Positions 1 to 64,000 of a DNA stretch of 64,000 nucleotides are shown here, in pieces. The stretch lies in contig CAMAUX010000005.1 in NCBI GenBank assembly GCA_945861435.1, positions 1 to 64,000 on the forward strand, given 5' to 3'. The notes below the pieces were generated by a model. It had not been told where the DNA came from, searched no databases, and saw only the letters and a list, made by a program, of their open reading frames with translations. The stretch is from Chthoniobacter flavus (lineage in GTDB: Bacteria > Verrucomicrobiota > Verrucomicrobiia > Chthoniobacterales > Chthoniobacteraceae). The first letter of the stretch is position 1. Every line of letters starts with the position of its first letter. The position numbers were made by a program, and so were the translations under genes.

Positions 1-227
1 TCCAGACCCGCCCGGCCCAACTTCACAAAGCGCGCACGCCACCGCGAAGCTTTCTGCCGACTGATCCCGAGCGCCGCCGCGATCTGTTCGTGGTTATTGC
101 CCTCGGCTGAGAGCAAAACAACCCGGCACCGCTCCGCCAGACGCTTGGGGGCAATGGCACTGGAAGCGTGCTTGCGCAGCCACTGCAGATCTTCGACCGA
201 AGGTTCAGGGGATTGTGCAATGCGCAC
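1..227 (-). CDS. IS630-type transposase, N-terminal fragment (runs off left edge)
   Basis: Read on the minus strand from a GTG at 225-227, the frame stays open to the window edge (about 75 codons). It ends in a helix-turn-helix: residues like LAERCRVVLLSAEG, then NNHEQIAAALGIS, then RQKASRWRARFVKLG. This is the usual opening of IS630/Tc1-type transposases and of orphan HTH_29 domains. The catalytic DDE part would lie outside the window, so an intact element cannot be claimed. A GGAAGG lies directly against the GTG, which is too close for a good ribosome site, so the start may be a few codons upstream. No terminal inverted repeat could be fixed; a candidate outer end lies in the AT-rich stretch around 270-300. 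Confidence 0.65.
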   Translation of the reverse strand, partial: MRIAQSPEPSVEDLQWLRKHASSAIAPKRLAERCRVVLLSAEGNNHEQIAAALGISRQKASRWRARFVKLGRAGL

Positions 228-577
228 CCTTCCACTCTCGTTGCTCCGCTCCCCCGAGACAAGAACACCGTTACATTAATAACGACGCACTATACTAGGC
301 TGTCCAGAGAAAGACCATTGCGTGAGATGCTGCGGGCAAGCTGAGAGGTCTGCGGAGTTCGTCTTGCTTGCTCACTGTTCACTCAGCAGCCCCTGGCATG
401 TGCCGCCGCTCCGCGCGCGAAGCGTGTGCGAATCACGGAGGCAAACCTCATGGATCCCGCCTCTTGGTTCCTTGGTGCGCCCTTCCAGCCGCAGTTTCTC
501 ACACCAAGACACCAAGGGCACGAAGCTACAAGAAAGGGAGACCATGCCGTCCTGAAGAGCGGCTGCACGGGCAACCA
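228..577. other. intergenic region, no gene seen
   Basis: This stretch separates the transposase fragment from the first DUF1552 gene. Short open frames exist on both strands, but none has a plausible product or ribosome site. The only structure seen is a half copy of the TCTCACACCAAGG-type repeat at 496-540, listed separately. The AT-rich part near 270-300 may hold the transposase promoter or the element end. Confidence 0.6.
496..540. repeat. half copy of a dispersed palindromic repeat
   Basis: The stretch begins TTCTCACACCAAGACACC and continues with AAGGGCACGAAG. It matches the arms of the complete hairpin at 6609-6709. The flank is shared too: CCGCAGTTTCTCACAC here against CTGCGGGTTCTCACAC (reverse complement) there. 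Only one arm is present, so this is a decayed or single-arm copy. Open frames across it give peptides rich in 'VPLVSWCE' and 'HQDTKGTK', a signature of this repeat and not of a gene. Confidence 0.6.
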
Positions 578-1867
578 TTACGCAAGGTCGAGGCCGCGGA
601 TGGATCCTTTACCCGATGAGAACTGGTCAGCCTCAATGCCCAGACGTTGGAGCAGCGAGACGAAGAGTTTGCCGATGGGTTCATTCCGCTCGGCAGGGAA
701 GGCGAGGTGCTGCCCGTGCTTGAACCCACCGCCGGCGAGAAGCATCGGCCAGTTCTGGTTGCTGTGCCCGTTGGCGTTCCCCATGCACGTGCCATAGAGC
801 ACGGCGGTACGATCGAGAAGCGGACCGCCCATGTCCGCGGCACTCTGAAGCCCCCCCAGAAACTCTCGGAATGCGTGGAATTGCGCCTCCTCGATTTTCT
901 GAAGCTCTTCGATCATTTCAGGGCGATTGCCATGGTGAGTGAGAGAGTGAGTCTCGTGCGACACCCCGTTGATTTCGGTAAGGACCCCCAGCGGCTGGAT
1001 AAACAGGCTCACGATGCGGGTGGAATCGGTTTCAAGGGCGAGCTTGATCAGATCGTACATGCTGCGCAGGCGCGTCATGAGCTGAGCCGGATCCTTGTTT
1101 TCCTTCGGCTCGATCATGGCGACTTTTGGCTTCTGCTTGTTCTCCCATGCCTCGGTCTGGACAAACTGTTGTTCGAGTTCGCGGATCGAGGTGAAGAACT
1201 GGTCGAGCCGGGTTCGATCCATTGCGCTGACGGAATTCTCAAGCCGCGTGGCCCGATCGCGCACCGAGTCGAGCAGGCTTCGACCGGACCGGAGGTCGTT
1301 GATGCGGGATGCGATTTCCTTTTCGCTTCCTTGGACGAAGAGTGTGCGGTAGAGCCGAGCCGCGCTTGTCTCCGGCGGGATGAGAGTGCCCGCGCGGTTG
1401 AAGGACATACTGCGGTCGCCCGCGTTGCTGGCGGCGAGCACGAGCGACTGAAAACGCGTGTCGTTCCCCACGCGCTCCGCGGCGAATTGATCGACCGAGA
1501 CCGAATTGCGAAACCCTGCACCCGCGGGATGCGGAGCGCCGGTCAGAAAGCAGAGCTCATTGGCATGGCCCCCATCGACGCCGGGATGAGACAGGCCCGA
1601 GAAGACTGTGAAATTATCGCGCTGTGGCTGCAGAATCTTCAGGTAGGGCGACACCTCGTATCCCCGCCCTTCGCCTGCCGGGAAAAACAGGTGCGGCATG
1701 ATTCCCTGATTTGTCTGGATCGTCACGAGACGCCTCGGTGCCTCTGCATTTGCGCCTCGCAGAAACGCGGGCCTCATGGCCTCGAGCATCGGAAGTGCGA
1801 GGGTGACACCGACGCCTCGGAGAAATGTCCGGCGTGAGAGCGCTGCGGGGGAGGCGACAAAGTTCAT
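578..1867 (-). CDS. DUF1552 Tat-exported protein (locus 1)
   Basis: 429 aa. The N terminus carries a twin-arginine signal, SRRTFLRGVG followed by a hydrophobic stretch ending near ALPMLEAM, so export by Tat is expected. The rest follows the DUF1552 pattern of PVC bacteria: a stretch on the pattern LxPLxxxRDxFTVxxGLxHP, a TGAPHPAG-type loop, SVDQFAAERVG, a central RLDQFFTSIRELE, and a HxLTHHGN/MIEEL segment. The family is almost always encoded beside a planctomycete cytochrome. Here the ATG follows the stop of that gene by 2 bases, so the two are surely co-transcribed. Biochemical role is unknown; the fold resembles sulfatase/DUF1501-type exported proteins. It is clearly diverged from the DUF1552 proteins at 34140 and 56930, which resemble each other closely. 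Confidence 0.9.
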   Translation of the reverse strand: MNFVASPAALSRRTFLRGVGVTLALPMLEAMRPAFLRGANAEAPRRLVTIQTNQGIMPHLFFPAGEGRGYEVSPYLKILQPQRDNFTVFSGLSHPGVDGGHANELCFLTGAPHPAGAGFRNSVSVDQFAAERVGNDTRFQSLVLAASNAGDRSMSFNRAGTLIPPETSAARLYRTLFVQGSEKEIASRINDLRSGRSLLDSVRDRATRLENSVSAMDRTRLDQFFTSIRELEQQFVQTEAWENKQKPKVAMIEPKENKDPAQLMTRLRSMYDLIKLALETDSTRIVSLFIQPLGVLTEINGVSHETHSLTHHGNRPEMIEELQKIEEAQFHAFREFLGGLQSAADMGGPLLDRTAVLYGTCMGNANGHSNQNWPMLLAGGGFKHGQHLAFPAERNEPIGKLFVSLLQRLGIEADQFSSGKGSIRGLDLA

Positions 1868-1869
1868 GG

Positions 1870-4515
1870 TTATTTCCTCTGAAAGACTTGGTTCATGACG
1901 ATTTCCCGGAGCAGGGAGCGCAAACCGTAGCCGTTCTCACGACTGCGCTCGAGGATGAGATCGACGGAGGCCCGGTCCGCGTAGCTCACCGGGGCGCCCG
2001 TGGCGTAGAGAATCAGCCGCTGCGCGAGGTTGCGCGCGAGAGCCTCCTGATCGGCGAGGAGGATCTGTTTGAAGTCGTGGATATCCTTGAATGGACGCCC
2101 ATCGGCCACGAGACCGCTCGAATCCACAGGCAGCCCAAGGCGTACATTGTTCAGCACATGCTGCCATTGCTGCACTCCCACTCCTAGGAACTGCGACCGG
2201 ACCGGATCCCCTCCCTTGCGCTCGGACGGGTCCTCCACCTTTTCGCCAACGAACCGGTACTGATCCCGCCATGCTCCGATGACATCGAAATTCTCGAGCG
2301 CAAATCCCGGCGGGTCCATCTTCGCGTGGCAGCCTGCGCACACGGCGGTGTTGCGGTGACTATCCAATTGCGCCCGGATGGTCGTAAGCCCGCGGATGTC
2401 GGGGTCCACTGCGGGGATATCGGGCGGCGGGGGCGGTAACGGGCGACCGATGATGCGGTTCATCACCCATGCGCCGCGCAGCACCGGAGACGTCGTCGTG
2501 CCGTTTGCGGTGACTTTCAATATCGCCGCTTGGGTCAGCAGGCCGCCGCGGGGGCTGCCCTCCGGCTTGGGCACACGCCGGATCGCGCTGCCCTCCACGC
2601 CGTGAATCCCATAATGCTCGGCGAGCCGCTGGTTGATCATGAGAAAGTCTGAATCCACCAAGTGTGAGACGCTCAGATCCTTCACCAGCATCTCGCGGAA
2701 AAATGCGCGCGTCTCAGCCACCATCGCGTCGCGCAGATCAGGGCGGAACTCCGGGTAGAGTTTGGTGTCGGGGCTCGTGAAGTCGATTTTGCGAAGCTCC
2801 ACCCATTGATCGAGGAAGTCTTCGACGAAGCGATCCGACTTTGGATCGCCCAGCATGCGCTGCAGCTGCTTTGCCAGTGTGCCGCCCCCGAGTTGGTTCT
2901 TCGACGCGAGCGCGAGCAGCTCTTCGTCGGGCATCGAGCTCCAAAGGAAATACGACAGGCGCGATGCCACGGCGTACGAGTCGATGCGCGTCGAATCCTT
3001 CGGGTGCGCCTGCGGCTCCCGGAGATAGAGGAAGTCGGGCGAGCAGAGAGCCGTCCGATAAGCAGTCCGCATCGCCGATTCAAAAAAGTCGCCGCTCGCG
3101 ATGCGATCACGTGCCAGTTGCACATAGACGGCGACCTCCTCTGGTGGCACGGGACGACGGAAGGCGCGGGGCAGGAAGTCGTTCAAGAGGCGCTCGGCGT
3201 CTTCGTTCGGCCGGGGCGCAGCGGCGGTCCAGACCCGCTGCCATTTTTGAAACTCGGCGCCATCCACATGATGCGGTCTTGCACCGGAACGCCTCACGGG
3301 CACGGGCGGTTGGCGGGGGTAAGTATCAGGTGGGGATGCATCCCTTTTCGCTGGGAGTTGGGCAATGGGAAGGTTGCCGAACAGCCGCTGATGGCTGGCG
3401 GGCGGCCATGAATCGTTGAGCGGACCTTCAATATCCACGAAGTCGACGGCAACCCCAGGGCCTTCGTAATTGAACGGCGTGTTGAAATTCCCCCAGAGAT
3501 TCGCGGGGTTGAGCTGGAGCTCGTCAGAAGCGTTCAACCAGACCACCAGCTCATGTTCCTTGGGACTTAACGATGGCGCATCGAGATACGCAACCAGACG
3601 CCCGCTTGCCGTGAAAGCAAACGACTGCATCCGAGTCGCAGGAAGGATCGCGCCCTTGTTGAAGTCAAAACTCCATAGGGCCATCCGGAGCCGGTAATAG
3701 CCCGAGTGATAAGGCGAGAATGTCTCAAACTCAGGAATGTAGGAGGGACGCGCGTGCGTGATGATCCCCAGCGAATCCATCTCCTGCGTGATGGCAGTGC
3801 GCTCGTTGAAATCCATGCCTTTGCCTCCACCCGGAGGGCGGATGCGCCCAATGAGTTCCATGTCCGCCTTCCCCTTGGAGATCGGGAAGCTCGACTCACC
3901 GAACTGCGCGAGACCGCCGATCCGCCGATTCCGCTGCTTCCAGATCATCGGCTTGTCCTGATGCGCGATCGCGGTATCGAGCACATAATCCGCTGCCTCC
4001 ACGTACTTGCGCATCTGCACGGCCGACATGTCGAGCGCCGCTGCCGCCTTGTCGAAACCGTCGAAACGCCCGTCTTCGGGCAGCAGGTCCTTCACGAGCA
4101 GCCCGGGCAGGGAGAAGAGGTCGCGCATCGTATTCTCGTACTCCGTGCGATTCATCCGCCGCAAAGGCACGCGGCCCTGCTCGCGCTGGCGTTTCCCATC
4201 GGCGCGCACAAGCGCCTCGTTCAGTCCCTTGAGCGCGGCCGCACGCTCCGCCGGCGTGGGTGGCTCTTTTTTCGGAGGCGGCATCTCACCCGCGCTCACC
4301 CGATCGTGGACTCTGACCCAGCGCGCGAAGGTCTCCGCATTCTCAAAGTCGGGGGCGAGTGTCGTAATATCGAACCCGCCTTTTTTCGTCTCCGCGTCGT
4401 GGCATTCGACGCAACGCTTTGCGATCAGTTGCCTCGCAGCGCCCGGCACCTCCTCCGCAGCGTACAGCGTAAAACACCCGCAGAGCGTCAGAAAAACAGA
4501 CATTCCTGCGCGCAT
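1870..4515 (-). CDS. planctomycete-type cytochrome c with DUF1587/1595/1592/1588/1585 (locus 1)
   Basis: 881 aa with a Sec signal peptide (cut near LYAA). Haem motif CVECH is at residues 35-39, in a PSCyt1 domain that continues KKGGFDITTL. Next come DUF1587 (PLRRMNRTEYENTMRDLF), a middle region, DUF1595 (AERLLNDFLPRAFRRPVPPEE), DUF1592 (SRLSYFLWSSMPDEELLALA), DUF1588 with a second CxxCH (CAGCH, then PPGFALENFDVIG) and DUF1585 at the C terminus. It is presumed periplasmic and to bind haem covalently. Family members are thought to act in extracytoplasmic redox or polymer breakdown, but no reaction is proven. It is the middle gene of LRR - cytochrome - DUF1552. The single, short middle region contrasts with the expanded paralogue at 51052. 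Confidence 0.93.
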   Translation of the reverse strand: MRAGMSVFLTLCGCFTLYAAEEVPGAARQLIAKRCVECHDAETKKGGFDITTLAPDFENAETFARWVRVHDRVSAGEMPPPKKEPPTPAERAAALKGLNEALVRADGKRQREQGRVPLRRMNRTEYENTMRDLFSLPGLLVKDLLPEDGRFDGFDKAAAALDMSAVQMRKYVEAADYVLDTAIAHQDKPMIWKQRNRRIGGLAQFGESSFPISKGKADMELIGRIRPPGGGKGMDFNERTAITQEMDSLGIITHARPSYIPEFETFSPYHSGYYRLRMALWSFDFNKGAILPATRMQSFAFTASGRLVAYLDAPSLSPKEHELVVWLNASDELQLNPANLWGNFNTPFNYEGPGVAVDFVDIEGPLNDSWPPASHQRLFGNLPIAQLPAKRDASPPDTYPRQPPVPVRRSGARPHHVDGAEFQKWQRVWTAAAPRPNEDAERLLNDFLPRAFRRPVPPEEVAVYVQLARDRIASGDFFESAMRTAYRTALCSPDFLYLREPQAHPKDSTRIDSYAVASRLSYFLWSSMPDEELLALASKNQLGGGTLAKQLQRMLGDPKSDRFVEDFLDQWVELRKIDFTSPDTKLYPEFRPDLRDAMVAETRAFFREMLVKDLSVSHLVDSDFLMINQRLAEHYGIHGVEGSAIRRVPKPEGSPRGGLLTQAAILKVTANGTTTSPVLRGAWVMNRIIGRPLPPPPPDIPAVDPDIRGLTTIRAQLDSHRNTAVCAGCHAKMDPPGFALENFDVIGAWRDQYRFVGEKVEDPSERKGGDPVRSQFLGVGVQQWQHVLNNVRLGLPVDSSGLVADGRPFKDIHDFKQILLADQEALARNLAQRLILYATGAPVSYADRASVDLILERSRENGYGLRSLLREIVMNQVFQRK

Positions 4516-4548
4516 GGGAGGGGAACGGGCGCTGGGTGCGGGCCCGAA

Positions 4549-5550
4549 TTATTCGAACTTCAGCTCGGTCTTCGGCAGCAGGGTCTTGATCTTCGCCTGC
4601 ACCTCAGAGGAGTAAGGTTTCGGCCGGCTCACGATCCGCAGTGTCTTGAGTTTTGAGAAAGACTTCAGGAGCTCCACCCGCTCGTCGGTCAGTTCGACCC
4701 CGCTCATTTCAAGGCTCTCCAACTTCGGCATGCCGGAAAGCTGCTTCAAATCAGCGTCCGAAAGCGCCTTTGCATTTGTGAACGTGATGCGTGTCAGAGA
4801 CGGGATGGCGCAGACGAGCGGGATGCATTCCGAAGATTCAAATCCCTCGCCGAGCTGCAAATATTCCAGCGGCAGCTTGGCGAGATGCACCAGGGTTTTT
4901 GGTGTGGCTTTGTGCGTCCCAATTTCAAGGCCCTTCAGCTTTGTGAGCTTTGCGAGGTGAACCCCGCCTTCGTCGGTGAACTTGGCGTGTGCGAGGCTGA
5001 TGCTTTCCAGATTCGGGAGATGCTCGCACAACTCCTTCAACCCTGCGTCATCAATCGAACTCCCGCGATGGCTGACTTTCACCAGCTTCGTAAACCCGTC
5101 GAATTTCCCGTAGGCCTTCCCCGTGATGGCCGTGCCGACAAACGAGAACGACTCCAAGTTTTTCATGCCCGCAAGCTGCTCCATCCCTGTGTCCGTCAGC
5201 TTGCCGTTGTTCGTGAACCGGAGCGACTTCAGGTTCGTGAGCTTCGCCAGATAAGGCATCCACTCATCATTGAATTTTGTGGAGATGACGTTGAGGGACT
5301 CCAGGGAGCTGATGTTCCCAAGGTGCTCAAAAAACGCTGCGTCATAGGGATCGGACTCCCGCTTGTCGTGCGGCCCCGTGTTCGGCACGGCGAGATCCAC
5401 CACTTTCAATCCCTTCCCATCCTCAGTCCGCTCCACCTTGCCTTTCGCGCCCTCCACAATGCGAACGACCGCCTCGGCATGAGGATCAAGCGCAGAAAGA
5501 GAGCCTGCAGCAAGCTGCACGACGAAGAGGGAGAGGAGGGTTTTTTTCAT
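4549..5550 (-). CDS. exported leucine-rich-repeat protein
   Basis: 333 aa. A Sec signal opens the protein (MKKTLLSLFVVQLAAGSLSA). It is followed by about nine LRR units of the bacterial 'ribonuclease-inhibitor/internalin-like' type, such as LTNLKSLRFTNNGKLTDTGM, MPKLESLEMSGVELTDE and FSKLKTLRIVS. There is no membrane anchor. It is the first gene of a minus-strand run, 33 bases ahead of the cytochrome at 4515. That suggests a binding or scaffold role for the exported cytochrome/DUF1552 pair. A second LRR protein sits next to the second such pair (32662-33954). Substrate is unknown. Confidence 0.85.
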   Translation of the reverse strand: MKKTLLSLFVVQLAAGSLSALDPHAEAVVRIVEGAKGKVERTEDGKGLKVVDLAVPNTGPHDKRESDPYDAAFFEHLGNISSLESLNVISTKFNDEWMPYLAKLTNLKSLRFTNNGKLTDTGMEQLAGMKNLESFSFVGTAITGKAYGKFDGFTKLVKVSHRGSSIDDAGLKELCEHLPNLESISLAHAKFTDEGGVHLAKLTKLKGLEIGTHKATPKTLVHLAKLPLEYLQLGEGFESSECIPLVCAIPSLTRITFTNAKALSDADLKQLSGMPKLESLEMSGVELTDERVELLKSFSKLKTLRIVSRPKPYSSEVQAKIKTLLPKTELKFE

Positions 5551-5763
5551 GGGAAGTGGGCTCGGTAAGGGGCGGAAGAAACGAGACCACTAGTGAGACT
5601 CCGTCCGTCCTACAATCTTAGGTTTGATCCACCTTCTGAGGGAGACCATCCGGAACCGCACACGGCGGGAGGCCTGCTGGATCTCCGCACAGTTCGTGGA
5701 CCCCTTACTGGCGAAACTAACGAGAATCACGCGGTTACCCGACTCCTTTTGGTGGCAGGGAGT

Positions 5764-5793
5764 TTGCTTTGCGGGGTTTTGCACCGCTAACAT
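5764..5793 (+). promoter_or_regulatory. candidate sigma-70 promoter for the GYF/LURP-one gene
   Basis: TTGCTT at 5764-5769 and TAACAT at 5788-5793 are separated by 18 bases and lie about 20 bases before the ATG at 5815. Both boxes match the general sigma-70 consensus at four of six positions. This is a sequence guess only; the rest of 5551-5814 shows no gene. Confidence 0.3.
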
Positions 5794-5814
5794 AGTGTCA
5801 ACGCTACAGATGCA

Positions 5815-6582
5815 ATGAATTATTATCTATATTCCGACAATCAGACAAACGGGCCGTTTTCTCTTGAGCAAATCTCGCAGAAACTCGCCTCAGGACAGAT
5901 TGGTCCGGAAACACCTTGCTGTGTTGAGGGCGCAACGGAATGGCAGGCGCTCGGTCAACTCATCCCATCCACCCCTCCGGCGCCCGTTCCGCCGACACCC
6001 GCTCCCTCCGCCCGGTTCGGCCACCAGAAATACCTCATCCGCAGAAAGTTTTTCAAACTCTTCGGCGAGGCTTTTCACATTTACGGGCCCAATCAGGAGC
6101 TCGTTTTTTATTCCAAAATGAAGGCCTTCAAACTGAAGGAAGATATCCGGCTTTATACTGGCGAGGATATGCAGACGGAGGTCCTCACCATCAGCGCACG
6201 AGGAATCCTCGATTTCTCCTTAGCCTACGATGTGGTGGACTCGTCCACAGGAGCCAAGGTGGGCGCCCTGAAACGGAAGGGGCTCAAATCCATCATGAAA
6301 GATGAGTGGGTGTTCATGGATGCTGATGATCGGGAAATTGGCCTGATTCAGGAGGACAACTGGCTGATGGCCTTGCTGCGCCGTTTCCTCACCAATCTTA
6401 TCCCCCAGACCTATCAGGGCGAAATTCATGGGACGCGTGTCTGCACCTTCTCGCAGAATTTTAATCCGTTTATCCTGAAGATCACCCTCGACTTCTCGGC
6501 GGATACCCAGGGCCTTCTGGACCGCCGTCTCGGGATGGCAGCCGCCGTCCTCCTTTGCGCCATCGAAGGGCGGCAGTCGTGA
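5815..6582 (+). CDS. GYF_2-domain protein fused to a LURP-one/scramblase-like domain
   Basis: 255 aa, no signal peptide. Residues 1-50 form a GYF_2 domain (YYLYSDNQTNGPFSLEQISQ, later GATEWQALGQL), a small fold for binding proline-rich peptides. A proline-rich linker (STPPAPVPPTPAPS) follows. The rest looks like a LURP-one-related/Tubby-C2 beta barrel: KYLIRRKFFKLFGEAFHIYG, then KMKAFKLKEDIRLYTGED, then LDRRLGMAAAVLLCAIE as the closing hydrophobic helix. These barrels bind membranes or act as scaffold domains; no enzymatic residue is visible. The gene stands alone between an LRR gene on the other strand and a palindromic repeat. The ATG is preceded by a plausible promoter but little Shine-Dalgarno signal. 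Confidence 0.75.
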   Translation: MNYYLYSDNQTNGPFSLEQISQKLASGQIGPETPCCVEGATEWQALGQLIPSTPPAPVPPTPAPSARFGHQKYLIRRKFFKLFGEAFHIYGPNQELVFYSKMKAFKLKEDIRLYTGEDMQTEVLTISARGILDFSLAYDVVDSSTGAKVGALKRKGLKSIMKDEWVFMDADDREIGLIQEDNWLMALLRRFLTNLIPQTYQGEIHGTRVCTFSQNFNPFILKITLDFSADTQGLLDRRLGMAAAVLLCAIEGRQS

Positions 6583-6608
6583 CCGAGGCGGCCATGGATT
6601 GAATCAAG

Positions 6609-6709
6609 CTCACACCAAGGCACGAAGGCACAAAGGAACCTCTCTGATAACCAAGGCTCCGAATTCCTATTACCCTTGGTCCCTTTGTGCCTTTGTCCCT
6701 TTGTGTGAG
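6609..6709. repeat. complete REP-like hairpin (TCTCACACCAAGG family)
   Basis: The left arm at 6609-6640 starts CTCACACCAAGGCACG. The right arm at 6678-6709 is its reverse complement with 28 of 32 positions matching, separated by 37 bases. The arms are built of repeated CAAAGG-like units. Such elements are scattered through Verrucomicrobiota and related genomes and are often mis-annotated as small proteins reading 'TKARRHKGT' and 'LCAFVPLCE', as an open frame here does. A second, half copy is at 496-540. Confidence 0.8.
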
Positions 6710-6819
6710 AACCCGCAGTTGAGGCTCGCACTTAGGCCCAAGATCGCGAGCCCGCTTTGGACAAAGACCTGTTCATGCACACCCAGCGCCTGTAAACCCG
6801 CTCGAAACCTCCCACCCCA

Positions 6820-7536
6820 ATGATGCGCCACCTCCTCCTCCGCCTCCTCACCTTCTGCTTCGCACTTCCGCTCATGGCCGAAGAGATTCCCGGCACCTTG
6901 GTTTTTTCCGACGAGTTCGAGCGCAAAGAGACCCAGTCGGTGAAGGACGAGCCCGGCAATGGATGGAACACGAGCAGTTCCTGGAGCGCCAAAGGGAACA
7001 AGCAGGTCGCGCTGATCGACGGGGCCCTTCACATCTACATCCACCCGGAGGCGAATCACGCGGTGGATGTCGGACACGCCTTTGCGTTCGTCGACGGCAC
7101 GGCGGTCATGCGCTTCAAATTCCACGGGGAGAAGGACACCCTCATGTTGAATTTCGCGGACTTGTCTTACAAGGAGGTGCACGCCGGCCATTTGTGCGCT
7201 GCGACCTTCGGCGTCAAGAAAGTGACCCTTCAGGACATGAAGACGGGCGGAATGAATTTGAAATATTACGACGCCCGCAAAGCCGGCACCCTTTCAAAGG
7301 AGGATCAGGACCTGATCAAGACGAAGTCCCAGACTTTCCCCAATGATATCAGCTTGAATGAATGGCATTCGCTGAAGGTGACTATTGTGGGCGACACCAT
7401 GACGGCCGAGGTGGATGGAAAGCGTATCGGAAGTTTCAGCTCCCCCGGCATCGCCCACGAATCCAAGCAGGTCCTGCGTCTTCTGGTTTCCAACAAGGTC
7501 ACCATCGATGACGTGAAATATTACCGGCAAAAGTAA
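6820..7536 (+). CDS. secreted concanavalin-A-like (laminin-G/GH16-type fold) protein
   Basis: 238 aa with a Sec signal (MMRHLLLRLLTFCFALPLMA). The mature part reads like the jelly-roll proteins common in PVC secretomes: GTLVFSDEFERKE and GNGWNTSSSWSA, then a DGALHIYIHPEANHAV strand, VGHAFAFVDGTAVMRFKF, LNEWHSLKVTIVGDTMTAEVDGK, and IDDVKYY at the end. This is the layout of DUF1080/3-keto-disaccharide hydrolase-like or LamG domains. No convincing catalytic Glu pair of GH16 was identified, so a binding role is as likely as hydrolysis. It converges on the AraC gene, leaving 44 bases between stops. Confidence 0.65.
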   Translation: MMRHLLLRLLTFCFALPLMAEEIPGTLVFSDEFERKETQSVKDEPGNGWNTSSSWSAKGNKQVALIDGALHIYIHPEANHAVDVGHAFAFVDGTAVMRFKFHGEKDTLMLNFADLSYKEVHAGHLCAATFGVKKVTLQDMKTGGMNLKYYDARKAGTLSKEDQDLIKTKSQTFPNDISLNEWHSLKVTIVGDTMTAEVDGKRIGSFSSPGIAHESKQVLRLLVSNKVTIDDVKYYRQK

Positions 7537-7580
7537 ACCCTGCGGGCCTTCGCGGCTTCTGCGCAAGTTCGCCTGCCGCC

Positions 7581-8375
7581 TCAGCCGCCGCCGAGACGGA
7601 ACTGCCTCTGGTAACGCAGCGGCGTGGTTCCCATGTGTCGGCGGAAATGTTCCGTGAACGCGCTTTGGTCGCAGTACCCCAAGTCCTCCGCCACCCGCCC
7701 GATCTGCGCACCCTCCGCCCGCAAGGCCTCACACGCGGCACGCATCCGCACCTTCATGATGAACGCCTGCGGGCTGAGGGCGAAGGCTTCGATGAACTTC
7801 CGGTGGAGCTGCCGCGGCGACAGATGCACCCGCTCCGAAAGGTCCTCCACCGAGATCCGGCCGCGGAAATGGGCGCTGATGTGGGCCACCGCACGGCCGA
7901 CAGCCTCGTGCGGCGTGGCAGGCTGGGCTGCGGACGCATAAGCCTGCGAGACGCCCATGAGGCCCATCACCCGGCCTCGCCGGTCGCGCAGCGGGAGTTT
8001 GTGCGTGACGAACCAGTCCGGGATCCCCTGCTGGGTGAAGAACAACTCCATGATGTTGAGCTTGGGCTGCCCGGTCGCCATCACCTCCTCGTCGTCACTC
8101 CGGAAACTCTGGGCAAGATAGGAGGGAAACAGCTCGAAATCGTCCCGCCCCAGCACGGACGCCTCGTCTGGAAATCCAAACCGCTCATGGAACTGCCGGC
8201 TCGCGCAGACGATCCGAAACTGAAGATCCTTGGCAAAGAAGGCGTGGTCCGGCAGCAGGTTGAAGAGGCCATAGAGGGGTGTCTGCGCGGAGATCTCTTC
8301 CAGAAACCGCTTCCGAAGAGCCGCCGGCTCCGGAGATGAACGACGGCTTTTTTCGCGGGCGCGTGCAGATGGCAT
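7581..8375 (-). CDS. PAS-AraC family transcriptional regulator
   Basis: 264 aa. Residues about 35-145 form a PAS domain (LPDHAFFAKDLQFRIVCASRQF, GRDDFELFP, and a closing RDRRGRVMGLMGVSQ). Residues about 160-260 are an AraC/XylS DNA-binding domain with two helix-turn-helices: VEDLSERVHLSPRQLHRKF, and GRVAEDLGYCDQSAFTEHFRRHMGTTPLRYQ, the typical second HTH. PAS-AraC regulators of this kind are common in Verrucomicrobiota and Planctomycetes and often sit by carbohydrate genes. It is divergent from the ThuA/dehydrogenase gene at 8511 across about 135 bases, so it probably controls that gene and itself. Confidence 0.88.
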   Translation of the reverse strand: MPSARAREKSRRSSPEPAALRKRFLEEISAQTPLYGLFNLLPDHAFFAKDLQFRIVCASRQFHERFGFPDEASVLGRDDFELFPSYLAQSFRSDDEEVMATGQPKLNIMELFFTQQGIPDWFVTHKLPLRDRRGRVMGLMGVSQAYASAAQPATPHEAVGRAVAHISAHFRGRISVEDLSERVHLSPRQLHRKFIEAFALSPQAFIMKVRMRAACEALRAEGAQIGRVAEDLGYCDQSAFTEHFRRHMGTTPLRYQRQFRLGGG

Positions 8376-8510
8376 ATGTCCGATTTACCACACAACTTGT
8401 CCGCATGGAAAGCGCCGGTCGCGGGTAATATCCAAAGGGTCTGCTTTGTCTTTCATCGACAACGCGACCGCCAGTTCCCCGCAACCCCGCCCCCCTTCCC
8501 TCCTACTGCC

Positions 8511-11500
8511 ATGAAAAAGCTGATCGTTCCAAGCCTGCTGAGCCTGCTCATTCTTCAGGCCCTCCTTCTCCCCGCGGCCACAAGTTCCGCACAGGCTGCC
8601 GCTCCCGCGGGCGCTACGCAGACGGCCGAAGGGCCCCTGCGGGTCTTGTTCCTCGGACACGAGAGCGAGCACCACAACAGCGGCGCGTATCTGCCCATCC
8701 TGATGCGGGAGTTCGGACGGGAGGCGATTTACTTTGATTACTTCACCAAGCCGGACTGCCTGAACGCGGAGGTCCTGAGTCACTACGACGTGGTGATGCT
8801 CTACGCGAACCACGGGAAGATCAGCACGGAACAGTCCGCGGCACTCACCGCCTTTGTGGAAAGTGGGCACGGATTTGTGCCGGTGCACTGTGCGAGCGCC
8901 TGCTTTGGCAACGATCCCAACTTCATCGCGATGGTCGGGGGCCGGTTCAAATCCCACCGCACCGGGGTGTTCAAGCCCACCATCCTCGCCCCCAAGCACC
9001 CTGTGTTCGACGGCGTGCAGGAATTCGAGAGCTGGGACGAGACGTACGTCCATGACCAGATCAACACCACTGCGCGGGAATTGCTGATGGAACGCCGCGA
9101 GGAGGGACAAGCCGAACCATGGGCCTGGACGCGCACCCAAGGCCGGGGCCGGGTTTTCTACATTGCGAGCGGCCATGATGAGCGCACATGGAACCAGCCC
9201 GCCTTCCAACGGATCCTCCGCAACGCCGTCCTGTGGACAGCCGGTGAGACCCGCCGCGCCTCATGGGAGAAGTTCCTCGCCGGACGCGAGCCGGAGCGTC
9301 GCGAGAACAACCCGAACGTGCCCAATTACGAGAAGCGCCCCGAGCCGCTGACATTCCAGCATCCCTTCACGCCGAAGGGTTCCATGGAGCGCATCCAGGT
9401 TCCAGCGGATCTCCGCATCGATCTCTTTGCGAGTGAGCCGCAGATTGGAAAACCCATCGCGTTCGCATGGGACGCGCGCGGCAGGCTGTGGGTGGCCGAG
9501 ACCTCGGACTACCCACACGGCGTCGTGGAAGACGGCCGCGGCAACGACCGCATCTCCATCTGCGAGGACACCGACGGCGATGGACGCGCCGACAAGTTCA
9601 CCGTGTTCGCGGACCATCTCAACATCCCCACGGGCCTCGTGTTCACGGGCGGCGGCGTGATCGTTTCTCAACCCCCGCGCTTCCTTTTCCTCAAGGACAC
9701 CGACGGCGACGACAAGGCGGATGTCCGGCAGGAGATCCTGACGGGATGGGGCGTCCGGGACACACACGCACAGGCCAGCAACCTCCATTACGGCTTCGAC
9801 AACTGGCTCTACGGCTCCGTCGGCTACTCAGGATTCAAGGGCACCGTCGGCGGCGTGGAGCGCGAGTTCGGGATGGGGACCTACCGGTTTCGTCCGGACG
9901 GCTCGGCCCTCGAGTTCCTGCACCAGTTCACCAACAACACCTGGGGACACTCCACCAACGAAGCCGGCGATCAGTTCGGCGGGACGGCGAATGGAGCGCC
10001 GCTTTTCTTCGGCGGCATCCCGGCCTCCATCGTGCCGAAGGGCATGCGCGCGATGACCGCGAAGAAGATCAACAGCGTCGACGCCGCGCACCCCATCACC
10101 CCGAACATCCGGCAGGTCGACGTCTTTGGCGGATACACGGCTGCGGCAGGGTCCAACTTCATCTACTCCTCAAAACTCCCCGCCCGCTTCCAAGGCCAGG
10201 CGATGGTCTGCGAGCCCACAATGAAGATCGTCGCGCTGATGGACGTACGGCCCGAGGGCGCTGGATTCAAGGCCTTCGACGCCATGAACCTCTTCGCATC
10301 CTCCGACGAATTCGCATCCCCGGTGCACGCGGAAGTCGGCCCGGATGGCGCCGTCTGGATCGCTGACTGGCAGAACTTCATCATCCAGCACAATCCCACT
10401 CCCAGTCCCGAACGCGGCGGATACAAGGCCAGCACCGGCGTGGGCGGCGCCCATGAGAACCCGCTGCGCGATCACACCCGCGGCCGCATCTACAGGATCT
10501 CTTCAGCCGCAACACCGGCGCGCACCCCGGAGGCCCTCAGCACCAGTCAGCCTGCGAAACTCGTGGCCGCGCTCGACAGCGACACAGAGGTGTGGCGGCT
10601 CAATGCGCAACGTCTGCTCGTCGATGCGAAGCTCACGGAAACGGCGCCCGCGCTCAAAGCGATGGTGCTCGCCAACGACGGCCGTATCGGCGCCATCCAC
10701 GCCTTCTGGACGCTGCAGGGCCTCTCGCAGCTGGATCCACAGACCCACAAGGCGGCGCTCATGGCGAAGGACGCGCGTCTCCGCCGCAACGCCATCCGTG
10801 CGCTTGGCGCCGACGAAGCCAGCCGTGCACTGTTCTTTGGCAGCGGCGTGGTCAGCGATGCCAACCCACAGACTCTCCTCGCCGCGCGGGTGAAGCTTGG
10901 CGAATTCCCCACGACCCCGGAGATCCAGAACCTCGTCAGCCTCATGGGCGCCGGCGGAGTGGCGAAGGGCGCGGGCAAGGACGAGTGGCTCAGCGAGGCT
11001 GCACGCGTTCTCGCGAAGAAACACGATGCGGGCTCCGCCTACCGCGAGGGCCCGAATCTCCTGCCCAACCCGGGCCTCGAGACCCTCAACAGCGACGGAC
11101 TGCCCGAGGGATGGACACGGCGTGATTACAATAAAAACCCCGCGACCGTCGGTGCGCGCTGGGAGTCCGTGACGGACAAGGCGTTTGTTCACAGCGGGAC
11201 CCGCTCGGTGCGGTGCGTGACCGACGACACCGCGGACACCAGCATCTACGCCGACGTGCAGCTCAAGCCCGACACCCTCTACCGGCTTTCCGCGTGGATC
11301 AAAGGCAAGGGCATCCGCGGAAAGCTCAGCCTGAACGACCACATCAACCGCTATGAGACCGAGAAGGTGACCAAGGCCGGTGACTGGACGGAGGTGGAGG
11401 TGGTCTACAACAGCGGCAAGGCCACCAAGGCGAGCATCAACATCCTGCACGTGGCGAAGGGCGAAGGGTACTTCGACGATGTGAAGTTCACGGAACTCAC

Positions 11501-11819
11501 TGTGGAAGCCAAACCCGAGTCCGCCAATCTCACCGGCGACCCGGGCCGCGGAGAGAATCTGTTCTGGAAGCATCCCGTGGCTGCTTGCATGAACTGCCAC
11601 ATGCTTGGAGGCAAGGGCAGCACGGTCGGGCCGCCGCTCGACGGCATCGCCGGCCGCAAGGACGAGGCCTACATTCTCCAGAGCTTGGTGGAGCCCAACA
11701 AAGTTCTCGCACAAGGTTACGAAGTACTGGGCGTCTCGCCCATGCCGCCCATGGGCCTGCTCCTCACCCCGCAGGAACTCGCAGACATCAAAGCCTTCCT
11801 GATGACGCTCAATAAGTAG
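8511..11819 (+). CDS. ThuA / PVC-type sorbosone-dehydrogenase-like / CBM / cytochrome c protein
   Basis: 1102 aa from the ATG at 8511, chosen because it begins a clear Sec signal (MKKLIVPSLLSLLILQALLL); an upstream in-frame extension is possible but lacks one. Order: ThuA-like glutamine-amidotransferase fold (residues ~45-265, LRVLFLGHESEHHNSGAY); a six-bladed beta-propeller of the PVC membrane-bound dehydrogenase type (~325-680, repeated TDGDGRADKFTVFAD-like loops); a HEAT-like helical stretch; a carbohydrate-binding jelly roll (~840-1000); and a cytochrome c domain with CMNCH at 1026-1030. Expected in the periplasm, oxidising sugars or sugar acids and passing electrons to the attached haem. 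The substrate cannot be told. Divergent from the AraC gene; converges on the similar giant at 11874. Confidence 0.88.
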   Translation: MKKLIVPSLLSLLILQALLLPAATSSAQAAAPAGATQTAEGPLRVLFLGHESEHHNSGAYLPILMREFGREAIYFDYFTKPDCLNAEVLSHYDVVMLYANHGKISTEQSAALTAFVESGHGFVPVHCASACFGNDPNFIAMVGGRFKSHRTGVFKPTILAPKHPVFDGVQEFESWDETYVHDQINTTARELLMERREEGQAEPWAWTRTQGRGRVFYIASGHDERTWNQPAFQRILRNAVLWTAGETRRASWEKFLAGREPERRENNPNVPNYEKRPEPLTFQHPFTPKGSMERIQVPADLRIDLFASEPQIGKPIAFAWDARGRLWVAETSDYPHGVVEDGRGNDRISICEDTDGDGRADKFTVFADHLNIPTGLVFTGGGVIVSQPPRFLFLKDTDGDDKADVRQEILTGWGVRDTHAQASNLHYGFDNWLYGSVGYSGFKGTVGGVEREFGMGTYRFRPDGSALEFLHQFTNNTWGHSTNEAGDQFGGTANGAPLFFGGIPASIVPKGMRAMTAKKINSVDAAHPITPNIRQVDVFGGYTAAAGSNFIYSSKLPARFQGQAMVCEPTMKIVALMDVRPEGAGFKAFDAMNLFASSDEFASPVHAEVGPDGAVWIADWQNFIIQHNPTPSPERGGYKASTGVGGAHENPLRDHTRGRIYRISSAATPARTPEALSTSQPAKLVAALDSDTEVWRLNAQRLLVDAKLTETAPALKAMVLANDGRIGAIHAFWTLQGLSQLDPQTHKAALMAKDARLRRNAIRALGADEASRALFFGSGVVSDANPQTLLAARVKLGEFPTTPEIQNLVSLMGAGGVAKGAGKDEWLSEAARVLAKKHDAGSAYREGPNLLPNPGLETLNSDGLPEGWTRRDYNKNPATVGARWESVTDKAFVHSGTRSVRCVTDDTADTSIYADVQLKPDTLYRLSAWIKGKGIRGKLSLNDHINRYETEKVTKAGDWTEVEVVYNSGKATKASINILHVAKGEGYFDDVKFTELTVEAKPESANLTGDPGRGENLFWKHPVAACMNCHMLGGKGSTVGPPLDGIAGRKDEAYILQSLVEPNKVLAQGYEVLGVSPMPPMGLLLTPQELADIKAFLMTLNK

Positions 11820-11855
11820 CGGCGACGGTGCAGGTCCATCGCGATTTTGGCAGCT

Positions 11856-11875
11856 GACAGCGGCCTGTCTTTCCT
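11856..11875 (+). terminator. weak stem-loop between two convergent giants
   Basis: GACAG (11856-11860), a CGGC loop and CTGTC (11865-11869) form a 5-bp stem followed by TTTC. It lies 36 bases after the stop at 11819 and overlaps the end of the opposite gene. The stem is short and the U-tract poor, so it is only a candidate. Confidence 0.25.
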
Positions 11876-14800
11876 ACTTGGGGTTCTTTCCGTTGACCTC
11901 CTCGAGGTAGCTCAGCAGAGCCGCGAAGCCGTCGAGACCGAGATTTGCCACAAGGCCGGGCGGCATCATCGACACGCCCTCCTGCACCTCGCGACGGAGA
12001 ACCTCCTGCTTGGGAACCGCGAACTCCTGCGCAGCGGCATTGCGGAACGTCACCACCGTCGCGGCTTCGCGGACGACGAACCCCGCCTGCACACCCCCGT
12101 CGCGCAAAGTGAAGACGTTGGTCGCAAATCCCTGCGCGATCGATTTCGAGGGCTCGAGGACCGCCTCGGCAAGTTCGCGCCGCTTGTAGGTGGCTGCAAT
12201 CGTGCCGAGATACGGCCCCTTGAGTCTTTCCTCCGGCTTGACCGTGTGACAGGCCGCACAGCCCTGCTGCACGAAGAGTTGTTCACCCAGACGCGGGTCG
12301 CCCTTGATCTTCACCACCTCAGCAAGGACGCGCTCCTGCGGCAGAGCGCCCACGAGTTGGTCGGGCGGAGTCGATTCCACCGCCTTCTTGGAATCAATGC
12401 GGGCGGTCTTGAAGAAGGTGTCGGCGAGATAGGCGAGGTTCTTGTCCTCACCCGCAAGCAACGGGGCGATGAGACGTGCAGCCGGCGCCGCTTTGGTCTC
12501 CCGTGCCGCCACAATCATCATCGCCTGGCGCTTCGGGCCACGCATCCAGTTCTCCTCAATCGCCGCAAGCGCCGCGGCACGGGCTTCGGGCGCGCCTAGC
12601 ACGCGACTCGCAAGCAGCATCACCGCCTCCTCGGCGATGCGCGCCACCGGCTGGTCACTGTTCGCCGTGGCAATGAAGAGCTCATAGTGATTCTCAAGGT
12701 GGGGCGCCGCATGGTAGGCCCGGCGCGCGCGATGGATGCCGTCGTGACAGTTCTCCGTCATCCCAGCGATCAGGGCTGCGAAGGCCTCCCGGCTGTCCGT
12801 CTTGCTCAACGCCACAATCGCATCTGTGCGCAACGCCGGGTCGGTCTCCTTCGCCGTCGCAGAACGGATCAGCAGCGGGACCGCCGCCAGTGGGATGTCG
12901 TCGCTTTCGGCAAGGTGACGGTAGAGCGGCGGCAGCACGCTCGGGTCCTTTTCCGCGAGCACAAGGAGCTGGCGGGTGGCGTCCCTGAGATTCGCACGAT
13001 TGCGCGCGAGCTCACTTCCCAGCCACGTGGCATCCCCGCTGGGCAGCGTGGACATGATCTTCAAAATCGCGTCCCCAATCTTGCGGGATTCGCTCCACGG
13101 CTCTGGCTGGTAATAGGGGCCGCGATCGTCGGGCCGCGTCCCCCAACTGTCGCCCGCCCATTCGCCCTCGGTGTGATAAAGCCTGCAGAGTGCGGAAAGC
13201 AGATCGCGACGCCGCGCGCCATCAGGCTCGCTCGCGAGGCGCGCGATGAGGCCGTCGACCACCGCCGTCTCGTGCAGCGCCTGCAGTGCGCGGACTGCGC
13301 CGGTGCGTCTCGCGGGCGAGGCGGTTCTGTCATCGAGAACCGCGAAGCAGGCGTCGGCCGCACGGAGCTTCGCCAGCGCCCGGAAGGCGGTGTGGGCCAC
13401 CACCGGGTCGGCGTCATCCAGCAACGGTGCAAGCGAGTTGCCCAGCGCGGGCTGATGGAGCCGCGCGATCGCGAACACGGCCTCGCGCCGGACGCGTGCA
13501 TCGCCGGATCTCAGCCCTGCGAGGATCGGCTCCACGGGTACACGCGATGCCAAGCGCTCATCATCCGCGAGCGCACGGATGGCCCACGCGGAGACAGTTC
13601 CGTCCGCTGCCAACTGTGCGAGAAAGGGGAACGCGTTCTGCCCAGCAGCCTGCCGCAGCGTGAAGACCGCCGCTACGCGGGACTCCAGCGGCACCTTCAC
13701 GTCGCCCGCGATCCGCTCCAGCGCTCGCAGGGCGGCATCATCGGCGCCCCGGCGCAGAAGCACGCGCTGCGCCTCGAGTCGCGTGCGATGACTCGGCGAC
13801 GTCATCAGGCCCGCGAGTTCCGCTGCATTGGCCTTTGCGAACTCCGGCAACGGCGGAGCGACATGGCCCCGGGGATGCATCCGAAAAATGACGCCGCACT
13901 TCTCCCCGGCCCCGAAACCGCCATTCACCCAACTCGCGAGATAAAGCCGCCCCCGCGCGTCGATATCCACGTCGGACGGGCGGAACGCGTTGTTGCGGAT
14001 GTCGCCCGGCTTCAGTTCGGGTTTCAGCATCGTGAGGTTAAGGGGTGGCGTCGTCTCGGCAAACGTCGCGCCGCTTTGGCTCACGGTATGGGCCGCAACG
14101 TACTGGCGGCCCCAGTCCACGGTGAACGGACGGTGATTCCACGCCTCCGGCCATCCCGGCTCGGACACCCATGCCGCGCCACAGCCCGATCCACCGCCAT
14201 AATCCGCGAGCGCTTTCACCGTCTCCTCCTCGAAGTTCTTAAAAAGACGCGGATACCCGTGGTCTTCGAGGCCGCTGAAATGATGGAACCGTGTGTTCCA
14301 CCCCCCGCCGTCGTTCGTGTTGTCACGGGCGAAGCCGTCGAGAAGCGGGCTGATCGCGGCCTCGAGGATGTTGCGCGTCCCGGCGCTGTAGAGTTCCAAC
14401 CCCGTTCCATCGAGCCGGACGCGTACCACACCACCACCGCGCAATTGAAGGGTGCGGCCGTCCGTGCCCTCGGCCTGCCTGAAACCAAAATCCCCAATCG
14501 CCGCGTAAAGCCAGCCGTCGACGCCGATCTCGAGGCCGTTGGAGGCATGGTCCGCGCGGCGGTCCGCGTAGCCCCAACCGACATTCTTCACGAGCACCTT
14601 CTGCTCGTCGGCCACGCCGTCTCCGTCCTTGTCGATGAACGCGCTGATGTGCGGCGGATGCAGCACAAAGACCGTGTCGCCATGCGCGACGAGCCCGCGC
14701 GGCGCGTCCACCTTCGCCACGTCCACGACCTCATCGGCGATGCCGTCGCCGTCCGTGTCCCGCAGGCGCACGATCTTGCCGAGCCCCGATGTGGTGCCGA

Positions 14801-16043
14801 CGCTGCCATTCGGGTCGCTCGAGACGAACAACGCTCCATCCGGGGCGGCCGAGACGAACACCGGCGAGTTCACCATCGGCGGAGCCGCGAATGTGGTGAC
14901 ATCAAACGCCGGATCGAACCGCACATGCTCGAGCACGATCTTCGCCTGCTCGGAATCCGCGGGATTCCGGCCCATACCAGCGGCGCTCTTCACCGATGGG
15001 GAGGGTGTCTGTGCCGCGGAACCGACCACTGGCGCCGCACCGGAGGCACTGTCATCGGCCTTGAGGTCGCCAAGCGCATACTGGATGCCGGCAAGGTAGA
15101 ACTGCACCATCGCAGGATCGAACGTCACCTCGGCGCGATGACCGAGCGCGCAATAAAAAACCCGCCCTTTCCCCCACGAACGAATCCATGCGAGGGCATA
15201 ATCCCGGTCCGCGCGCACGGCGGCCAGATCCCGCTTCTCGCTGTCCTTTGCATCCGGTGCGGCGCCGCGTGTTTTCAACCGCTCCTCGGCCTTGGCCACA
15301 TCGGGAGAGCTTGAGTAATCGATACTCAGCAGCACCCGCAACTTCTCGCGGCTGTACGGCTCGGTAAACGCGTAGATCTCGTCCTGGTAGGGAAAAGCCT
15401 TTCCCGCGAACACCGCCGTAAGCGGGTTCTTTGCGTCATCCACCTTGATCTGGATGCGCCCGTACGGATGCGTGACGAACTCGCAGCCCAGCATTTCCCT
15501 GCCCTCCGGCCAGTCATGCCAGTTGTCACCGGCGCCGTGGTTTCCGGCGAAACCCTTGCCGCTCTTCACAAAATCCATCAGCGCCGCCTTCACTGGCTCG
15601 GGCGTCCGCATCCGGCAGGTGTTGTTGAAAAACACCGCATCGTATTGCTTCAAATTCTCCGGGGTGAGGTCGTCGTAGCTCTGGGTGAGCGTCGCCGTGA
15701 ACGCACCCGTCTTCTCCCCGAGCAGCTGGATGCACCTGTTCCAATGCGGAATGGAAGCGTGCGGAAATCCGTCGGTGCGGTAAAAAACCAGGAGCCTGCG
15801 AGGCTTCGCGGGTGCAGCCGCCGGCTTGTCCGGAAGCGCGGCCCGGAGCTTATCCACCTCCGACTCGGGCAGGTCCGGCCACGGCCGCTCGCCATTCTTC
15901 TGATTGCCGGGGATCTGCTGCACGACCACCGCCTTTGGCAGGGGTGCGGGGTTCTGGGCATGTCCCGCCCGAGGCACACTGAGGAGGAGCAAACTGGCCA
16001 CAGCGCATCCGGCTCTCATCCACTGATTGGGGGTGAACTTCAT
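11874..16043 (-). CDS. ThuA / PVC-type dehydrogenase / HEAT-repeat / cytochrome c protein
   Basis: 1389 aa with a Sec signal (hydrophobic AVASLLLLSVPRAGHAQ). Order: ThuA-like domain (residues ~75-330, RRLLVFYRTDGFPHASIPHW, EMLGCEFVTHPYG); PVC-type beta-propeller dehydrogenase (~375-730, TDGDGIADEVVDVAK, DKDGDGVADEQKV); a long array of HEAT/PBS-lyase-like helices (~760-1240, e.g. SGDARVRREAVFAIARLHQP); then a PVC-type C-terminal haem domain with CAACH at 1262-1266. It shares the overall plan with the neighbour at 8511, but HEAT repeats replace the carbohydrate-binding domain. A periplasmic redox enzyme is expected; partner and substrate are unknown. An FDA/ETT motif search and a structure prediction would refine domain borders. 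Confidence 0.88.
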   Translation of the reverse strand: MKFTPNQWMRAGCAVASLLLLSVPRAGHAQNPAPLPKAVVVQQIPGNQKNGERPWPDLPESEVDKLRAALPDKPAAAPAKPRRLLVFYRTDGFPHASIPHWNRCIQLLGEKTGAFTATLTQSYDDLTPENLKQYDAVFFNNTCRMRTPEPVKAALMDFVKSGKGFAGNHGAGDNWHDWPEGREMLGCEFVTHPYGRIQIKVDDAKNPLTAVFAGKAFPYQDEIYAFTEPYSREKLRVLLSIDYSSSPDVAKAEERLKTRGAAPDAKDSEKRDLAAVRADRDYALAWIRSWGKGRVFYCALGHRAEVTFDPAMVQFYLAGIQYALGDLKADDSASGAAPVVGSAAQTPSPSVKSAAGMGRNPADSEQAKIVLEHVRFDPAFDVTTFAAPPMVNSPVFVSAAPDGALFVSSDPNGSVGTTSGLGKIVRLRDTDGDGIADEVVDVAKVDAPRGLVAHGDTVFVLHPPHISAFIDKDGDGVADEQKVLVKNVGWGYADRRADHASNGLEIGVDGWLYAAIGDFGFRQAEGTDGRTLQLRGGGVVRVRLDGTGLELYSAGTRNILEAAISPLLDGFARDNTNDGGGWNTRFHHFSGLEDHGYPRLFKNFEEETVKALADYGGGSGCGAAWVSEPGWPEAWNHRPFTVDWGRQYVAAHTVSQSGATFAETTPPLNLTMLKPELKPGDIRNNAFRPSDVDIDARGRLYLASWVNGGFGAGEKCGVIFRMHPRGHVAPPLPEFAKANAAELAGLMTSPSHRTRLEAQRVLLRRGADDAALRALERIAGDVKVPLESRVAAVFTLRQAAGQNAFPFLAQLAADGTVSAWAIRALADDERLASRVPVEPILAGLRSGDARVRREAVFAIARLHQPALGNSLAPLLDDADPVVAHTAFRALAKLRAADACFAVLDDRTASPARRTGAVRALQALHETAVVDGLIARLASEPDGARRRDLLSALCRLYHTEGEWAGDSWGTRPDDRGPYYQPEPWSESRKIGDAILKIMSTLPSGDATWLGSELARNRANLRDATRQLLVLAEKDPSVLPPLYRHLAESDDIPLAAVPLLIRSATAKETDPALRTDAIVALSKTDSREAFAALIAGMTENCHDGIHRARRAYHAAPHLENHYELFIATANSDQPVARIAEEAVMLLASRVLGAPEARAAALAAIEENWMRGPKRQAMMIVAARETKAAPAARLIAPLLAGEDKNLAYLADTFFKTARIDSKKAVESTPPDQLVGALPQERVLAEVVKIKGDPRLGEQLFVQQGCAACHTVKPEERLKGPYLGTIAATYKRRELAEAVLEPSKSIAQGFATNVFTLRDGGVQAGFVVREAATVVTFRNAAAQEFAVPKQEVLRREVQEGVSMMPPGLVANLGLDGFAALLSYLEEVNGKNPK

Positions 16044-16682
16044 TCAACGACAATACATGGCCCGAGGGCACGTCGCCTGTCGGTAGATTTACCGACACGT
16101 CAGGGGCACGGGCAGCATGCCATTGTGTTGTTGTGGTCGCACCATCCTCTGCATTATCCCGCACGCTGTTCCGCCCATGTATTTCCGCAGTTGTTGCAAG
16201 GGGTCAACGCGCCCGCGTTCAGGCACTGTTCCAAGTGGTGATCCAGAGGACGCCAGGCGAGGTCGACCTGCGCAAAGCTGACGAGTTCCTTGGAATTGAG
16301 CGGGACAGACCATCCGCGATCGAGCGGACTCAGCGCGACATTCCCGCCAAAGCCGGAATGCGCGCGAGGGAACTGCTGGGAAAAGAGCAGTCCAAAACCA
16401 ACTCGACAGCGCGCCCGGCAGTCTTGAAAGAGGGCTTTCTCGAAGACCGCGCGGCGCTGACGCCGCGGGAATCCCTTGTCCATGCACTCCTGTACTGCAA
16501 CGAGGCCGCCTACCTCCATTGATGGGTCCCGCGCGCCACCAGGATGCAGGGGGCCAAGCGTCGCAGGGCTGCCACTGGCGCACTCCCAATCGACGCGCAA
16601 CGCCGGACGGCGTTATGCTGCAGCCGCTTCAGAAATGCGCGTGCCATCTCCCATCCTCCAGTCTGCGTGCCTTACTCCCGCC
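16044..16682. other. 639-base gap; no gene assigned
   Basis: This is the upstream region of both the ThuA giant (minus) and the histidine kinase (plus). A minus-strand frame of about 149 codons (16154-16600) and a plus-strand one of about 130 codons (16133-16522) overlap each other. Neither shows a signal peptide, a recognised motif or a ribosome site. The kinase frame also extends upstream to 16476 and has another ATG at 16635, so part of this gap could be coding if the start chosen below is wrong. Confidence 0.5.
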
Positions 16683-18353
16683 ATGAGGAAGCGGGACTGG
16701 CTTTCGGCCGCACTCATCGTCGCGCTCCTCCGCAGCGACGTCGTCTTCGCAACAGACGCGCCTTTCTCCGTTGTCGGGATCTCCGTAGACGGCTCCTCGA
16801 TTGCACTCCCATCCGATCCCTCCACGGCAGTCCGATTCAACGTTGGCACCCGTGTGCTGGACGTCACATTTGCCCCCACCCCAAACAGCGACCCACGGCC
16901 GCTCCGATTCCGCTACCAGCTTGCGAGGCACGACCCCGCATGGCGGGATCCCATCGGGGTCATGCGCTTTGCGGTGCGGTTCAACGACGCCTCTGACAAC
17001 ACGATCTCGGGCGAGGAGTTCGACGCACACGGCGAGTCCGCAGGCTGGACGGGGAATCCAGCGACATCGGTATTTACAGAGCGGCGGGAGTCTCTCGACG
17101 TGCCGCAGGGCGCGAGCCGCCTCCAGGTCTGGCTCAGCAGCGCCGGCCCGCAACAGACCATGGGCGTGTATGCGCTCGACGACCTTACCGTCACACTCAT
17201 TCCCCGAGATCCCACCGCGCCCCACCAACGCATACCGCTCATCCCGAGTGAGGGCTCGCTGATGACCACCAGCGCGGGAACGCCGGTGGGATGGGCACGC
17301 CACGGCACAAGCCTCGGCATCGCACAAATCGCGCCGCGTGCCGGGAAAGCCCCGCTCGTCATCATGCGCGACGACCGGGCAGACGCCTTCGGGGGCTGGC
17401 TCACCACCGGACGGGGGGCGCTGCCGCTCTCCGGCGCGGCGAAAGTGGTGATCACATGGCGCGAGGCCTATTCCATCGGCTGGGGTGGATCCGCACGCAT
17501 CTCGTATCCCTATCTGCCGGCGGGCGACTATCAACTCAGGCTGCAAGCACTCACAATCGAGGGTGCGCCGGAGAGTGCCGAGACCGTGACTCCGATCGTC
17601 GTGGTTCCCCCATTTTATGAGCGTCGCGGATTCTGGGTTTTTATTTTCGCTGCGGCCGCAATCGCCGCCGGTCTTCTCGCAAGGCAGATCACGCGCCGTC
17701 GCATGCAGCGGCGACTGGACGCACTCGAGCGGGAACGAGCCGTGGAGCACGAACGCAGCCGCATCGCACGCGACCTCCACGACAACCTCGGCGCCGACCT
17801 CACCCACCTCGCTCTGCTTAGCGACCTCGCACAGACCGACGCCGATGACGCCGCCAAGGTCCGCCTCCATTTCGACCAGATCTTCGACCTCGCACAGTCG
17901 CTCACCCGTCAGGTCGACGAGATCGTATGGGCCGTGAATCCCTCCAACGATTCGCTCGGTAAGTTTGTGCCGTTTCTGAGCAGCTACGCGCAAAAGTACC
18001 TTCTCGCGGCGGACATCCCGTGCCGGCTCGACATTCCCGCGACCCTTCCGGACGCGCCTCTTTCCTCGGCCCAGCGCCACCATCTCTTTCTCACCGTGAA
18101 GGAGGCGCTGCACAACGTGGTGAAACATGCACGCGCAACGGAGGCATGGCTGCGGATCCGGGCCGAGGCGTTCCAACTCGAGATCCGGGTCGAGGACAAC
18201 GGCTGCGGCATCGCCGGCACAGCCGCCGAGGGCGACGGAATGGGTAACATGCAGCAGCGCATCGCGGGCATCGGAGGCGCGTTGGCACGGAGTAGTGGGC
18301 CGGGCGGAGGAACGTGCATCGCGCTGTCCCTCCCCCTTTTGAAGTCCCGATGA
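16683..18353 (+). CDS. membrane sensor histidine kinase, NarL/DesK (HisKA_3) type
   Basis: 556 aa from the ATG at 16683, chosen because MRKRDWLSAALIVALL followed by FAT forms a signal peptide. The exported part (to ~310) holds two beta-rich segments: a Y_Y_Y-like strand (RFRYQLARHDPAWRD), a carbohydrate-binding-like region, and a second beta sandwich. A single membrane helix (~314-333) follows, then HisKA_3 with RSRIARDLHDNLGADL (phosphorylated His366). A HATPase follows with LFLTVKEALHNVVKHA (N box), DNGCGI (G1) and GGGTCIAL (G2). Unlike classic hybrid sensors there is no beta-propeller in front of the Y_Y_Y-like part. Its stop overlaps the start of the regulator at 18350 (ATGA), so kinase and regulator are a translationally coupled pair. 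Confidence 0.9.
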   Translation: MRKRDWLSAALIVALLRSDVVFATDAPFSVVGISVDGSSIALPSDPSTAVRFNVGTRVLDVTFAPTPNSDPRPLRFRYQLARHDPAWRDPIGVMRFAVRFNDASDNTISGEEFDAHGESAGWTGNPATSVFTERRESLDVPQGASRLQVWLSSAGPQQTMGVYALDDLTVTLIPRDPTAPHQRIPLIPSEGSLMTTSAGTPVGWARHGTSLGIAQIAPRAGKAPLVIMRDDRADAFGGWLTTGRGALPLSGAAKVVITWREAYSIGWGGSARISYPYLPAGDYQLRLQALTIEGAPESAETVTPIVVVPPFYERRGFWVFIFAAAAIAAGLLARQITRRRMQRRLDALERERAVEHERSRIARDLHDNLGADLTHLALLSDLAQTDADDAAKVRLHFDQIFDLAQSLTRQVDEIVWAVNPSNDSLGKFVPFLSSYAQKYLLAADIPCRLDIPATLPDAPLSSAQRHHLFLTVKEALHNVVKHARATEAWLRIRAEAFQLEIRVEDNGCGIAGTAAEGDGMGNMQQRIAGIGGALARSSGPGGGTCIALSLPLLKSR

Positions 18354-19030
18354 AGCAAGGCATGACCATCACCGTGGCCATTGTGGAGGACGACGCGCGG
18401 ATCCGGCGCAGCCTCGCCGCCATGCTCGGCACCGCGGAGGACATCGTCTGCGTGGGCCAGCATCCGAATGCCTTGGAGGCGCTGGAAAAAATTCCCGCAT
18501 CGAAGCCGCAGGTGGTGTTCATGGACATCAACCTTCCCGGCATGAGCGGCGTGGAGTGCGTGCTTCGGCTCGCCACCATGGAGCCCAAACCTCAGATCGT
18601 GATGCTGACCAGTTACGACGATGGCGAGGCCATCTTCAGCAGCCTCAGCGCGGGAGCCTGCGGCTATCTCCTGAAGCCCATCCGCACCGCACAACTTCTC
18701 GCTGCCGTGCGCGACGTCTACTCCGGCGGGGCTCCGATGAGTGGCCAGATCGCACGACGTGTCGTGGAGGCATTCAACAAACCCGCCCAAGCGGTTGCTG
18801 GCCCCGGGGCCTCCCCTTCCCTCTCCGAGCGGGAGACCGAAATCCTGCGCCTGCTTTCCGAGGGCTACCTTTACAAGGAGATCGCGGATCAACTCAGTGT
18901 CAGCTACTCCACCGTCCGCACGCACATCGAGCGGATCTATGGCAAGCTGCACGTGCGCTCGCGAGCTCAGGCCGTTGCAAGGTCCGCGGGGCTGCCGGGT
19001 TTCGGAAAGGATCCGACAGGCGCACGCTGA
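18350..19030 (+). CDS. LuxR/NarL-family response regulator
   Basis: 226 aa. The receiver domain has acidic residues in IVEDDARIR, phospho-acceptor Asp59 in VFMDINLPGMSG, Thr/Ser in MLTSYDD and Lys in YLLKPI. The output domain at ~145-215 is a LuxR helix-turn-helix: SLSERETEILRLLSEGYLYK, EIADQLSVSYSTVRTHIERI and YGKLHVRSRAQAV. The start is the ATG that overlaps the kinase stop as ATGA; an upstream in-frame codon would only extend into the kinase gene. It is the partner of the kinase at 16683. Targets are unknown; the nearest exported genes are the ThuA giants upstream. Confidence 0.93.
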   Translation: MKQGMTITVAIVEDDARIRRSLAAMLGTAEDIVCVGQHPNALEALEKIPASKPQVVFMDINLPGMSGVECVLRLATMEPKPQIVMLTSYDDGEAIFSSLSAGACGYLLKPIRTAQLLAAVRDVYSGGAPMSGQIARRVVEAFNKPAQAVAGPGASPSLSERETEILRLLSEGYLYKEIADQLSVSYSTVRTHIERIYGKLHVRSRAQAVARSAGLPGFGKDPTGAR

Positions 19031-19081
19031 GAGCCGCGCAGCAGTTCATGGCGCGAGGCCGCCACCGGATCCCAGAATGCC

Positions 19082-20182
19082 TCAGATCTTCTGCAGGAGA
19101 CGCTCCACGTCGACGTGCTGGTCGATGAGGGTTTGAATCCTCGCGATGCGTTCGGTATCGCCGGGCAGGGTCTTCACCGTCATCGAGTGGATGGTGTTGG
19201 CAGCGGTGTAGCTGTCCATCTTCGTGGTGACGGTCGGCACCTCCGAATGCATCAGCAGCCGTCGCACAGGTTCCTGCGGGAGCAGGTCGCCCGATAGCAC
19301 GAGTCCGGCAATCGACTGCGCATCGCCCTCGTTCAACGCACTCATCGAGATCGCCGCGAGGATCACATCCTCCCGGTCGCCCGGCGTGATGAGCAGGGTT
19401 CCCGGCGTGAGGTACTGCAGCACATGGCTGCTGTTCATCGCGCCGATGATGACCTTCTGTACCCGCCGTCTCGCGTAAGCCCGGCCGTTGAGAAAGTCGC
19501 CCCGGATGTTCCTGCAAACCTGCCCCAGCGTTGCATTGGCCAGCAGAGGCTCGTCCGGAATCGCTCCGATCAATTCGAGCCCAAGCCGCGCGAGGCCGCG
19601 CCCCACAAAATCGCGCACGTGTTCGTACTTCTCAGGAAGCACCTTGTTCATCACCACCCCCACCACCTCGACCCCCTCCTTCTCAAAAAGGCTGCGGTTC
19701 AGAGCCACCTCGTCGATCGCGCGGCCGATTCCGCCCTTCACCACGAGAACCACCTTGCTCTGCAGCAGCCGAGCCACGCGCGCATTCGACAGGTCGAAAA
19801 CCGAGCCCACGCCAGCGTGTCCCGTCCCTTCGATGATCACGAAATCCTTTTCCCATGCGGTCCGGTCGAAAGAGTTCTGGATCCTACGGACAAGAAATTC
19901 GCCGTCCTGATGCTCGATGTAACGACGGGTGAAATCGGGTTCGACCGCGATCGGGCTCATGGCCTCGAGGGGCGTCTGCACTGAGAAGGTCTGGTCGATG
20001 AGCACGCTGTCCTCATCGATCCGCTGTCCCTCGACCTCCACGAAGCGCTGGCCGACAGGTTTGATGAAGCCGATCCGACCGAAGCGCTTGCGCAACGCCG
20101 CGAACAGGCCCAGCGAAGTCGTCGTCTTACCGTCGTTCTGCTGCGTTGCTGCGATGAAGATCCGTGGGGTGGTCGTGTTCAT
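19082..20182 (-). CDS. BioD-like / DRTGG regulatory subunit of phosphotransacetylase
   Basis: 366 aa. Residues 1-215 are a dethiobiotin-synthetase-like P-loop domain (IFIAATQQNDGKTTTSLGL, FVIIEGTGHAGVG, VLVVKGGIGRAIDEV). Residues ~225-330 are a DRTGG domain (VQKVIIGAMNSSHVLQYLTPGTLLITPGDREDVILAA: the DRTGG core reads GDRED here). In E. coli-type Pta these two domains are the N-terminal half of one polypeptide. Here they form a separate gene 15 bases downstream of the catalytic gene. They are thought to regulate or stabilise the enzyme. The C-terminal 30 residues are a helical tail. Confidence 0.85.
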   Translation of the reverse strand: MNTTTPRIFIAATQQNDGKTTTSLGLFAALRKRFGRIGFIKPVGQRFVEVEGQRIDEDSVLIDQTFSVQTPLEAMSPIAVEPDFTRRYIEHQDGEFLVRRIQNSFDRTAWEKDFVIIEGTGHAGVGSVFDLSNARVARLLQSKVVLVVKGGIGRAIDEVALNRSLFEKEGVEVVGVVMNKVLPEKYEHVRDFVGRGLARLGLELIGAIPDEPLLANATLGQVCRNIRGDFLNGRAYARRRVQKVIIGAMNSSHVLQYLTPGTLLITPGDREDVILAAISMSALNEGDAQSIAGLVLSGDLLPQEPVRRLLMHSEVPTVTTKMDSYTAANTIHSMTVKTLPGDTERIARIQTLIDQHVDVERLLQKI

Positions 20183-20197
20183 GCCAGCGCACTTCGG

Positions 20198-21238
20198 TCA
20201 GACGTGTTCCTCCAGCGGGTAGAGCTTCCGGTACTCGATCGCCTGCAGCCCGAGGATTGCCGCCACGCCGAGGATGTCGTCCTCCGTAGCACCGCGCGGC
20301 AGATCCGCACACGGCTTCGCGAGACCGAGCAGCAACTGTCCGTAGGACTCCGCACCCGCAAGGTACTGCACCAACTTCACACCGATGTTGCCGCTGTTGA
20401 GGTCCGGAAAAACCAGGACGTTGGCGCGCCCCGCGACAAGGCTGTTCGGGGCCTTCACGCCGGCAAGATCGGGCAGCAGGGCGGTGTCCGCCTGCATCTC
20501 GCCGTCGATCTCCATTTCAATTCCCAGATCCTTCACCCGCTGGTTGGCGAGCGCAGCAGCAGCAGCCACCCTGGCAGGACTCTCGAGGGACGAGCTCCCC
20601 TTGGTCGAAAAGCTCAGCATCGCAATCCGCGGTTTGTTCCCGGTCATCTGCCGGCAGATCACGCCAGTCTGCACAGCGATGGAGGCAAGCTGCTCCACCG
20701 TCGGCTGCGGGATCACCGCGCAATCCGCGAAGAACATCACCCCGCGCTCGCCGTAACGCTTGTTGGAAAGATCCAGCATCATGCAGCTTGAGATGCTCGT
20801 GACGCCCGGCAGCGGCTTCACCAGCTGGATCAGCGGCCGCAGCGTGCTGCTCTTCGCCCCGCCCGCGCCCGTCACCAACCCATCCACCTGTCCGTATTGC
20901 AACATCATCGCAGCGAAGTATCCGGGACGCACAAGGATCTCGCGGATCCCGCTTGCACCAAGGTTTCGGTAACGACTGAGCTTCTCGAGCCGCTCAAGCA
21001 TCAACGGCAGGTCCGTGGCATGCTCGGGATCGATGATCCCCACGTGGTCGAGGTCCACCTTGTGTTCCAGCGCCGCGCGTTCGATCTCCCGCCTGTCCCC
21101 CAGCACGATCGGCGCACCCAGCTGCAACCGCACGAACCGCGCTGCCGCACGCAGCACCCGTGGCTCCGTCCCATCCGGAAACACGATCCGTTTGGGATGC
21201 CGCCGCAGCTTCTGGAAGACCGACTCGATGAATTTCAT
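20198..21238 (-). CDS. pta: phosphate acetyltransferase (phosphotransacetylase)
   Basis: 346 aa, close to the ~330 aa of stand-alone Pta. The PTA_PTB family pattern is clear: RHPKRIVFPDGTEPRVLRAA at the start, YFAAMMLQYGQVDGLVTGA, CAVIPQPTVEQLASIA, RIAMLSFSTKGSS, LVFPDLNSGNIGVKLVQYLAGAE, and DLPRGATEDDI near the end. It interconverts acetyl-CoA + phosphate and acetyl phosphate + CoA in the cytoplasm. The BioD/DRTGG half is encoded just downstream. No acetate kinase gene is visible in the window, so the acetate pathway is completed elsewhere or acetyl phosphate has another use. Confidence 0.93.
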   Translation of the reverse strand: MKFIESVFQKLRRHPKRIVFPDGTEPRVLRAAARFVRLQLGAPIVLGDRREIERAALEHKVDLDHVGIIDPEHATDLPLMLERLEKLSRYRNLGASGIREILVRPGYFAAMMLQYGQVDGLVTGAGGAKSSTLRPLIQLVKPLPGVTSISSCMMLDLSNKRYGERGVMFFADCAVIPQPTVEQLASIAVQTGVICRQMTGNKPRIAMLSFSTKGSSSLESPARVAAAAALANQRVKDLGIEMEIDGEMQADTALLPDLAGVKAPNSLVAGRANVLVFPDLNSGNIGVKLVQYLAGAESYGQLLLGLAKPCADLPRGATEDDILGVAAILGLQAIEYRKLYPLEEHV

Positions 21239-21355
21239 GAGCTCATCTCAATTCTCGCGGCCAGCGGAGGGCAGTGACCAGTGAAAAACGGTGACAATTG
21301 CGCGGAGCACAGGCTTGCCTGCCTCTCCAGCAAACCCCTATCACGGAGCATCCCC

Positions 21356-22171
21356 ATGAGCCGCGCCGACTTCCATGTCCACACTCCGCTCTGCCACCAC
21401 GCGAGCGGGTGGCCCGTGGAATTCGCCCGGCGTGCCGTCGAACTCGGCCTCGAGGAACTGGGCTTTGCTGATCACAACCCCATGCCAGCCCCCTTCGACG
21501 ACTGGCGCATGGACCTCGCAGATCTCCCCCGCTACCTCGACGCCGTGGCCGAGGCCCGCGCTCTTTTCCCACAACTTCCCATCCGTCTCGGCCTGGAGTG
21601 CGATTACCTCCCGGGACGCGAAAAGTGGATTGAAGAACTCGCCGGCATGGCGCCGTGGGACTTCTTCATAGGGAGCGTCCACTACCTTCCGGAAGGCTGG
21701 GACGTCGACAACCCCAAACACCTCGCACGGCACTCCGGCAACGCAGAGGAAATCTGGCAGTCCTACTGGCTCACCTACCAGCGCTGCATCCGCTCCGGCC
21801 TCTTCGATTTCGTCGGCCATCCGGATCTGCCCAAGAAATTCGGCTACCGACCCGACGGGGACCTGCGCCGTTTCTACGAACCATCCATCCAGGCGCTTGC
21901 CGATACCGGCCTCGCTTTTGAAATCAACACCGCGGGCCTGCGCAAACCGTGCCGCGAGGCCTATCCGGCAGTCCCCTTCCTCCAACTCGCCCGCACGGCC
22001 GGCGTGCCCGTGCTGATCAACTCCGACGCCCACGCCGTCGATGAGCTCGGCTCCCATTTCGGCGACGCCACCGCGCTCGCACTGGAGGCAGGCTACACCG
22101 AGGTCGCCCGCTTCACTCAGCGCCAGCGGCGCATGGTCCCACTCGCACCCACGGCTGCAGGGTCCGCATGA
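21356..22171 (+). CDS. hisJ: PHP-family histidinol-phosphatase (HisJ/HisK type)
   Basis: 271 aa from the ATG at 21356, chosen because the PHP motif DFHVHTPLCHH begins four residues later and CGGAG lies 9-12 bases upstream; the open frame upstream has no homology. Metal ligands typical of PHP phosphatases are visible: HVH, the GFADHNP loop, LECDY, SVHYL, GHPDL, and NSDAHAV near the end. Histidinol phosphate + water gives histidinol + phosphate. The adjacent hisF supports a histidine role. The stop overlaps the next ATG (ATGA), so the downstream DHPS-like protein is translationally coupled. Confidence 0.85.
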   Translation: MSRADFHVHTPLCHHASGWPVEFARRAVELGLEELGFADHNPMPAPFDDWRMDLADLPRYLDAVAEARALFPQLPIRLGLECDYLPGREKWIEELAGMAPWDFFIGSVHYLPEGWDVDNPKHLARHSGNAEEIWQSYWLTYQRCIRSGLFDFVGHPDLPKKFGYRPDGDLRRFYEPSIQALADTGLAFEINTAGLRKPCREAYPAVPFLQLARTAGVPVLINSDAHAVDELGSHFGDATALALEAGYTEVARFTQRQRRMVPLAPTAAGSA

Positions 22172-22854
22172 AGCTGCACTGCCGCGGACTCACACTGGAC
22201 CTCGGCCCGCGGCCGCTGATCATCGCCCCCGTCCGGTTCCGCGACGTCCGGGAGGCTCTCTCGCAGGCCCGGCAGTACGCGGCGCTCGGCGCTGATATCG
22301 TCGAGTTGCACGCGGACCTCGCCACCTCACCCGTGGGCGAATTCCTCACGGAGTGGCAGGCGGCATTGCCCGTTTGCATCGCCACCCCGCGACACGACGT
22401 GGCGCACGAAGCCCTCGCGGCGGGTGCGCACCTGCTCAACGGCCTCGGCATCCTCCCCAACCCCGACTGCGTCACGCTCTGCCTCCGTTCAGGAGCGGCA
22501 TGGCTAGTCAGCACGCGCAGTCAGGGCAAGTCTGCAGACTCATGCGGGACTCTCTCGCTCGCACTCGCAGACGGCGCCGCGATGCCGGGGAACAGCCTCG
22601 CGATCGACTCAGGCATCGACCTTGCGTCCGTGGAAAACCCCATCCTTAGCTCCGTGCTGAAATCCTATGGCCGCCTTGGCGTGCCGGTCCTCGCCGATGC
22701 GGACAGCGGCCCCATGGAACAGGCGCGTGCAGTGGCTGGGATCGTCCACGGGATGCTTCATGGCATCCGTCTTTTTAGAACAAGAAATGTTCGCGAGGCC
22801 GCGCTCACCGTCCGGACAATCGCCGCGCTGGAGCAGAATCCGCAAGCGGACTGA
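22168..22854 (+). CDS. degenerate dihydropteroate-synthase-like TIM-barrel protein
   Basis: 228 aa, shorter than folP (~280). The strand order is DHPS-like: LIIAPVRFRDVREAL, GADIVELHADL, AAGAHLLNGLG (cf. AGAxIINDV), LAIDSGID (cf. ILDPGIG) and GIRLFRTRNVREA (cf. LRVHDVRE). Key DHPS residues are missing: the Asn-Val-Thr-Pro-Asp loop, the GGESTRP loop, the SRK lysine and the HDV histidine. It is therefore unlikely to make dihydropteroate. The ATGA overlap with the HisJ gene and hisF on the other strand suggest a role tied to histidine or purine/folate chemistry. No function can be assigned; a PHP-associated accessory barrel is one possibility. Confidence 0.55.
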   Translation: MKLHCRGLTLDLGPRPLIIAPVRFRDVREALSQARQYAALGADIVELHADLATSPVGEFLTEWQAALPVCIATPRHDVAHEALAAGAHLLNGLGILPNPDCVTLCLRSGAAWLVSTRSQGKSADSCGTLSLALADGAAMPGNSLAIDSGIDLASVENPILSSVLKSYGRLGVPVLADADSGPMEQARAVAGIVHGMLHGIRLFRTRNVREAALTVRTIAALEQNPQAD

Positions 22855-22901
22855 AGACTGAGCGCAGGGCGCCAAGACTACCGCCCCGACGAGAGCTACC
22901 T

Positions 22902-23675
22902 TCAAAGGCGCACTGGCAGTCCGCGCGCCGCGAGATGCCGCTTCACATCACCCACGGTGTACTGGCCGAAATGAAAGATGCTCGCAGCGAGGACGGCATC
23001 CGCCCGGCCCTCCAGAAGCACCTCAGCGATGTGTTCCAGACTGCCTGCACCGCCACTGGCCACCACCGGCACGCCCACCTCCTCACTCACCCGCCGCGTG
23101 ATCACCAGATCGTAGCCGGCCTTCGTCCCGTCGGCGTCGATGGAGTTCAAAACAATCTCACCCGCCCCCAATTCATCCACCTTCCGCGCCCACTCCACCG
23201 CATCCAATCCCGTAGGCTTGCGACCCCCGTGACTAAAAACCTCCCAGCGGTCCGGCCCCACCTTCTTCGCGTCGATGGAGACGACAATGCACTGGCTTCC
23301 AAAACGCTCCGCGCCCGCCGTGATGAGCTCCGGAGTGGCTAGAGCGCTTGAGTTGATGCTGATCTTATCCGCGCCTGCGTGCAGCATCGCATGCATGTCC
23401 TCGGTGGTCCGTATTCCTCCCCCTACCGTCAGCGGCATGAAACAGCGTTCGGCCGTCCGCCGGATCACGTCCACCATCGTCGCGCGTCCGTGCGCACTCG
23501 CGGTGATGTCGAAGAACACCATCTCGTCAGCGCCCTGATCGTTGTAGCGCACGGCAAGCTCCACGGGATCGCCCACATTGCGAAGGCCGCCCTCCTCGGC
23601 CCGGCCAAACTGCACTCCGCGGGTGACCTTTCCGTCGTGGACGTCGAGGCAGGGGATAACGCGCTTGGTCAGCAT
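22902..23675 (-). CDS. hisF: imidazole glycerol phosphate synthase subunit HisF
   Basis: 257 aa from the ATG at 23675, matching the family length exactly and starting [16 protein letters not shown]. The TIM barrel shows all landmarks: catalytic Asp in [52 protein letters not shown] and VVASGGAGS. It turns PRFAR, with ammonia from HisH, into IGP and AICAR. HisH is not adjacent. It faces the DHPS-like gene with 47 bases between the two stops. An in-frame extension to 23708 would add 11 residues with no family match. Confidence 0.95.
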
Positions 23676-23847
23676 AATTCCATCGGAAGGCAGGGGATTT
23701 TCAGGCAACTCGGATCAGCAAGCCCCCTGAGTTCCTACGCAGGGACCGCTCAGGGAAAGGAAATGGTTTGACCCATGGGGTCGGCATTTCCCACCGTCGC
23801 CGCGGCTTTTTCGAGGTCCAGTTCTTCACGCAAAACCTGCATTCACT

Positions 23848-25107
23848 ATGGGCAATCAATCCGGCGATCAACCTGCTTCTTCAGCAAAAAAAGCTCCAAA
23901 GAGAGTGCCCAGACGGCAGGCCGCCTTCGCCCTCTCCAAAGAGCCCGTGCTGAAATCTTCACGCGAATTCGCCGCCCCGCCACCTCCCGCCCCCCAGCCC
24001 GCCCCGGCGGCATCGGAGCACCACAACGGAGCAACCGCCGCACAGCACTCCCCAGCTTATGAGAACCTGGGCTCCCTTCCGGAGAACTACGGTCAGGACT
24101 GCATCTACCTCGTCGCCCGCGATCCGCGCTGGCTCTTCAGCTACTGGGATCTCCGCTGGGAAGCCTATCCCGCGCATCTCCACCGCTTCAATGTCGCCCA
24201 GTTTTTCCTGCGCATTCTCGCCGGCGGCCAAGAGGAGAGCATCGTCGAGGTCAAACCAGAGGCCCGGAACTGGTACGTGCCCGTCCAGCATCCGGACACC
24301 GAATACGCGACCGAACTCGGCTTCTTCGCCAAGGACGGCGCGTGGCGCTGCGTAGCGCGTTCGGCCGACACAAAGACGCCGCCAGATGCCCTCGCCGGAG
24401 AACACGCGGCGGAGTTCGCCACGGTGCCCGCACACCTCAGCTTCGAGCGCCTTCTGGAACTCGTCGCCGAGCACATGCGCAAGGGAGAGACGCTCCTGCA
24501 AAGCATCGCCCGAATCACCGGCGCCGGACGCGAACTGGCCTTCACCGCGGGCCTCACCCCCGGTTGGACGGAGGAACAGCGGGCACTCCTCGCCGCGCTC
24601 CTTGGCAGCAGCCTCGTGGAGCGCATCGGCATGGGGTCCGCGGAGATCGACCAATTGCTGCGCCGGCAGCTCATCGAAAAGCTTCAGAGCGAGAGCTCCA
24701 GCGAGCTGGCCGCGAAGTTCTACCAAAGCCTCGGACCGGACGCCGCACTCTCCAGCGGCGTGACCAGCTGGGGCTCAAGCTGGAGCGCACAACCCTTCAG
24801 CACGCACACCGAGCGCGGATTCTTCCTCCACGTCAACGCAGAGATCATCTTCTACGGTGGCACTCATCCCGACGCCACGCTCTGGATCGAGGGCAAGCAG
24901 GTTCCGCTCCGTGCCGATGGCACCTTCCGCTACCACTTCACCCTCCCGGACGGCGCCCACTCCGTCCCCATCGTCGCGCAGTCTCCGGACGGGCTCGAGC
25001 AGCGCTCCGCCACCCTCTCCTTCTCCCGCGGCACCACGCGCACCGGGGAAGTCGGCGCCACGGCCCAGCCCCCGGAACTCCAGCCGCTGAACGGTAAAAA
25101 AGCCTAG
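23848..25107 (+). CDS. DUF4912-containing protein
   Basis: 419 aa, no signal peptide. A low-complexity Pro/Ala-rich N terminus (to ~70) leads to the DUF4912 signature LGSLPENYGQDCIYLVARDP, RWLFSYWDLRWEA and WYVPVQHPDTEYATELGFF. This small Ig-like or polysaccharide-binding-like domain is found with SpoIID/RHS-type and glycan proteins in several phyla. A helical middle part (LLELVAEHMRKGETLLQSIARI) and an Ig-like C terminus (TLWIEGKQVPLRADGTFRYHF) follow. The function is unknown. It lies 47 bases before the tyrosine recombinase on the same strand. Confidence 0.75.
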   Translation: MGNQSGDQPASSAKKAPKRVPRRQAAFALSKEPVLKSSREFAAPPPPAPQPAPAASEHHNGATAAQHSPAYENLGSLPENYGQDCIYLVARDPRWLFSYWDLRWEAYPAHLHRFNVAQFFLRILAGGQEESIVEVKPEARNWYVPVQHPDTEYATELGFFAKDGAWRCVARSADTKTPPDALAGEHAAEFATVPAHLSFERLLELVAEHMRKGETLLQSIARITGAGRELAFTAGLTPGWTEEQRALLAALLGSSLVERIGMGSAEIDQLLRRQLIEKLQSESSSELAAKFYQSLGPDAALSSGVTSWGSSWSAQPFSTHTERGFFLHVNAEIIFYGGTHPDATLWIEGKQVPLRADGTFRYHFTLPDGAHSVPIVAQSPDGLEQRSATLSFSRGTTRTGEVGATAQPPELQPLNGKKA

Positions 25108-25154
25108 CGCGCCCGTCCGAAAGGAGGGAGAAGACGGGGAGTGCATCCTCTCCC

Positions 25155-26051
25155 GTGAAACCGTCCACACGCGACCGCCACGCCGAGAGCTTCTACCAAT
25201 GGCTCGAGGTGGAACGGAATTCCTCCGCACGCACCGTTGCCAATTACCGGCACGCGCTGGAGGAATTCCAAAGACAGGGCACCCTGCCCGCATGGCGCGA
25301 TCTGACCGCGGACCACTTTCGCCGCTATCTCTTCGCCCTCTCCAAGCGCGGACTGGCCCGGCCCACCATCCGGCTCCACTTCGCCGCCCTGCGCACCTTT
25401 TATAAATTCATGGGCCAGCGGCACGGGCTCAAGGAGAACCCCCTCAAGGAGGTGCTCCTGCCCAAGCCTGAGAAGAAGCTGCCCGTCGTGCTCAACGCCA
25501 CGCAGATCGACGAGCTTCTCTCCGCTCCGCTGCGCGCGGAGAAGCAGCCACAGGCTCCCTCGTGGATGCCCGTCCGCGACGCCGCCGTGCTCGAACTCTT
25601 CTACAGCAGCGGCCTCCGTCTCGCCGAACTCGTGGGTCTCGACATCGAAAGCGTCGATCCCTTCAGCGAATCCGTCCGCGTCTTTGGAAAAGGCCGTAAG
25701 GAACGCGTTCTCCCCGTCGGTGCGCCGGCACTTGAGGCAATCCAGCGTTACCGTCAGGCGGCGGGTGTGCACAAGGGGCCGCTTTTCATCAACAAACTGC
25801 GGCGCCGGCTCAATGCACGCTCGGCGTGGCTGCTTCTCAAGCGCTACCTGGTTCACACCTCCATCCCCTCGAACATCAGCCCGCACAAGCTCCGGCACAG
25901 TTTCGCGACGCACCTGCTCGACCGCGGCGCAGACCTTCGGAGCGTTCAGGCGCTCTTGGGCCACGCGAGCCTCTCGACCACCCAGATCTACACGCACGTC
26001 ACTGTGGAGCGTCTGAAAACAGCCTACTCCAGCGCTCATCCTCGGGCCTGA
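25155..26051 (+). CDS. tyrosine recombinase of the XerC/XerD type
   Basis: 298 aa from a GTG start, the family length for Xer. The N-terminal SAM-like domain is SFYQWLEVERNSSARTVANY. The catalytic set is complete: Arg155 (SSGLRLAEL), Lys179 (FGKGRKER), His244 and Arg247 (SPHKLRHSFATHLL), His270 (LLGHASLSTTQIYTH) and nucleophile Tyr279. Such enzymes resolve chromosome dimers at dif, or serve integrons and phages. The chromosomal setting without phage genes favours a housekeeping Xer, but XerC and XerD cannot be told apart by eye. No att/dif site was seen close by. Confidence 0.9.
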   Translation: MKPSTRDRHAESFYQWLEVERNSSARTVANYRHALEEFQRQGTLPAWRDLTADHFRRYLFALSKRGLARPTIRLHFAALRTFYKFMGQRHGLKENPLKEVLLPKPEKKLPVVLNATQIDELLSAPLRAEKQPQAPSWMPVRDAAVLELFYSSGLRLAELVGLDIESVDPFSESVRVFGKGRKERVLPVGAPALEAIQRYRQAAGVHKGPLFINKLRRRLNARSAWLLLKRYLVHTSIPSNISPHKLRHSFATHLLDRGADLRSVQALLGHASLSTTQIYTHVTVERLKTAYSSAHPRA

Positions 26052-26263
26052 AGCAGTCGCATAGACAGCGGCCATGTGTGCTCCGAAAGCCGGATGCCCA
26101 GACGATTCTCTCGCAGAGATTATTTATTGGGCCTCGCACATTACCGTGACACCCGGAGAGGGTTGAGCTTCCAGCAGTAGCGCGTCGCCGTATTGCGCCG
26201 TGCTTCATCGTTGCGCGCATCGGTTCGCAAGCGGCGCAATATTCCGCGCAGATCGAACCCGCC

Positions 26264-29200
26264 TCACTGAGCCCCCGGCTTGGGCCCTTGGAAGCTCTGC
26301 GGTTTGTGCACTCGAATCCCGTTTCTACGCAGCTCGTTTAATTCCAAACCGTTCGGGGAAATCTCGGCGCGAATCGCATAGACCGTAGGGTCCGCGATCA
26401 ACTCCTCGACCCTTCGAAAGCTCTCGCGATTCCAGATCCGAATGCACCCATCCTTGGACGCTGTCACGAGCAGGGGCAGGGTCGGATGCCATGCAATTCC
26501 AGTGACCGAATCCTCATGCGCCCGGAACTCCCGCTCCACCTCCAGCGTGCGGCTGCTCCGAATCCGAACGCACTTGTCCGCGCCCGCTTCTGCTAAATGC
26601 AGGCCATCGGGCGACACACCAAGCCAGTTCGCGTCCGGCGCCGTTGTCTTCGCCACCAACCGTCCGGCTTCCGCGTCCCAGAGCGCGATCTGCACTTTCT
26701 CTCCCGACGCTCCCCCGGATTCCACCTCTCTTTGATCATCCTTAACCGCAATTTCAGCGACACGGTTCACGCCCACCCAAACCGGCGCATAAGAGACATT
26801 CAATCCCTCGCGATCTGTCACAGCCACCAACTTCCGCCCGGTGGAAAATTCATACACGGCGCTCCCCGTCCAGACGCGGTCTTCCACCGGGTGAATGACA
26901 AAGGGGGCGAGTGTGTATGAACTGGCGGGGAGTCCTGCGATTTGCTTTGGCGGCCAGATCTCTTCCAAACCGGAGGAGCCCACGCGATACGCGCCATACA
27001 TTCCACTCATCCCTACAATCAACCGTGCGCCGTCTGGGCTGATGTAAAAGCCGGGGATCACGTTTTTCACCTTCCACTCGCCCATCTCCTGACGGACTCG
27101 CTTCACCCGATCTTTTTCGGCTCCATCGCAGAGCTGCATCGCCACGACGTCATCCCTTCTTACCCAAGTCACAAGCTGGCTGGTATCTCCACAGCGCACT
27201 CCGGCCAAGAAGGAGCTAAAATCCATCCATAAACCGGATCCAGCGCTCGCCAGGCGCCAGATTCGAAGCGCCCTCGGTGATCGGAGGACCACCGCACCCT
27301 CTTTCGCCCGCAGCGATGCGGAGGATCGTTGATGCGGCAGAGGCTCTAATACGGGAAGGCTGCGGGATAACATCCCCGATGAGGCACCTCGGATCTCCAA
27401 CACGGCGCCCTCGGCAGAGGTGCGACCCAATACCGCAATAAAATCCCCCGGCGGGATGAGGGTGCATGCGTAATTGCCGTAAGTCGGCGCCACCTCGAAC
27501 TGGACTTTACCAGTCCATGGAACCACCGCGCGCAGCCTGGTCCAGCCGAACTCCGGAGAATAAAATCTGTTCCATCCCGGCGAGCCGATCCCGTTATGGG
27601 GAAAATTGGGATGAAAATCCGGCGCTCCTTTGACTCCCTCAGAAAGCACCTTTCCCGATAAAGCGTCGCGCTTCTCGACGCCACGAGAATGATCGCCCGC
27701 CAGCAAAACACTTTTTTGATCACCGCTGAAATCTGCATGGAAGAATCCCGGCGCCTCCCACAACAGCCGTGCCGATGGATGATCCCAGGCCTCAACTTTC
27801 GACTCGCCTATAAGGATGCAGATCGAGCCGTTCATGAGAATCCTGCGGAGATAGCTTGGCCCGCTGATCTGTGCCACACGTGCACCGTCCCCGAGATTGC
27901 AGATATCCACCTGAGACGTATTACTGGCAGACTTGAGTTTATAACCAATCGCAGCGAGCTTCCCATCGAACGACACCCCAAGGGGTCCGTGCTCTTTCGC
28001 ACCCGGCGGACTGGATTTCCAAAGCGGCTGAAGGACACCCGTGGTCACGTTCACGGCAAACACCTCGCCGTCGCTGCGGAGAACCACCATCCGCTCGGGG
28101 TCGGAAGGCCAATCCTCCAAACCCACCCACGACCGGCCCTTCGGGGCGATGATCGAGAACGTGGGTGTGTCGATCCGGCCCTGAAAGTACTCCCAGTCCG
28201 GCGTTCTCAAATCCTCCGGCACCTCCGCAAGAGCCCGCTGCAACGCCACAGAGTCCGACACAGATTCAGCCGCCTCCGCCACGGAGATCTGCGCAATCGC
28301 AGCGGAACGACGCGACTTTTCCCGCTCTGCGAGAGCCAGCTTTTCGTTCGCCCGGGCGATCCGCTCACTCGCTGCCAGCTTCACCGTGAACGCAACGGCC
28401 GCGACGAGAAACAACGCCACCGCCGCGGAGACTCCCTTATTGCGATTGATGAAGAGCACCAACTGCCGGAGCGCGCCCGCACCCTCCGCACTCGTCGCAA
28501 AACCGTTCTGGTACGCGTCGATGTCCGCCGCAAGAGCCGCCACACTCGCATAGCGCTGGTTACGGTCGGTGCTCATCGCTTTCAGCGTCACCGCCCGCAA
28601 AGCCTCGGGCACCTCCCCGCCAATCGCCGCCGGCGTTCCTTTTTCCACCCGGTCGCTGCCTCCACGCCGAGTAATCATCGAGCTGATCTCCCCCCTCTTC
28701 ACCTTGGTGAGGACCTCGTCGAGCGTCCTCCCTTCAATCGGGGGACGGAGCGTGAGGATGGCAAATAAGATCCCTCCCAAAGCATAGATATCCGAACGCT
28801 CGTCCAATTCCGCCACCATCCCCTCCGCCTGTTCAGGCGACATGTACTGCGGCGTCCCCATTACATCCCCTTCCATCGTCATCCCGTAATTACCCGTGTC
28901 GGCCACGGGGCCACTCGACGCGCCATTCGCATCTTTCTCCCCAAGGACCTTTGCCAGTCCCCAGTCCATGACAAGCACCTCGCCGTACTCGCCGACCATG
29001 ATGTTCTCCGGCTTGAGGTCCCGGTGGAGGATCCGCTTCGCGTGCGCAAACATCACCGCATCACACACCTTCCGGAAAATCGTGAGTAATGTGGCCCGCG
29101 GATACTCCTGCCTCGTGGATCCCTCCCCGCCCCTGAGATCATTGAGCACCGCCTGCAGCGTGCGCCCGTGCACCAGCTTCATCGAGTAATAAGGCCGCCC

Positions 29201-29932
29201 CTGCTCATCCACACCGATGGCATGGATCGGCACCACGTTCGGATGCGCCAGTTGCGCAAGCACTTCAGCCTCCTTGGTGAAGCGTGGATCTAATCCCCCC
29301 TGCGCCAGACTACTTACCTTCACCGCCACCTGCCTTCTCAACTGCGGATCTTCGCCGAAATATATCTGTCCCATTCCACCACGCGCGATTTCCTTTATGA
29401 GCGTGTATTCCCCAGTCAACGGCGCCTTGTCTCCGGCGCCTTTTTGCACCGCATGAGGAGCCCTTTGGGCCACCAACCCGCGGATCCCCACGGGAATCGT
29501 AATGTCCGGATCCGCCACCGTCGGGGGCCGGGCTACGGGAAGCGTGACGTACACATCGACAGGAACTCCAGGCAGGGAATTCCGCACGGGCGGGATTGTC
29601 ACATCGGCCGACTTATCCACGCCAGGATCCGCCTCCAACACACACAGTGGCTCCACCAGAAGCGTCACCCCGGGCAATCCTACCGAAACAGGACACTCCG
29701 CCTCGACGCGCGCAGTGATTGCATGGCCGTTGACCGTCACTCCTCCCGCCAGATCCTCCAACTGAATCCCGCCTTCCATCAGCCATATAGCCAAATGTCG
29801 TTCCGCAATTCCCTCCACCGGGAGCACCACATCTGCCGCAGTTCCACTACCGACCACATAACTGCCCTCTGTCAGCTCCAACACTCGCACATCGGCGTCA
29901 GCAATCTGCACCGATATAACGAATAAACGCAT
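26264..29932 (-). CDS. FHA-domain Ser/Thr protein kinase with C-terminal WD40 propeller
   Basis: 1222 aa from the ATG at 29932; the frame extends five codons further to a GTG preceded by a C-run. Residues ~1-90 form an FHA-like domain (SYVVGSGTAADVVLPVEG, ERHLAIWLMEGG). The kinase at ~165-440 has IARGGMGQIYFGED, VAVKVSS, HRDLKPENIMV (~300), VMDWGLAK and GTPQYMSPEQAEGM, so all catalytic residues are present. A membrane helix follows (~495-515, SAAVALFLVAAVAFTVKLA), then a coiled coil and a long beta-propeller whose last blade is a clear WD40 (HEDSVTGIAWHPTLPLLVTA). The kinase is cytoplasmic and the propeller outside. It would phosphorylate unknown targets in response to an extracytoplasmic cue. 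The gene stands alone. Confidence 0.9.
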   Translation of the reverse strand: MRLFVISVQIADADVRVLELTEGSYVVGSGTAADVVLPVEGIAERHLAIWLMEGGIQLEDLAGGVTVNGHAITARVEAECPVSVGLPGVTLLVEPLCVLEADPGVDKSADVTIPPVRNSLPGVPVDVYVTLPVARPPTVADPDITIPVGIRGLVAQRAPHAVQKGAGDKAPLTGEYTLIKEIARGGMGQIYFGEDPQLRRQVAVKVSSLAQGGLDPRFTKEAEVLAQLAHPNVVPIHAIGVDEQGRPYYSMKLVHGRTLQAVLNDLRGGEGSTRQEYPRATLLTIFRKVCDAVMFAHAKRILHRDLKPENIMVGEYGEVLVMDWGLAKVLGEKDANGASSGPVADTGNYGMTMEGDVMGTPQYMSPEQAEGMVAELDERSDIYALGGILFAILTLRPPIEGRTLDEVLTKVKRGEISSMITRRGGSDRVEKGTPAAIGGEVPEALRAVTLKAMSTDRNQRYASVAALAADIDAYQNGFATSAEGAGALRQLVLFINRNKGVSAAVALFLVAAVAFTVKLAASERIARANEKLALAEREKSRRSAAIAQISVAEAAESVSDSVALQRALAEVPEDLRTPDWEYFQGRIDTPTFSIIAPKGRSWVGLEDWPSDPERMVVLRSDGEVFAVNVTTGVLQPLWKSSPPGAKEHGPLGVSFDGKLAAIGYKLKSASNTSQVDICNLGDGARVAQISGPSYLRRILMNGSICILIGESKVEAWDHPSARLLWEAPGFFHADFSGDQKSVLLAGDHSRGVEKRDALSGKVLSEGVKGAPDFHPNFPHNGIGSPGWNRFYSPEFGWTRLRAVVPWTGKVQFEVAPTYGNYACTLIPPGDFIAVLGRTSAEGAVLEIRGASSGMLSRSLPVLEPLPHQRSSASLRAKEGAVVLRSPRALRIWRLASAGSGLWMDFSSFLAGVRCGDTSQLVTWVRRDDVVAMQLCDGAEKDRVKRVRQEMGEWKVKNVIPGFYISPDGARLIVGMSGMYGAYRVGSSGLEEIWPPKQIAGLPASSYTLAPFVIHPVEDRVWTGSAVYEFSTGRKLVAVTDREGLNVSYAPVWVGVNRVAEIAVKDDQREVESGGASGEKVQIALWDAEAGRLVAKTTAPDANWLGVSPDGLHLAEAGADKCVRIRSSRTLEVEREFRAHEDSVTGIAWHPTLPLLVTASKDGCIRIWNRESFRRVEELIADPTVYAIRAEISPNGLELNELRRNGIRVHKPQSFQGPKPGAQ

Positions 29933-30783
29933 AGGGGGGGGTGACACTCAGCTATACATGTTTACGTCGTCGGCGCCCTCGCGGACAAGTCAAGAGCCTC
30001 CATGCGCACAGGAGGGTACGGTGACGGGGCGCAATCGTGCAGGATCGCGCAGGAGGGCCAAACTCCACGCTCAGCAGCTGAGCCCGGGTCGCGTGTCACT
30101 GCAATTGCGAGGCGGCATACATCAGCGAATCGGTCATGCCCGTTGAAGGTTCGGCCCCAGAATCAGGCACCCGCAACGCCGCAACCCGTCGATGTCCGAG
30201 GGATGATAGTTATTGTCCGGTCGCCGCCTGCAATCCGCAACGCGAACGCAGGCAGCCACCCGATCCATTCCCACCACACGACGCGCCTCAGGCAGTAGCG
30301 CGAGAGTGACGATGTTGAGAGGAGATCGTTGCTGTTCCTATTGGCTCCACTCTCGACATCGATATTCACATCAAGGCGCTTCGCTCCCTTACACTCCCCC
30401 CGGAGCCCGCCGGGCTGCTTTCCAGAGCGGTGGCGCAAAGAAGGTTCTGGCCCATGCCAATCCCGCTGCCTCCTGCGCTCGTTCAGCCACCGCCAAAACT
30501 GCTCGGCGCCACGGTGTCTCAACGAACAACGGATCGCCTACCCACTCGCATAGACCGGTGGTTCGTGAAGCAGGTTGCGCGTCCAAGCGGCCACCCAGTC
30601 GCGGCCTACTTCCATCGCCAGTTTCAACGTCATCAGCAACTTCCGCCCCTCGTCTACCTCGGGGCCACTTTCCGCCATGCGTCATGCGTCGTTAAAACCA
30701 CCTTTGCCCTTTCACCTCTTTACAACTAAACCACCCCCCAACCACCCCTCCCGATGCGCGAACCCACCCCTCTATCTAACGCC
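29933..30783. other. 851-base gap with no confident gene
   Basis: Between the kinase gene and the MFS gene, all frames of moderate length give low-complexity peptides without signal peptides or recognised motifs. The best small candidate is a 46-codon minus-strand ORF at 30538-30678, listed separately. A small hairpin GCTCAG-CAG-CTGAGC lies near 30072-30086. The rest may be decayed coding sequence or promoter DNA for both flanking genes. Confidence 0.5.
30538..30678 (-). CDS. possible 46-aa ORF or gene remnant
   Basis: An ATG at 30678 opens a 46-residue frame with an ordered amphipathic stretch (KLLMTLKLAMEVGRDWVAAW) ending in a stop at 30538. The composition looks more protein-like than its neighbours, but no ribosome site or family is recognised. 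The stop may be a point mutation in a longer, decayed gene. It is included because it is the only stretch of the surrounding gap that looks coding. Confidence 0.2.
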   Translation of the reverse strand: MAESGPEVDEGRKLLMTLKLAMEVGRDWVAAWTRNLLHEPPVYASG

Positions 30784-31986
30784 ATGACCCCTGCTCTCTA
30801 CCTCCGATTGGCCACGATGGTCTTCCTCCATTACTTCGTATGGAGCTGCTGGTACAACACCATGGCCGTGTATCTCGGTAAGCTGAACTTCACCGGCACA
30901 CAGATCGGCCTCGCCTACGGCACCACCGCCATCGGCGCACTCGTTTCGCCCTTTCTCATTGGCGTCATCGCCGACCGCTACGTCCCGGCCCAACGACTTC
31001 TCGGCGGCCTGCACCTGCTCGGCGCCGCCCTGCTGTGGTGGATCTCGCAGCAGACCAGCTTCGGCATCTTCTACCCGTCGCTCATCGTTTACACGCTGAC
31101 CTACATGGCGGGCCACGGACTCATCAACACGATCACCCTCACCCACGCGCCGAACCCCGCCAAATGGTTCCCGATCGTCATGGCCGCCGCCTCCGCCGGC
31201 TGGATCGCCGCCGCCAACGTCATCAACTTCGCCGGTCTCGCCGACAACAACGGCATGTTCCGACTCGCCTGCGGCGTCGCCGTCGCAATCGCGCTCTACG
31301 CCTTCACCCTGCCGAACACCCCGCCCAAGGGCGACGCCGGTCCCGTCTCTGCCAGCAAGTTGCTCGGCCTCGACGCCCTGAAGCTCTTCAAGGACCGCTC
31401 CTTTGCGGTGTTCATGTTCTGCTCCTTCCTGATCTGCATCCCGCTGAGCTTCTACTTCACCTGGACCGGCGCGTTCCTGAGCGACATGAAGGTCGCCAAC
31501 TTCGCCTCGAAGATGACCCTCGGCCAGGTCTCGGAAGTCGGTTTCCTCCTGCTGCTGCCCGTGCTCCTGCCGTTCCTCGGCGCCAAGCGCATCATGGTTC
31601 TCGGCATGGCCGCCTGGGCCGTCCGCTTCGCACTCTTCGCCTACTTCCATGAGCAGCCCTCGGCCACCTGGATGGTCCTCGGCGGCATCCTCCTTCACGG
31701 CATGTGCTACGACTTCATCTTCGTGATGGGCCGCATGTATGTCGACAAGGCCGCCGGCGACGGCCTCCGCGCATCGGCGCAGGGCCTGCACGCCGTCTTC
31801 ACCCTCGGGGCCGGCATGTTCGTCGGTTCCTGGCTCTCCGGTGTCGTCGCTCAGCACTACACCAACGCCCAGAGCCTCCACGACTGGAAGTCCATCTGGC
31901 TCGTGCCAGCCGTCATGAGCGCCGCACTCATCCCGATCTTCCTCGCCCTCTTCAGCGAAAAATCCGCCAAGGAAATCCGCGCCTGA
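30784..31986 (+). CDS. MFS permease of the nucleoside:H+ symporter type
   Basis: 400 aa from the ATG at 30784; an in-frame ATG at 30754 would add ten hydrophilic residues. Twelve membrane helices are apparent. The layout matches the NupG/XapB-like nucleoside transporter family of the major facilitator superfamily: MVFLHYFVWSCWYNTMAVYL in helix 1, IGVIADRYVPAQRLLG in the loop between helices 2 and 3, and a long central loop (SKLLGLDALKLFKDRSF). It would import nucleosides or related sugars with protons across the inner membrane. PVC genomes carry many paralogues next to sugar-degradation genes, so the substrate may be a sugar. No operon partner is visible. Confidence 0.85.
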   Translation: MTPALYLRLATMVFLHYFVWSCWYNTMAVYLGKLNFTGTQIGLAYGTTAIGALVSPFLIGVIADRYVPAQRLLGGLHLLGAALLWWISQQTSFGIFYPSLIVYTLTYMAGHGLINTITLTHAPNPAKWFPIVMAAASAGWIAAANVINFAGLADNNGMFRLACGVAVAIALYAFTLPNTPPKGDAGPVSASKLLGLDALKLFKDRSFAVFMFCSFLICIPLSFYFTWTGAFLSDMKVANFASKMTLGQVSEVGFLLLLPVLLPFLGAKRIMVLGMAAWAVRFALFAYFHEQPSATWMVLGGILLHGMCYDFIFVMGRMYVDKAAGDGLRASAQGLHAVFTLGAGMFVGSWLSGVVAQHYTNAQSLHDWKSIWLVPAVMSAALIPIFLALFSEKSAKEIRA

Positions 31987-32292
31987 CCTCCATACTCGAT
32001 CCCACTGGGTTTCGTGCCCCGCAAGCCCAGCCACATCGACCACGACTGGCGGCATTCCACAACGCTCGAGTCGTCGCTCATCCACGTTGCGGCGAAGCGG
32101 ACGGAACCCGACATGCGCCCGCTGTCGCATCCTCACTTGAAGGTGGTGATGTACGACCAGGCATGTCCGCGATCATCGGATAAAGGCTGGAAGAAGCACG
32201 TCGGTCGGTTGCTCCGGTTTTGCAGCTTACAAGAAAGGCGATTTTGGGACGCCTTTTCCGTGAATCCATTTAACCTACAAACGTGAATGGAC

Positions 32293-32379
32293 GGCCCACG
32301 GAATCACGGACGGAAGGGGGGGAATGAGGGGGCTGAGAGTCTGCTGCGTGATCCGTGCATTCAGTGCGTTCCGTGGGCC
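32293..32379. repeat. palindromic repeat (GGCCCACGGAA family)
   Basis: Perfect 11-base terminal arms, GGCCCACGGAA at 32293-32303 and TTCCGTGGGCC at 32369-32379, enclose a further weak match (TCACGGA against TCCGTGcA). The sequence type (…CACGGAA…CACTGAATGCACGGA…) is a family different from the element at 6609 but similarly intergenic. An open frame across it gives a spurious small peptide. Confidence 0.65.
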
Positions 32380-32483
32380 ATTGGGAACTCTCCGGGTTCA
32401 GGCTACTGCTGAGTCCTATCAGCGTCTGGGTAATTGAGGGTAACAGCCATGTCGTTACCGACTTTGAAGATCGCTGAAAGAGA

Positions 32484-32500
32484 CTCACCCAACGGGTGAG
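32484..32500. terminator. perfect short stem-loop in the gap between two convergent genes
   Basis: CTCACCC (32484-32490), loop AAC, GGGTGAG (32494-32500): a perfect 7-bp stem. A T-rich stretch (GATTTTA) follows only after 13 bases on the plus strand. It could be a bidirectional attenuator between the MFS gene and the LRR gene, but the missing U-tract keeps this tentative. Confidence 0.35.
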
Positions 32501-32661
32501 ACTGAAACGGGATGATTTTAAGCTGCAAATTCCGTTTCCACAGAAACTCACATCAGATCCGACAAGTTTTCATCGCCGCATTGAGGTTTAACAGACTTTC
32601 CTCCCCTTACTCCGTGCGTCGCCCTCGAAGGCTCTTTCCCCAGCAAGCAAAGCGTCTCGGT

Positions 32662-33954
32662 TTACTTAAATACCGCAGTATTGGGCATCGCCGCCTTCAG
32701 CCGCCCCACACACTCCACGCTGGTCTTCGTTTCCCGAATTCCCATGTTCGTCAGATGCCCCAGTTTCACGAGATCGTCAAAACTGGCATCCGTAACCTTC
32801 TTCAAGCCCCTTAATTCCAGTTTCCTTAGGTGAGTCATCCCCTGCAGCGTCCCACTCTGGATTCCCAAGTCTGTGATCCCAGTGTTATAGGAGATATTCA
32901 GTTGATCCAAACTTCCCAACTGCCGCAGATGCTGGATCGTCCCGTCGGTGAGACTGTTGAAGGTCACCTCCAGAGATTTCAAATTCAGCTTCGCCACATG
33001 GACCAGCCCAGGCCCCTGAATCTCATTCCGCCCCAAATTCAAACTCGCCAGCCTGGACGAGCCCTTGAGATGCGCCAACCCGTCGTCCGTTAACCCGCAA
33101 TCCACGAGATTCAAATCCTGCACCGTCTCGAGTTTAGACAGAGCCTCGAGGACCTCCCCGGAAAGGCGACTGCGCAAAATCGTAAGTTTGCGAAGCCCCT
33201 TCCACGCGGCAAGACGTTCAATTTCCACAGCCGCAATCTCCCGGTTCCCGATCGTCAAATTTCCCAATCGCTTGCACGCCTGAAGGTGTCTCACCGCCTC
33301 CTCATCGATCACATTCGGCAGCCCCAAAGACCCCAACTTCGGAGTTTCGGACAGAGCGGCCAGATCCTTCGACTCCACTAACGCATCCCATAGATCAATA
33401 CTCTCCAGCGTCTGCGACTGGCTCAACGCCCTCAACACCCTCCCTGTCGCCCGCGGCCGATCATTGTTTTTGGGTATCTCTGGATACGACCACTGCGGCG
33501 CCCCAAACCCCTCCTTCTCATACCGATCAATGGGCGCAAGCGTCAGATAACGCAGCTTCGGAAGCTTCAACAAAACCTCCAGTCCGGCATCATCCACACT
33601 GGTTTCATATAAGCTCACAAACTCCAGATCCGGCATCAGAGCCGTGAGGGGCATTAAGTCGTCCGTCACTTTCACACCCCACAGACCGAGATGCGTTAAT
33701 TTGGGGGGCGCGCCGGACCAACGAAAGAGATGCAATGAGTTCCGGCGCGCGGTGATGATCCCCGTCTCACTCATTTTGTTCAATGCCGCGAGCAGCTCGG
33801 GCGAGGTCTCGCCCGGCGCACCAAACGGATTGTATTGATGCGGGGGAAGCGCCTTGAGCGTTGCAGTCGGAGCCGCGTCACCCGCCGCAAAAGCAGCCCC
33901 ATCCATCAATAGCATTGCGCAGATAAGCAGGGGGCACACAGGGATATTCTTCAT
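32662..33954 (-). CDS. exported leucine-rich-repeat protein (locus 2)
   Basis: 430 aa from the ATG at 33954, chosen because it begins a Sec signal (MKNIPVCPLLICAMLLMDGAAFA); the frame upstream is hydrophilic and off-family. About twelve LRR units follow, such as LTHLGLWGVKVTDDL, LKLPKLRYLTLAP, LAHLKGSSRLASLNLGRNEI, and LGSLDQLNISYNTGITDLG at the C-terminal side. A cysteine-poor, soluble exported protein is expected. It lies 185 bases downstream of the DUF1552 gene of locus 2, on the same strand. The LRR protein of locus 1 precedes its cytochrome, so the association recurs with a different gene order. Confidence 0.85.
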   Translation of the reverse strand: MKNIPVCPLLICAMLLMDGAAFAAGDAAPTATLKALPPHQYNPFGAPGETSPELLAALNKMSETGIITARRNSLHLFRWSGAPPKLTHLGLWGVKVTDDLMPLTALMPDLEFVSLYETSVDDAGLEVLLKLPKLRYLTLAPIDRYEKEGFGAPQWSYPEIPKNNDRPRATGRVLRALSQSQTLESIDLWDALVESKDLAALSETPKLGSLGLPNVIDEEAVRHLQACKRLGNLTIGNREIAAVEIERLAAWKGLRKLTILRSRLSGEVLEALSKLETVQDLNLVDCGLTDDGLAHLKGSSRLASLNLGRNEIQGPGLVHVAKLNLKSLEVTFNSLTDGTIQHLRQLGSLDQLNISYNTGITDLGIQSGTLQGMTHLRKLELRGLKKVTDASFDDLVKLGHLTNMGIRETKTSVECVGRLKAAMPNTAVFK

Positions 33955-34139
33955 AAGAGAGATGGGGAAAAAGGCTTCATTCAGTGGAGGGGCCCTTCGC
34001 TTGTCAGCTGCCGCCTGATCGCTGTTTGAACGGGATTTCTTGTCCTTTTCGGCTCCCCCGCAGAGGCATGACCCCATGCCCCGGCGCGGATCGCTTCCCG
34101 GGAGGCCACATGGTGCATCGTCCAATCCGATCCCCCTAC

Positions 34140-35435
34140 TCAGGCGATGAGTTCCTTGATGACTCCCGTGCTATCGCCATGCCGTTCCACTGGCACGCCA
34201 GCTCCCTTGAGAAGAGTCAGCCAAGCGTTACACAAGGGCGTGCCGTTGGGCAGCACCAGATTTTGGCCCATCTTCAACCCGGCACCGTGTCCTGCGAGCA
34301 AGGTGGGACAGTTGTCTCCGTTATGTTCGGTTCGGGTATTGGTTCCAAAAGCGATGGTCGTGTGATCCAAGAGACAACTCCCATCGGCTTCCTTGGTCGC
34401 CTTCAGTTTGTCCAACAACCCCGCAAGCAATTCGCTGTTGGCGACGTCGCGTCGTTGGGAGGCATCGAACTTCTCCGCCATCGTCGAGTGGTAATGACTC
34501 ATGTCGTGTGGAGCCACCTTGATATCGAGGCTCGTGAGCAGCGTGTCCACCGGCTGACGGTACCCGAGCACCCGGGTGCTATCCGTTTGCAAGGCGGCCA
34601 TCATGATGTCGTACATTAGTTTGATCTCCTCATATCCCGCCAAACCCGGTTTGGGCTCCGCTATCGGAGCCCTAGGCCGCGGCACTTCCAGCCACTGCTC
34701 GTCTTTACTCAGACGAGTCTCGATGTCTCGGATTCCATCAAAGTATTCCTCCAGTTTTGCAGTGTCGTTTTTCCCAAGTCCCCGCTGAAGGTCATGAGCG
34801 TCTTCAAGGACGGTGTCCATGACACTGTGCCTCCGCTTGAGGAGAGCTTTGCGTTTCTCCAAAGAAATATTCTCGCCCGAAAAAAGACGGTGAAAAGCTT
34901 CCACGGGAGTTTTCTGAGCGGCGATCGGCTTGCCACCCGCATCCCACGCAAGGGACAGCCCCTGTCCGTGGCCGGAATTACCCGCGTAAGTACCGCAATC
35001 CAGCTGCATCGACGTAAAGCGCGTCTTTAATCCGAAGTACTCTGCCGCCACCTGATCGGCTGAAATGGTATTATGAAAGCTCTTTTCAGGGACGGCAAAC
35101 TGGTTGGCGCCCGTAAGCCAGAAAGTGCTGCCACAGTGGCCTGCATTGACGAACCGGTGAGTCAAACCCTGCAGGACAGTGAAATCCGCCTTGTGACGAG
35201 CTAATGGCTCCAACCCTTTGGGGATCTGATAATCGGCTCCCGGCTGTTTGGGATCTGGGAACCAGGTTTCCGTGGTAAGCCCCCAGCCCAACCCCATGAA
35301 AAGGAGACGCTTCGGATTCGCCACGGCCGGAGCGGCGGAGGCAAACCGACGAAAACCGAGGGACTCGAGGAATGGGAGAGCAATCAGCGAGCTGCCGGAT
35401 CGGAGAAAATGACGACGGGACAGGTTGGTGTTCAT
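34140..35435 (-). CDS. DUF1552 Tat-exported protein (locus 2)
   Basis: 431 aa. Tat signal SRRHFLRSGSSLIALPFLES. DUF1552 landmarks: LLFMGLGWGLTTETWFPDP, GCSTFW-like CGSTFWLTGANQF, HNTISADQVAAEYFG, DIKVAPHDMSHYHSTM and RHGDSTGVIKELIA at the end. It is close to the DUF1552 protein at 56930 along its whole length (same TWFPDP, STFWLTGAN, ISADQVAA and GDSTGVIK blocks) and only distantly related to the one at 578. It lies 6 bases after the cytochrome gene, so the two are co-transcribed. The activity is unknown. Confidence 0.92.
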   Translation of the reverse strand: MNTNLSRRHFLRSGSSLIALPFLESLGFRRFASAAPAVANPKRLLFMGLGWGLTTETWFPDPKQPGADYQIPKGLEPLARHKADFTVLQGLTHRFVNAGHCGSTFWLTGANQFAVPEKSFHNTISADQVAAEYFGLKTRFTSMQLDCGTYAGNSGHGQGLSLAWDAGGKPIAAQKTPVEAFHRLFSGENISLEKRKALLKRRHSVMDTVLEDAHDLQRGLGKNDTAKLEEYFDGIRDIETRLSKDEQWLEVPRPRAPIAEPKPGLAGYEEIKLMYDIMMAALQTDSTRVLGYRQPVDTLLTSLDIKVAPHDMSHYHSTMAEKFDASQRRDVANSELLAGLLDKLKATKEADGSCLLDHTTIAFGTNTRTEHNGDNCPTLLAGHGAGLKMGQNLVLPNGTPLCNAWLTLLKGAGVPVERHGDSTGVIKELIA

Positions 35436-35441
35436 TGGCGG

Positions 35442-38126
35442 TTATTTGATTTGAAAGGCTTCGCTTTGGACCAGGGCGTGGAGGAATTCCCGCAGGCCGA
35501 AATTCCGCTTTTGTGCACGCTGGACGATCGATTCGACGAGCTCATCGTCACTAAAGCCGCAGGGGCGACCAAGACCGTATTCGATGAGTGAAGAGGTAAT
35601 CCCTCGGGCAAACGCTTCGGTACGGCTCGCAACCACGTCACGCATTTCATTAAAATCGCGGAAGGACGGCCCGCGGTGAAAGGCCCCAGCCGGATCGATC
35701 GTCCACGTCTTTTTTGCGTTTGGCAGAGGTTTCCCGTCGTTGTCGCGCGCTTGAAACGAGTCCTCGGTTCGCCAGAGTCCGACTGCATCGAAGTTCTCGA
35801 GGCCGAACCCAATGGGATCGATCTTACGATGACAGCTGGCGCATTGGGCGTCCTCCTGATGAGCCGAAACACGTTCGCGAGTGGTGAGCACTTTGCCGGC
35901 CAGGCGAGTCAGAGCCGGCACATTAGCCGGAGCAGGAGGGGGTGGGTCGTTGAGAACCTTTCGGAGCACCCAAGCCCCGCGTTCCACAGGACTGGTGTGC
36001 TCACCGTTGCTGCCCATGGCCAGCACAGCCGCCATCCCCAGCAAACCGCCACGGGGTGAATCCTTCGGGAGAGGCACTTTCCGGAAAGCGTCCCCATGCA
36101 CTCCATCAAGTCCGTAATAGTTCGCAAGCAGGCTGTTGATCACCACGTAGTCCGCTTTCAGGAGATCCCGGATACTGGCGTTTTCCCGGAGGAGATGAGC
36201 CAGCGTTTCGTAGACCTCCTGACGGGCCGCCCACTTCGTTCCAAAATCGAACTTGGTATGAAGCTCGGCACTAAACTGGAAGAAATCGAGACGGTCCATA
36301 TTCAGCCACTGGCGGCTGAAGGCTTTCACAAACTCCATCGAACGAGGGTCATTGAGCAGCCTGTCCGTCTCTTGAGCCAGTATCTGAGGCTGCAGCAGGT
36401 CGCCACTTTCTCCAAGCCCTCGAAGGGCTGTATCTGGCGGCGTGCCCCAAAGGAAATAAGACAGCCGTGTGGCCATTTCATTTCCCTGAAGTTTCCGGCG
36501 CTCCTCTGTCGGCGATGGCTCGGCGCGGTAAAGAAACTTGGGCGAAGCGAGCACCACTGAAAGTGTTTCCTTGAGCGCCACGCTGTGTCTGGCTCCATCG
36601 GCGCGGGCGCCTTCGTAAAGATGAACGAGCCGGTCCAGGTAACGTTCCGAGGGTTTACTTCCGCGGAATGCTTCAATCGCAAAACGTTCCAACGCCTCCC
36701 GCAGCTCGGGAATTTTGGGAGCGGGCGCCTTGTCATCGAGGGCGATGCTCAGGGCCCGGATTCCCGGCGGGGTTGCGGCTTCGGAGACCCGCTCGATTTC
36801 AATCCAATCCACCCAAATCGCAAAATCCGGCCCCACTCCATTCAGCTTCTTGCCCTTATCCAGCTTCAGTTTGATTTGCTCGTTGCTGTCCGCCGTCCCC
36901 TTCTCCCGGACGTACAATCGGTAAGCATTTTGATCCCGCTGCACCAACGTACGATGAAAGGGAATCTCGATCACTTCCGGGGCATCTATCGTGCCTGTAA
37001 CTTCATGGGTGCTCGTCACCGGACGGCTCCGTCCCTTGAAGCCGAAATCTAAAAACCGGCGCTCCGGAGTCGCCTGGGGAGTCACGCCCGCCCGAACGCG
37101 GATCATATAGTCACCCGGGGGAAAATCGTTGGGGATATTAACAAACAGGGCGGAGTTAAGTCCTCCATCCTGGTCGCTGATGGTCAGGTAAGCGCCCGTG
37201 TCCAAAGCAGGTTGCTCCAAATAACGCATCTGATACGCGAAGACCGCAGGGCCCCGGCTGAAGGCGCGGTTTGCTTGGTCCGTATTGTTTTCACTCGTGG
37301 TAAACCCGAAGTCCTCCGGGGCGGGCGCTCCCGGGATCATTTTCCACGACCGGCGAAAGACTCTGTCGTCTTTGGAGTTCTTCCGTAATTCCGCCACAAT
37401 CTCTGTGTTCTCGGGCTTGTTGGCAGCCTCCTCCACGGCCTTCACCCAGCGGGAGGCCCGCTCGTGTTTGTCTAGTTCGGCGTCGACCGACTCCTTGAGC
37501 TTCGGGTTGGTCTCCTCCACCTCAGAGCGGAATTTTTTCTGAACGCCTGCAGCCGCATGGAGCGCAAAAGCTTCTTCCAGAGCCTTCATTGCAATCGACT
37601 CATACTGCTCCACTTGATTGCCAGACATGAAGAGACCCGCCCCCACCGTGTCGAAACGCACTGCATCGATGTCCGACGGCAATTCGCTCACATCCACATC
37701 GGCACCAAGCAAAGTCCGGAGCGTGTTCTTGTATTCCCTCTGGTTGAGTCGGCGCAGGGCAATGAACCCATGCTGATCGCTCAGGCTTCTCCGGGCTTTC
37801 ACCATCACCTGCGCCAGATCCTCCAGGAAATCGGCTTTTTCCTTCGCTCCGGGCTGCTTCTCCTTCTCTGGCGGCATTTCACCGGAGTTGAGCGCATCGA
37901 GTATTTTCTGCCAGCGCTCGGCCGTTTGAAGGTCATTCGGGGCGAATGACAGGTCATCCACGCGGAACTTGCCCTTTTGTTTTTCGGGCCCATGACAGCG
38001 TTCGCAGTTTTCTTTTAAGAGGGCCCGGTGCCGCTCGCTCATCACAGCGGACGGCTTTTGTTCCGCTCCCTGAGTTCCGACTGGCGCCACGAGAACAAGC
38101 ATCAATAGAGAGAAGAAAAGCTTCAT
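35442..38126 (-). CDS. planctomycete-type cytochrome c with DUF1587-1585 domains (locus 2)
   Basis: 894 aa from the ATG at 38126, which starts a Sec signal (MKLFFSLLMLVLVAP); the frame reaches a TTG four codons earlier. PSCyt1 haem motif CERCH is at 41-45. DUF1587 reads LRRLNQREYKNTLRTLL. One middle unit follows, containing GDYMIRVRAGV, TGTIDAPEVIEIPF and FAIWVDWIEIE. Then come DUF1595, DUF1592 (MATRLSYFLWGTPPD), DUF1588 with CASCH and DPIGFGLENFDAVG, and DUF1585 (FSDDELVESIVQRA). The single middle unit is the one present four times in the paralogue at 51052. Export and covalent haem attachment are expected; the redox partner is unknown. Confidence 0.93.
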   Translation of the reverse strand: MKLFFSLLMLVLVAPVGTQGAEQKPSAVMSERHRALLKENCERCHGPEKQKGKFRVDDLSFAPNDLQTAERWQKILDALNSGEMPPEKEKQPGAKEKADFLEDLAQVMVKARRSLSDQHGFIALRRLNQREYKNTLRTLLGADVDVSELPSDIDAVRFDTVGAGLFMSGNQVEQYESIAMKALEEAFALHAAAGVQKKFRSEVEETNPKLKESVDAELDKHERASRWVKAVEEAANKPENTEIVAELRKNSKDDRVFRRSWKMIPGAPAPEDFGFTTSENNTDQANRAFSRGPAVFAYQMRYLEQPALDTGAYLTISDQDGGLNSALFVNIPNDFPPGDYMIRVRAGVTPQATPERRFLDFGFKGRSRPVTSTHEVTGTIDAPEVIEIPFHRTLVQRDQNAYRLYVREKGTADSNEQIKLKLDKGKKLNGVGPDFAIWVDWIEIERVSEAATPPGIRALSIALDDKAPAPKIPELREALERFAIEAFRGSKPSERYLDRLVHLYEGARADGARHSVALKETLSVVLASPKFLYRAEPSPTEERRKLQGNEMATRLSYFLWGTPPDTALRGLGESGDLLQPQILAQETDRLLNDPRSMEFVKAFSRQWLNMDRLDFFQFSAELHTKFDFGTKWAARQEVYETLAHLLRENASIRDLLKADYVVINSLLANYYGLDGVHGDAFRKVPLPKDSPRGGLLGMAAVLAMGSNGEHTSPVERGAWVLRKVLNDPPPPAPANVPALTRLAGKVLTTRERVSAHQEDAQCASCHRKIDPIGFGLENFDAVGLWRTEDSFQARDNDGKPLPNAKKTWTIDPAGAFHRGPSFRDFNEMRDVVASRTEAFARGITSSLIEYGLGRPCGFSDDELVESIVQRAQKRNFGLREFLHALVQSEAFQIK

Positions 38127-38203
38127 TGGAGGGGACAAAATCGATGTCCGGAGGAGGACTTATTCGAATCCATCTGGTAGTTGCCGCGATTATTAGGATT
38201 TAA

Positions 38204-38225
38204 CGGATTTTTCCCGGTAAATCCG
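38204..38225. promoter_or_regulatory. perfect stem-loop upstream of the locus 2 cytochrome gene
   Basis: CGGATTT (38204-38210), an 8-base loop and AAATCCG (38219-38225) form a perfect 7-bp stem about 80 bases upstream of the cytochrome start (minus strand), and about 185 bases beyond the stop of the 38409 gene. It could be an operator, a leader structure or a weak terminator; no U-tract follows. Confidence 0.3.
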
Positions 38226-38408
38226 ACCCTAACGGGCCCCGCGACCATCCCGCGTGCGAGAGAGACGGGAGCAGGGCGAAAAGCGATGGTGTCTCAGACC
38301 CCCGCCTCGCTTCGCAGGAAGGAGTCTCCAGCCACTTTCGTTCAATTGCCCGCTCCTCCAACCAGAAGGCGCGTGGCCGGTTCGCCCACAACGGGGCGCC
38401 GAGGCCGC

Positions 38409-40295
38409 TCAGCGCTCGAACGCCTTCTCCGTGAGCCGGGCCACGCCGTCCTTCGCGAAATCGCTCATCGGATACATCTTCTGCGCCCGCAGGAAAAGCG
38501 AGAGGCCGGACCCGATCTGACCGCGTTTCTCAAGCTCCTCGGCCTGGCGCACCGTGCGTACGAATTCGGCCGCCTGCGTGGTGAGCTCCGCACGCGTCTG
38601 GTTGAGCTTCGTATCCTCGGGGAACTGACCGATCACCTTTTCCACACTTTCCCATGCCCCGGCGGCGTTGCCCTGACGCTGCATCTCTTGCGCCCTCATG
38701 ACGGCGGCTTCGATGGTCTGCATGTCCTTGAGCACCTTCTCGAGTTGCGCCATGCGATCGGGATACTGAACCATCGCGGCGAGAAAGCGGGGGCTGTTCT
38801 CCGCAATTCGCCGGAAATTCTTCTGCGCGTAAAGCTGCTCGAAATCGCTGATCGTCCGCTGCTGCACATCGCCCTGCGCGAAGATTTTCTGGGAAAGCTC
38901 GGCCAGCTCGGGATTGCGCGGCCACAGCTGTGTGGCGGCCGCCAGCTCCGTCTCCAGCGCCTGCCTTTCTCCGCTGATCGCTGCATTGCGCGCCTTCGCA
39001 AGGTGCATCCGGGCCACCGTCTTCGCCGTCTCAATGGCGGCCATCGGCTTGGAGGCGTCGAAATCCCTGGCCACCTCGGTGAGCTGATTCACCAAAGTCT
39101 CCGCCAGCGCGTAATCCTTCACATCCAGCGCCGACACCAATTGGTTGGCGCGCTTGCTGAACTCATGGCTCTGTCTCTTTTTGGCGAGTGGAAGGGTGCG
39201 CATCTCCGGCATGAACTCACCGGACGCGAACGCCTCGCTGAGCCGCTTGGTTGCCCCCTCGAGCTCGTTCTTGTCCAGCAGCAGGTTAAACGCGGCGACC
39301 CCTTCGCGCACATCCCGCACAGCCTCGTTCGCAAGGCTGTCGAGCGTGCTAATCGTCGGCGCCATGCCAGAGGAACGCGAAAACAAATCCTGAGCATCCT
39401 TCCCAAGGCTCAGCTTGGAGTCGCCGTCCGTGAACAGGGCGCGGTAGAAGCGCGTGCAGATCAGCACATGCTGGAACCGCCGCTGAAAGAAGAACTGCGC
39501 CACCAACGCTTGGAACTCGATCTTCGCCGCCACCTCCGACAGCTCCCGCTTTGCCTCATTGGCCTTGATCCGCGCCATCACCTCTCCAAGCCGTGTGAGG
39601 TGGGGCGTGATTTCCGCCGTCTTCGTGGTCACCGTTTTCACCGAGTTACCCGCCGCATCCTTGCCGCTGGTCGTGCTCGTGCTGTCGAGACGGTTCGTCT
39701 GGCCGGACATCCGCGCGTTCCACTCGTGCTGGCGGCGCTCCTTCTCCAGCGCGGTGTTGGCCGTCGCGATGCGCTGCTGCTGGCGCTGCGCCGCCCATAC
39801 CGTGTACACCGCATCCGCGATCGAGTCGCACAGCCGCGCATCCATGTCGTAGCGCGCAGCCTGCCCCAGCAACTGGAACGCCATATCCTGATTCTCCCGC
39901 GTGGCACCCCGGGGGGCCAGGCGATTCAAAATCTCCGCGAGCACCTGCTGATACTGACGATCCTGTGCCGTGGTCGCCTCCGGCGCATTCAGGTACTTCT
40001 CAAAACGCGCCTGAAAAATCCGGTTGTTCGTCACGTTCCAGTTCTTCCCGTCCCACGACAGGATCTCGCTCCCGGGATCGAAGGACGGCACGTCCTTGCC
40101 GAGGAAACCCTGCTGCGGCTTTGCCGGCGCGCCCGCGGGCGCCGTCCCTGCGGCTGAAGCAGACGGCGCAGCTGCCGGGGCGGGAGCGGCGGAGGGGGCT
40201 GGAGCGTCCGCCACCTGCGCGTTCAAGGAACCGGAGACGGCGAGAAACCAAGCGGCGGCGGGGGTGCACAGCTTCATCGGCAACGGATTTTTCAC
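38409..40295 (-). CDS. exported helical-repeat (TPR-like) protein of unknown function
   Basis: 628 aa from a GTG at 40295; an in-frame ATG at 40277 starts the Sec signal directly and may be the true start. The signal is followed by an Ala/Pro-rich linker (~28-60), then a mostly helical body with coiled-coil segments (QRQQQRIATANTALEKERRQHEW) and TPR-like helices towards the C terminus (GAWESVEKVIGQFPEDTKL, SGLSLFLRAQKMYPMSDFA). No enzyme motif is seen. The start overlaps the stop of the 40292 gene (GTGA). With the ABC transporter upstream this suggests an envelope complex of transporter, small anchored protein and periplasmic scaffold. Confidence 0.65.
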   Translation of the reverse strand: MKNPLPMKLCTPAAAWFLAVSGSLNAQVADAPAPSAAPAPAAAPSASAAGTAPAGAPAKPQQGFLGKDVPSFDPGSEILSWDGKNWNVTNNRIFQARFEKYLNAPEATTAQDRQYQQVLAEILNRLAPRGATRENQDMAFQLLGQAARYDMDARLCDSIADAVYTVWAAQRQQQRIATANTALEKERRQHEWNARMSGQTNRLDSTSTTSGKDAAGNSVKTVTTKTAEITPHLTRLGEVMARIKANEAKRELSEVAAKIEFQALVAQFFFQRRFQHVLICTRFYRALFTDGDSKLSLGKDAQDLFSRSSGMAPTISTLDSLANEAVRDVREGVAAFNLLLDKNELEGATKRLSEAFASGEFMPEMRTLPLAKKRQSHEFSKRANQLVSALDVKDYALAETLVNQLTEVARDFDASKPMAAIETAKTVARMHLAKARNAAISGERQALETELAAATQLWPRNPELAELSQKIFAQGDVQQRTISDFEQLYAQKNFRRIAENSPRFLAAMVQYPDRMAQLEKVLKDMQTIEAAVMRAQEMQRQGNAAGAWESVEKVIGQFPEDTKLNQTRAELTTQAAEFVRTVRQAEELEKRGQIGSGLSLFLRAQKMYPMSDFAKDGVARLTEKAFER

Positions 40296-40693
40296 AGCGC
40301 CTCCTTCTTCACATCTCGAGCCAGAAGGAGCCCCTTCGGATTCACCTCCAGCTTGAACACGTACCGTTGGCCGCGCTCGATGTTGATCTGGTTGAAATCC
40401 GGCGGAACAAACACAGCAAGCATCTCTCCTCCCGGCAGGCCCACGGAATAAAGGCGCCCCACGCCATCCACGGCATGAATCTGCGAGCCGATGGTCCCGT
40501 CGAGTTTGTACGAGTTCCCGCGCAGGCTGTTGGAGTTCTCCAGATAATCCTGAACGGGCAGCGGGGTCATTGTCCGAAACGGGTCAGCAACGCCACGTTG
40601 GAAAAAATGACCCGCACCGAGGACCGCGGCAAAGCCAACCACGGCGATCCCGATCCAAAGGGGACTTGCGGATGAGCTGGCACGGCGCGGCAT
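40292..40693 (-). CDS. small membrane-anchored periplasmic protein, OB-fold-like
   Basis: 133 aa. One membrane helix (LWIGIAVVGFAAVLGAGHFF, ~12-31) is followed by a beta-rich domain: LENSNSLRGNSYKLDGTIGS, GRLYSVGLPGGEMLAVFVP and RGQRYVFKLEVNPKGLLLA. The pattern suits an OB fold, but no ligand can be named. It is placed between the ABC transporter (57 bases upstream) and the 628-aa protein, whose start it overlaps. An accessory subunit of the transporter is plausible. Confidence 0.6.
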   Translation of the reverse strand: MPRRASSSASPLWIGIAVVGFAAVLGAGHFFQRGVADPFRTMTPLPVQDYLENSNSLRGNSYKLDGTIGSQIHAVDGVGRLYSVGLPGGEMLAVFVPPDFNQINIERGQRYVFKLEVNPKGLLLARDVKKEAL

Positions 40694-40750
40694 GGAGGGA
40701 GGGGCGGCTGCAGGGACTGGCGGGGGTGGTGTCGGGCGAGTCCGCGCGGA

Positions 40751-42547
40751 CTATTCCCAGCGCGAACTTTTGGCGCCCGTATAAGCGACGATGATGCCCA
40801 AGACCACATGGGCGCACAACACCCAAACCGCCATCGAGGACGAGGCCAGCGGCCCGGCCGGATCGGCTGCGCCCGTCGGACTGCGACTCACCATCTGCAC
40901 GGCGTCGAAGAACCGCGTGTCGCGGAAAGTCTGGATGAATCCCGCCCAGCCCCAGTAGGACGCGATGAAGGGGCGGGTCACGGTGGCCAGCGCGGCCGGC
41001 AGGGCCAGCACGGCCCCGGAGAGCGGCAGCTGAAATCCCACCAGATACACTGAAAGGAGCGACGCCTGTTCCGCGCTTTTCATGACCGCTGAAAGCCCCA
41101 GACACACGGCCGTGAGCGATGCATTGACCAGCGTCAGCAGCAGGATCTGCGCGAGCTGGCCGCCCGGAAAATCGACGATCAGGTCCACAAAGAGCCCCAT
41201 CCACACGGACTGCGCCGTCACCATCAACCCAAGGAAAAGCACCTTCGAAAGGACATACGCCCCGGGCCGCAGCCCCGCGAATTTCTCTTTCTCAAGAATC
41301 AGCCGTTCCCCCGCAATTTCACGCGCCGCATTGTTGGATCCCATCAAAGCCAGCAGCACCACTTGGAACATGATTAGTCCGGAAACAAGGCTCCCCGTGC
41401 GCAGACTCTCCATCCGGTGCGCCATCTCGTTGCGGACTTGGTCGAAAACATTTCCGCCCACGGGGTCCGTCAGCGCGCGCAGCGCAGGCAGACCGTCCAT
41501 CGCAAAAATGACGACTAACAACGGGAACCCAAAGAGCAGCGCCGCCTGCAGCAGGAGCTGTCCGCGGTCCCGCGAAAACAGCCGCATCCGGCGGGCGAGC
41601 AACACCGCCACCTGCCGTCCAAAGGAAGGGAGTTCCGGCCTCTTTCCTACTCCCCCGGGCCCCGTCTCCGGCCCGTCTGCGCTCCGGCCCTTCGTCTCTT
41701 CGCCCGCAACACCCTGCTCCCCTTTCGGCTCCAGTTCTTGGTTGTAGCCGGACCGGTGCTTGTCCCAGGACCGGTGCCAGTCCGCCGCCTGCCTCAGTGC
41801 GAGCAGAGGGAAAAGCTCCTCGGGATGCTTCAGTCCAAAATAGTGCAGCATCAGGTCCGTGGGCCCATAGAACACCACCCGTCCCTGAAAAAGCACCAGC
41901 ACGCGGTCGTACAACTCCATGTGCCGGAGGCTGTGCGTGACGGAGAGCACCAGACGGTCGCCCCCCTGCGAGATCGCATGCATGAGCTGCACGATCTCGT
42001 CCTCGGACTTGGGATCCAGCCCGCTGGTCACCTCGTCACACAGCAGCAGCTTCGGTGAGCTCGAAAGCTCCATCGCCAGCGCAAGGCGCCTCTTTTGTCC
42101 GCCCGAAAGACGCTGCACCTGCCGATCCGCAATCTCCCCAAGCCCCACGTCTGCGAGGATTTTCGCGAGCCGTTCCGGAGGCGCCTCCCCCACGCGCAAC
42201 TGCATTGCCGAACGCAGGCTCTCTTCCACCGTGAGTAGATCGTAGGCGATGCCAAACTGCGGCACATAACCCACCTCCTGCGGCTCAAAATCTCCCTGAC
42301 TCGCAAGGTCGCGGCCCTCCCACAAAATCTGCCCCTCGGTCGCCTCCGCAAGGCCGGCCACCACTTTGAGCAGCGTGCTTTTTCCGCAGCCCGAAGGCCC
42401 CAGCACCGCCACGAAATGCCGCTTGGGCAGCTTCAGGCTCACCTCATCAAGCAACCGCGGCGCATCCGGTTCCGATCCGGTCTGAAAGGTGAGAGAACGC
42501 AGTTCCAGCACAGGATAAGGTTTCCTTTGTCGACCCAGATTTGTCAC
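40751..42547 (-). CDS. ABCG-like transporter (ATPase fused to ABC-2 permease)
   Basis: 598 aa from a GTG at 42547, preceded by GGGG; the open frame runs 155 codons further but overlaps the divergent gene and has no homology. The ATPase has GPSGCGKST (Walker A), LSGGQKRRLALAMELSSSP (signature) and LLLCDEVTSGLDPKS (Walker B). It is followed by a linker and an ABC2-type membrane domain with about six helices (LLLQAALLFGFPLLVVIFAM to AVWVLCAHVVLGIIVAYTG). The nucleotide-binding half precedes the membrane half, as in ABCG proteins. It may export a lipid, polymer or drug. The start codon is only 18 bases from the start of the gene on the other strand, so the two promoters must overlap the opposite genes. 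Confidence 0.85.
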   Translation of the reverse strand: MTNLGRQRKPYPVLELRSLTFQTGSEPDAPRLLDEVSLKLPKRHFVAVLGPSGCGKSTLLKVVAGLAEATEGQILWEGRDLASQGDFEPQEVGYVPQFGIAYDLLTVEESLRSAMQLRVGEAPPERLAKILADVGLGEIADRQVQRLSGGQKRRLALAMELSSSPKLLLCDEVTSGLDPKSEDEIVQLMHAISQGGDRLVLSVTHSLRHMELYDRVLVLFQGRVVFYGPTDLMLHYFGLKHPEELFPLLALRQAADWHRSWDKHRSGYNQELEPKGEQGVAGEETKGRSADGPETGPGGVGKRPELPSFGRQVAVLLARRMRLFSRDRGQLLLQAALLFGFPLLVVIFAMDGLPALRALTDPVGGNVFDQVRNEMAHRMESLRTGSLVSGLIMFQVVLLALMGSNNAAREIAGERLILEKEKFAGLRPGAYVLSKVLFLGLMVTAQSVWMGLFVDLIVDFPGGQLAQILLLTLVNASLTAVCLGLSAVMKSAEQASLLSVYLVGFQLPLSGAVLALPAALATVTRPFIASYWGWAGFIQTFRDTRFFDAVQMVSRSPTGAADPAGPLASSSMAVWVLCAHVVLGIIVAYTGAKSSRWE

Positions 42548-42565
42548 TGTGTTTCTACCCCGGCA

Positions 42566-43975
42566 ATGCAAGGCCCTTCCCATCCCCGCTCCGGCGCGGT
42601 GCGCCCAGCCGCCGCTCTCGCTCTTGGCGCCGGCGCCCTCCTCGTCCTCACCGTCATCGGCCTCATCATCGCCAGAGCAAGGGTGGAAGCCTACCTCCGC
42701 AGCGAGCAGTTCCGCTCCTTCGCGGCTGACAAGGCGGGACGCGCCCTCCACGCCAATGCCACCTTCGTCGGGCTCAAGGCCGAGGGCCTCGACTTTTTCT
42801 GCGAACACTTCCGAGCCGAGGGAGCTCGCGAGGCTTCCTTCTCCATTCTCGAACTCCAGCAGCCACGCGCGTCGGTAAGCCTCCGCAGGTTCTTCGAGGG
42901 AATCTGGCAGGTGGACCACGTGAGCGCACAGCGGCTCGACCTCCACCTCAACGGCGCCCGCATCGCAGCCCCCGTCTCTCCGCGGCCCGACACCACTCCC
43001 CACGCTTCCCAAAATCCCGGCGGCTGGATGCCAACGCGTGTCGAGATCGGAGGCGCCACCATCCGCGAGGTCAACTTCTCATGGGGCGATGGGCCGACAC
43101 AGGGTTCACTCACAGGATCCCAGCTTGCAGCCACACCTCGCGAGCAGGGTGCATGGAGTCTCAAGACAGCCGGCGGCAGGTTCCTCTCCCCGGGCCTCCC
43201 CCCCCTCCAGCTGAACTCCGCGCAGGTCCTCTACCGCCAGCCCACTGTCTTCCTCCAAACCGCCGTACTCGAATCCCCAGCTGCGCCCGCGGGCGAATCC
43301 GGCGGCCCCGGCTCCATCCGTGTCTCTGGTGAAATCGCGCCCACCGCCGGGCTCAACCTCCAGTGCGAACTCACCCGCGTCTCTGTCACCCCGTTTCTTC
43401 CTGAGGATTGGCGCGCACGCCTCCATGGCAACCTCACCGGCGAACTCACCGCACGCGGCCCCGACGCCCAATCCCTCAAAATCGACGCTAAACTCCAACT
43501 CCACAACGCTCGCATCGAGGCCCTTCCCGTCCTCGATAAAATCGCCCTCTTCACGCGCCTCCAACAGTACCGGCAGCTCTCCCTCAGCAAAGCCTCTGCG
43601 GAATGCACCAAGCAGGGCGGACGCCTCGAGGTCCGCAACTTCCTCGCGGAATCCTCCGGCCTCATCCGCATCGAAGGCCGGTTCTCGGTGCAGGACGAAA
43701 AGATCGACGGCTTCTTCCAAGTCGGCGTCACCCCCGCCAGCCTCCAGTGGCTCCCGGGTTCTCAGGAAAAAATCTTCACTGAAGCCCGCGATGGCTACGT
43801 CTGGACACCCATGCGCCTTGAGGGGCCCGTTCAAAACCCCGCCGACGACCTCTCCCCAAGACTCGCCGCAGCGGCACAGGCCGCCATCGTAGAAAAGGCT
43901 CAGGACGGTGCGGTGAAAACCATCCGCTCAGGAGTCGACGCGGCGAAGAGTGTGCTCGATTCCCTCCTCAAATAA
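42566..43975 (+). CDS. AsmA-like membrane-anchored envelope protein
   Basis: 469 aa. The ATG at 42566 follows 18 bases after the divergent GTG; the upstream frame is not family-like. One N-terminal membrane helix (ALALGAGALLVLTVIGLIIA, ~17-36) is followed by long beta-rich repeats of the AsmA/TamB kind: VEAYLRSEQFRSFAADKAGRA, SGEIAPTAGLNLQCELTRVS, HGNLTGELTARGPDAQSLKID and LEVRNFLAESSGLIRIEGRFS. AsmA-like proteins lie between inner and outer membrane and are thought to carry phospholipids. It forms a pair with the 160-aa exported protein 14 bases downstream. Confidence 0.7.
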   Translation: MQGPSHPRSGAVRPAAALALGAGALLVLTVIGLIIARARVEAYLRSEQFRSFAADKAGRALHANATFVGLKAEGLDFFCEHFRAEGAREASFSILELQQPRASVSLRRFFEGIWQVDHVSAQRLDLHLNGARIAAPVSPRPDTTPHASQNPGGWMPTRVEIGGATIREVNFSWGDGPTQGSLTGSQLAATPREQGAWSLKTAGGRFLSPGLPPLQLNSAQVLYRQPTVFLQTAVLESPAAPAGESGGPGSIRVSGEIAPTAGLNLQCELTRVSVTPFLPEDWRARLHGNLTGELTARGPDAQSLKIDAKLQLHNARIEALPVLDKIALFTRLQQYRQLSLSKASAECTKQGGRLEVRNFLAESSGLIRIEGRFSVQDEKIDGFFQVGVTPASLQWLPGSQEKIFTEARDGYVWTPMRLEGPVQNPADDLSPRLAAAAQAAIVEKAQDGAVKTIRSGVDAAKSVLDSLLK

Positions 43976-43989
43976 TCATCCGCCGCCCC

Positions 43990-44472
43990 ATGTTTCACCG
44001 GCTCCTTCTCCTGCTGCCCATCGCGCTCCTGCTCGCCTCAGCCTCGGTAAGTCAGGCGCAAATCCCCCTCTTCCAAGCCAAGCTCCCCGGAGGTGCTTAC
44101 ACCGTCGCGGTCCGCGCGATCATCTCTGTGAGCACCCACGAGTATGTGGTGGACGGAGCGGCACGCGTCACCGAGGTCAACATCGACACCGCGGGCTCCC
44201 TTGCCGTCCGCTTTTACTTCATCGAACCCACCACGCCGAATCTCGGCGGCGTCGGCGCGGCCTCCATCGAAAAGGTCCAGCAGATCGCCTCCGACCTCGG
44301 TGAACGCGCCGGCGAAGATGTCTGGAAAAAGGTGGTCAAAAGCTACCCCACCACGACCCATGCACGCACCGTCGAGTACAGGGTGGCGCAGAAGGAGCAC
44401 CTCACCCGCATCTTCCAAGCCGCCGACGAGGCGCTCCGCCTCCAACTCGCACGCTCCGTCACCGTCCCCTGA
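43990..44472 (+). CDS. exported protein of unknown function
   Basis: 160 aa. Sec signal with a cut after SVSQAQ (MFHRLLLLLPIALLLASA). The mature part reads beta then alpha: AKLPGGAYTVAVRAIISVST, ARVTEVNIDTAGSLAVRFYFIEP, then amphipathic helices (ASDLGERAGEDVWKKVVKS). No family is recognised. It lies 14 bases after the AsmA-like gene and probably shares its transcript. Confidence 0.6.
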   Translation: MFHRLLLLLPIALLLASASVSQAQIPLFQAKLPGGAYTVAVRAIISVSTHEYVVDGAARVTEVNIDTAGSLAVRFYFIEPTTPNLGGVGAASIEKVQQIASDLGERAGEDVWKKVVKSYPTTTHARTVEYRVAQKEHLTRIFQAADEALRLQLARSVTVP

Positions 44473-44478
44473 CCGGTT

Positions 44479-44564
44479 CTCACGCAAGGCCCGAAAAGGG
44501 GTTGAGGGGGAGGAGCGTTATCAAGATCAGGGGTCTTCTTTGCGCTCTGGCACCTTGGCGTGAG
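44479..44564. repeat. degenerate palindromic repeat (CTCACGC family)
   Basis: CTCACGCAAGG at 44479-44489 faces CCTTGGCGTGAG at 44553-44564; the outer seven bases pair perfectly and the inner AAGG/CCTT after a shift of one. The inside holds GCGCAAAG-like units. It looks like a worn member of the same class of intergenic hairpins as 6609-6709. Evidence is weaker here. Confidence 0.4.
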
Positions 44565-44696
44565 GCTCCGCTGTGCGTTCGGTTCACACCCCTCAAAAAC
44601 GCATGTGCGAGAATGGAGAGAGGACCAGATGGATCGCAGGCACCCACCGCCGAGAGGTGCCACAGTCGATCCGCCCCACAATCCCACCTCAAAACC

Positions 44697-45485
44697 ATGA
44701 CAGAGTACAAACCAGCAGGCAGAACCCGCGCGGTGCTCCCGATCAACCTTGGAGACGGCGCGTATTGCGAGCAGTGGATTCGGAGACTTTCCGAGATCAT
44801 CAAGCCGGACACCACCAGCCTCGACGTCGTGTTTCTCGGAGGCGGGGCCAAGGTGAATCCGTCCGTCATTCTCTCCCTGCGCAACGCACTGCTCCTCGTG
44901 CCCCAGCACATCAAGCTGCGCACCGTGGCGTCCGCTTCCTTGTCGCCCTTTTTCTGTGCGGTATGGCTTCTCGGCGACGAGCGGTGGATTGCCCGGAATG
45001 CCAGGATCTGGATTCCGCGACTGCCGGAGACGATCCTGCGCGGCGGAGAAACCGAGGACCATGCTGCCGAGGCCCTGCAGAACCGCGTCCGCGAAACAGA
45101 AGACGCCGAGGACGGCGATGGAGGGGACGAGGGTGAGGCGGAAGATTTGGACACCCTGCTCCGCAACATGGTCCAGCCCAAGAGGGCGGCTGGCGGCTCC
45201 CATCAGCCGGGGTTGTTGGAGACGGAATGCGGCTGCGACCGATGCCGGATCGTCACCGAATTGCGCACGCTCGCCACCGTGGTGAACGAATGGCTCCCGT
45301 GCTGGGAATTTTCCGGGAAGGCGATTTCTTCCGAGGACTTGGTCGAGATGCGGGTGATCCGGCCCGATTGGGTTTTTGGCAACCCCAGCTCCGGGCGGGG
45401 CGGGGCTCGGCACGTGTCGGAGGTGGAGCCGGGAGTGAAGCAGGATGGGGAGGAAGCGCGGGCCCTGCAGCAGAGTATTTTTTGA
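44697..45485 (+). CDS. ClpP/crotonase-fold-like protein at the head of a TerY-P-type cassette
   Basis: 262 aa from the ATG at 44697; the frame upstream overlaps a repeat and is not protein-like. Residues ~11-110 line up with the ClpP core: a LDVVFLGGGAKVNPSVIL strand-helix (cf. SPGG), then HIKLRTVASASLSPFFCAVWL (cf. G-x-A-A-S-M) and GDERWIARNARIWI (cf. GxxRxxxPNxRIMI). Ser81 falls on the nucleophile, but the catalytic His of the MIHQP motif is Pro107. The rest has an acidic linker (~133-150), a CxCxxC cluster (ECGCDRC, ~170) and a disordered tail. It may be an inactive or altered protease scaffold. It opens the cassette vWA - PP2C - kinase that follows. Confidence 0.6.
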   Translation: MTEYKPAGRTRAVLPINLGDGAYCEQWIRRLSEIIKPDTTSLDVVFLGGGAKVNPSVILSLRNALLLVPQHIKLRTVASASLSPFFCAVWLLGDERWIARNARIWIPRLPETILRGGETEDHAAEALQNRVRETEDAEDGDGGDEGEAEDLDTLLRNMVQPKRAAGGSHQPGLLETECGCDRCRIVTELRTLATVVNEWLPCWEFSGKAISSEDLVEMRVIRPDWVFGNPSSGRGGARHVSEVEPGVKQDGEEARALQQSIF

Positions 45486-45542
45486 GAAAACGGGCTCCGG
45501 AGAATCGGAGTCCAGCAACCACAGAAAACCCAGAGTGCATTT

Positions 45543-46241
45543 ATGAACGAACAAATCCCCTACACCAATTCGCTGGCTTCGATTCAGATTGCCAGCAACC
45601 CCGAGCCCCGCTGCGCCTGCGCCCTCGTCTTGGATATCTCCGGCTCGATGAGCGGAGACGCCATTGCCGAGCTGAACGAAGCTGTTCAATGCCTGATCAA
45701 CGACCTTGCCGCGGAGGCGCTGGCGAGCAAGCGGGTGGAGATTTCCGTGGTGACCTTCGGAGAATCCGTGGAGCTGGTTTCGGATTTCACCTCCCCAAGG
45801 CAGCTCGTGATTCCCAAGCTGGAGGCGGGCGGCGGAACACCGATGGGCGAGGCGGTGGTCAAAGCCGCTTCCGTTTTGGAAGCCCGGAAGGAGGAATACA
45901 AACGCGCCGGCCTCCAGTATTTCCGCCCGTGGATGTTCCTGATCACCGACGGCGAGCCGACAGATGAGGACTCTGCCTACTGGCGGGAGGCGGTCCGGAT
46001 CGTGCACGACGGCGATTCCAAGGGCCGGCTCCTCTTTTTTGGAGTGGCAGTCGGCGGCGCCAACCAGGTCCGTCTCGACCAACTCTGTCCCCCAAAGCGG
46101 CCCTCGCAAAAACTGCGCGGCCTCCGGTTCCGGGAGATGTTTCTCTGGCTGACGCGCACGCTGACATCGGTATCCTCGTTGAACCCGGGACAGACCGTCC
46201 AGCTCCCCTCCACCAATGGCTGGAGCCAGATCGATGCCTGA
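45543..46241 (+). CDS. TerY/YegL-like von Willebrand factor A protein
   Basis: 232 aa. The MIDAS metal site is complete: Asp31, Ser33 and Ser35 (DISGSMSG), Thr99 (GGGTPMGEA) and Asp136 (ITDGEPTD). Closest in plan to the soluble vWA proteins TerY and E. coli YegL (LASIQIASNPEPRCACALVLD). It probably bridges the kinase and phosphatase to their target through the metal site. It follows the ClpP-like gene by 57 bases and its end overlaps the PP2C gene by 8 bases. In TerY-P triads the same three proteins are genetically linked. Confidence 0.9.
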   Translation: MNEQIPYTNSLASIQIASNPEPRCACALVLDISGSMSGDAIAELNEAVQCLINDLAAEALASKRVEISVVTFGESVELVSDFTSPRQLVIPKLEAGGGTPMGEAVVKAASVLEARKEEYKRAGLQYFRPWMFLITDGEPTDEDSAYWREAVRIVHDGDSKGRLLFFGVAVGGANQVRLDQLCPPKRPSQKLRGLRFREMFLWLTRTLTSVSSLNPGQTVQLPSTNGWSQIDA

Positions 46242-47130
46242 GCACCCCTGGCAGATTTGTTCCGTCACCGTGACGGGCCCCTCTCATGCCCAGATGGGAG
46301 AGGGTTGCCAGGACCGCTGCGGGATCGGGACCGCCGGCCCGGTCGGCGAAGTCCTCCTGCTCGCGATTGCGGACGGAGCGGGCTCCGCAAAGTACGGCGC
46401 CGAAGGGGCCGCGCTGGTGGTGGAGACATGGCTCGCGCATTTCACGGCACTCTTCTCCGAGAAGAAAAAGGAGCCGACGCAGGAAGCACCTCCCGTGGAA
46501 ACGGAGCAGCACGATTCCCCCGCGCCCCTCTCCGATGCTGGCCCCGCGGCTGATGCGGACTCCCAGCCCGATCACGAGTCCGGCCCGGCGGCCTTGTCTG
46601 AAGAGGGATTCCGTTTGGAGGCGTTGGAGGTGCTTCGCCATGTTCGCGAGGAGGCACAACGCCTCGCGGAGGCCCGCGGATGCGATGCGGGGGAATTCAA
46701 CGCGACTCTGCTCGGTGCCGTATTGCTGCCGGGCGCGAGTTTTTTTGGACAGGTGGGAGATGGCTGCTGGGTGGGGAGCAACGGCACGTGTCTCGGCTGC
46801 CTGACATGGCCGACTGCCGGGGAGTTCGCATCGCAGACAGTCTTTGCGGGTTCGCGATCGGCGCCGGAGGTGCTGCAGTGTGTGGTGACGGGCCCGGAGG
46901 TGCGTGCGATCGCCGGCTTCACGGATGGCGTGGAACGGATCGCCCTGCAACTGGCGCAGCAACTGCCGGAGCCCGGCTTCTTCGGTCCCGTGTTTGAATC
47001 GGTGCGGCAGTCGGGGAGTGCGCTGGAACGGGAGCTCGCCGCGTTTCTGGAATCGGAACGTGTCTGCGCGGAGTCGGATGACGACAAGACCCTTCTGATT
47101 TTGGTGCGGCCCGATGAGCTATTACGATGA
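46234..47130 (+). CDS. PP2C-type protein phosphatase (YegK-like)
   Basis: 298 aa from the ATG at 46234, which overlaps the end of the vWA gene; an in-frame ATG at 46216 would add six residues. Metal-binding aspartates: Asp47 in LAIADGAGSAK, Asp in AIAGFTDGVER and in ESDDDKTLLIL. GQVGDGCW supplies the small-residue strand. A charged insertion (EKKKEPTQEAPPVETEQ, ~78-125) is unusual for the family. The plan matches the E. coli YegK/TerY-associated phosphatase, which would dephosphorylate the substrates of the kinase encoded next. Confidence 0.88.
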   Translation: MPEHPWQICSVTVTGPSHAQMGEGCQDRCGIGTAGPVGEVLLLAIADGAGSAKYGAEGAALVVETWLAHFTALFSEKKKEPTQEAPPVETEQHDSPAPLSDAGPAADADSQPDHESGPAALSEEGFRLEALEVLRHVREEAQRLAEARGCDAGEFNATLLGAVLLPGASFFGQVGDGCWVGSNGTCLGCLTWPTAGEFASQTVFAGSRSAPEVLQCVVTGPEVRAIAGFTDGVERIALQLAQQLPEPGFFGPVFESVRQSGSALERELAAFLESERVCAESDDDKTLLILVRPDELLR

Positions 47131-48949
47131 GACAGGCAGGAGTTGGAAGCTGGGCGCACGGATTGGCGCAGGTGGTGAGGGGGAGGTGTTTCGTCTCGAA
47201 GACGCGCCGGCCTACTGCGCAAAGATCTACGCGCAGCGTCCGGTTCCAGATGCCAAGGTGCGCAAGCTCAGGACGCTGAGGGCCCTCGCAGAGCGGCTCC
47301 AAGGAGTGGCGGCGCTGCCAGTCAGCCTGCTGTTTGCAAAGCCCGCACAAAAGCAGCCGGCGGGGGTGGTCCTCCCGTTTGTTGAAGGGCGCGACATCCA
47401 CGATCTGTACAACCCCGAGGCCCGCCAGCAGACGTTTCCCCGCGCAGACCTCGGGTTTCTGGTGGCCGCGGCGCGGAACGTCGCTTTCGTCTTCGGCCGC
47501 GCCCACCAGGCCGGCATCGTGATCGGCGATGTCAGCGAGCAGAATCTGAAGGTGCGCGCGGACGCCACCGTCACACTGATTGATTGCGACAGCGTCCAGC
47601 TCTCGGATGCCGCCGAGTTTTTCCCGTGTGAAGTGGGGACCCCCATGTGGACCCCGGCGGAGCTTCAATCCCGGAGCCTCAGCGGAATCCAAAGGACCGC
47701 GAACCATGACGGCTTCGGCTTGGCGCAAATGATCTTTCTCCTGCTCTTCGGCGGGCGTTACCCGTACGCGGGCGTTCCGCTCCCGGGCGTGGATCTGCGC
47801 CCGGAAGAGGCCGTGGCCCGCTTCGCCTTTGCATACGATCCCACGCCCGCGAAACCGCTGCTTTCACCACCGCCACATGCTCTCCGCTTTTCAGCTTATC
47901 CAAAGGAAGTTCAGGAGCTGTTTCTGCGGGCCTTCCGGAAAGGCTCGGAGAAAAACGGGGCGCGTCCCTCGCCCGCGGAATGGATTGCGACGCTCACGCA
48001 GCTTGGGGAAACCTTGAAGCAATGTCCGGCCTCGCGGGCGCATTCGTTCTGGCCGGGCAACCCCCATTGTCCTTGGTGCGAAATGGCGCAGCGATCCGGA
48101 GTGGATCTTTTCCCCTCCATCGACGGGGCAAGCGGAGTCGGTCTCTGGCCTCCAGACGCCTTCCAACTGGAACTCACTGCGTTCAGACCGGTGCCTGAAC
48201 AGGCCTTGGAAAAGGGCCGGGCGATTGCCGGCGTGAAGCCGGGAGGCGGTCTCGGTTGGATTACGGCAGGCCTGCAGAAGATCGAAACGCTCCGGCGGTT
48301 CCTGAATGGACGGGAACTGGCGGATTTGCGGCAGGAACTGGAGCGGGTTGAGAAAAAGATTCAGGGGATGGGCTGGAAACTTCGGGAGTTGGTTCAACAG
48401 CACCAGCGCGATCTGGATACTGCGCGCCGCGAGGCCTCCGCATTTGCGAGCAGCCTGCAGAACCGCATGCTTCTGGAACGCGAAGTGTATGCCGAGGTGG
48501 TGAAGAAGGTGCAGGCCTCAGCTTTGGAGGACTACCTCCGCGATGCCGAAGTCCACACGGCGGAGATCCGTGGAATCGGGCGCCAAAGAATCGAGACACT
48601 AATGGCGCACGGGATCGAGACCGCGGCGGATATCACCCAGGAGCGGCTGTCCCGGGCGCACTCGTTCGGGCCCAAATTGATTGCGCGCCTTCTCCAATGG
48701 CGGCGGGAGATTGAAAAAGAGTTCCAGTCGTTCGGGAATCAGACGCACCAGCGCGCAATTCAAGCCGGCATGCCGGAGGCCTTGAGGCGGCGTTCAGACC
48801 AACTCAAGGCGCGGATCAGGGAGATTCTGATTAAGACCGATGCCTCCAAACGCACCTATGCAAAGGCGTTCCAAAAACTGGAAGAGTCTTTTCATCAGCA
48901 GCAGATCCAGCGCGAAGTGCTCCAGATGCAGATCGCAGCGCTGCAGTGA
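47114..48949 (+). CDS. YegI-like protein kinase with zinc ribbon and helix-hairpin-helix
   Basis: 611 aa, overlapping the PP2C gene by 17 bases. The kinase core has IGAGGEGEVFRLE (G loop), a Lys in YCAKIYAQ, GDVSEQNLKV in place of HRDxxxxN, and IDCDSVQL in place of DFG. Both substitutions are typical of the YegI/TerY-linked group. A zinc-ribbon-like CPASRAH…CPWC (~300-320) follows, then a long coiled coil (LRQELERVEKKIQGMGW). A helix-hairpin-helix (EIRGIGRQRIETLMAHGIET, FGPKLIARLL) suggests nucleic-acid or DNA-end binding. With vWA and PP2C it forms a phosphorylation triad. It converges on the sigma-factor gene, 9 bases apart. Confidence 0.88.
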   Translation: MSYYDETGRSWKLGARIGAGGEGEVFRLEDAPAYCAKIYAQRPVPDAKVRKLRTLRALAERLQGVAALPVSLLFAKPAQKQPAGVVLPFVEGRDIHDLYNPEARQQTFPRADLGFLVAAARNVAFVFGRAHQAGIVIGDVSEQNLKVRADATVTLIDCDSVQLSDAAEFFPCEVGTPMWTPAELQSRSLSGIQRTANHDGFGLAQMIFLLLFGGRYPYAGVPLPGVDLRPEEAVARFAFAYDPTPAKPLLSPPPHALRFSAYPKEVQELFLRAFRKGSEKNGARPSPAEWIATLTQLGETLKQCPASRAHSFWPGNPHCPWCEMAQRSGVDLFPSIDGASGVGLWPPDAFQLELTAFRPVPEQALEKGRAIAGVKPGGGLGWITAGLQKIETLRRFLNGRELADLRQELERVEKKIQGMGWKLRELVQQHQRDLDTARREASAFASSLQNRMLLEREVYAEVVKKVQASALEDYLRDAEVHTAEIRGIGRQRIETLMAHGIETAADITQERLSRAHSFGPKLIARLLQWRREIEKEFQSFGNQTHQRAIQAGMPEALRRRSDQLKARIREILIKTDASKRTYAKAFQKLEESFHQQQIQREVLQMQIAALQ

Positions 48950-48958
48950 CGAATATTC

Positions 48959-50431
48959 TCAGGCCGCGATCCCGTGCATCGCGTCCACCTCATCCGGGAA
49001 AACCATCGCTTGGGACAGGGACCGACCCATGACTGCAAGTGCCGCGGATTCGATCCGGCGCAGTTCCGCAGCCGACATCCGCAGACGAGCGGCGACTTCC
49101 TGCGGTGCCCCGTGGACGGCGCCGTTGAGGCCGAAACGGTGCTCCACGACCTCCCGCTGCTGCGGCGTAAGGTGCGAGAAGGCTGCCTGCAGCTGCACGC
49201 CGGCCCAACTAGCGCGCTCCTCGTCGGATGCCGAGAAACCTGAAACAGCGTCTGGCACTTGGCTGAGGCAAAGCGTTTGGTCCGGGCGCGCCCGCATGTG
49301 GAGAGCCCGACCGTTCCTCTCATGCTCGAAGAGCTCGCATACCCGTTCCGATTCGAGACCGCAGTGCGCCGCCAAATCCTTGGGCTGCGGTTCGCGGCCA
49401 AGCCGGGCACTGAGGAGCGAGGCGGCTTTCCGGAGCTTCCGAAGCTGTTCGCACACGTAGACAGGCAGGCGGACGAGTCCGTTCTGGTTGTCTACAGCCC
49501 GGAGAAGAGACGAGCGGATTTTGGTGGTGGCGTGGGTGCTGAACCTCGCCTTGTGCGCTTCGAAACTTTCGGCGGCGCAGATCAGCGCGATGGTGGACTC
49601 TTGGACCAAGTCCTCGGGAGCCATTCCGGAAATCTCAAACCTTCTCGCCTGACTCACCGCAAGCCGGAGATTGGACAACACCAACCGATCGCGATGCTGA
49701 AGAAAGGTTTTTTCCAGAGCGGCAAGGGTGGTGAAAAACGGCCCCATGTCGGTCTCGCTCAACCAGAGTTCGTCTTCAAGGGCGTGCAGATCCTGAACTG
49801 CAGCAGGATCACCCGCTCGAATCCGGCGCCGGATCTGCCCGAGGAATTCGAAGCGGACGCGGAGATGGGAGAGCATGTCATCCAGTCGCGCATACACGAA
49901 TTCGCACGAGAGAAGCGGCTGGCGGACGACTTCCAGCGCCGCAAGAAATCCCGCCTTATCCTCGGAACCCTGTGTGACGGAGAATCGGAGAAAAGCCGCG
50001 CGAATCCCGGCAATGCTTTTGACCAAGGACGCACGCAGAGTCGGCGTGGCCTCGATCGGCGAATGTTTTGCGCCGACGCTCGCAAGCCATTCGATCGCGA
50101 CGCGGGTTTGAAGCAGATGACTCCAAAAAGCGGCTTTCGACTGCCGAATGGCACCCGCGACTTCGCGCTCTTGATCCGGCGTGAGGAGGGGCCGGGTCTC
50201 CAAGGTCCATGCGGGGGCATGCAGCGGACTCTCCGAAGGAATGGCCCACTCGTCCGCTAGATCCATGGATTCAAAGCTGGAAAATGCGAACTCATCCGCC
50301 CCGTCATCGATGGCGGGCGAAGCCAGACGGCGGGACTTCGTTTTGCCGCGGCGCGGAGAGGGCTTCAAGGCGGTGGAAAAACCGAATTCAGACTGGCTCG
50401 GGGGAGGCGCGGTGCGTCTGGTGGATTTCAT
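48959..50431 (-). CDS. divergent sigma-70-family factor (RpoD-like plan)
   Basis: 490 aa from the ATG at 50431 (the frame upstream runs through low-complexity DNA). A long disordered N terminus precedes a region-1.2-like helix (RPLLTPDQEREVAGAIRQSK). A ~140-residue nonconserved insert follows, as in RpoD, then region 2 (NLRLAVSQARRFEISGMAPED, ARFSTHATTKIRSSLL), region 3 (GREPQPKDLAAHCGLESERV) and region 4 (LTPQQREVVEHRFGLNGAVH, EVAARLRMSAAELRRIESAAL). Region 2.4 departs strongly from the housekeeping consensus, so its promoters are probably distinct. The gene faces the kinase of the TerY-P-like cassette tail to tail, which fits a stress-response link, but this is inference. Confidence 0.8.
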   Translation of the reverse strand: MKSTRRTAPPPSQSEFGFSTALKPSPRRGKTKSRRLASPAIDDGADEFAFSSFESMDLADEWAIPSESPLHAPAWTLETRPLLTPDQEREVAGAIRQSKAAFWSHLLQTRVAIEWLASVGAKHSPIEATPTLRASLVKSIAGIRAAFLRFSVTQGSEDKAGFLAALEVVRQPLLSCEFVYARLDDMLSHLRVRFEFLGQIRRRIRAGDPAAVQDLHALEDELWLSETDMGPFFTTLAALEKTFLQHRDRLVLSNLRLAVSQARRFEISGMAPEDLVQESTIALICAAESFEAHKARFSTHATTKIRSSLLRAVDNQNGLVRLPVYVCEQLRKLRKAASLLSARLGREPQPKDLAAHCGLESERVCELFEHERNGRALHMRARPDQTLCLSQVPDAVSGFSASDEERASWAGVQLQAAFSHLTPQQREVVEHRFGLNGAVHGAPQEVAARLRMSAAELRRIESAALAVMGRSLSQAMVFPDEVDAMHGIAA

Positions 50432-51051
50432 GGGGTGGGCATGCAGCGTTGGAGGGGAGCGGTCAGGGGGCGGGGCAGATCTTCTCCGGCAAGGAATCCT
50501 CTCCTTTCCCCACGACGATCGCACAGGGGGTGGGACATTGATTGAGGCACCCCCCTGGAAATAAACGGCCGCCTCCGCCACAGATACCGCAGCCACGGCC
50601 TTCCCCATCTGCCTTTCGGAGTTTCGAGTCTGATGCATGACGTCGGAGTTGGATGGAGCCGCACCGGTATTTCGAAGTGCAGCTCCATCGTTCTTGAGGA
50701 AGGAGGCAGCCCCCGGTTTTTCGTTCTTTTTTTAAGAACGCATCTGACCGTGCGGCTGTCCACCAACCCACGCGCCCCGCCTTCATGGGATCTCGGTTGA
50801 TGAAACGAGGGCGCGTTGCCATGGGCTACACGCATTCGCCCTCATGCTGTCGGCAAACAGGCTTCCGCCCCCCCTCCAGATCCCAGCCGCACGGGCTTAT
50901 TGTCCGTGTGATCAAAGCGCTCCTCCCTGCCCTCCTTGCGGCCGCCACCGGCAATGCAGGGTTCAACCCCGGACCGCGCTGCGCGACTCCCTTCAACATT
51001 TCCGCGTGGAGGCGAAAGCACGCACGCGCTATTAAACACCCTCGCGCATCA
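50432..51051. other. 620-base divergent upstream region, no gene
   Basis: Lies between the sigma-factor start (minus) and the giant cytochrome start (plus). The cytochrome frame is open from 50785 but has no signal peptide before 51052. A repeat-like stretch, GGCCG…CGGCC with CCGCCACAGATACCGCAGCC between, sits near 50562-50600. The inverted repeat at 50722-50740 is listed separately. Promoters for both genes are expected here but cannot be pinned. Confidence 0.5.
50722..50740. promoter_or_regulatory. inverted repeat, possible operator
   Basis: CGTTCTT (50722-50728), five T, AAGAACG (50734-50740): a perfect 7-bp inverted repeat in the long upstream region of the third cytochrome locus, about 310 bases before its start and 290 bases before the sigma-factor start. 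It could be a protein-binding site for either gene. Confidence 0.3.
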
Positions 51052-54000
51052 ATGAAACGAACCGGCATCCTTCTCGCAGTCCTTCAATCGCTGGCGCTCT
51101 GCGATCTTCGCGCCGCCGAGGCGCCCACGGCGCGCTTCGACGACAAGCATCGCGCGTTCTTCAAAGACTACTGCGTCGAGTGCCACAATGCGGACAAGCA
51201 GAAGGGCAAGCTGCGGCTGGACGACATCTCGTTCGCCCTCGACTCGGTGGAGAACGCAGACCGCTGGCAGAAAATTCTCAACCAGCTCAACTCAGGCGAG
51301 ATGCCGCCGGACGATGCGAAGCAGCCGGAGCGCGGCGCCAAGACGGAGTTCCTCGATGCGCTCTCGCACACGCTGATGACGGCGCGACGCACCCTCGGAG
51401 ACTCAGGCGGGAATATCACGATGCGGCGCCTGAACCGCCGCGAATACAAGAACACCATCCGCGATCTTCTCGGCGTGGACATCAGCGTGCGCGAGTTGCC
51501 GGCGGATGGTGGCGCCGGCGTGTTCGATACAGCGGGCTCGGCGTTGTTCATGTCATCCGACCAATTCGAGCAATACCTCGCACTCGGCCGGCTGGCGCTC
51601 GACGAGCATTTCGCGCGGTTCATCGCAACGTCCGGCGCGCAGCCGCGGCGCATGCATATCGAGGCGGAAAGCAAGAACCCAAGGATCGCGGCATCCCTCG
51701 CAAAGCGCACCGATGCGCATGCCCGCTACGGAAAATGGATCGCTGCCGTGGATGCAGCCGCACAGCAACCGGACAACGCGGATGTGGCTGCGCAGATTCG
51801 GGCCGAGAAGAAAGGAGACGACGCGTATTTCTACTCGCAGTCGCAACGGATCAAAGGTGCGCCGTCGCCGAAAGATCACGGCTTCGTGGATGACGTGGAA
51901 GCCCGGCACCAAGGGCGCTCCGAATGGGAACATTACGTTCCGCATCACAAGGCCTACGTGGAACATCCCGCCACAAAGACAGGCGCATTCCTCACGGTCG
52001 AGGATGTGACGGTGAATCCCTACCAATCGTTCCGGCTCCCAGGCGACTGGCCTGCGGGCGAGTACGTGGTGCGCGTCCGGATCGCGGCCACAGCGGACAC
52101 ACCGGCGGCGCGGCACTTTGTGGAATTCGGGCCCCAGCACGACAGCGGCGTGCGCGCCGTAGCCAGCACCCACCAGATCACCGGAACGATGGAGAGCCCG
52201 CAGGTGCTGGAGATCCCCGTGAAATTCTCGCCCGCAAAAGGCTACAGCTTTTTCTTCCAGGAGAAGGGAACCTTTCAGTCCGAGGGCGCGGCGCGCCGTG
52301 TCTTTGATGAAGCAAAGAAGCGCAACGGCATCGGACCGGAGTTCGCCCTGTGGATCGACTGGATCGAGGTGGAAAGCGCGACTGCAAACGCGCCGGTCGC
52401 AGCAACCGCCACGCAGCCGCGGAAACTCCGCAAAGACCCGGAACAATGGGCGAACAAATACATGCCCATCTACGCGGAAGGCTATGCGGAGAAGCACGGG
52501 CGTTTCCAAAAATGGTGCGAAGCGGTCGATGCAGCCGCTGCGAACCCGGAGAACGCGGATGCCTTGGCGAAGGCGCGCCTTGATCCGAAACTCAAGACGC
52601 AGCCGCATCTCTTTCCCAATCACTTCGCGGAGTTCAAGGGCGCCCCCGCGCCGACGCAGTTTGGGTTTCGCGACGTGGACGAGGCGCAGTTCGCGCGCAG
52701 CGAGTTCCAATATCACCACCAGTATTACGCAGACTACATGCAGCTGCCCCAGCGCGAGACGGGTGTCTATCTGATGCTCTACTCGCTCGGCCGCTACACG
52801 GGTATCACCGCGCCAAAGGAATGGCCGGCCGGCCGCTACACCCTGCGCATCCGCATCGCCGCGACCGAGGAATCGCCCAAAGAGCGCCGCTTCATCGAGA
52901 TCGGCACCGGCAAGGCGGATGCCGCCGATTTCAACGTGCTCAGCTCTCATCAAGTCACCGGCACGCTCGCGAATCCTCAGCTCATGGAGATCCCCGTGGA
53001 GATTCCCGCCAGCGGTGACCGCAACTTCGCGGTCCGCGACAAGCGTCCGAACAACCGCAATGCAGAGTACGCGATGTTTCGCGAAGCATGGGACAAGACC
53101 GGCACGGGGCCGCGTCCGTGCATCTGGGTGGACTTTGTCGAACTCGAAGGGCCGGTGGATCCAAGTACGTCCGCGGTTGCGGCAAACAAGACGATCAAGG
53201 AGCGCCGCGAGGTGGAGTTGCACGCGAACGCGATGGTGGGCGGCACTTACAACGGCTATTACAAGGAAGGCCACCGCGTCGCGAAAGCGTACCTCGACAG
53301 CGACCGCACCCAGCCGGCGAGCGTCTTTGGCAAAGGAATCACTGATGAACAGGAAGCGAAGTTTCGTGTGCGCGTTTTCGAGGAGCACGGGCCGAGCTTT
53401 GCACGCTACCTGAACGATCCTCTCACGAAGACAGGCGCTTACCTCACCACCTTCAACGTCCACACCGAGGAGGTCATCACGCTCCCGCCCGACCAGCCTT
53501 CCGGCTGGCTCAAGACCAAGCACGAGGCGGAGACCGCCCAACCGGGTGAGTATGTGCTGCGTTTCCGGATCGGTGCCGTGAAGGGCACGCCCAAGGAACG
53601 GCACTTCGTCGCGCTCGGCACCCGGAGGGACAAGGACGACTTCGGTCTTCTGCATACGTTCCAAGTCAGCGGAATCACGGATGCGCCGCAGATCATCGAG
53701 GTGCCTGTGAGCATCACCGCCGCGAGTCCGCGCACCTTTGTGCTCCGCGAGAAACGCGACGTGAAGTTGGACAACGAGATCTACAACGCCGCGCGGAAAG
53801 CCACGGGGGTCGGGCCGGAACCGGCGCTGTGGATCGACTGGGTGGAATGGGAAGGCCCAGTCGCGCGGCAGGCTCCCATCGCGAAAGTCGAACACATCGA
53901 GGTCGAGAAGAAGACCGACGAACTCCAGCGCCAGATCACTTACATGAACGGGCAGCACGCGAAGTTCGAGGAATGGAAAGCCGCGGGCGCTGTGGAAGAC

Positions 54001-55854
54001 GACCTGCCCAAATTCGGCTTCCCCACCCGCTACCACGCTGACTTCCGGAACACCGTTTGGGAAAGCAACCACGAGTGGTTCCAGAAATACGTCGACCGGC
54101 CCGAGGTGAAGACCGGCATGTTTTTTGACAACACCACCAACGAGACCAGCGAACTCGTCACCGACCTGCCGCCCGATCTCGCCACCGGCGACTACATCCT
54201 GCGCGTGCGGATCGGCCGCGTACCGGGTATGCCGGCCGAGCGCGCGTTCCTTTCCTTTGTGGAAGCCAGTCCCATCGACAAGGACGACCGCACTTTTCTC
54301 GCGAACAAGCAGATCACCGCCACGCTCGACCAACCGGAGGTCATCACCCTTCCCTTCCGCATCACGCCAAAGGGCCCGCGCAAATTCATCCTCATGGAAA
54401 AGCGCCCGCTCAAGAGGGAGTCGATCAGCCTCCCTGGCCGCACACGGCAGATCAAGGATCCGCAGCAGCGCGACCCCGTGCTTTGGGTCGACTGGATCGA
54501 ATGGGAAGGCCCGTTGAACAGCCCCGACAGAAAGTCCGCCGTCGAGCCGGTCCTTTTTGCCAACGCCTCAAAGGCGCCGGAAACCGAGCATGCACGGGCC
54601 ATCATCGAGAAGTTCGCGACGCGCGCCTTCCGCGAAAACGCTCCGCCCCCGGCCTACATCGACAGGCTGACAACGCTCTTCGAGACGCGGATCAAAGCGG
54701 GAGACAAGTTCGACACCGCGATCCGAACGCCGCTCAGCGCGGTCCTCGCCACGCCGCGCTTTCTTTATCTCAGCGAACCTTCCGAGGAGAAGAAGCCGCG
54801 GCCGCTCACCGCTGCCGAACTGGCCACGCGCCTTGCGTACTTCCTCTGGAGCGCCCCGCCGGACGATACCCTGCTGGCACTCGCACGCAACGGCGAGTTG
54901 ATGAAGCCGGAGGTGCTCGCTCGGGAAGCCGACCGCATGCTCACGAGCGCGAAGGCGGACGAATTTGTCAGCGGCTTCGTCCATCAATGGCTCGACATGG
55001 AACGGCTCGACTTCTTCCAGTTCGACACCAAGCAATTCCGGGACTTCGACGAAAGCGCGCGCGCCGCGGCGCGTCGCGAAGTGTACGAGACCTTCGCGCA
55101 TCTGCTGCGCGGCAATGGGAGCGTGCGCGATCTGCTCAAGAGCGACTACGTGGTCGTGAACGGCCTTCTTGCAACCTACTACGGCCTCGAGGACGTGAGC
55201 GGCGATGCGTTCCGCAAAGTGGCGCTCCCGAAGGATTCGCCACGCGGGGGTCTGCTTGGGATGGCAGCCATCATGGCGATGGGGAGCAACGGCGAGCGCA
55301 CGAGCCCGGTGGAACGCGGGAAGTGGGTTTTGAAACATCTGCTCAATGATCCACCGCCGCCCGCACCGCCGAACGTCCCGCAGATCACGCGGCTCAACGG
55401 GCAGTCCCTCACCACGCGCGAGCGCATGCTCGCCCACCAAAATGATCCGCAGTGCGCGAGCTGCCACCGCTCCATCGACCCCATCGGATTCGGACTCGAA
55501 AACTTCAACGCCGCCGGCAAATGGCGCACTGAAGATAGTTTTCAAGCGGTCGACGCGAGCGGCAGGCCCGCGAAGAACGGTTTTAAGAAATGGACCATCG
55601 ACGCCGGCGCCGCCTTCCACAAAGGACCCGTGTTCAAGGACTACTTCGCACTGCGCGACCTCATCGCCGCGAAGCCGGAGAAGTTCGCGCGCGGTCTCTC
55701 CGAACAACTCATCGCGTACGCGCTGGGCCGTCCGTTTGGGTTCACCGACGAGGACCTCGCCGCCACCATGGTGCAACGCGCCGCGGCAAAGGATTTCGCC
55801 ATGCGCGAGTTCATGCAGGTCCTTGTGGCCAGCAGAGCATTCCACACAAAATAA
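51052..55854 (+). CDS. giant planctomycete-type cytochrome with fourfold-repeated middle (locus 3)
   Basis: 1600 aa, nearly twice its paralogues (881 and 894). The ATG at 51052 starts the Sec signal (MKRTGILLAVLQSLALCDLRA); earlier in-frame starts lack it. Haem motif CVECH is at 41-45; DUF1587 reads RRLNRREYKNTIRDLLGVD. Then four copies of one unit: residues ~222-443, ~479-701, ~731-938 and ~963-1156. Each contains a block like GEYVVRVRIAA, a TGTMESPQVLEIPV-type strand and WIDWIEVE-type end. The usual DUF1595, DUF1592 (LATRLAYFLWSAPPDD), DUF1588 with CASCH and DPIGFGLENFN, and DUF1585 (FTDEDLAATMVQRA) follow. The paralogue at 35442 has one such unit. Exported, haem-binding; function unproven. 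Confidence 0.92.
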   Translation: MKRTGILLAVLQSLALCDLRAAEAPTARFDDKHRAFFKDYCVECHNADKQKGKLRLDDISFALDSVENADRWQKILNQLNSGEMPPDDAKQPERGAKTEFLDALSHTLMTARRTLGDSGGNITMRRLNRREYKNTIRDLLGVDISVRELPADGGAGVFDTAGSALFMSSDQFEQYLALGRLALDEHFARFIATSGAQPRRMHIEAESKNPRIAASLAKRTDAHARYGKWIAAVDAAAQQPDNADVAAQIRAEKKGDDAYFYSQSQRIKGAPSPKDHGFVDDVEARHQGRSEWEHYVPHHKAYVEHPATKTGAFLTVEDVTVNPYQSFRLPGDWPAGEYVVRVRIAATADTPAARHFVEFGPQHDSGVRAVASTHQITGTMESPQVLEIPVKFSPAKGYSFFFQEKGTFQSEGAARRVFDEAKKRNGIGPEFALWIDWIEVESATANAPVAATATQPRKLRKDPEQWANKYMPIYAEGYAEKHGRFQKWCEAVDAAAANPENADALAKARLDPKLKTQPHLFPNHFAEFKGAPAPTQFGFRDVDEAQFARSEFQYHHQYYADYMQLPQRETGVYLMLYSLGRYTGITAPKEWPAGRYTLRIRIAATEESPKERRFIEIGTGKADAADFNVLSSHQVTGTLANPQLMEIPVEIPASGDRNFAVRDKRPNNRNAEYAMFREAWDKTGTGPRPCIWVDFVELEGPVDPSTSAVAANKTIKERREVELHANAMVGGTYNGYYKEGHRVAKAYLDSDRTQPASVFGKGITDEQEAKFRVRVFEEHGPSFARYLNDPLTKTGAYLTTFNVHTEEVITLPPDQPSGWLKTKHEAETAQPGEYVLRFRIGAVKGTPKERHFVALGTRRDKDDFGLLHTFQVSGITDAPQIIEVPVSITAASPRTFVLREKRDVKLDNEIYNAARKATGVGPEPALWIDWVEWEGPVARQAPIAKVEHIEVEKKTDELQRQITYMNGQHAKFEEWKAAGAVEDDLPKFGFPTRYHADFRNTVWESNHEWFQKYVDRPEVKTGMFFDNTTNETSELVTDLPPDLATGDYILRVRIGRVPGMPAERAFLSFVEASPIDKDDRTFLANKQITATLDQPEVITLPFRITPKGPRKFILMEKRPLKRESISLPGRTRQIKDPQQRDPVLWVDWIEWEGPLNSPDRKSAVEPVLFANASKAPETEHARAIIEKFATRAFRENAPPPAYIDRLTTLFETRIKAGDKFDTAIRTPLSAVLATPRFLYLSEPSEEKKPRPLTAAELATRLAYFLWSAPPDDTLLALARNGELMKPEVLAREADRMLTSAKADEFVSGFVHQWLDMERLDFFQFDTKQFRDFDESARAAARREVYETFAHLLRGNGSVRDLLKSDYVVVNGLLATYYGLEDVSGDAFRKVALPKDSPRGGLLGMAAIMAMGSNGERTSPVERGKWVLKHLLNDPPPPAPPNVPQITRLNGQSLTTRERMLAHQNDPQCASCHRSIDPIGFGLENFNAAGKWRTEDSFQAVDASGRPAKNGFKKWTIDAGAAFHKGPVFKDYFALRDLIAAKPEKFARGLSEQLIAYALGRPFGFTDEDLAATMVQRAAAKDFAMREFMQVLVASRAFHTK

Positions 55855-55908
55855 GCACCACGCCGAAGACTGACTGGAAGCCTCCCCACCCCGAAACAAA
55901 CACCCCCC

Positions 55909-56763
55909 ATGTCTCCCCAACACCACTTCCTCAGGCGTGCTATCTCAATCAGCATCCGAGCGCTCGCGCACGCGTTGCTCCTCTCTGGCGCCGTATGGAG
56001 CGCGCATGCCGCGGTGGAGATCGAGGCCAAGTTCATCGAAATCAACCAAGGGCAACTCGCAAGCCAAAGAGACGGAATCAAAGATGCGCCGCCCCCACTG
56101 CCCGGACTGCCGATTTCCAGCGCAGGAAAGAGCGGGATGATGGGCGTCCTCAGCGGCGCACAAGCGCGAGCCACAGTCGAGACACTACAAAAACGCAAGG
56201 GCACCGATGTGCTCGCCGCACCAGTGGTCACCGCCCGTTCCGGACAGCGCGCCTCCGTATCCATCGGGCGCGAGTTTCGTTACGCGGCGGTCTCCGAGGC
56301 GGCGCGCGACACTGGAAAAAAGCAGCCGCAGAAGTTTTTGACGAAGAATACCGGGGTAACGCTCGCGGTGACACCCACGCTCCGCCAAAAAGGAATCCTG
56401 AACCTGCATCTCGAGCCGGAGGTTGTGGAATTTGAAGGCTTCGTGAATTACGGCACGGGCGACCAAGCCGTCCAGCAGCCGATCTTTTCAACCCGCAAAC
56501 TCAACACCTTCGTGTCGGTGCATTCGGGTGAAAGCGTGGTGCTCTGCATGCCTCCGCGCAAGGACACGCAGACCGTGGAGGACCGGGTGCCGGTGCTCGG
56601 CCGGATCCCGCTTCTCGGCAGGCTTTTCACCAGTCGCAAGCAGGCGACAATCCAGCGCGGGCTCTATGTGCTCATCACCGCCCGCGTGACCGGGGCGAAG
56701 ACTCCGGGTTCGAGTGCCGGCGGGGCGCGCAAGCACGAGGCCCATCTCCAACTCCGTCTTTGA
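55909..56763 (+). CDS. stand-alone secretin-domain protein
   Basis: 284 aa. A signal or membrane segment (ALAHALLLSGAVWSAHA) is followed by a short secretin (type II/III secretion family) core: VEIEAKFIEINQGQL, then TLQKRKGTDVLAAPVVTARSG, VTLAVTPTLRQKGILNLHLEP and VPVLGRIPLLGRLFTSRKQA with RGLYVLITARV at the end. These are the hallmark strands of the secretin beta barrel. N0-N3 domains and a lipoprotein signal are missing, so a full-size channel is unlikely from this protein alone. It sits 54 bases after the cytochrome gene and 11 bases before a small ORF, inside the DUF1552 operon, a most unusual place for a secretin. Confidence 0.8.
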   Translation: MSPQHHFLRRAISISIRALAHALLLSGAVWSAHAAVEIEAKFIEINQGQLASQRDGIKDAPPPLPGLPISSAGKSGMMGVLSGAQARATVETLQKRKGTDVLAAPVVTARSGQRASVSIGREFRYAAVSEAARDTGKKQPQKFLTKNTGVTLAVTPTLRQKGILNLHLEPEVVEFEGFVNYGTGDQAVQQPIFSTRKLNTFVSVHSGESVVLCMPPRKDTQTVEDRVPVLGRIPLLGRLFTSRKQATIQRGLYVLITARVTGAKTPGSSAGGARKHEAHLQLRL

Positions 56764-56774
56764 TCGCAACCCTT

Positions 56775-56933
56775 ATGAAACACAGAACAACGCACGGCGG
56801 TTCCGGAGCCGCCGCTCGCGCCCAGCTCTTCGCCGCGGCGCTCGCCATCGCAGGCGTCGCGACGACCGATGATGTCGCGCAGTATCGCGACGCGAGCCCT
56901 GTGAAATCGAGAATCACCATCCCTTGGCAATGA
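56775..56933 (+). CDS. 52-aa ORF overlapping the DUF1552 start
   Basis: An ATG at 56775, 11 bases after the secretin stop, opens a 52-codon frame ending TGA at 56931-56933. That stop overlaps the DUF1552 start codon as ATGA, which points to translational coupling. The peptide has a positively charged start, a hydrophobic patch (AQLFAAALAIAGVATT) and a polar tail (SPVKSRITIPWQ). It could be a small membrane or exported peptide. No family is recognised, so its existence rests on position and spacing. Confidence 0.45.
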   Translation: MKHRTTHGGSGAAARAQLFAAALAIAGVATTDDVAQYRDASPVKSRITIPWQ

Positions 56934-58237
56934 CCACCAGACCCATGAATTCGCCCCTGACCCGCCGTCATTTCCTGCGCAGCACAAGCGCGCTCATTGC
57001 GCTGCCCATGCTGGAATCCCTCGGGTTCCGCGCCTTTGCTGCGGCCAAAGCGGCCACGCCGCCGAAGCGCATGGTGTTTCTGAACTTCGGCTGGGGCGTG
57101 ACCAATGAAACGTGGTTTCCCGACCCAACAAAGACGGGCGCCGCGTGGGATCTGCCGGAGGGACTCAAGCCGCTGGCGCGTCATCACAAGGACATCACCC
57201 TCGTGCAGGGGTGCTCGAACAAGTTCGCCAACGAAGCGCACTGGGGCAGCACCTTCTGGCTGACGGGCGCCAATCGTTACGCGGAGCCGGGGCAGAGCTT
57301 CCACAACAGCATCAGCGCGGATCAGGTCGCTGCGGCGCACTTGGGAAAAGACACGCGCTTCGGGTCCATTCAGCTCAACTCGCCGGATGTGGTGAATTCG
57401 GGCCACGGCCCCGGTCTGTCGCTTGCGTGGGATATGCGCGGCAAACCGCTCGCGGGATTGGAGAACCCGGTGCAGGCGTTTCACCGGCTGTTTTCCAATG
57501 ACACCACGCCACTGAGCGAACGCCAGGCCATGCTCGCGCAGCAACGCAGCGTTCTCGATGCCGTGCTCGCCGATGCGGGCGACCTGCAGCGTGGTCTCTC
57601 CAAAACCGACACCGACAAGCTCGACGAGTATTTTCAAAGCATCCGCGACATCGAGGTGCGCCTCGGCAAGGACGAACAGTGGCTCAGCGTGCCGAAGGTG
57701 AAGCCGCCCGTCACCGAACCCAAGGAGGGTCTCGCGGGCAGGGAGGAGATTCGCGTCATGTACGACATCCTCGTCGCCGCACTGCAAACGGACACCACCC
57801 GCGTGCTGACGTACCGCCAGCCGGTCGGCACCCTTTTGCAAAGCCTCGACATCAAGGTCGCGCCGCACGACATGAGCCATTACTCAGCCGGCCCGCGCAT
57901 GGAAGCCTCGCAGAAGAGGGACGCCATCCAGAGCGAACTGCTCGCCGGACTCATCGACAAGCTGAAGGCCACGAAGGAGACGGATGGACGCAGCCTCTTC
58001 GACCACACCTGCCTCGCCTACGGGAGCAACATCCGCACAATTCATTACCTCGACAACTGCCCCACCCTCCTCACCGGCGGCGGTGCGAACCTCCCACTCG
58101 GCCAGCATCTCGTGCTCCCGAAGGACACGCCACTTTGCAACGTGTGGCTCTCCCTGCTGCACGGCATCGGACTGGACCCCAAAAAGCACGAGCGGCACGG
58201 GGACAGCACCGGCGTAATAAAAGGGCTCGTGGCCTGA
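56930..58237 (+). CDS. DUF1552 Tat-exported protein (locus 3)
   Basis: 435 aa from the ATG at 56930; an ATG at 56945 is also possible. Tat signal TRRHFLRSTSALIALPMLES. Shared blocks with the protein at 34140: FLNFGWGVTNETWFPDP, GSTFWLTGANRY, HNSISADQVAAAHLG, GHGPGLSLAWDM, DIKVAPHDMSHYSAGP, LDNCPTLLTGGG and HGDSTGVIKGLVA. The two are clearly recent paralogues. It ends the operon that starts with the giant cytochrome. The family's chemistry is not known. Confidence 0.92.
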   Translation: MTTRPMNSPLTRRHFLRSTSALIALPMLESLGFRAFAAAKAATPPKRMVFLNFGWGVTNETWFPDPTKTGAAWDLPEGLKPLARHHKDITLVQGCSNKFANEAHWGSTFWLTGANRYAEPGQSFHNSISADQVAAAHLGKDTRFGSIQLNSPDVVNSGHGPGLSLAWDMRGKPLAGLENPVQAFHRLFSNDTTPLSERQAMLAQQRSVLDAVLADAGDLQRGLSKTDTDKLDEYFQSIRDIEVRLGKDEQWLSVPKVKPPVTEPKEGLAGREEIRVMYDILVAALQTDTTRVLTYRQPVGTLLQSLDIKVAPHDMSHYSAGPRMEASQKRDAIQSELLAGLIDKLKATKETDGRSLFDHTCLAYGSNIRTIHYLDNCPTLLTGGGANLPLGQHLVLPKDTPLCNVWLSLLHGIGLDPKKHERHGDSTGVIKGLVA

Positions 58238-58302
58238 ACACCCGCACGCAATCCGCGGGGTTCATGGGGCCCCCGGCACTTCACCCCCGGAAAACGGCTG
58301 CC

Positions 58303-58319
58303 GGAGGCGATTAGCCTCC
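58303..58319 (+). terminator. hairpin downstream of the DUF1552 gene (locus 3)
   Basis: GGAGGC (58303-58308), loop GATTA, GCCTCC (58314-58319) form a stable 6-bp GC stem 65 bases after the stop at 58237. No T-run follows, so it would be a terminator only with help from another factor. Confidence 0.4.
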
Positions 58320-58404
58320 CCGCTTCTGGCCCCCACCCGAAAGGGAACGCGGCGCATTTTTGGGTCGACGTCCGGCCGTCTGAGAGCAGAGACGCGCCTG
58401 TTGC

Positions 58405-58417
58405 GGCAAAATTTGCC
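58405..58417. promoter_or_regulatory. short perfect palindrome upstream of the flagellar block
   Basis: GGCAAA at 58405-58410 and TTTGCC at 58412-58417 around one A. It lies about 150 bases before the small membrane protein and could be a regulator site. The match is short and may be chance. Confidence 0.25.
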
Positions 58418-58562
58418 CATCCCGCCCTCTTTCACCACTCCCGCCCTTGGCCTGCGCCTCGAGAAAAGTGCGCCAAACGGCCCCGATCAGCGAGGGGGAT
58501 GGAATTCCTCAGGCCCCGTCTGGATAGCAAACATTTTCATCCTTCATGGCTCGCCTACTGCT

Positions 58563-58814
58563 ATGATGCATCCCAAATCGATACCGATTATGCGTTATTT
58601 TGTTCTACTAGGCGGCTCCGTCGGCTTCGCACTGACTATTGCGCTGGGCGTTCTGACCGGGCAGGAGCCTAGCAGGATCCTATTAAACTCAGGCGTCGGT
58701 TGCCTCGTGGGCGCCTATGTAATGAAGGTGTTCTGGACCGTCATGGCGCGCTGCGTGCGCAACGCCCATGCCGAAAAGGCCAGAGTCGCTGCAGCGACTC
58801 CTCCCAGCCGGTAA
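58563..58814 (+). CDS. small membrane protein at the head of the flagellar block
   Basis: 83 aa from ATG 58563, or 74 aa from ATG 58590 (MRYFVLLGGSVGFALTIALG). Two membrane helices are likely: FVLLGGSVGFALTIALGVLT, and LLNSGVGCLVGAYVMKVFWT. A basic C terminus (RCVRNAHAEKARV) would face the cytoplasm. No family is recognised; position 15 bases before fliA suggests co-transcription and a motility role. The start is uncertain because neither ATG has a Shine-Dalgarno sequence. Confidence 0.55.
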   Translation: MMHPKSIPIMRYFVLLGGSVGFALTIALGVLTGQEPSRILLNSGVGCLVGAYVMKVFWTVMARCVRNAHAEKARVAAATPPSR

Positions 58815-58829
58815 CGAACGACCCACCCC

Positions 58830-59621
58830 ATGCCATTCTCCTCACCAAAGGAACCGGTCCCCGCGCCGCTCGCGACGACGAATGCGAGCCGCGCCTACCG
58901 TGCCTCGGCCCAACCCTGGGCGGAGGAGGAGAACCTGCGGGCCCACCTGCCACTCGTCCGCAACATCGTCGACCGGATCCGCTCGAGCCTGCCCCCGCAC
59001 ATCGACGTCGACGATCTCTACAGCGTGGGCCTCGGCGGGCTCATTCAGGCCGCGCGAAAATTCGATCCGGCCCACGGGGTGAGCTTTCCCAATTTCGCCA
59101 GCAACCGCATCCGGGGTGCCGTGCTGGACGAGCTGCGGCGGATGGACTGGATGAGCCGGGCCCTCCGAGGCAAGGCGAAGCAGCTCAGCGACGTGATCGG
59201 CCAGCTCGAGCAGCAGCTCGGACGCCCCGCCACGGAGAGGGAGATTTCCGACGAACTCGGCATCAGCCTTGAGCAATACAGGGCGCTTCTCGAAGAGGTG
59301 AAACCCATCTGCTATATAGAGTTAGATGAGTTGCACGAGGAGGAGGGGCACGAGGGAAGCCTCCACGAGTCCATCGCTGACAAATCCCAGCCCACCCCCT
59401 CCGATCAGCTCCTCGACAAAGAGCTGCGTCAACTGATAGTTCAGCGCCTGCAATCCCTACCCGACATGCAACGCAAGGTCCTTTCGATGTACTATTTTGA
59501 AGACCTCCGCCTTGCTGAAATCGCAGTAGTTTTCGGCGTCACAGAATCGCGTATCTGCCAGATCCATGCGCAGGCGGTTCTAAGCCTCCGATCCTATATC
59601 AAGTCCGCAACTAATAGATAA
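58830..59621 (+). CDS. fliA: FliA/WhiG-type flagellar sigma factor (sigma-28)
   Basis: 263 aa, family length. Regions 2 (NLRAHLPLVRNIVDRIRSSL, DLYSVGLGGLIQAARKFDP, FPNFASNRIRGAVLDELRRMDW), 3 (RALRGKAKQLSDVIGQLEQQ, ATEREISDELGISLEQY) and 4 (LQSLPDMQRKVLSMYYFEDL, EIAVVFGVTESRICQIHAQAV) are all present. RRMDWMSRALR is the signature of the FliA/WhiG group. It directs transcription of late flagellar genes; motA and motB follow at once. No anti-sigma FlgM is seen in the window. Confidence 0.95.
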   Translation: MPFSSPKEPVPAPLATTNASRAYRASAQPWAEEENLRAHLPLVRNIVDRIRSSLPPHIDVDDLYSVGLGGLIQAARKFDPAHGVSFPNFASNRIRGAVLDELRRMDWMSRALRGKAKQLSDVIGQLEQQLGRPATEREISDELGISLEQYRALLEEVKPICYIELDELHEEEGHEGSLHESIADKSQPTPSDQLLDKELRQLIVQRLQSLPDMQRKVLSMYYFEDLRLAEIAVVFGVTESRICQIHAQAVLSLRSYIKSATNR

Positions 59622-59657
59622 CCACCCCTTTTTCCACCCCCTCCACCCCTTTTTCTC

Positions 59658-60524
59658 ATGCTACTGATCATTGGCTACATCATCGTAACGGCCGCCACCC
59701 TCGGAGGGTTCATGATCGCCGGAGGCAACCCCATTGTACTGGGGCATGTCTCTGAGTTCGTCACCATCGGCGGCATCTCCCTCGGTCTCCTTGTCATCGC
59801 GGCTCCAGCCAGCGCCCTGACAAGCCTCGTCCACAAAATCACTGTGGCTCTCAAGGGGTCCGCCTTCACAAAGAACGACGCCACCGACCTCCTCAAGCTC
59901 CTCTTCGAACTCTTCACCACCGCACGCCGCGGCGGCCTGATCGCCATTGAAGACCACCTGCTGACCCCGGCCACCAGCACCGTGTTCACCAAATACCCCT
60001 CCTTCCTCAGCAACAAAGAGCGCGTCCAATTCCTCTGCGACAGTCTCAAACCCATCGTCGACGGACGCATCAAGCCGGACCAGTTGGAAAGCCTCCTCCT
60101 TGCCGAGTACGACGCCAAGGACGAGCACGCCGGACATCCCGTCCACCTTCTCAACCTCGTGGGCGACTCCCTTCCCGGCATCGGCATCGTGGCCGCGGTG
60201 CTCGGCATCATCAACACCATGGGCGCCATCGCCGAAGGCCCTGAAGCCGTCGGCGAAAAGGTGGCCGCCGCACTCACAGGCACCTTCCTCGGCGTGCTCG
60301 GCGCCTACGGCTTCATCAACCCGCTCGCCGCGCGCATCAAAACAAACAACGGCTCTGAGATGCTCTACTTCATGGTCATCGTCCGCGGCGTTGCCAGCTT
60401 CGCCGGCGGCATGGCGCCCCTCATGGCCGTCGAAGTCGCACGCCGCACCCTCTCGCACGACATTCAACCCACCGCAGATCAACTCGAGGAGATGGTCAAA
60501 GGCCTCGGCACCGCCAAAGGATAA
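59658..60524 (+). CDS. motA: flagellar stator protein MotA
   Basis: 288 aa. Four membrane helices: two at the N terminus (LLIIGYIIVTAATLGGFMIA, and SEFVTIGGISLGLLVIAAPAS) and two towards the C terminus (LPGIGIVAAVLGIINTMGAI, AALTGTFLGVLGAYGFINPL). A large cytoplasmic loop sits between them (LFELFTTARRGGLIAIEDHL). The Pro of the third helix and the GTFLGV stretch match the ion channel. With MotB it forms the stator that drives the flagellar motor by H+ or Na+ flow; which ion cannot be told. Its stop shares a base with the motB start (TAATG). Confidence 0.95.
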   Translation: MLLIIGYIIVTAATLGGFMIAGGNPIVLGHVSEFVTIGGISLGLLVIAAPASALTSLVHKITVALKGSAFTKNDATDLLKLLFELFTTARRGGLIAIEDHLLTPATSTVFTKYPSFLSNKERVQFLCDSLKPIVDGRIKPDQLESLLLAEYDAKDEHAGHPVHLLNLVGDSLPGIGIVAAVLGIINTMGAIAEGPEAVGEKVAAALTGTFLGVLGAYGFINPLAARIKTNNGSEMLYFMVIVRGVASFAGGMAPLMAVEVARRTLSHDIQPTADQLEEMVKGLGTAKG

Positions 60525-61279
60525 TGGCCAAGAAAGCCGAACATCACGGCGGGGCATGGAAGGTTGCCTACGCCGATTTCGTCACCTCCATGATGGCGCT
60601 CTTCATGGTCCTTTGGATCTGCGCCCAGAACGAGCAGGTCCGCGTCGCCACCTCCCGCTACTTCAAGGATCCGTACAAGGCCCTCGACGACCGCGCGCCG
60701 GGTGTCCTTCAGGAACAGATGGCCGGCTCCTCCAGATCCTCCGACCGCCTCGACCCCACAGCCTCGGAAAACCAGAACTACCTCAAGGCGCTCGCACGCG
60801 AATTCTACAGCCTCCTCAATGTTAAGGAGGATGAGGAGGACCGCCCCGTCCAAGTCGACGTCACCTCAGACGGCCTCAAAATCACTATCTACGACCGCAC
60901 CAAGAAAGCCGTCTTCAAGCCCAGTTCCTCAGAATTCACCGAGTGGGGCAACTTCGTCGTCCAAACCCTCGCCTGGCTCGTCGAACGCTATAACTTCCAA
61001 GTCTACATCGAAGGCCACACCGCCAAGGGCATGGTCGCGGAGAAACCCGGCTACGGCCGCTGGGAACTCAGCGCCGACCGTGCCAATTCCACGCGACGCG
61101 GACTCGAATTCTTCGCCGTCAGCCCTCGCAAAATCAACCGCGTCTCCGGCTTCGGCGACACCGTCCCCCTCCCCAGCGAGGAACCGGGCAGCGAGGCCAA
61201 CCAGCGCATCGCAGTCAGCCTCTCCATTCAGCAGGACGCCCCGCGGCCCGCCGTTCCGGCAAGCAGCACCGTCCCCTGA
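60524..61279 (+). CDS. motB: flagellar stator protein MotB
   Basis: 251 aa. The start is the plug-less N terminus typical of MotB (AWKVAYADFVTSMMALFMVL), with the ion-binding Asp18 in the single membrane helix. A periplasmic linker leads to the OmpA-type peptidoglycan-binding domain (~105-235): VFKPSSSEFTEWGNFVVQTL, YIEGHTAKG, GRWELSADRANSTRRGLEFF and GFGDTVPLPSEEPGSEANQR. It anchors the stator to the wall. Overlaps motA by one base. Confidence 0.95.
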   Translation: MAKKAEHHGGAWKVAYADFVTSMMALFMVLWICAQNEQVRVATSRYFKDPYKALDDRAPGVLQEQMAGSSRSSDRLDPTASENQNYLKALAREFYSLLNVKEDEEDRPVQVDVTSDGLKITIYDRTKKAVFKPSSSEFTEWGNFVVQTLAWLVERYNFQVYIEGHTAKGMVAEKPGYGRWELSADRANSTRRGLEFFAVSPRKINRVSGFGDTVPLPSEEPGSEANQRIAVSLSIQQDAPRPAVPASSTVP

Positions 61280-61330
61280 CGCCCCCCGTTCCGCCACATT
61301 CGCTCTTCCGTCATTTCGTCATTTCGCCCT

Positions 61331-61570
61331 ATGCAGGACTTCCTCCAAGGCCGCCCAAGCCATCCCGCCACCAACGGCGCAGCCCTGAAGGCGCACACCC
61401 ACGGCTTCGTGGGCATGGAACCTCAGAACACGAACTCCGGTGTCCGCCACGCAGAATCCCACGGCGGCGCACAATCCACCGTCGAACTCATCCGCGAGGA
61501 TGGCCAGATCAAGCGCATCATCGTCCAGTGTCCCTGCGGAGAGCGCATCGAGTTGGAGTGTGATTATTAG
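61331..61570 (+). CDS. small CPCG-motif protein in the flagellar block
   Basis: 79 aa. A disordered N-terminal half (HTHGFVGMEPQNTNSG) precedes a compact half, STVELIREDGQIKRIIVQCP then CGERIELECDY. The CxC…C arrangement (CPCG, EC) may bind a metal. No family is recognised. It sits 51 bases after motB and one base before the next ATG, so it is co-transcribed with the stator genes. Confidence 0.6.
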   Translation: MQDFLQGRPSHPATNGAALKAHTHGFVGMEPQNTNSGVRHAESHGGAQSTVELIREDGQIKRIIVQCPCGERIELECDY

Positions 61571-61571
61571 G

Positions 61572-63200
61572 ATGCCACCGGGCTCCACGCTCGGCCGCCT
61601 CCTCCACACACTGCAGTTCGCGCTCTCTCTCGCAACCCTGCTCCTGTCGGCCTCGCCCTCAGGCGCACAGACCGCACCCCTCGTCGCGCGCTCCCTCATC
61701 GAGACCGCTCCCACGGACATCCGCGCTCAGGCCGACCGCCTCGCCCTTTCCATCATCCTTCTTGCTGAACACGGCCGCCTGCTACCTCCCACCGCAGCGC
61801 CCACCCCAGATCTCGCCTCACTCCTCGACGCACGCAACGAACCGGCCGCCACCCTCGCGCAGGGACTCGTCACCTCCCTGCCTCTCGCAGACACCCGCAG
61901 CTTCGACGGTCACAACCTCGCGGGCGGGAACTTTGCAGCCTTCGACCAACTCATCGGCATGGACGGACTCCCCGTCGCCTTCGACCGCCAACTCCCCACC
62001 CTTCTCATCCCGCTCAAAGAACCGGAAGCGGCCGCCCTTCAGAAACTCGCGGATCAGTTCCAATCCCGGGAAGACTCCAAGCGGGTTATGGCCCGCACGG
62101 ATCGATTGCTGCAGGCGCCTGTTGCCGCCGACCTCGTCGCAGATGGCTGCCTGATGCGCCCCTACGCAGGGCGCTTGGACGACCTCTTCTTCCACCTCTT
62201 CCAAGAGGGCTCCCGCGAAGGGCGCCTCAACTTCTACGCCCTGCTCGAGACGCTGCCAGAACGCACCTACCATCCCGCCACAGGGATCGGAGCCGCGTCC
62301 AACGTCCCGCCACTCTGGTTCAGCCTCAGCGACCTGCTCTCCGGCGGCGGCCTCGCCGCGGTTCAAACCTATTCCACCCAGAATCCCTCCGCACGAATCC
62401 GCAATCCCTTCGCTGGCATCGCCATCCAACTGCTCCCCCTCCTCTCCACTGCCAGCCTCAATCCAGGCGATACCCTCCAAGTCTCCCGCGACATGATGCG
62501 GCACGCCGTGGAAAACCGCCGCAAGCTGACGGCACCCAACGTGCCCACCCTATTCCGAGATCCCAGCCGCTTTCTCGGAGCGCAGCCGCCGCAATGGCTG
62601 CCAGTTAAAAACTCCCCCACCTCGGAGGACCCCCCGCTTCCGGAACTTGACCCCTCCGCCAACGAAGCGTTCAGGGCCGGCCCTGCCCCCGATCCCGCGG
62701 AGCCCAACCCCCTTCTGCCAAACGGTCCATCCTCCAGCGGCCGCACCGCAGGACCCCAGCCACCCCCGTCCTCCACCACACCTCCACCGACCAACACACA
62801 GGACCCGCGGGACATCATTCGCCGCCCGGGATTCACCGTGGCGGTGCTTCTGCCGACCGTGGAGCTCGCAGAACAATACGTGCAGAGCCTCGCTGCCAAC
62901 GACGGTGCACTCTCAGAAAACGCACGGCTCTCCAACCGCTGCCGATGCACCCTGGCATGGCTTGCGGAGCTGGATCAGCTGGTTTCCAAAAGCCTCCCGG
63001 AACCTCGCACCGCAGCTGCCAGCAACGCCATCCAACGAGCCGCCGCAGAACTCGCGCGGCTGCGCTCGGAAACCGACACTCTGCGCGCGGAACGCCTGAC
63101 GCTTCTCGATCAGCGGGCCGTCCTCCAGCGGCGTTTGGAACAACAGCTCCGCACCGAACGCACCGCCCAGTTTAAGCGCCTGACCGGGGCTCCTCTCTAA
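61572..63200 (+). CDS. exported protein with C-terminal coiled coil, flagellar block
   Basis: 542 aa from the ATG at 61572, one base after the previous stop; the in-frame extension to 61440 overlaps the CPCG gene and is out of character. A Sec signal ([20 protein letters not shown]…GAQ) is followed by a helical, Ala/Leu-rich body and a proline-rich linker (~350-420, [20 protein letters not shown]). A coiled coil at the end follows ([40 protein letters not shown]). No known flagellar protein is recognised. Gene order motA-motB-CPCG-this suggests a periplasmic motor accessory. Its stop overlaps the stop of the converging regulator by 2 bases. Confidence 0.6.
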
Positions 63201-64000
63201 ACCGCACCCTCAGCCCCGTCGGCCCCCTCCTCCGCGCCGACAGCCCCGCCCGCGGCACCCCTGTACTCCGTCAGCTTGTTGCGCAAGGTGCGGATGCTGA
63301 TCTGGAGCAGAGCCGCCGCCTGCGTCCGATTTCCCCCGGTGCTCTCCAGCGCGGCGAAGATCGAAAGCCGTTCCACCTCGTGCAAGGGAAGCACAGGGCC
63401 TGTCGCCCCACCCACCGGAGCAACCCCCTCCGGCCGAGGCTGCGCCTGCGGGGGGGCGGGCACCGGCACGGGATCCACAACCACCGCTGGCGCTGGTCGG
63501 ACCACGGCTTGGATGGGCCCGTCGAGACCGAGCAACTCCGAACCAATGGGGCAGCCCTTCTCCCCCAGAATGGAAGCGCGCTCCACCACGTTCTGGAGTT
63601 CACGCACGTTGCCCGGCCAGCGATGCGCCTTCAGCGCCGCGAGCGCCGCCGGTGAAAAGCCTGTCGGTTCGGAGCCATGCTTGCGTCCGAAGCGCCCCAA
63701 GAAACAACGCGCCAACTCTTCCACATCCTCCACCCGCTCACGCAAGGCCGGAACATGCAGCGGGAAAACGTTGAGCCGATAGTAGAGATCCTCCCGGAAT
63801 TCCCCGTTCGCCACCGCCTTCGGCAGGTCGCGGTTCGTCGTCGCAAGAACCCGCACATCGACCTGGATGGTCTTGTTTCCACCCACCCTCTCGAACTCCC
63901 GCTCCTGCAACACCCGCAAAAGCTTGGCCTGAAGCGCCAGCGGAATCTCCGAAACCTCGTCCAGTAGGATCGTCCCCCCATCCGCCAGCTCGAAACGCCC
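63197..64000 (-). CDS. sigma-54-dependent transcriptional activator, C-terminal part (runs off right edge)
   Basis: The frame is open to the window edge (267 codons); a start inside the window is not the real one. Visible: Walker [57 protein letters not shown] and the [19 protein letters not shown] helix of the AAA+ domain. A proline-rich linker ([18 protein letters not shown]) and a Fis-type HTH ([19 protein letters not shown]) follow. The GAFTGA loop that contacts sigma-54 and any receiver domain would lie beyond the edge. The FlgR/FleQ type is likely, given the converging flagellar genes. Confidence 0.9.

Follow-up and report, generated by a model that had tools for sequence, protein, structure and literature searches.

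The window, by which we mean the whole stretch of 64,000 nucleotides analysed, comes from a freshwater Chthoniobacteraceae bacterium with a 5.35-Mb draft genome (96% complete), in which it lies on a 142-kb contig. Close public relatives of this genome are metagenome-assembled Chthoniobacteraceae/Spartobacteria genomes. Four genes stand in a row on one strand and are followed by a divergent sigma-70-like gene (Table 1). Gene 1 is separated from the vWA gene by a gap of 57 bases, the vWA and PP2C genes overlap by 8 bases, and the PP2C and kinase genes overlap by 17 bases, in agreement with the gene row and overlaps described in a sequence-only reading of this DNA. All four ORFs were taken as real genes because a second species has homologs in the same order with 40-62% protein identity. 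For the sigma-like gene, the true start codon is possibly near 50434.

Table 1. Genes of the locus, with positions in the window
Feature	Position	Strand	Remarks
Gene 1, predicted ClpP-fold protein, 262 aa	44697..45485	+	degenerate active site, acidic insert, CxCxxC motif
Gene 2, vWA protein, 232 aa	45543..46241	+	intact MIDAS, 46% identity to E. coli YegL
Gene 3, PP2C_2 phosphatase, 298 aa	46234..47130	+	27% identity to E. coli PphC, metal-site Asp kept
Gene 4, YegI-type Ser/Thr kinase, 611 aa	47114..48949	+	CHCC knuckle, helix-hairpin-helix region, 31% identity to YegI
Divergent sigma-70-like gene	48959..50638	-	regions 2 and 3, weak region 4; convergent with kinase

Judged by their sequences, genes 2 to 4 belong to the known YegL/PphC/YegI (TerY-P-type) triad. 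The identities to the E. coli K-12 proteins in Table 1 were obtained pairwise over 230 residues for YegL (E 1e-60), pairwise for PphC (E 7e-26), and by BLASTP over 579 residues for YegI (E 4e-70); the YegI alignment takes in the helix-hairpin-helix part at the C-terminus. The vWA gene matched Pfam VWA at 42.9 bits and the PP2C gene matched PP2C_2 at 120 bits; the kinase gene gave weak matches under the cut-off to Pkinase (21.1 bits) and HHH_5 (14.8 bits). Residue alignments covered members from the own family, from other Verrucomicrobiota, from plasmids and from E. coli. Across these members the vWA protein had an invariant MIDAS (D31/S33/S35, T99 and D136), and D27, D47-G48, D176-G177, D231-G232 and D284 of the phosphatase were invariant with PphC. 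In the kinase, K37, D139, D157 and the knuckle residues C304/H310/C319/C322 were invariant in 10 members, and GDVSEQN, DCD, Cys304-x5-His310-x8-Cys-Pro-Trp-Cys and the helix-hairpin-helix region aligned with E. coli YegI. These results confirm the earlier calls of a vWA protein with intact MIDAS, a PP2C phosphatase and a kinase with YegI-type motifs and a helix-hairpin-helix, and the E. coli identities and gene order confirm their assignment to the TerY-P triad and the yegI-yegK-yegL arrangement. The zinc ribbon proposed for the kinase stood only in part: its Cys and His residues are conserved but make up only one small CHCC knuckle.

The window locus has the vWA-PP2C-kinase order with close or overlapping frames, an order that is frequent, not universal, in verrucomicrobial loci. 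The E. coli K-12 locus yegL-pphC(yegK)-yegI has the same genes, the same order and the same kinase, PP2C, MIDAS and Cys-His residues as the window, but it has no ClpP-fold or sigma gene and carries yegJ between pphC and yegI. E. coli YegI also has strongly hydrophobic, transmembrane-like segments, which are absent from the kinases of the window and other Chthoniobacteraceae and present in plasmid and family-f9 versions of the YegI-type kinase. The TerY-P-type triads on Cupriavidus and Mesorhizobium plasmids resemble the window in having vWA, PP2C and helix-hairpin-helix kinase genes in the same order with touching or overlapping frames, and differ from it in lacking a ClpP-fold gene. With the kinase alone as query, no match was found in public genome contigs. 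In the sister genus (L043, L044, L045 and L047), the composition of the triad varies: two genomes have adjacent vWA and kinase genes with the PP2C gene missing, and two others have the kinase without an adjoining vWA or PP2C gene, beside chorismate-mutase-like and scpB/scpA-like genes.

For gene 1, there was no match in the Pfam, NCBIfam or PADLOC families, and none of 28 members of its family matched Pfam CLP_protease. Searches of PDB sequences with the gene 1 protein alone and with the family profile A3 returned nothing meaningful. When A3 was aligned with ClpP by hhalign, the Gly-Gly and Ser-helix motifs were colinear, as they were by eye, with an E value (0.29) that is not significant alone. 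An AlphaFold model of residues 11-235, built on the 28-sequence alignment, had a pTM of 0.72 and a mean pLDDT of 79.7 (over 90 in most of the core). All of its 50 best PDB matches were ClpP (Z 13.2-14.5), the best of them with a Z of 14.5 and an rmsd of 2.5 A over 142 residues, and Foldseek also gave ClpP (E 4e-5). The identity between gene 1 and ClpP was 9-16%. A STAS fold led (Z 7.0, against Z 6 for ClpP) only in a poor model from six sequences (pTM 0.43); the 28-sequence model, for which the matches listed were all ClpP, took its place. Because the model, the PDB ranking and Foldseek all give ClpP, gene 1 is, as far as prediction can show, a protein with the core fold of ClpP (peptidase family S14). 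The ClpP-like fold guessed in the sequence-only reading, which had named structure prediction as a check, was thus supported.

The same reading had called the protein protease-like, and as an active enzyme this did not hold, since the family lacks a conserved His. ClpP has a Ser-His-Asp triad and an axial region. In the 28-member alignment of the gene 1 family no column was a conserved His, and the position of the ClpP His was Pro in all six own-family members (RIWIP in place of DIMIH). The first residue of the model aligns with about residue 25-27 of ClpP and just 10 residues precede it, so that the N-terminal axial region appears to be absent. The model also contains a long acidic insert of low confidence, which would sit in the place of the ClpP handle; within it a CxCDRC motif is found, among own-family members, only in the window and in the same-genus genome G389, both of which are triad-linked. 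A true ClpP is encoded elsewhere in the window genome. From the lack of a conserved His and of the axial region, and from the acidic insert at the handle, we conclude that gene 1 probably encodes a pseudoprotease. ClpR and other ClpP-fold pseudoproteases likewise have the ClpP fold with an incomplete catalytic triad, and ClpR resides in ClpP rings. Gene 1 resembles them in fold and in loss of the triad; unlike ClpR, it has no axial region and is linked to a kinase/phosphatase switch.

The column near ClpP Ser98, whose placement in gene 1 is uncertain by one or two residues, was Ser in 7 and Cys in 21 of the 28 members; own-family members have Ser there, and most distant-family members have Cys. 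This strict Ser or Cys at a nucleophile-like position leaves some scope for activity of the protein. An active hydrolase would use the Ser or Cys, found within about two residues of the Ser98 position in 28/28 members, together with an unusual base, and the triad would then control proteolysis, perhaps of an anti-sigma factor in concert with an M50 protease. M50 (site-2-protease-like) genes do lie directly after the sigma gene in G393 and G395 (L025:5169-6110(-) and L028:7204-8217(+)), at loci with no adjacent triad. Given the missing His, the Pro in its place in every own-family member and the absence of an axial region for a ClpX-type partner, we regard such a hydrolase as improbable.

Of 40 genomes in its own family, 6 carry gene 1 or a homolog, the window counted, and the other five are 33-42% identical to the window protein. 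Profile searches added relatives in a second family of the order, where 14 of 26 genomes had between one and three copies. Across the phylum, 388 sampled genomes yielded no relatives outside those two families, apart from one marginal match that ran through stop codons (E 0.009). Profile A1 detected five own-family loci and nothing else in public genome contigs, the gene 1 protein (P0001) had no match by tblastn in 72,556 plasmid records, and no relatives were found in viral contigs. The family comprises about 30 members in this analysis, all of them seen in Chthoniobacterales, and has no entry in the libraries searched. In the distant-family loci L068, L119, L122, L123, L129 and L130, the ClpP-like gene directly follows a gene for a LysM-domain-like protein, and a LytTR-type response regulator and a sensor-kinase-like gene lie farther upstream.

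The block of ClpP-like, vWA, PP2C and kinase genes is present in G389 with 42%, 62%, 40% and 43% identity to the window, respectively. There the ClpP-like and vWA genes overlap by 8 bases (ATGAATGA), and the vWA/PP2C and PP2C/kinase overlaps are 17 and 20 bases. In the retrieved flanks of G389, no ORF outside the conserved block matches the window. Gene 1 is probably co-expressed from the triad operon. The recurrent co-occurrence proposed earlier as a check was seen in part: the block recurs in this second species of the genus with differing flanks, but gene 1 is absent from the E. coli and plasmid triads and from 20 of 22 verrucomicrobial loci with a vWA or kinase gene, some of which end at contig edges, and the two loci that have it belong to one genus. 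Gene 1 is not a general component of the triad, and its place there is so far confined to one genus. Since only two species, both in the same genus, share the block, the linkage could go back to a single event.

An ordinary triad may simply stand beside an unrelated ClpP-fold gene, the two having been joined once in the ancestor of the genus and sharing a transcript by chance. The 20 loci without gene 1 fit this explanation, as do the sister genus, where the kinase and the ClpP-like gene are on different contigs and the latter stands beside sigma or AAA genes, and the distant family f4, where it adjoins unrelated genes; yet the order has been kept at 40-62% protein identity with differing flanks, the ClpP-like and vWA frames overlap in G389, and 5 of the 6 genomes with the ClpP-like gene have the kinase too. 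Among the 40 family genomes, the ClpP-like gene occurred in 6, the kinase in 8 and both in 5 (hypergeometric P 5e-4); within the two genera concerned, this co-occurrence (5/6) was not significant (P 0.06). We consider a chance neighbour rather unlikely, and binding or phosphorylation of the gene 1 protein by the switch likely.

The divergent sigma-70-like gene also belongs to the conserved block, a point that the sequence-only reading missed. In the window it is on the strand opposite to the cassette; in G389 it shares the strand of the kinase and comes directly 3' of it, and its product had no match to region 4. A sigma-70 gene was found within 3.6 kb of the ClpP-like gene in 4 of the 6 own-family loci. 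In G393 it is divergent at a distance of about 130-190 bp, and in G395 it lies 145 bp 3' of the ClpP-like gene; the kinase is on another contig in both. No sigma gene was found near the ClpP-like gene in G399. The contig of G400 stops just past the ClpP-like gene, and 1.4 kb upstream of the triad vWA gene this genome has a sigma-like gene whose product had no match to region 4. The genomes, of 4.2-5.4 Mb, have 5-7 sigma-70-class genes each; therefore, a chance neighbour within 5 kb would be expected at about 1-2% of loci. The two genera amount to two more or less independent cases, noticed after inspection of all neighbours. The sigma genes of the window, G389 and G395 form one divergent group and that of G393 falls in another clade, so the linked genes are not all orthologs. 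The association between ClpP-like and sigma genes is suggestive, not proven.

Here the triad is known; what we read as new is the genus-level addition of a ClpP-fold protein to it. On balance we favour a YegL-PphC-YegI phosphorylation switch to which a non-catalytic ClpP-fold partner has been added. The kinase would phosphorylate itself and its targets and the PP2C would reverse this, as is reported for E. coli, where, according to a passage of PMC13232886 citing earlier work, YegI autophosphorylates and PphC dephosphorylates YegI. The vWA protein may be a metal-dependent scaffold joining target and enzymes. The ClpP-fold protein would most likely bind to the switch or be its substrate, as a pseudoprotease scaffold and not a peptidase, with its acidic insert and Cys cluster as the likely regulated part. 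The YegL-PphC-YegI switch is widespread, and to our knowledge neither signal nor target has been established for it, E. coli included. By tying one extra protein and a sigma-70-like gene to the switch, this genus provides a concrete candidate for the target that is lacking. The ClpP-fold family appears to have kept the fold and lost the protease active site.

The output of this switch might be the activity of the neighbouring sigma-70-like protein, a suggestion that we make only tentatively. In partner-switching systems, a PP2C phosphatase (SpoIIE/RsbU), an anti-sigma kinase and a STAS protein act with a sigma factor. The window likewise brings together a Ser/Thr kinase, a PP2C, a small alpha/beta protein and a sigma-70-type gene, but its kinase is YegI-type and not GHKL, a vWA protein is present, and a ClpP fold takes the place of STAS. 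It is conceivable, if distinctly unlikely, that the target of the switch is a ClpP-fold pseudoprotease, which would retain or set free the sigma-70-like protein, the ClpP fold replacing STAS in the partner switch; if true, this would be a new kind of sigma control.

Defence-type genes lie near some relatives, either of the cassette or of gene 1, namely a SNF2/DUF3670 helicase near L027 (10438-13780), DrmD near L048 (644-3907) and an OLD-like AAA ATPase beside the ClpP-like gene (L024:6192-7916). That the five genes form an anti-phage or other conflict module is nevertheless very improbable: no neighbour of this type was found in the window, and the PADLOC kinase, TerY and MzaA matches were weak or due to the general kinase, vWA or sigma fold.

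A short similarity between the window and G389 in the DNA 5' of the sigma gene (the VPPPVR region) was considered as a promoter and not called one because it was not found in the other loci. Elsewhere in the window, at 58830-61279, the sequence reads as a FliA-like gene of the sigma-70 family with MotA- and MotB-like genes after it.
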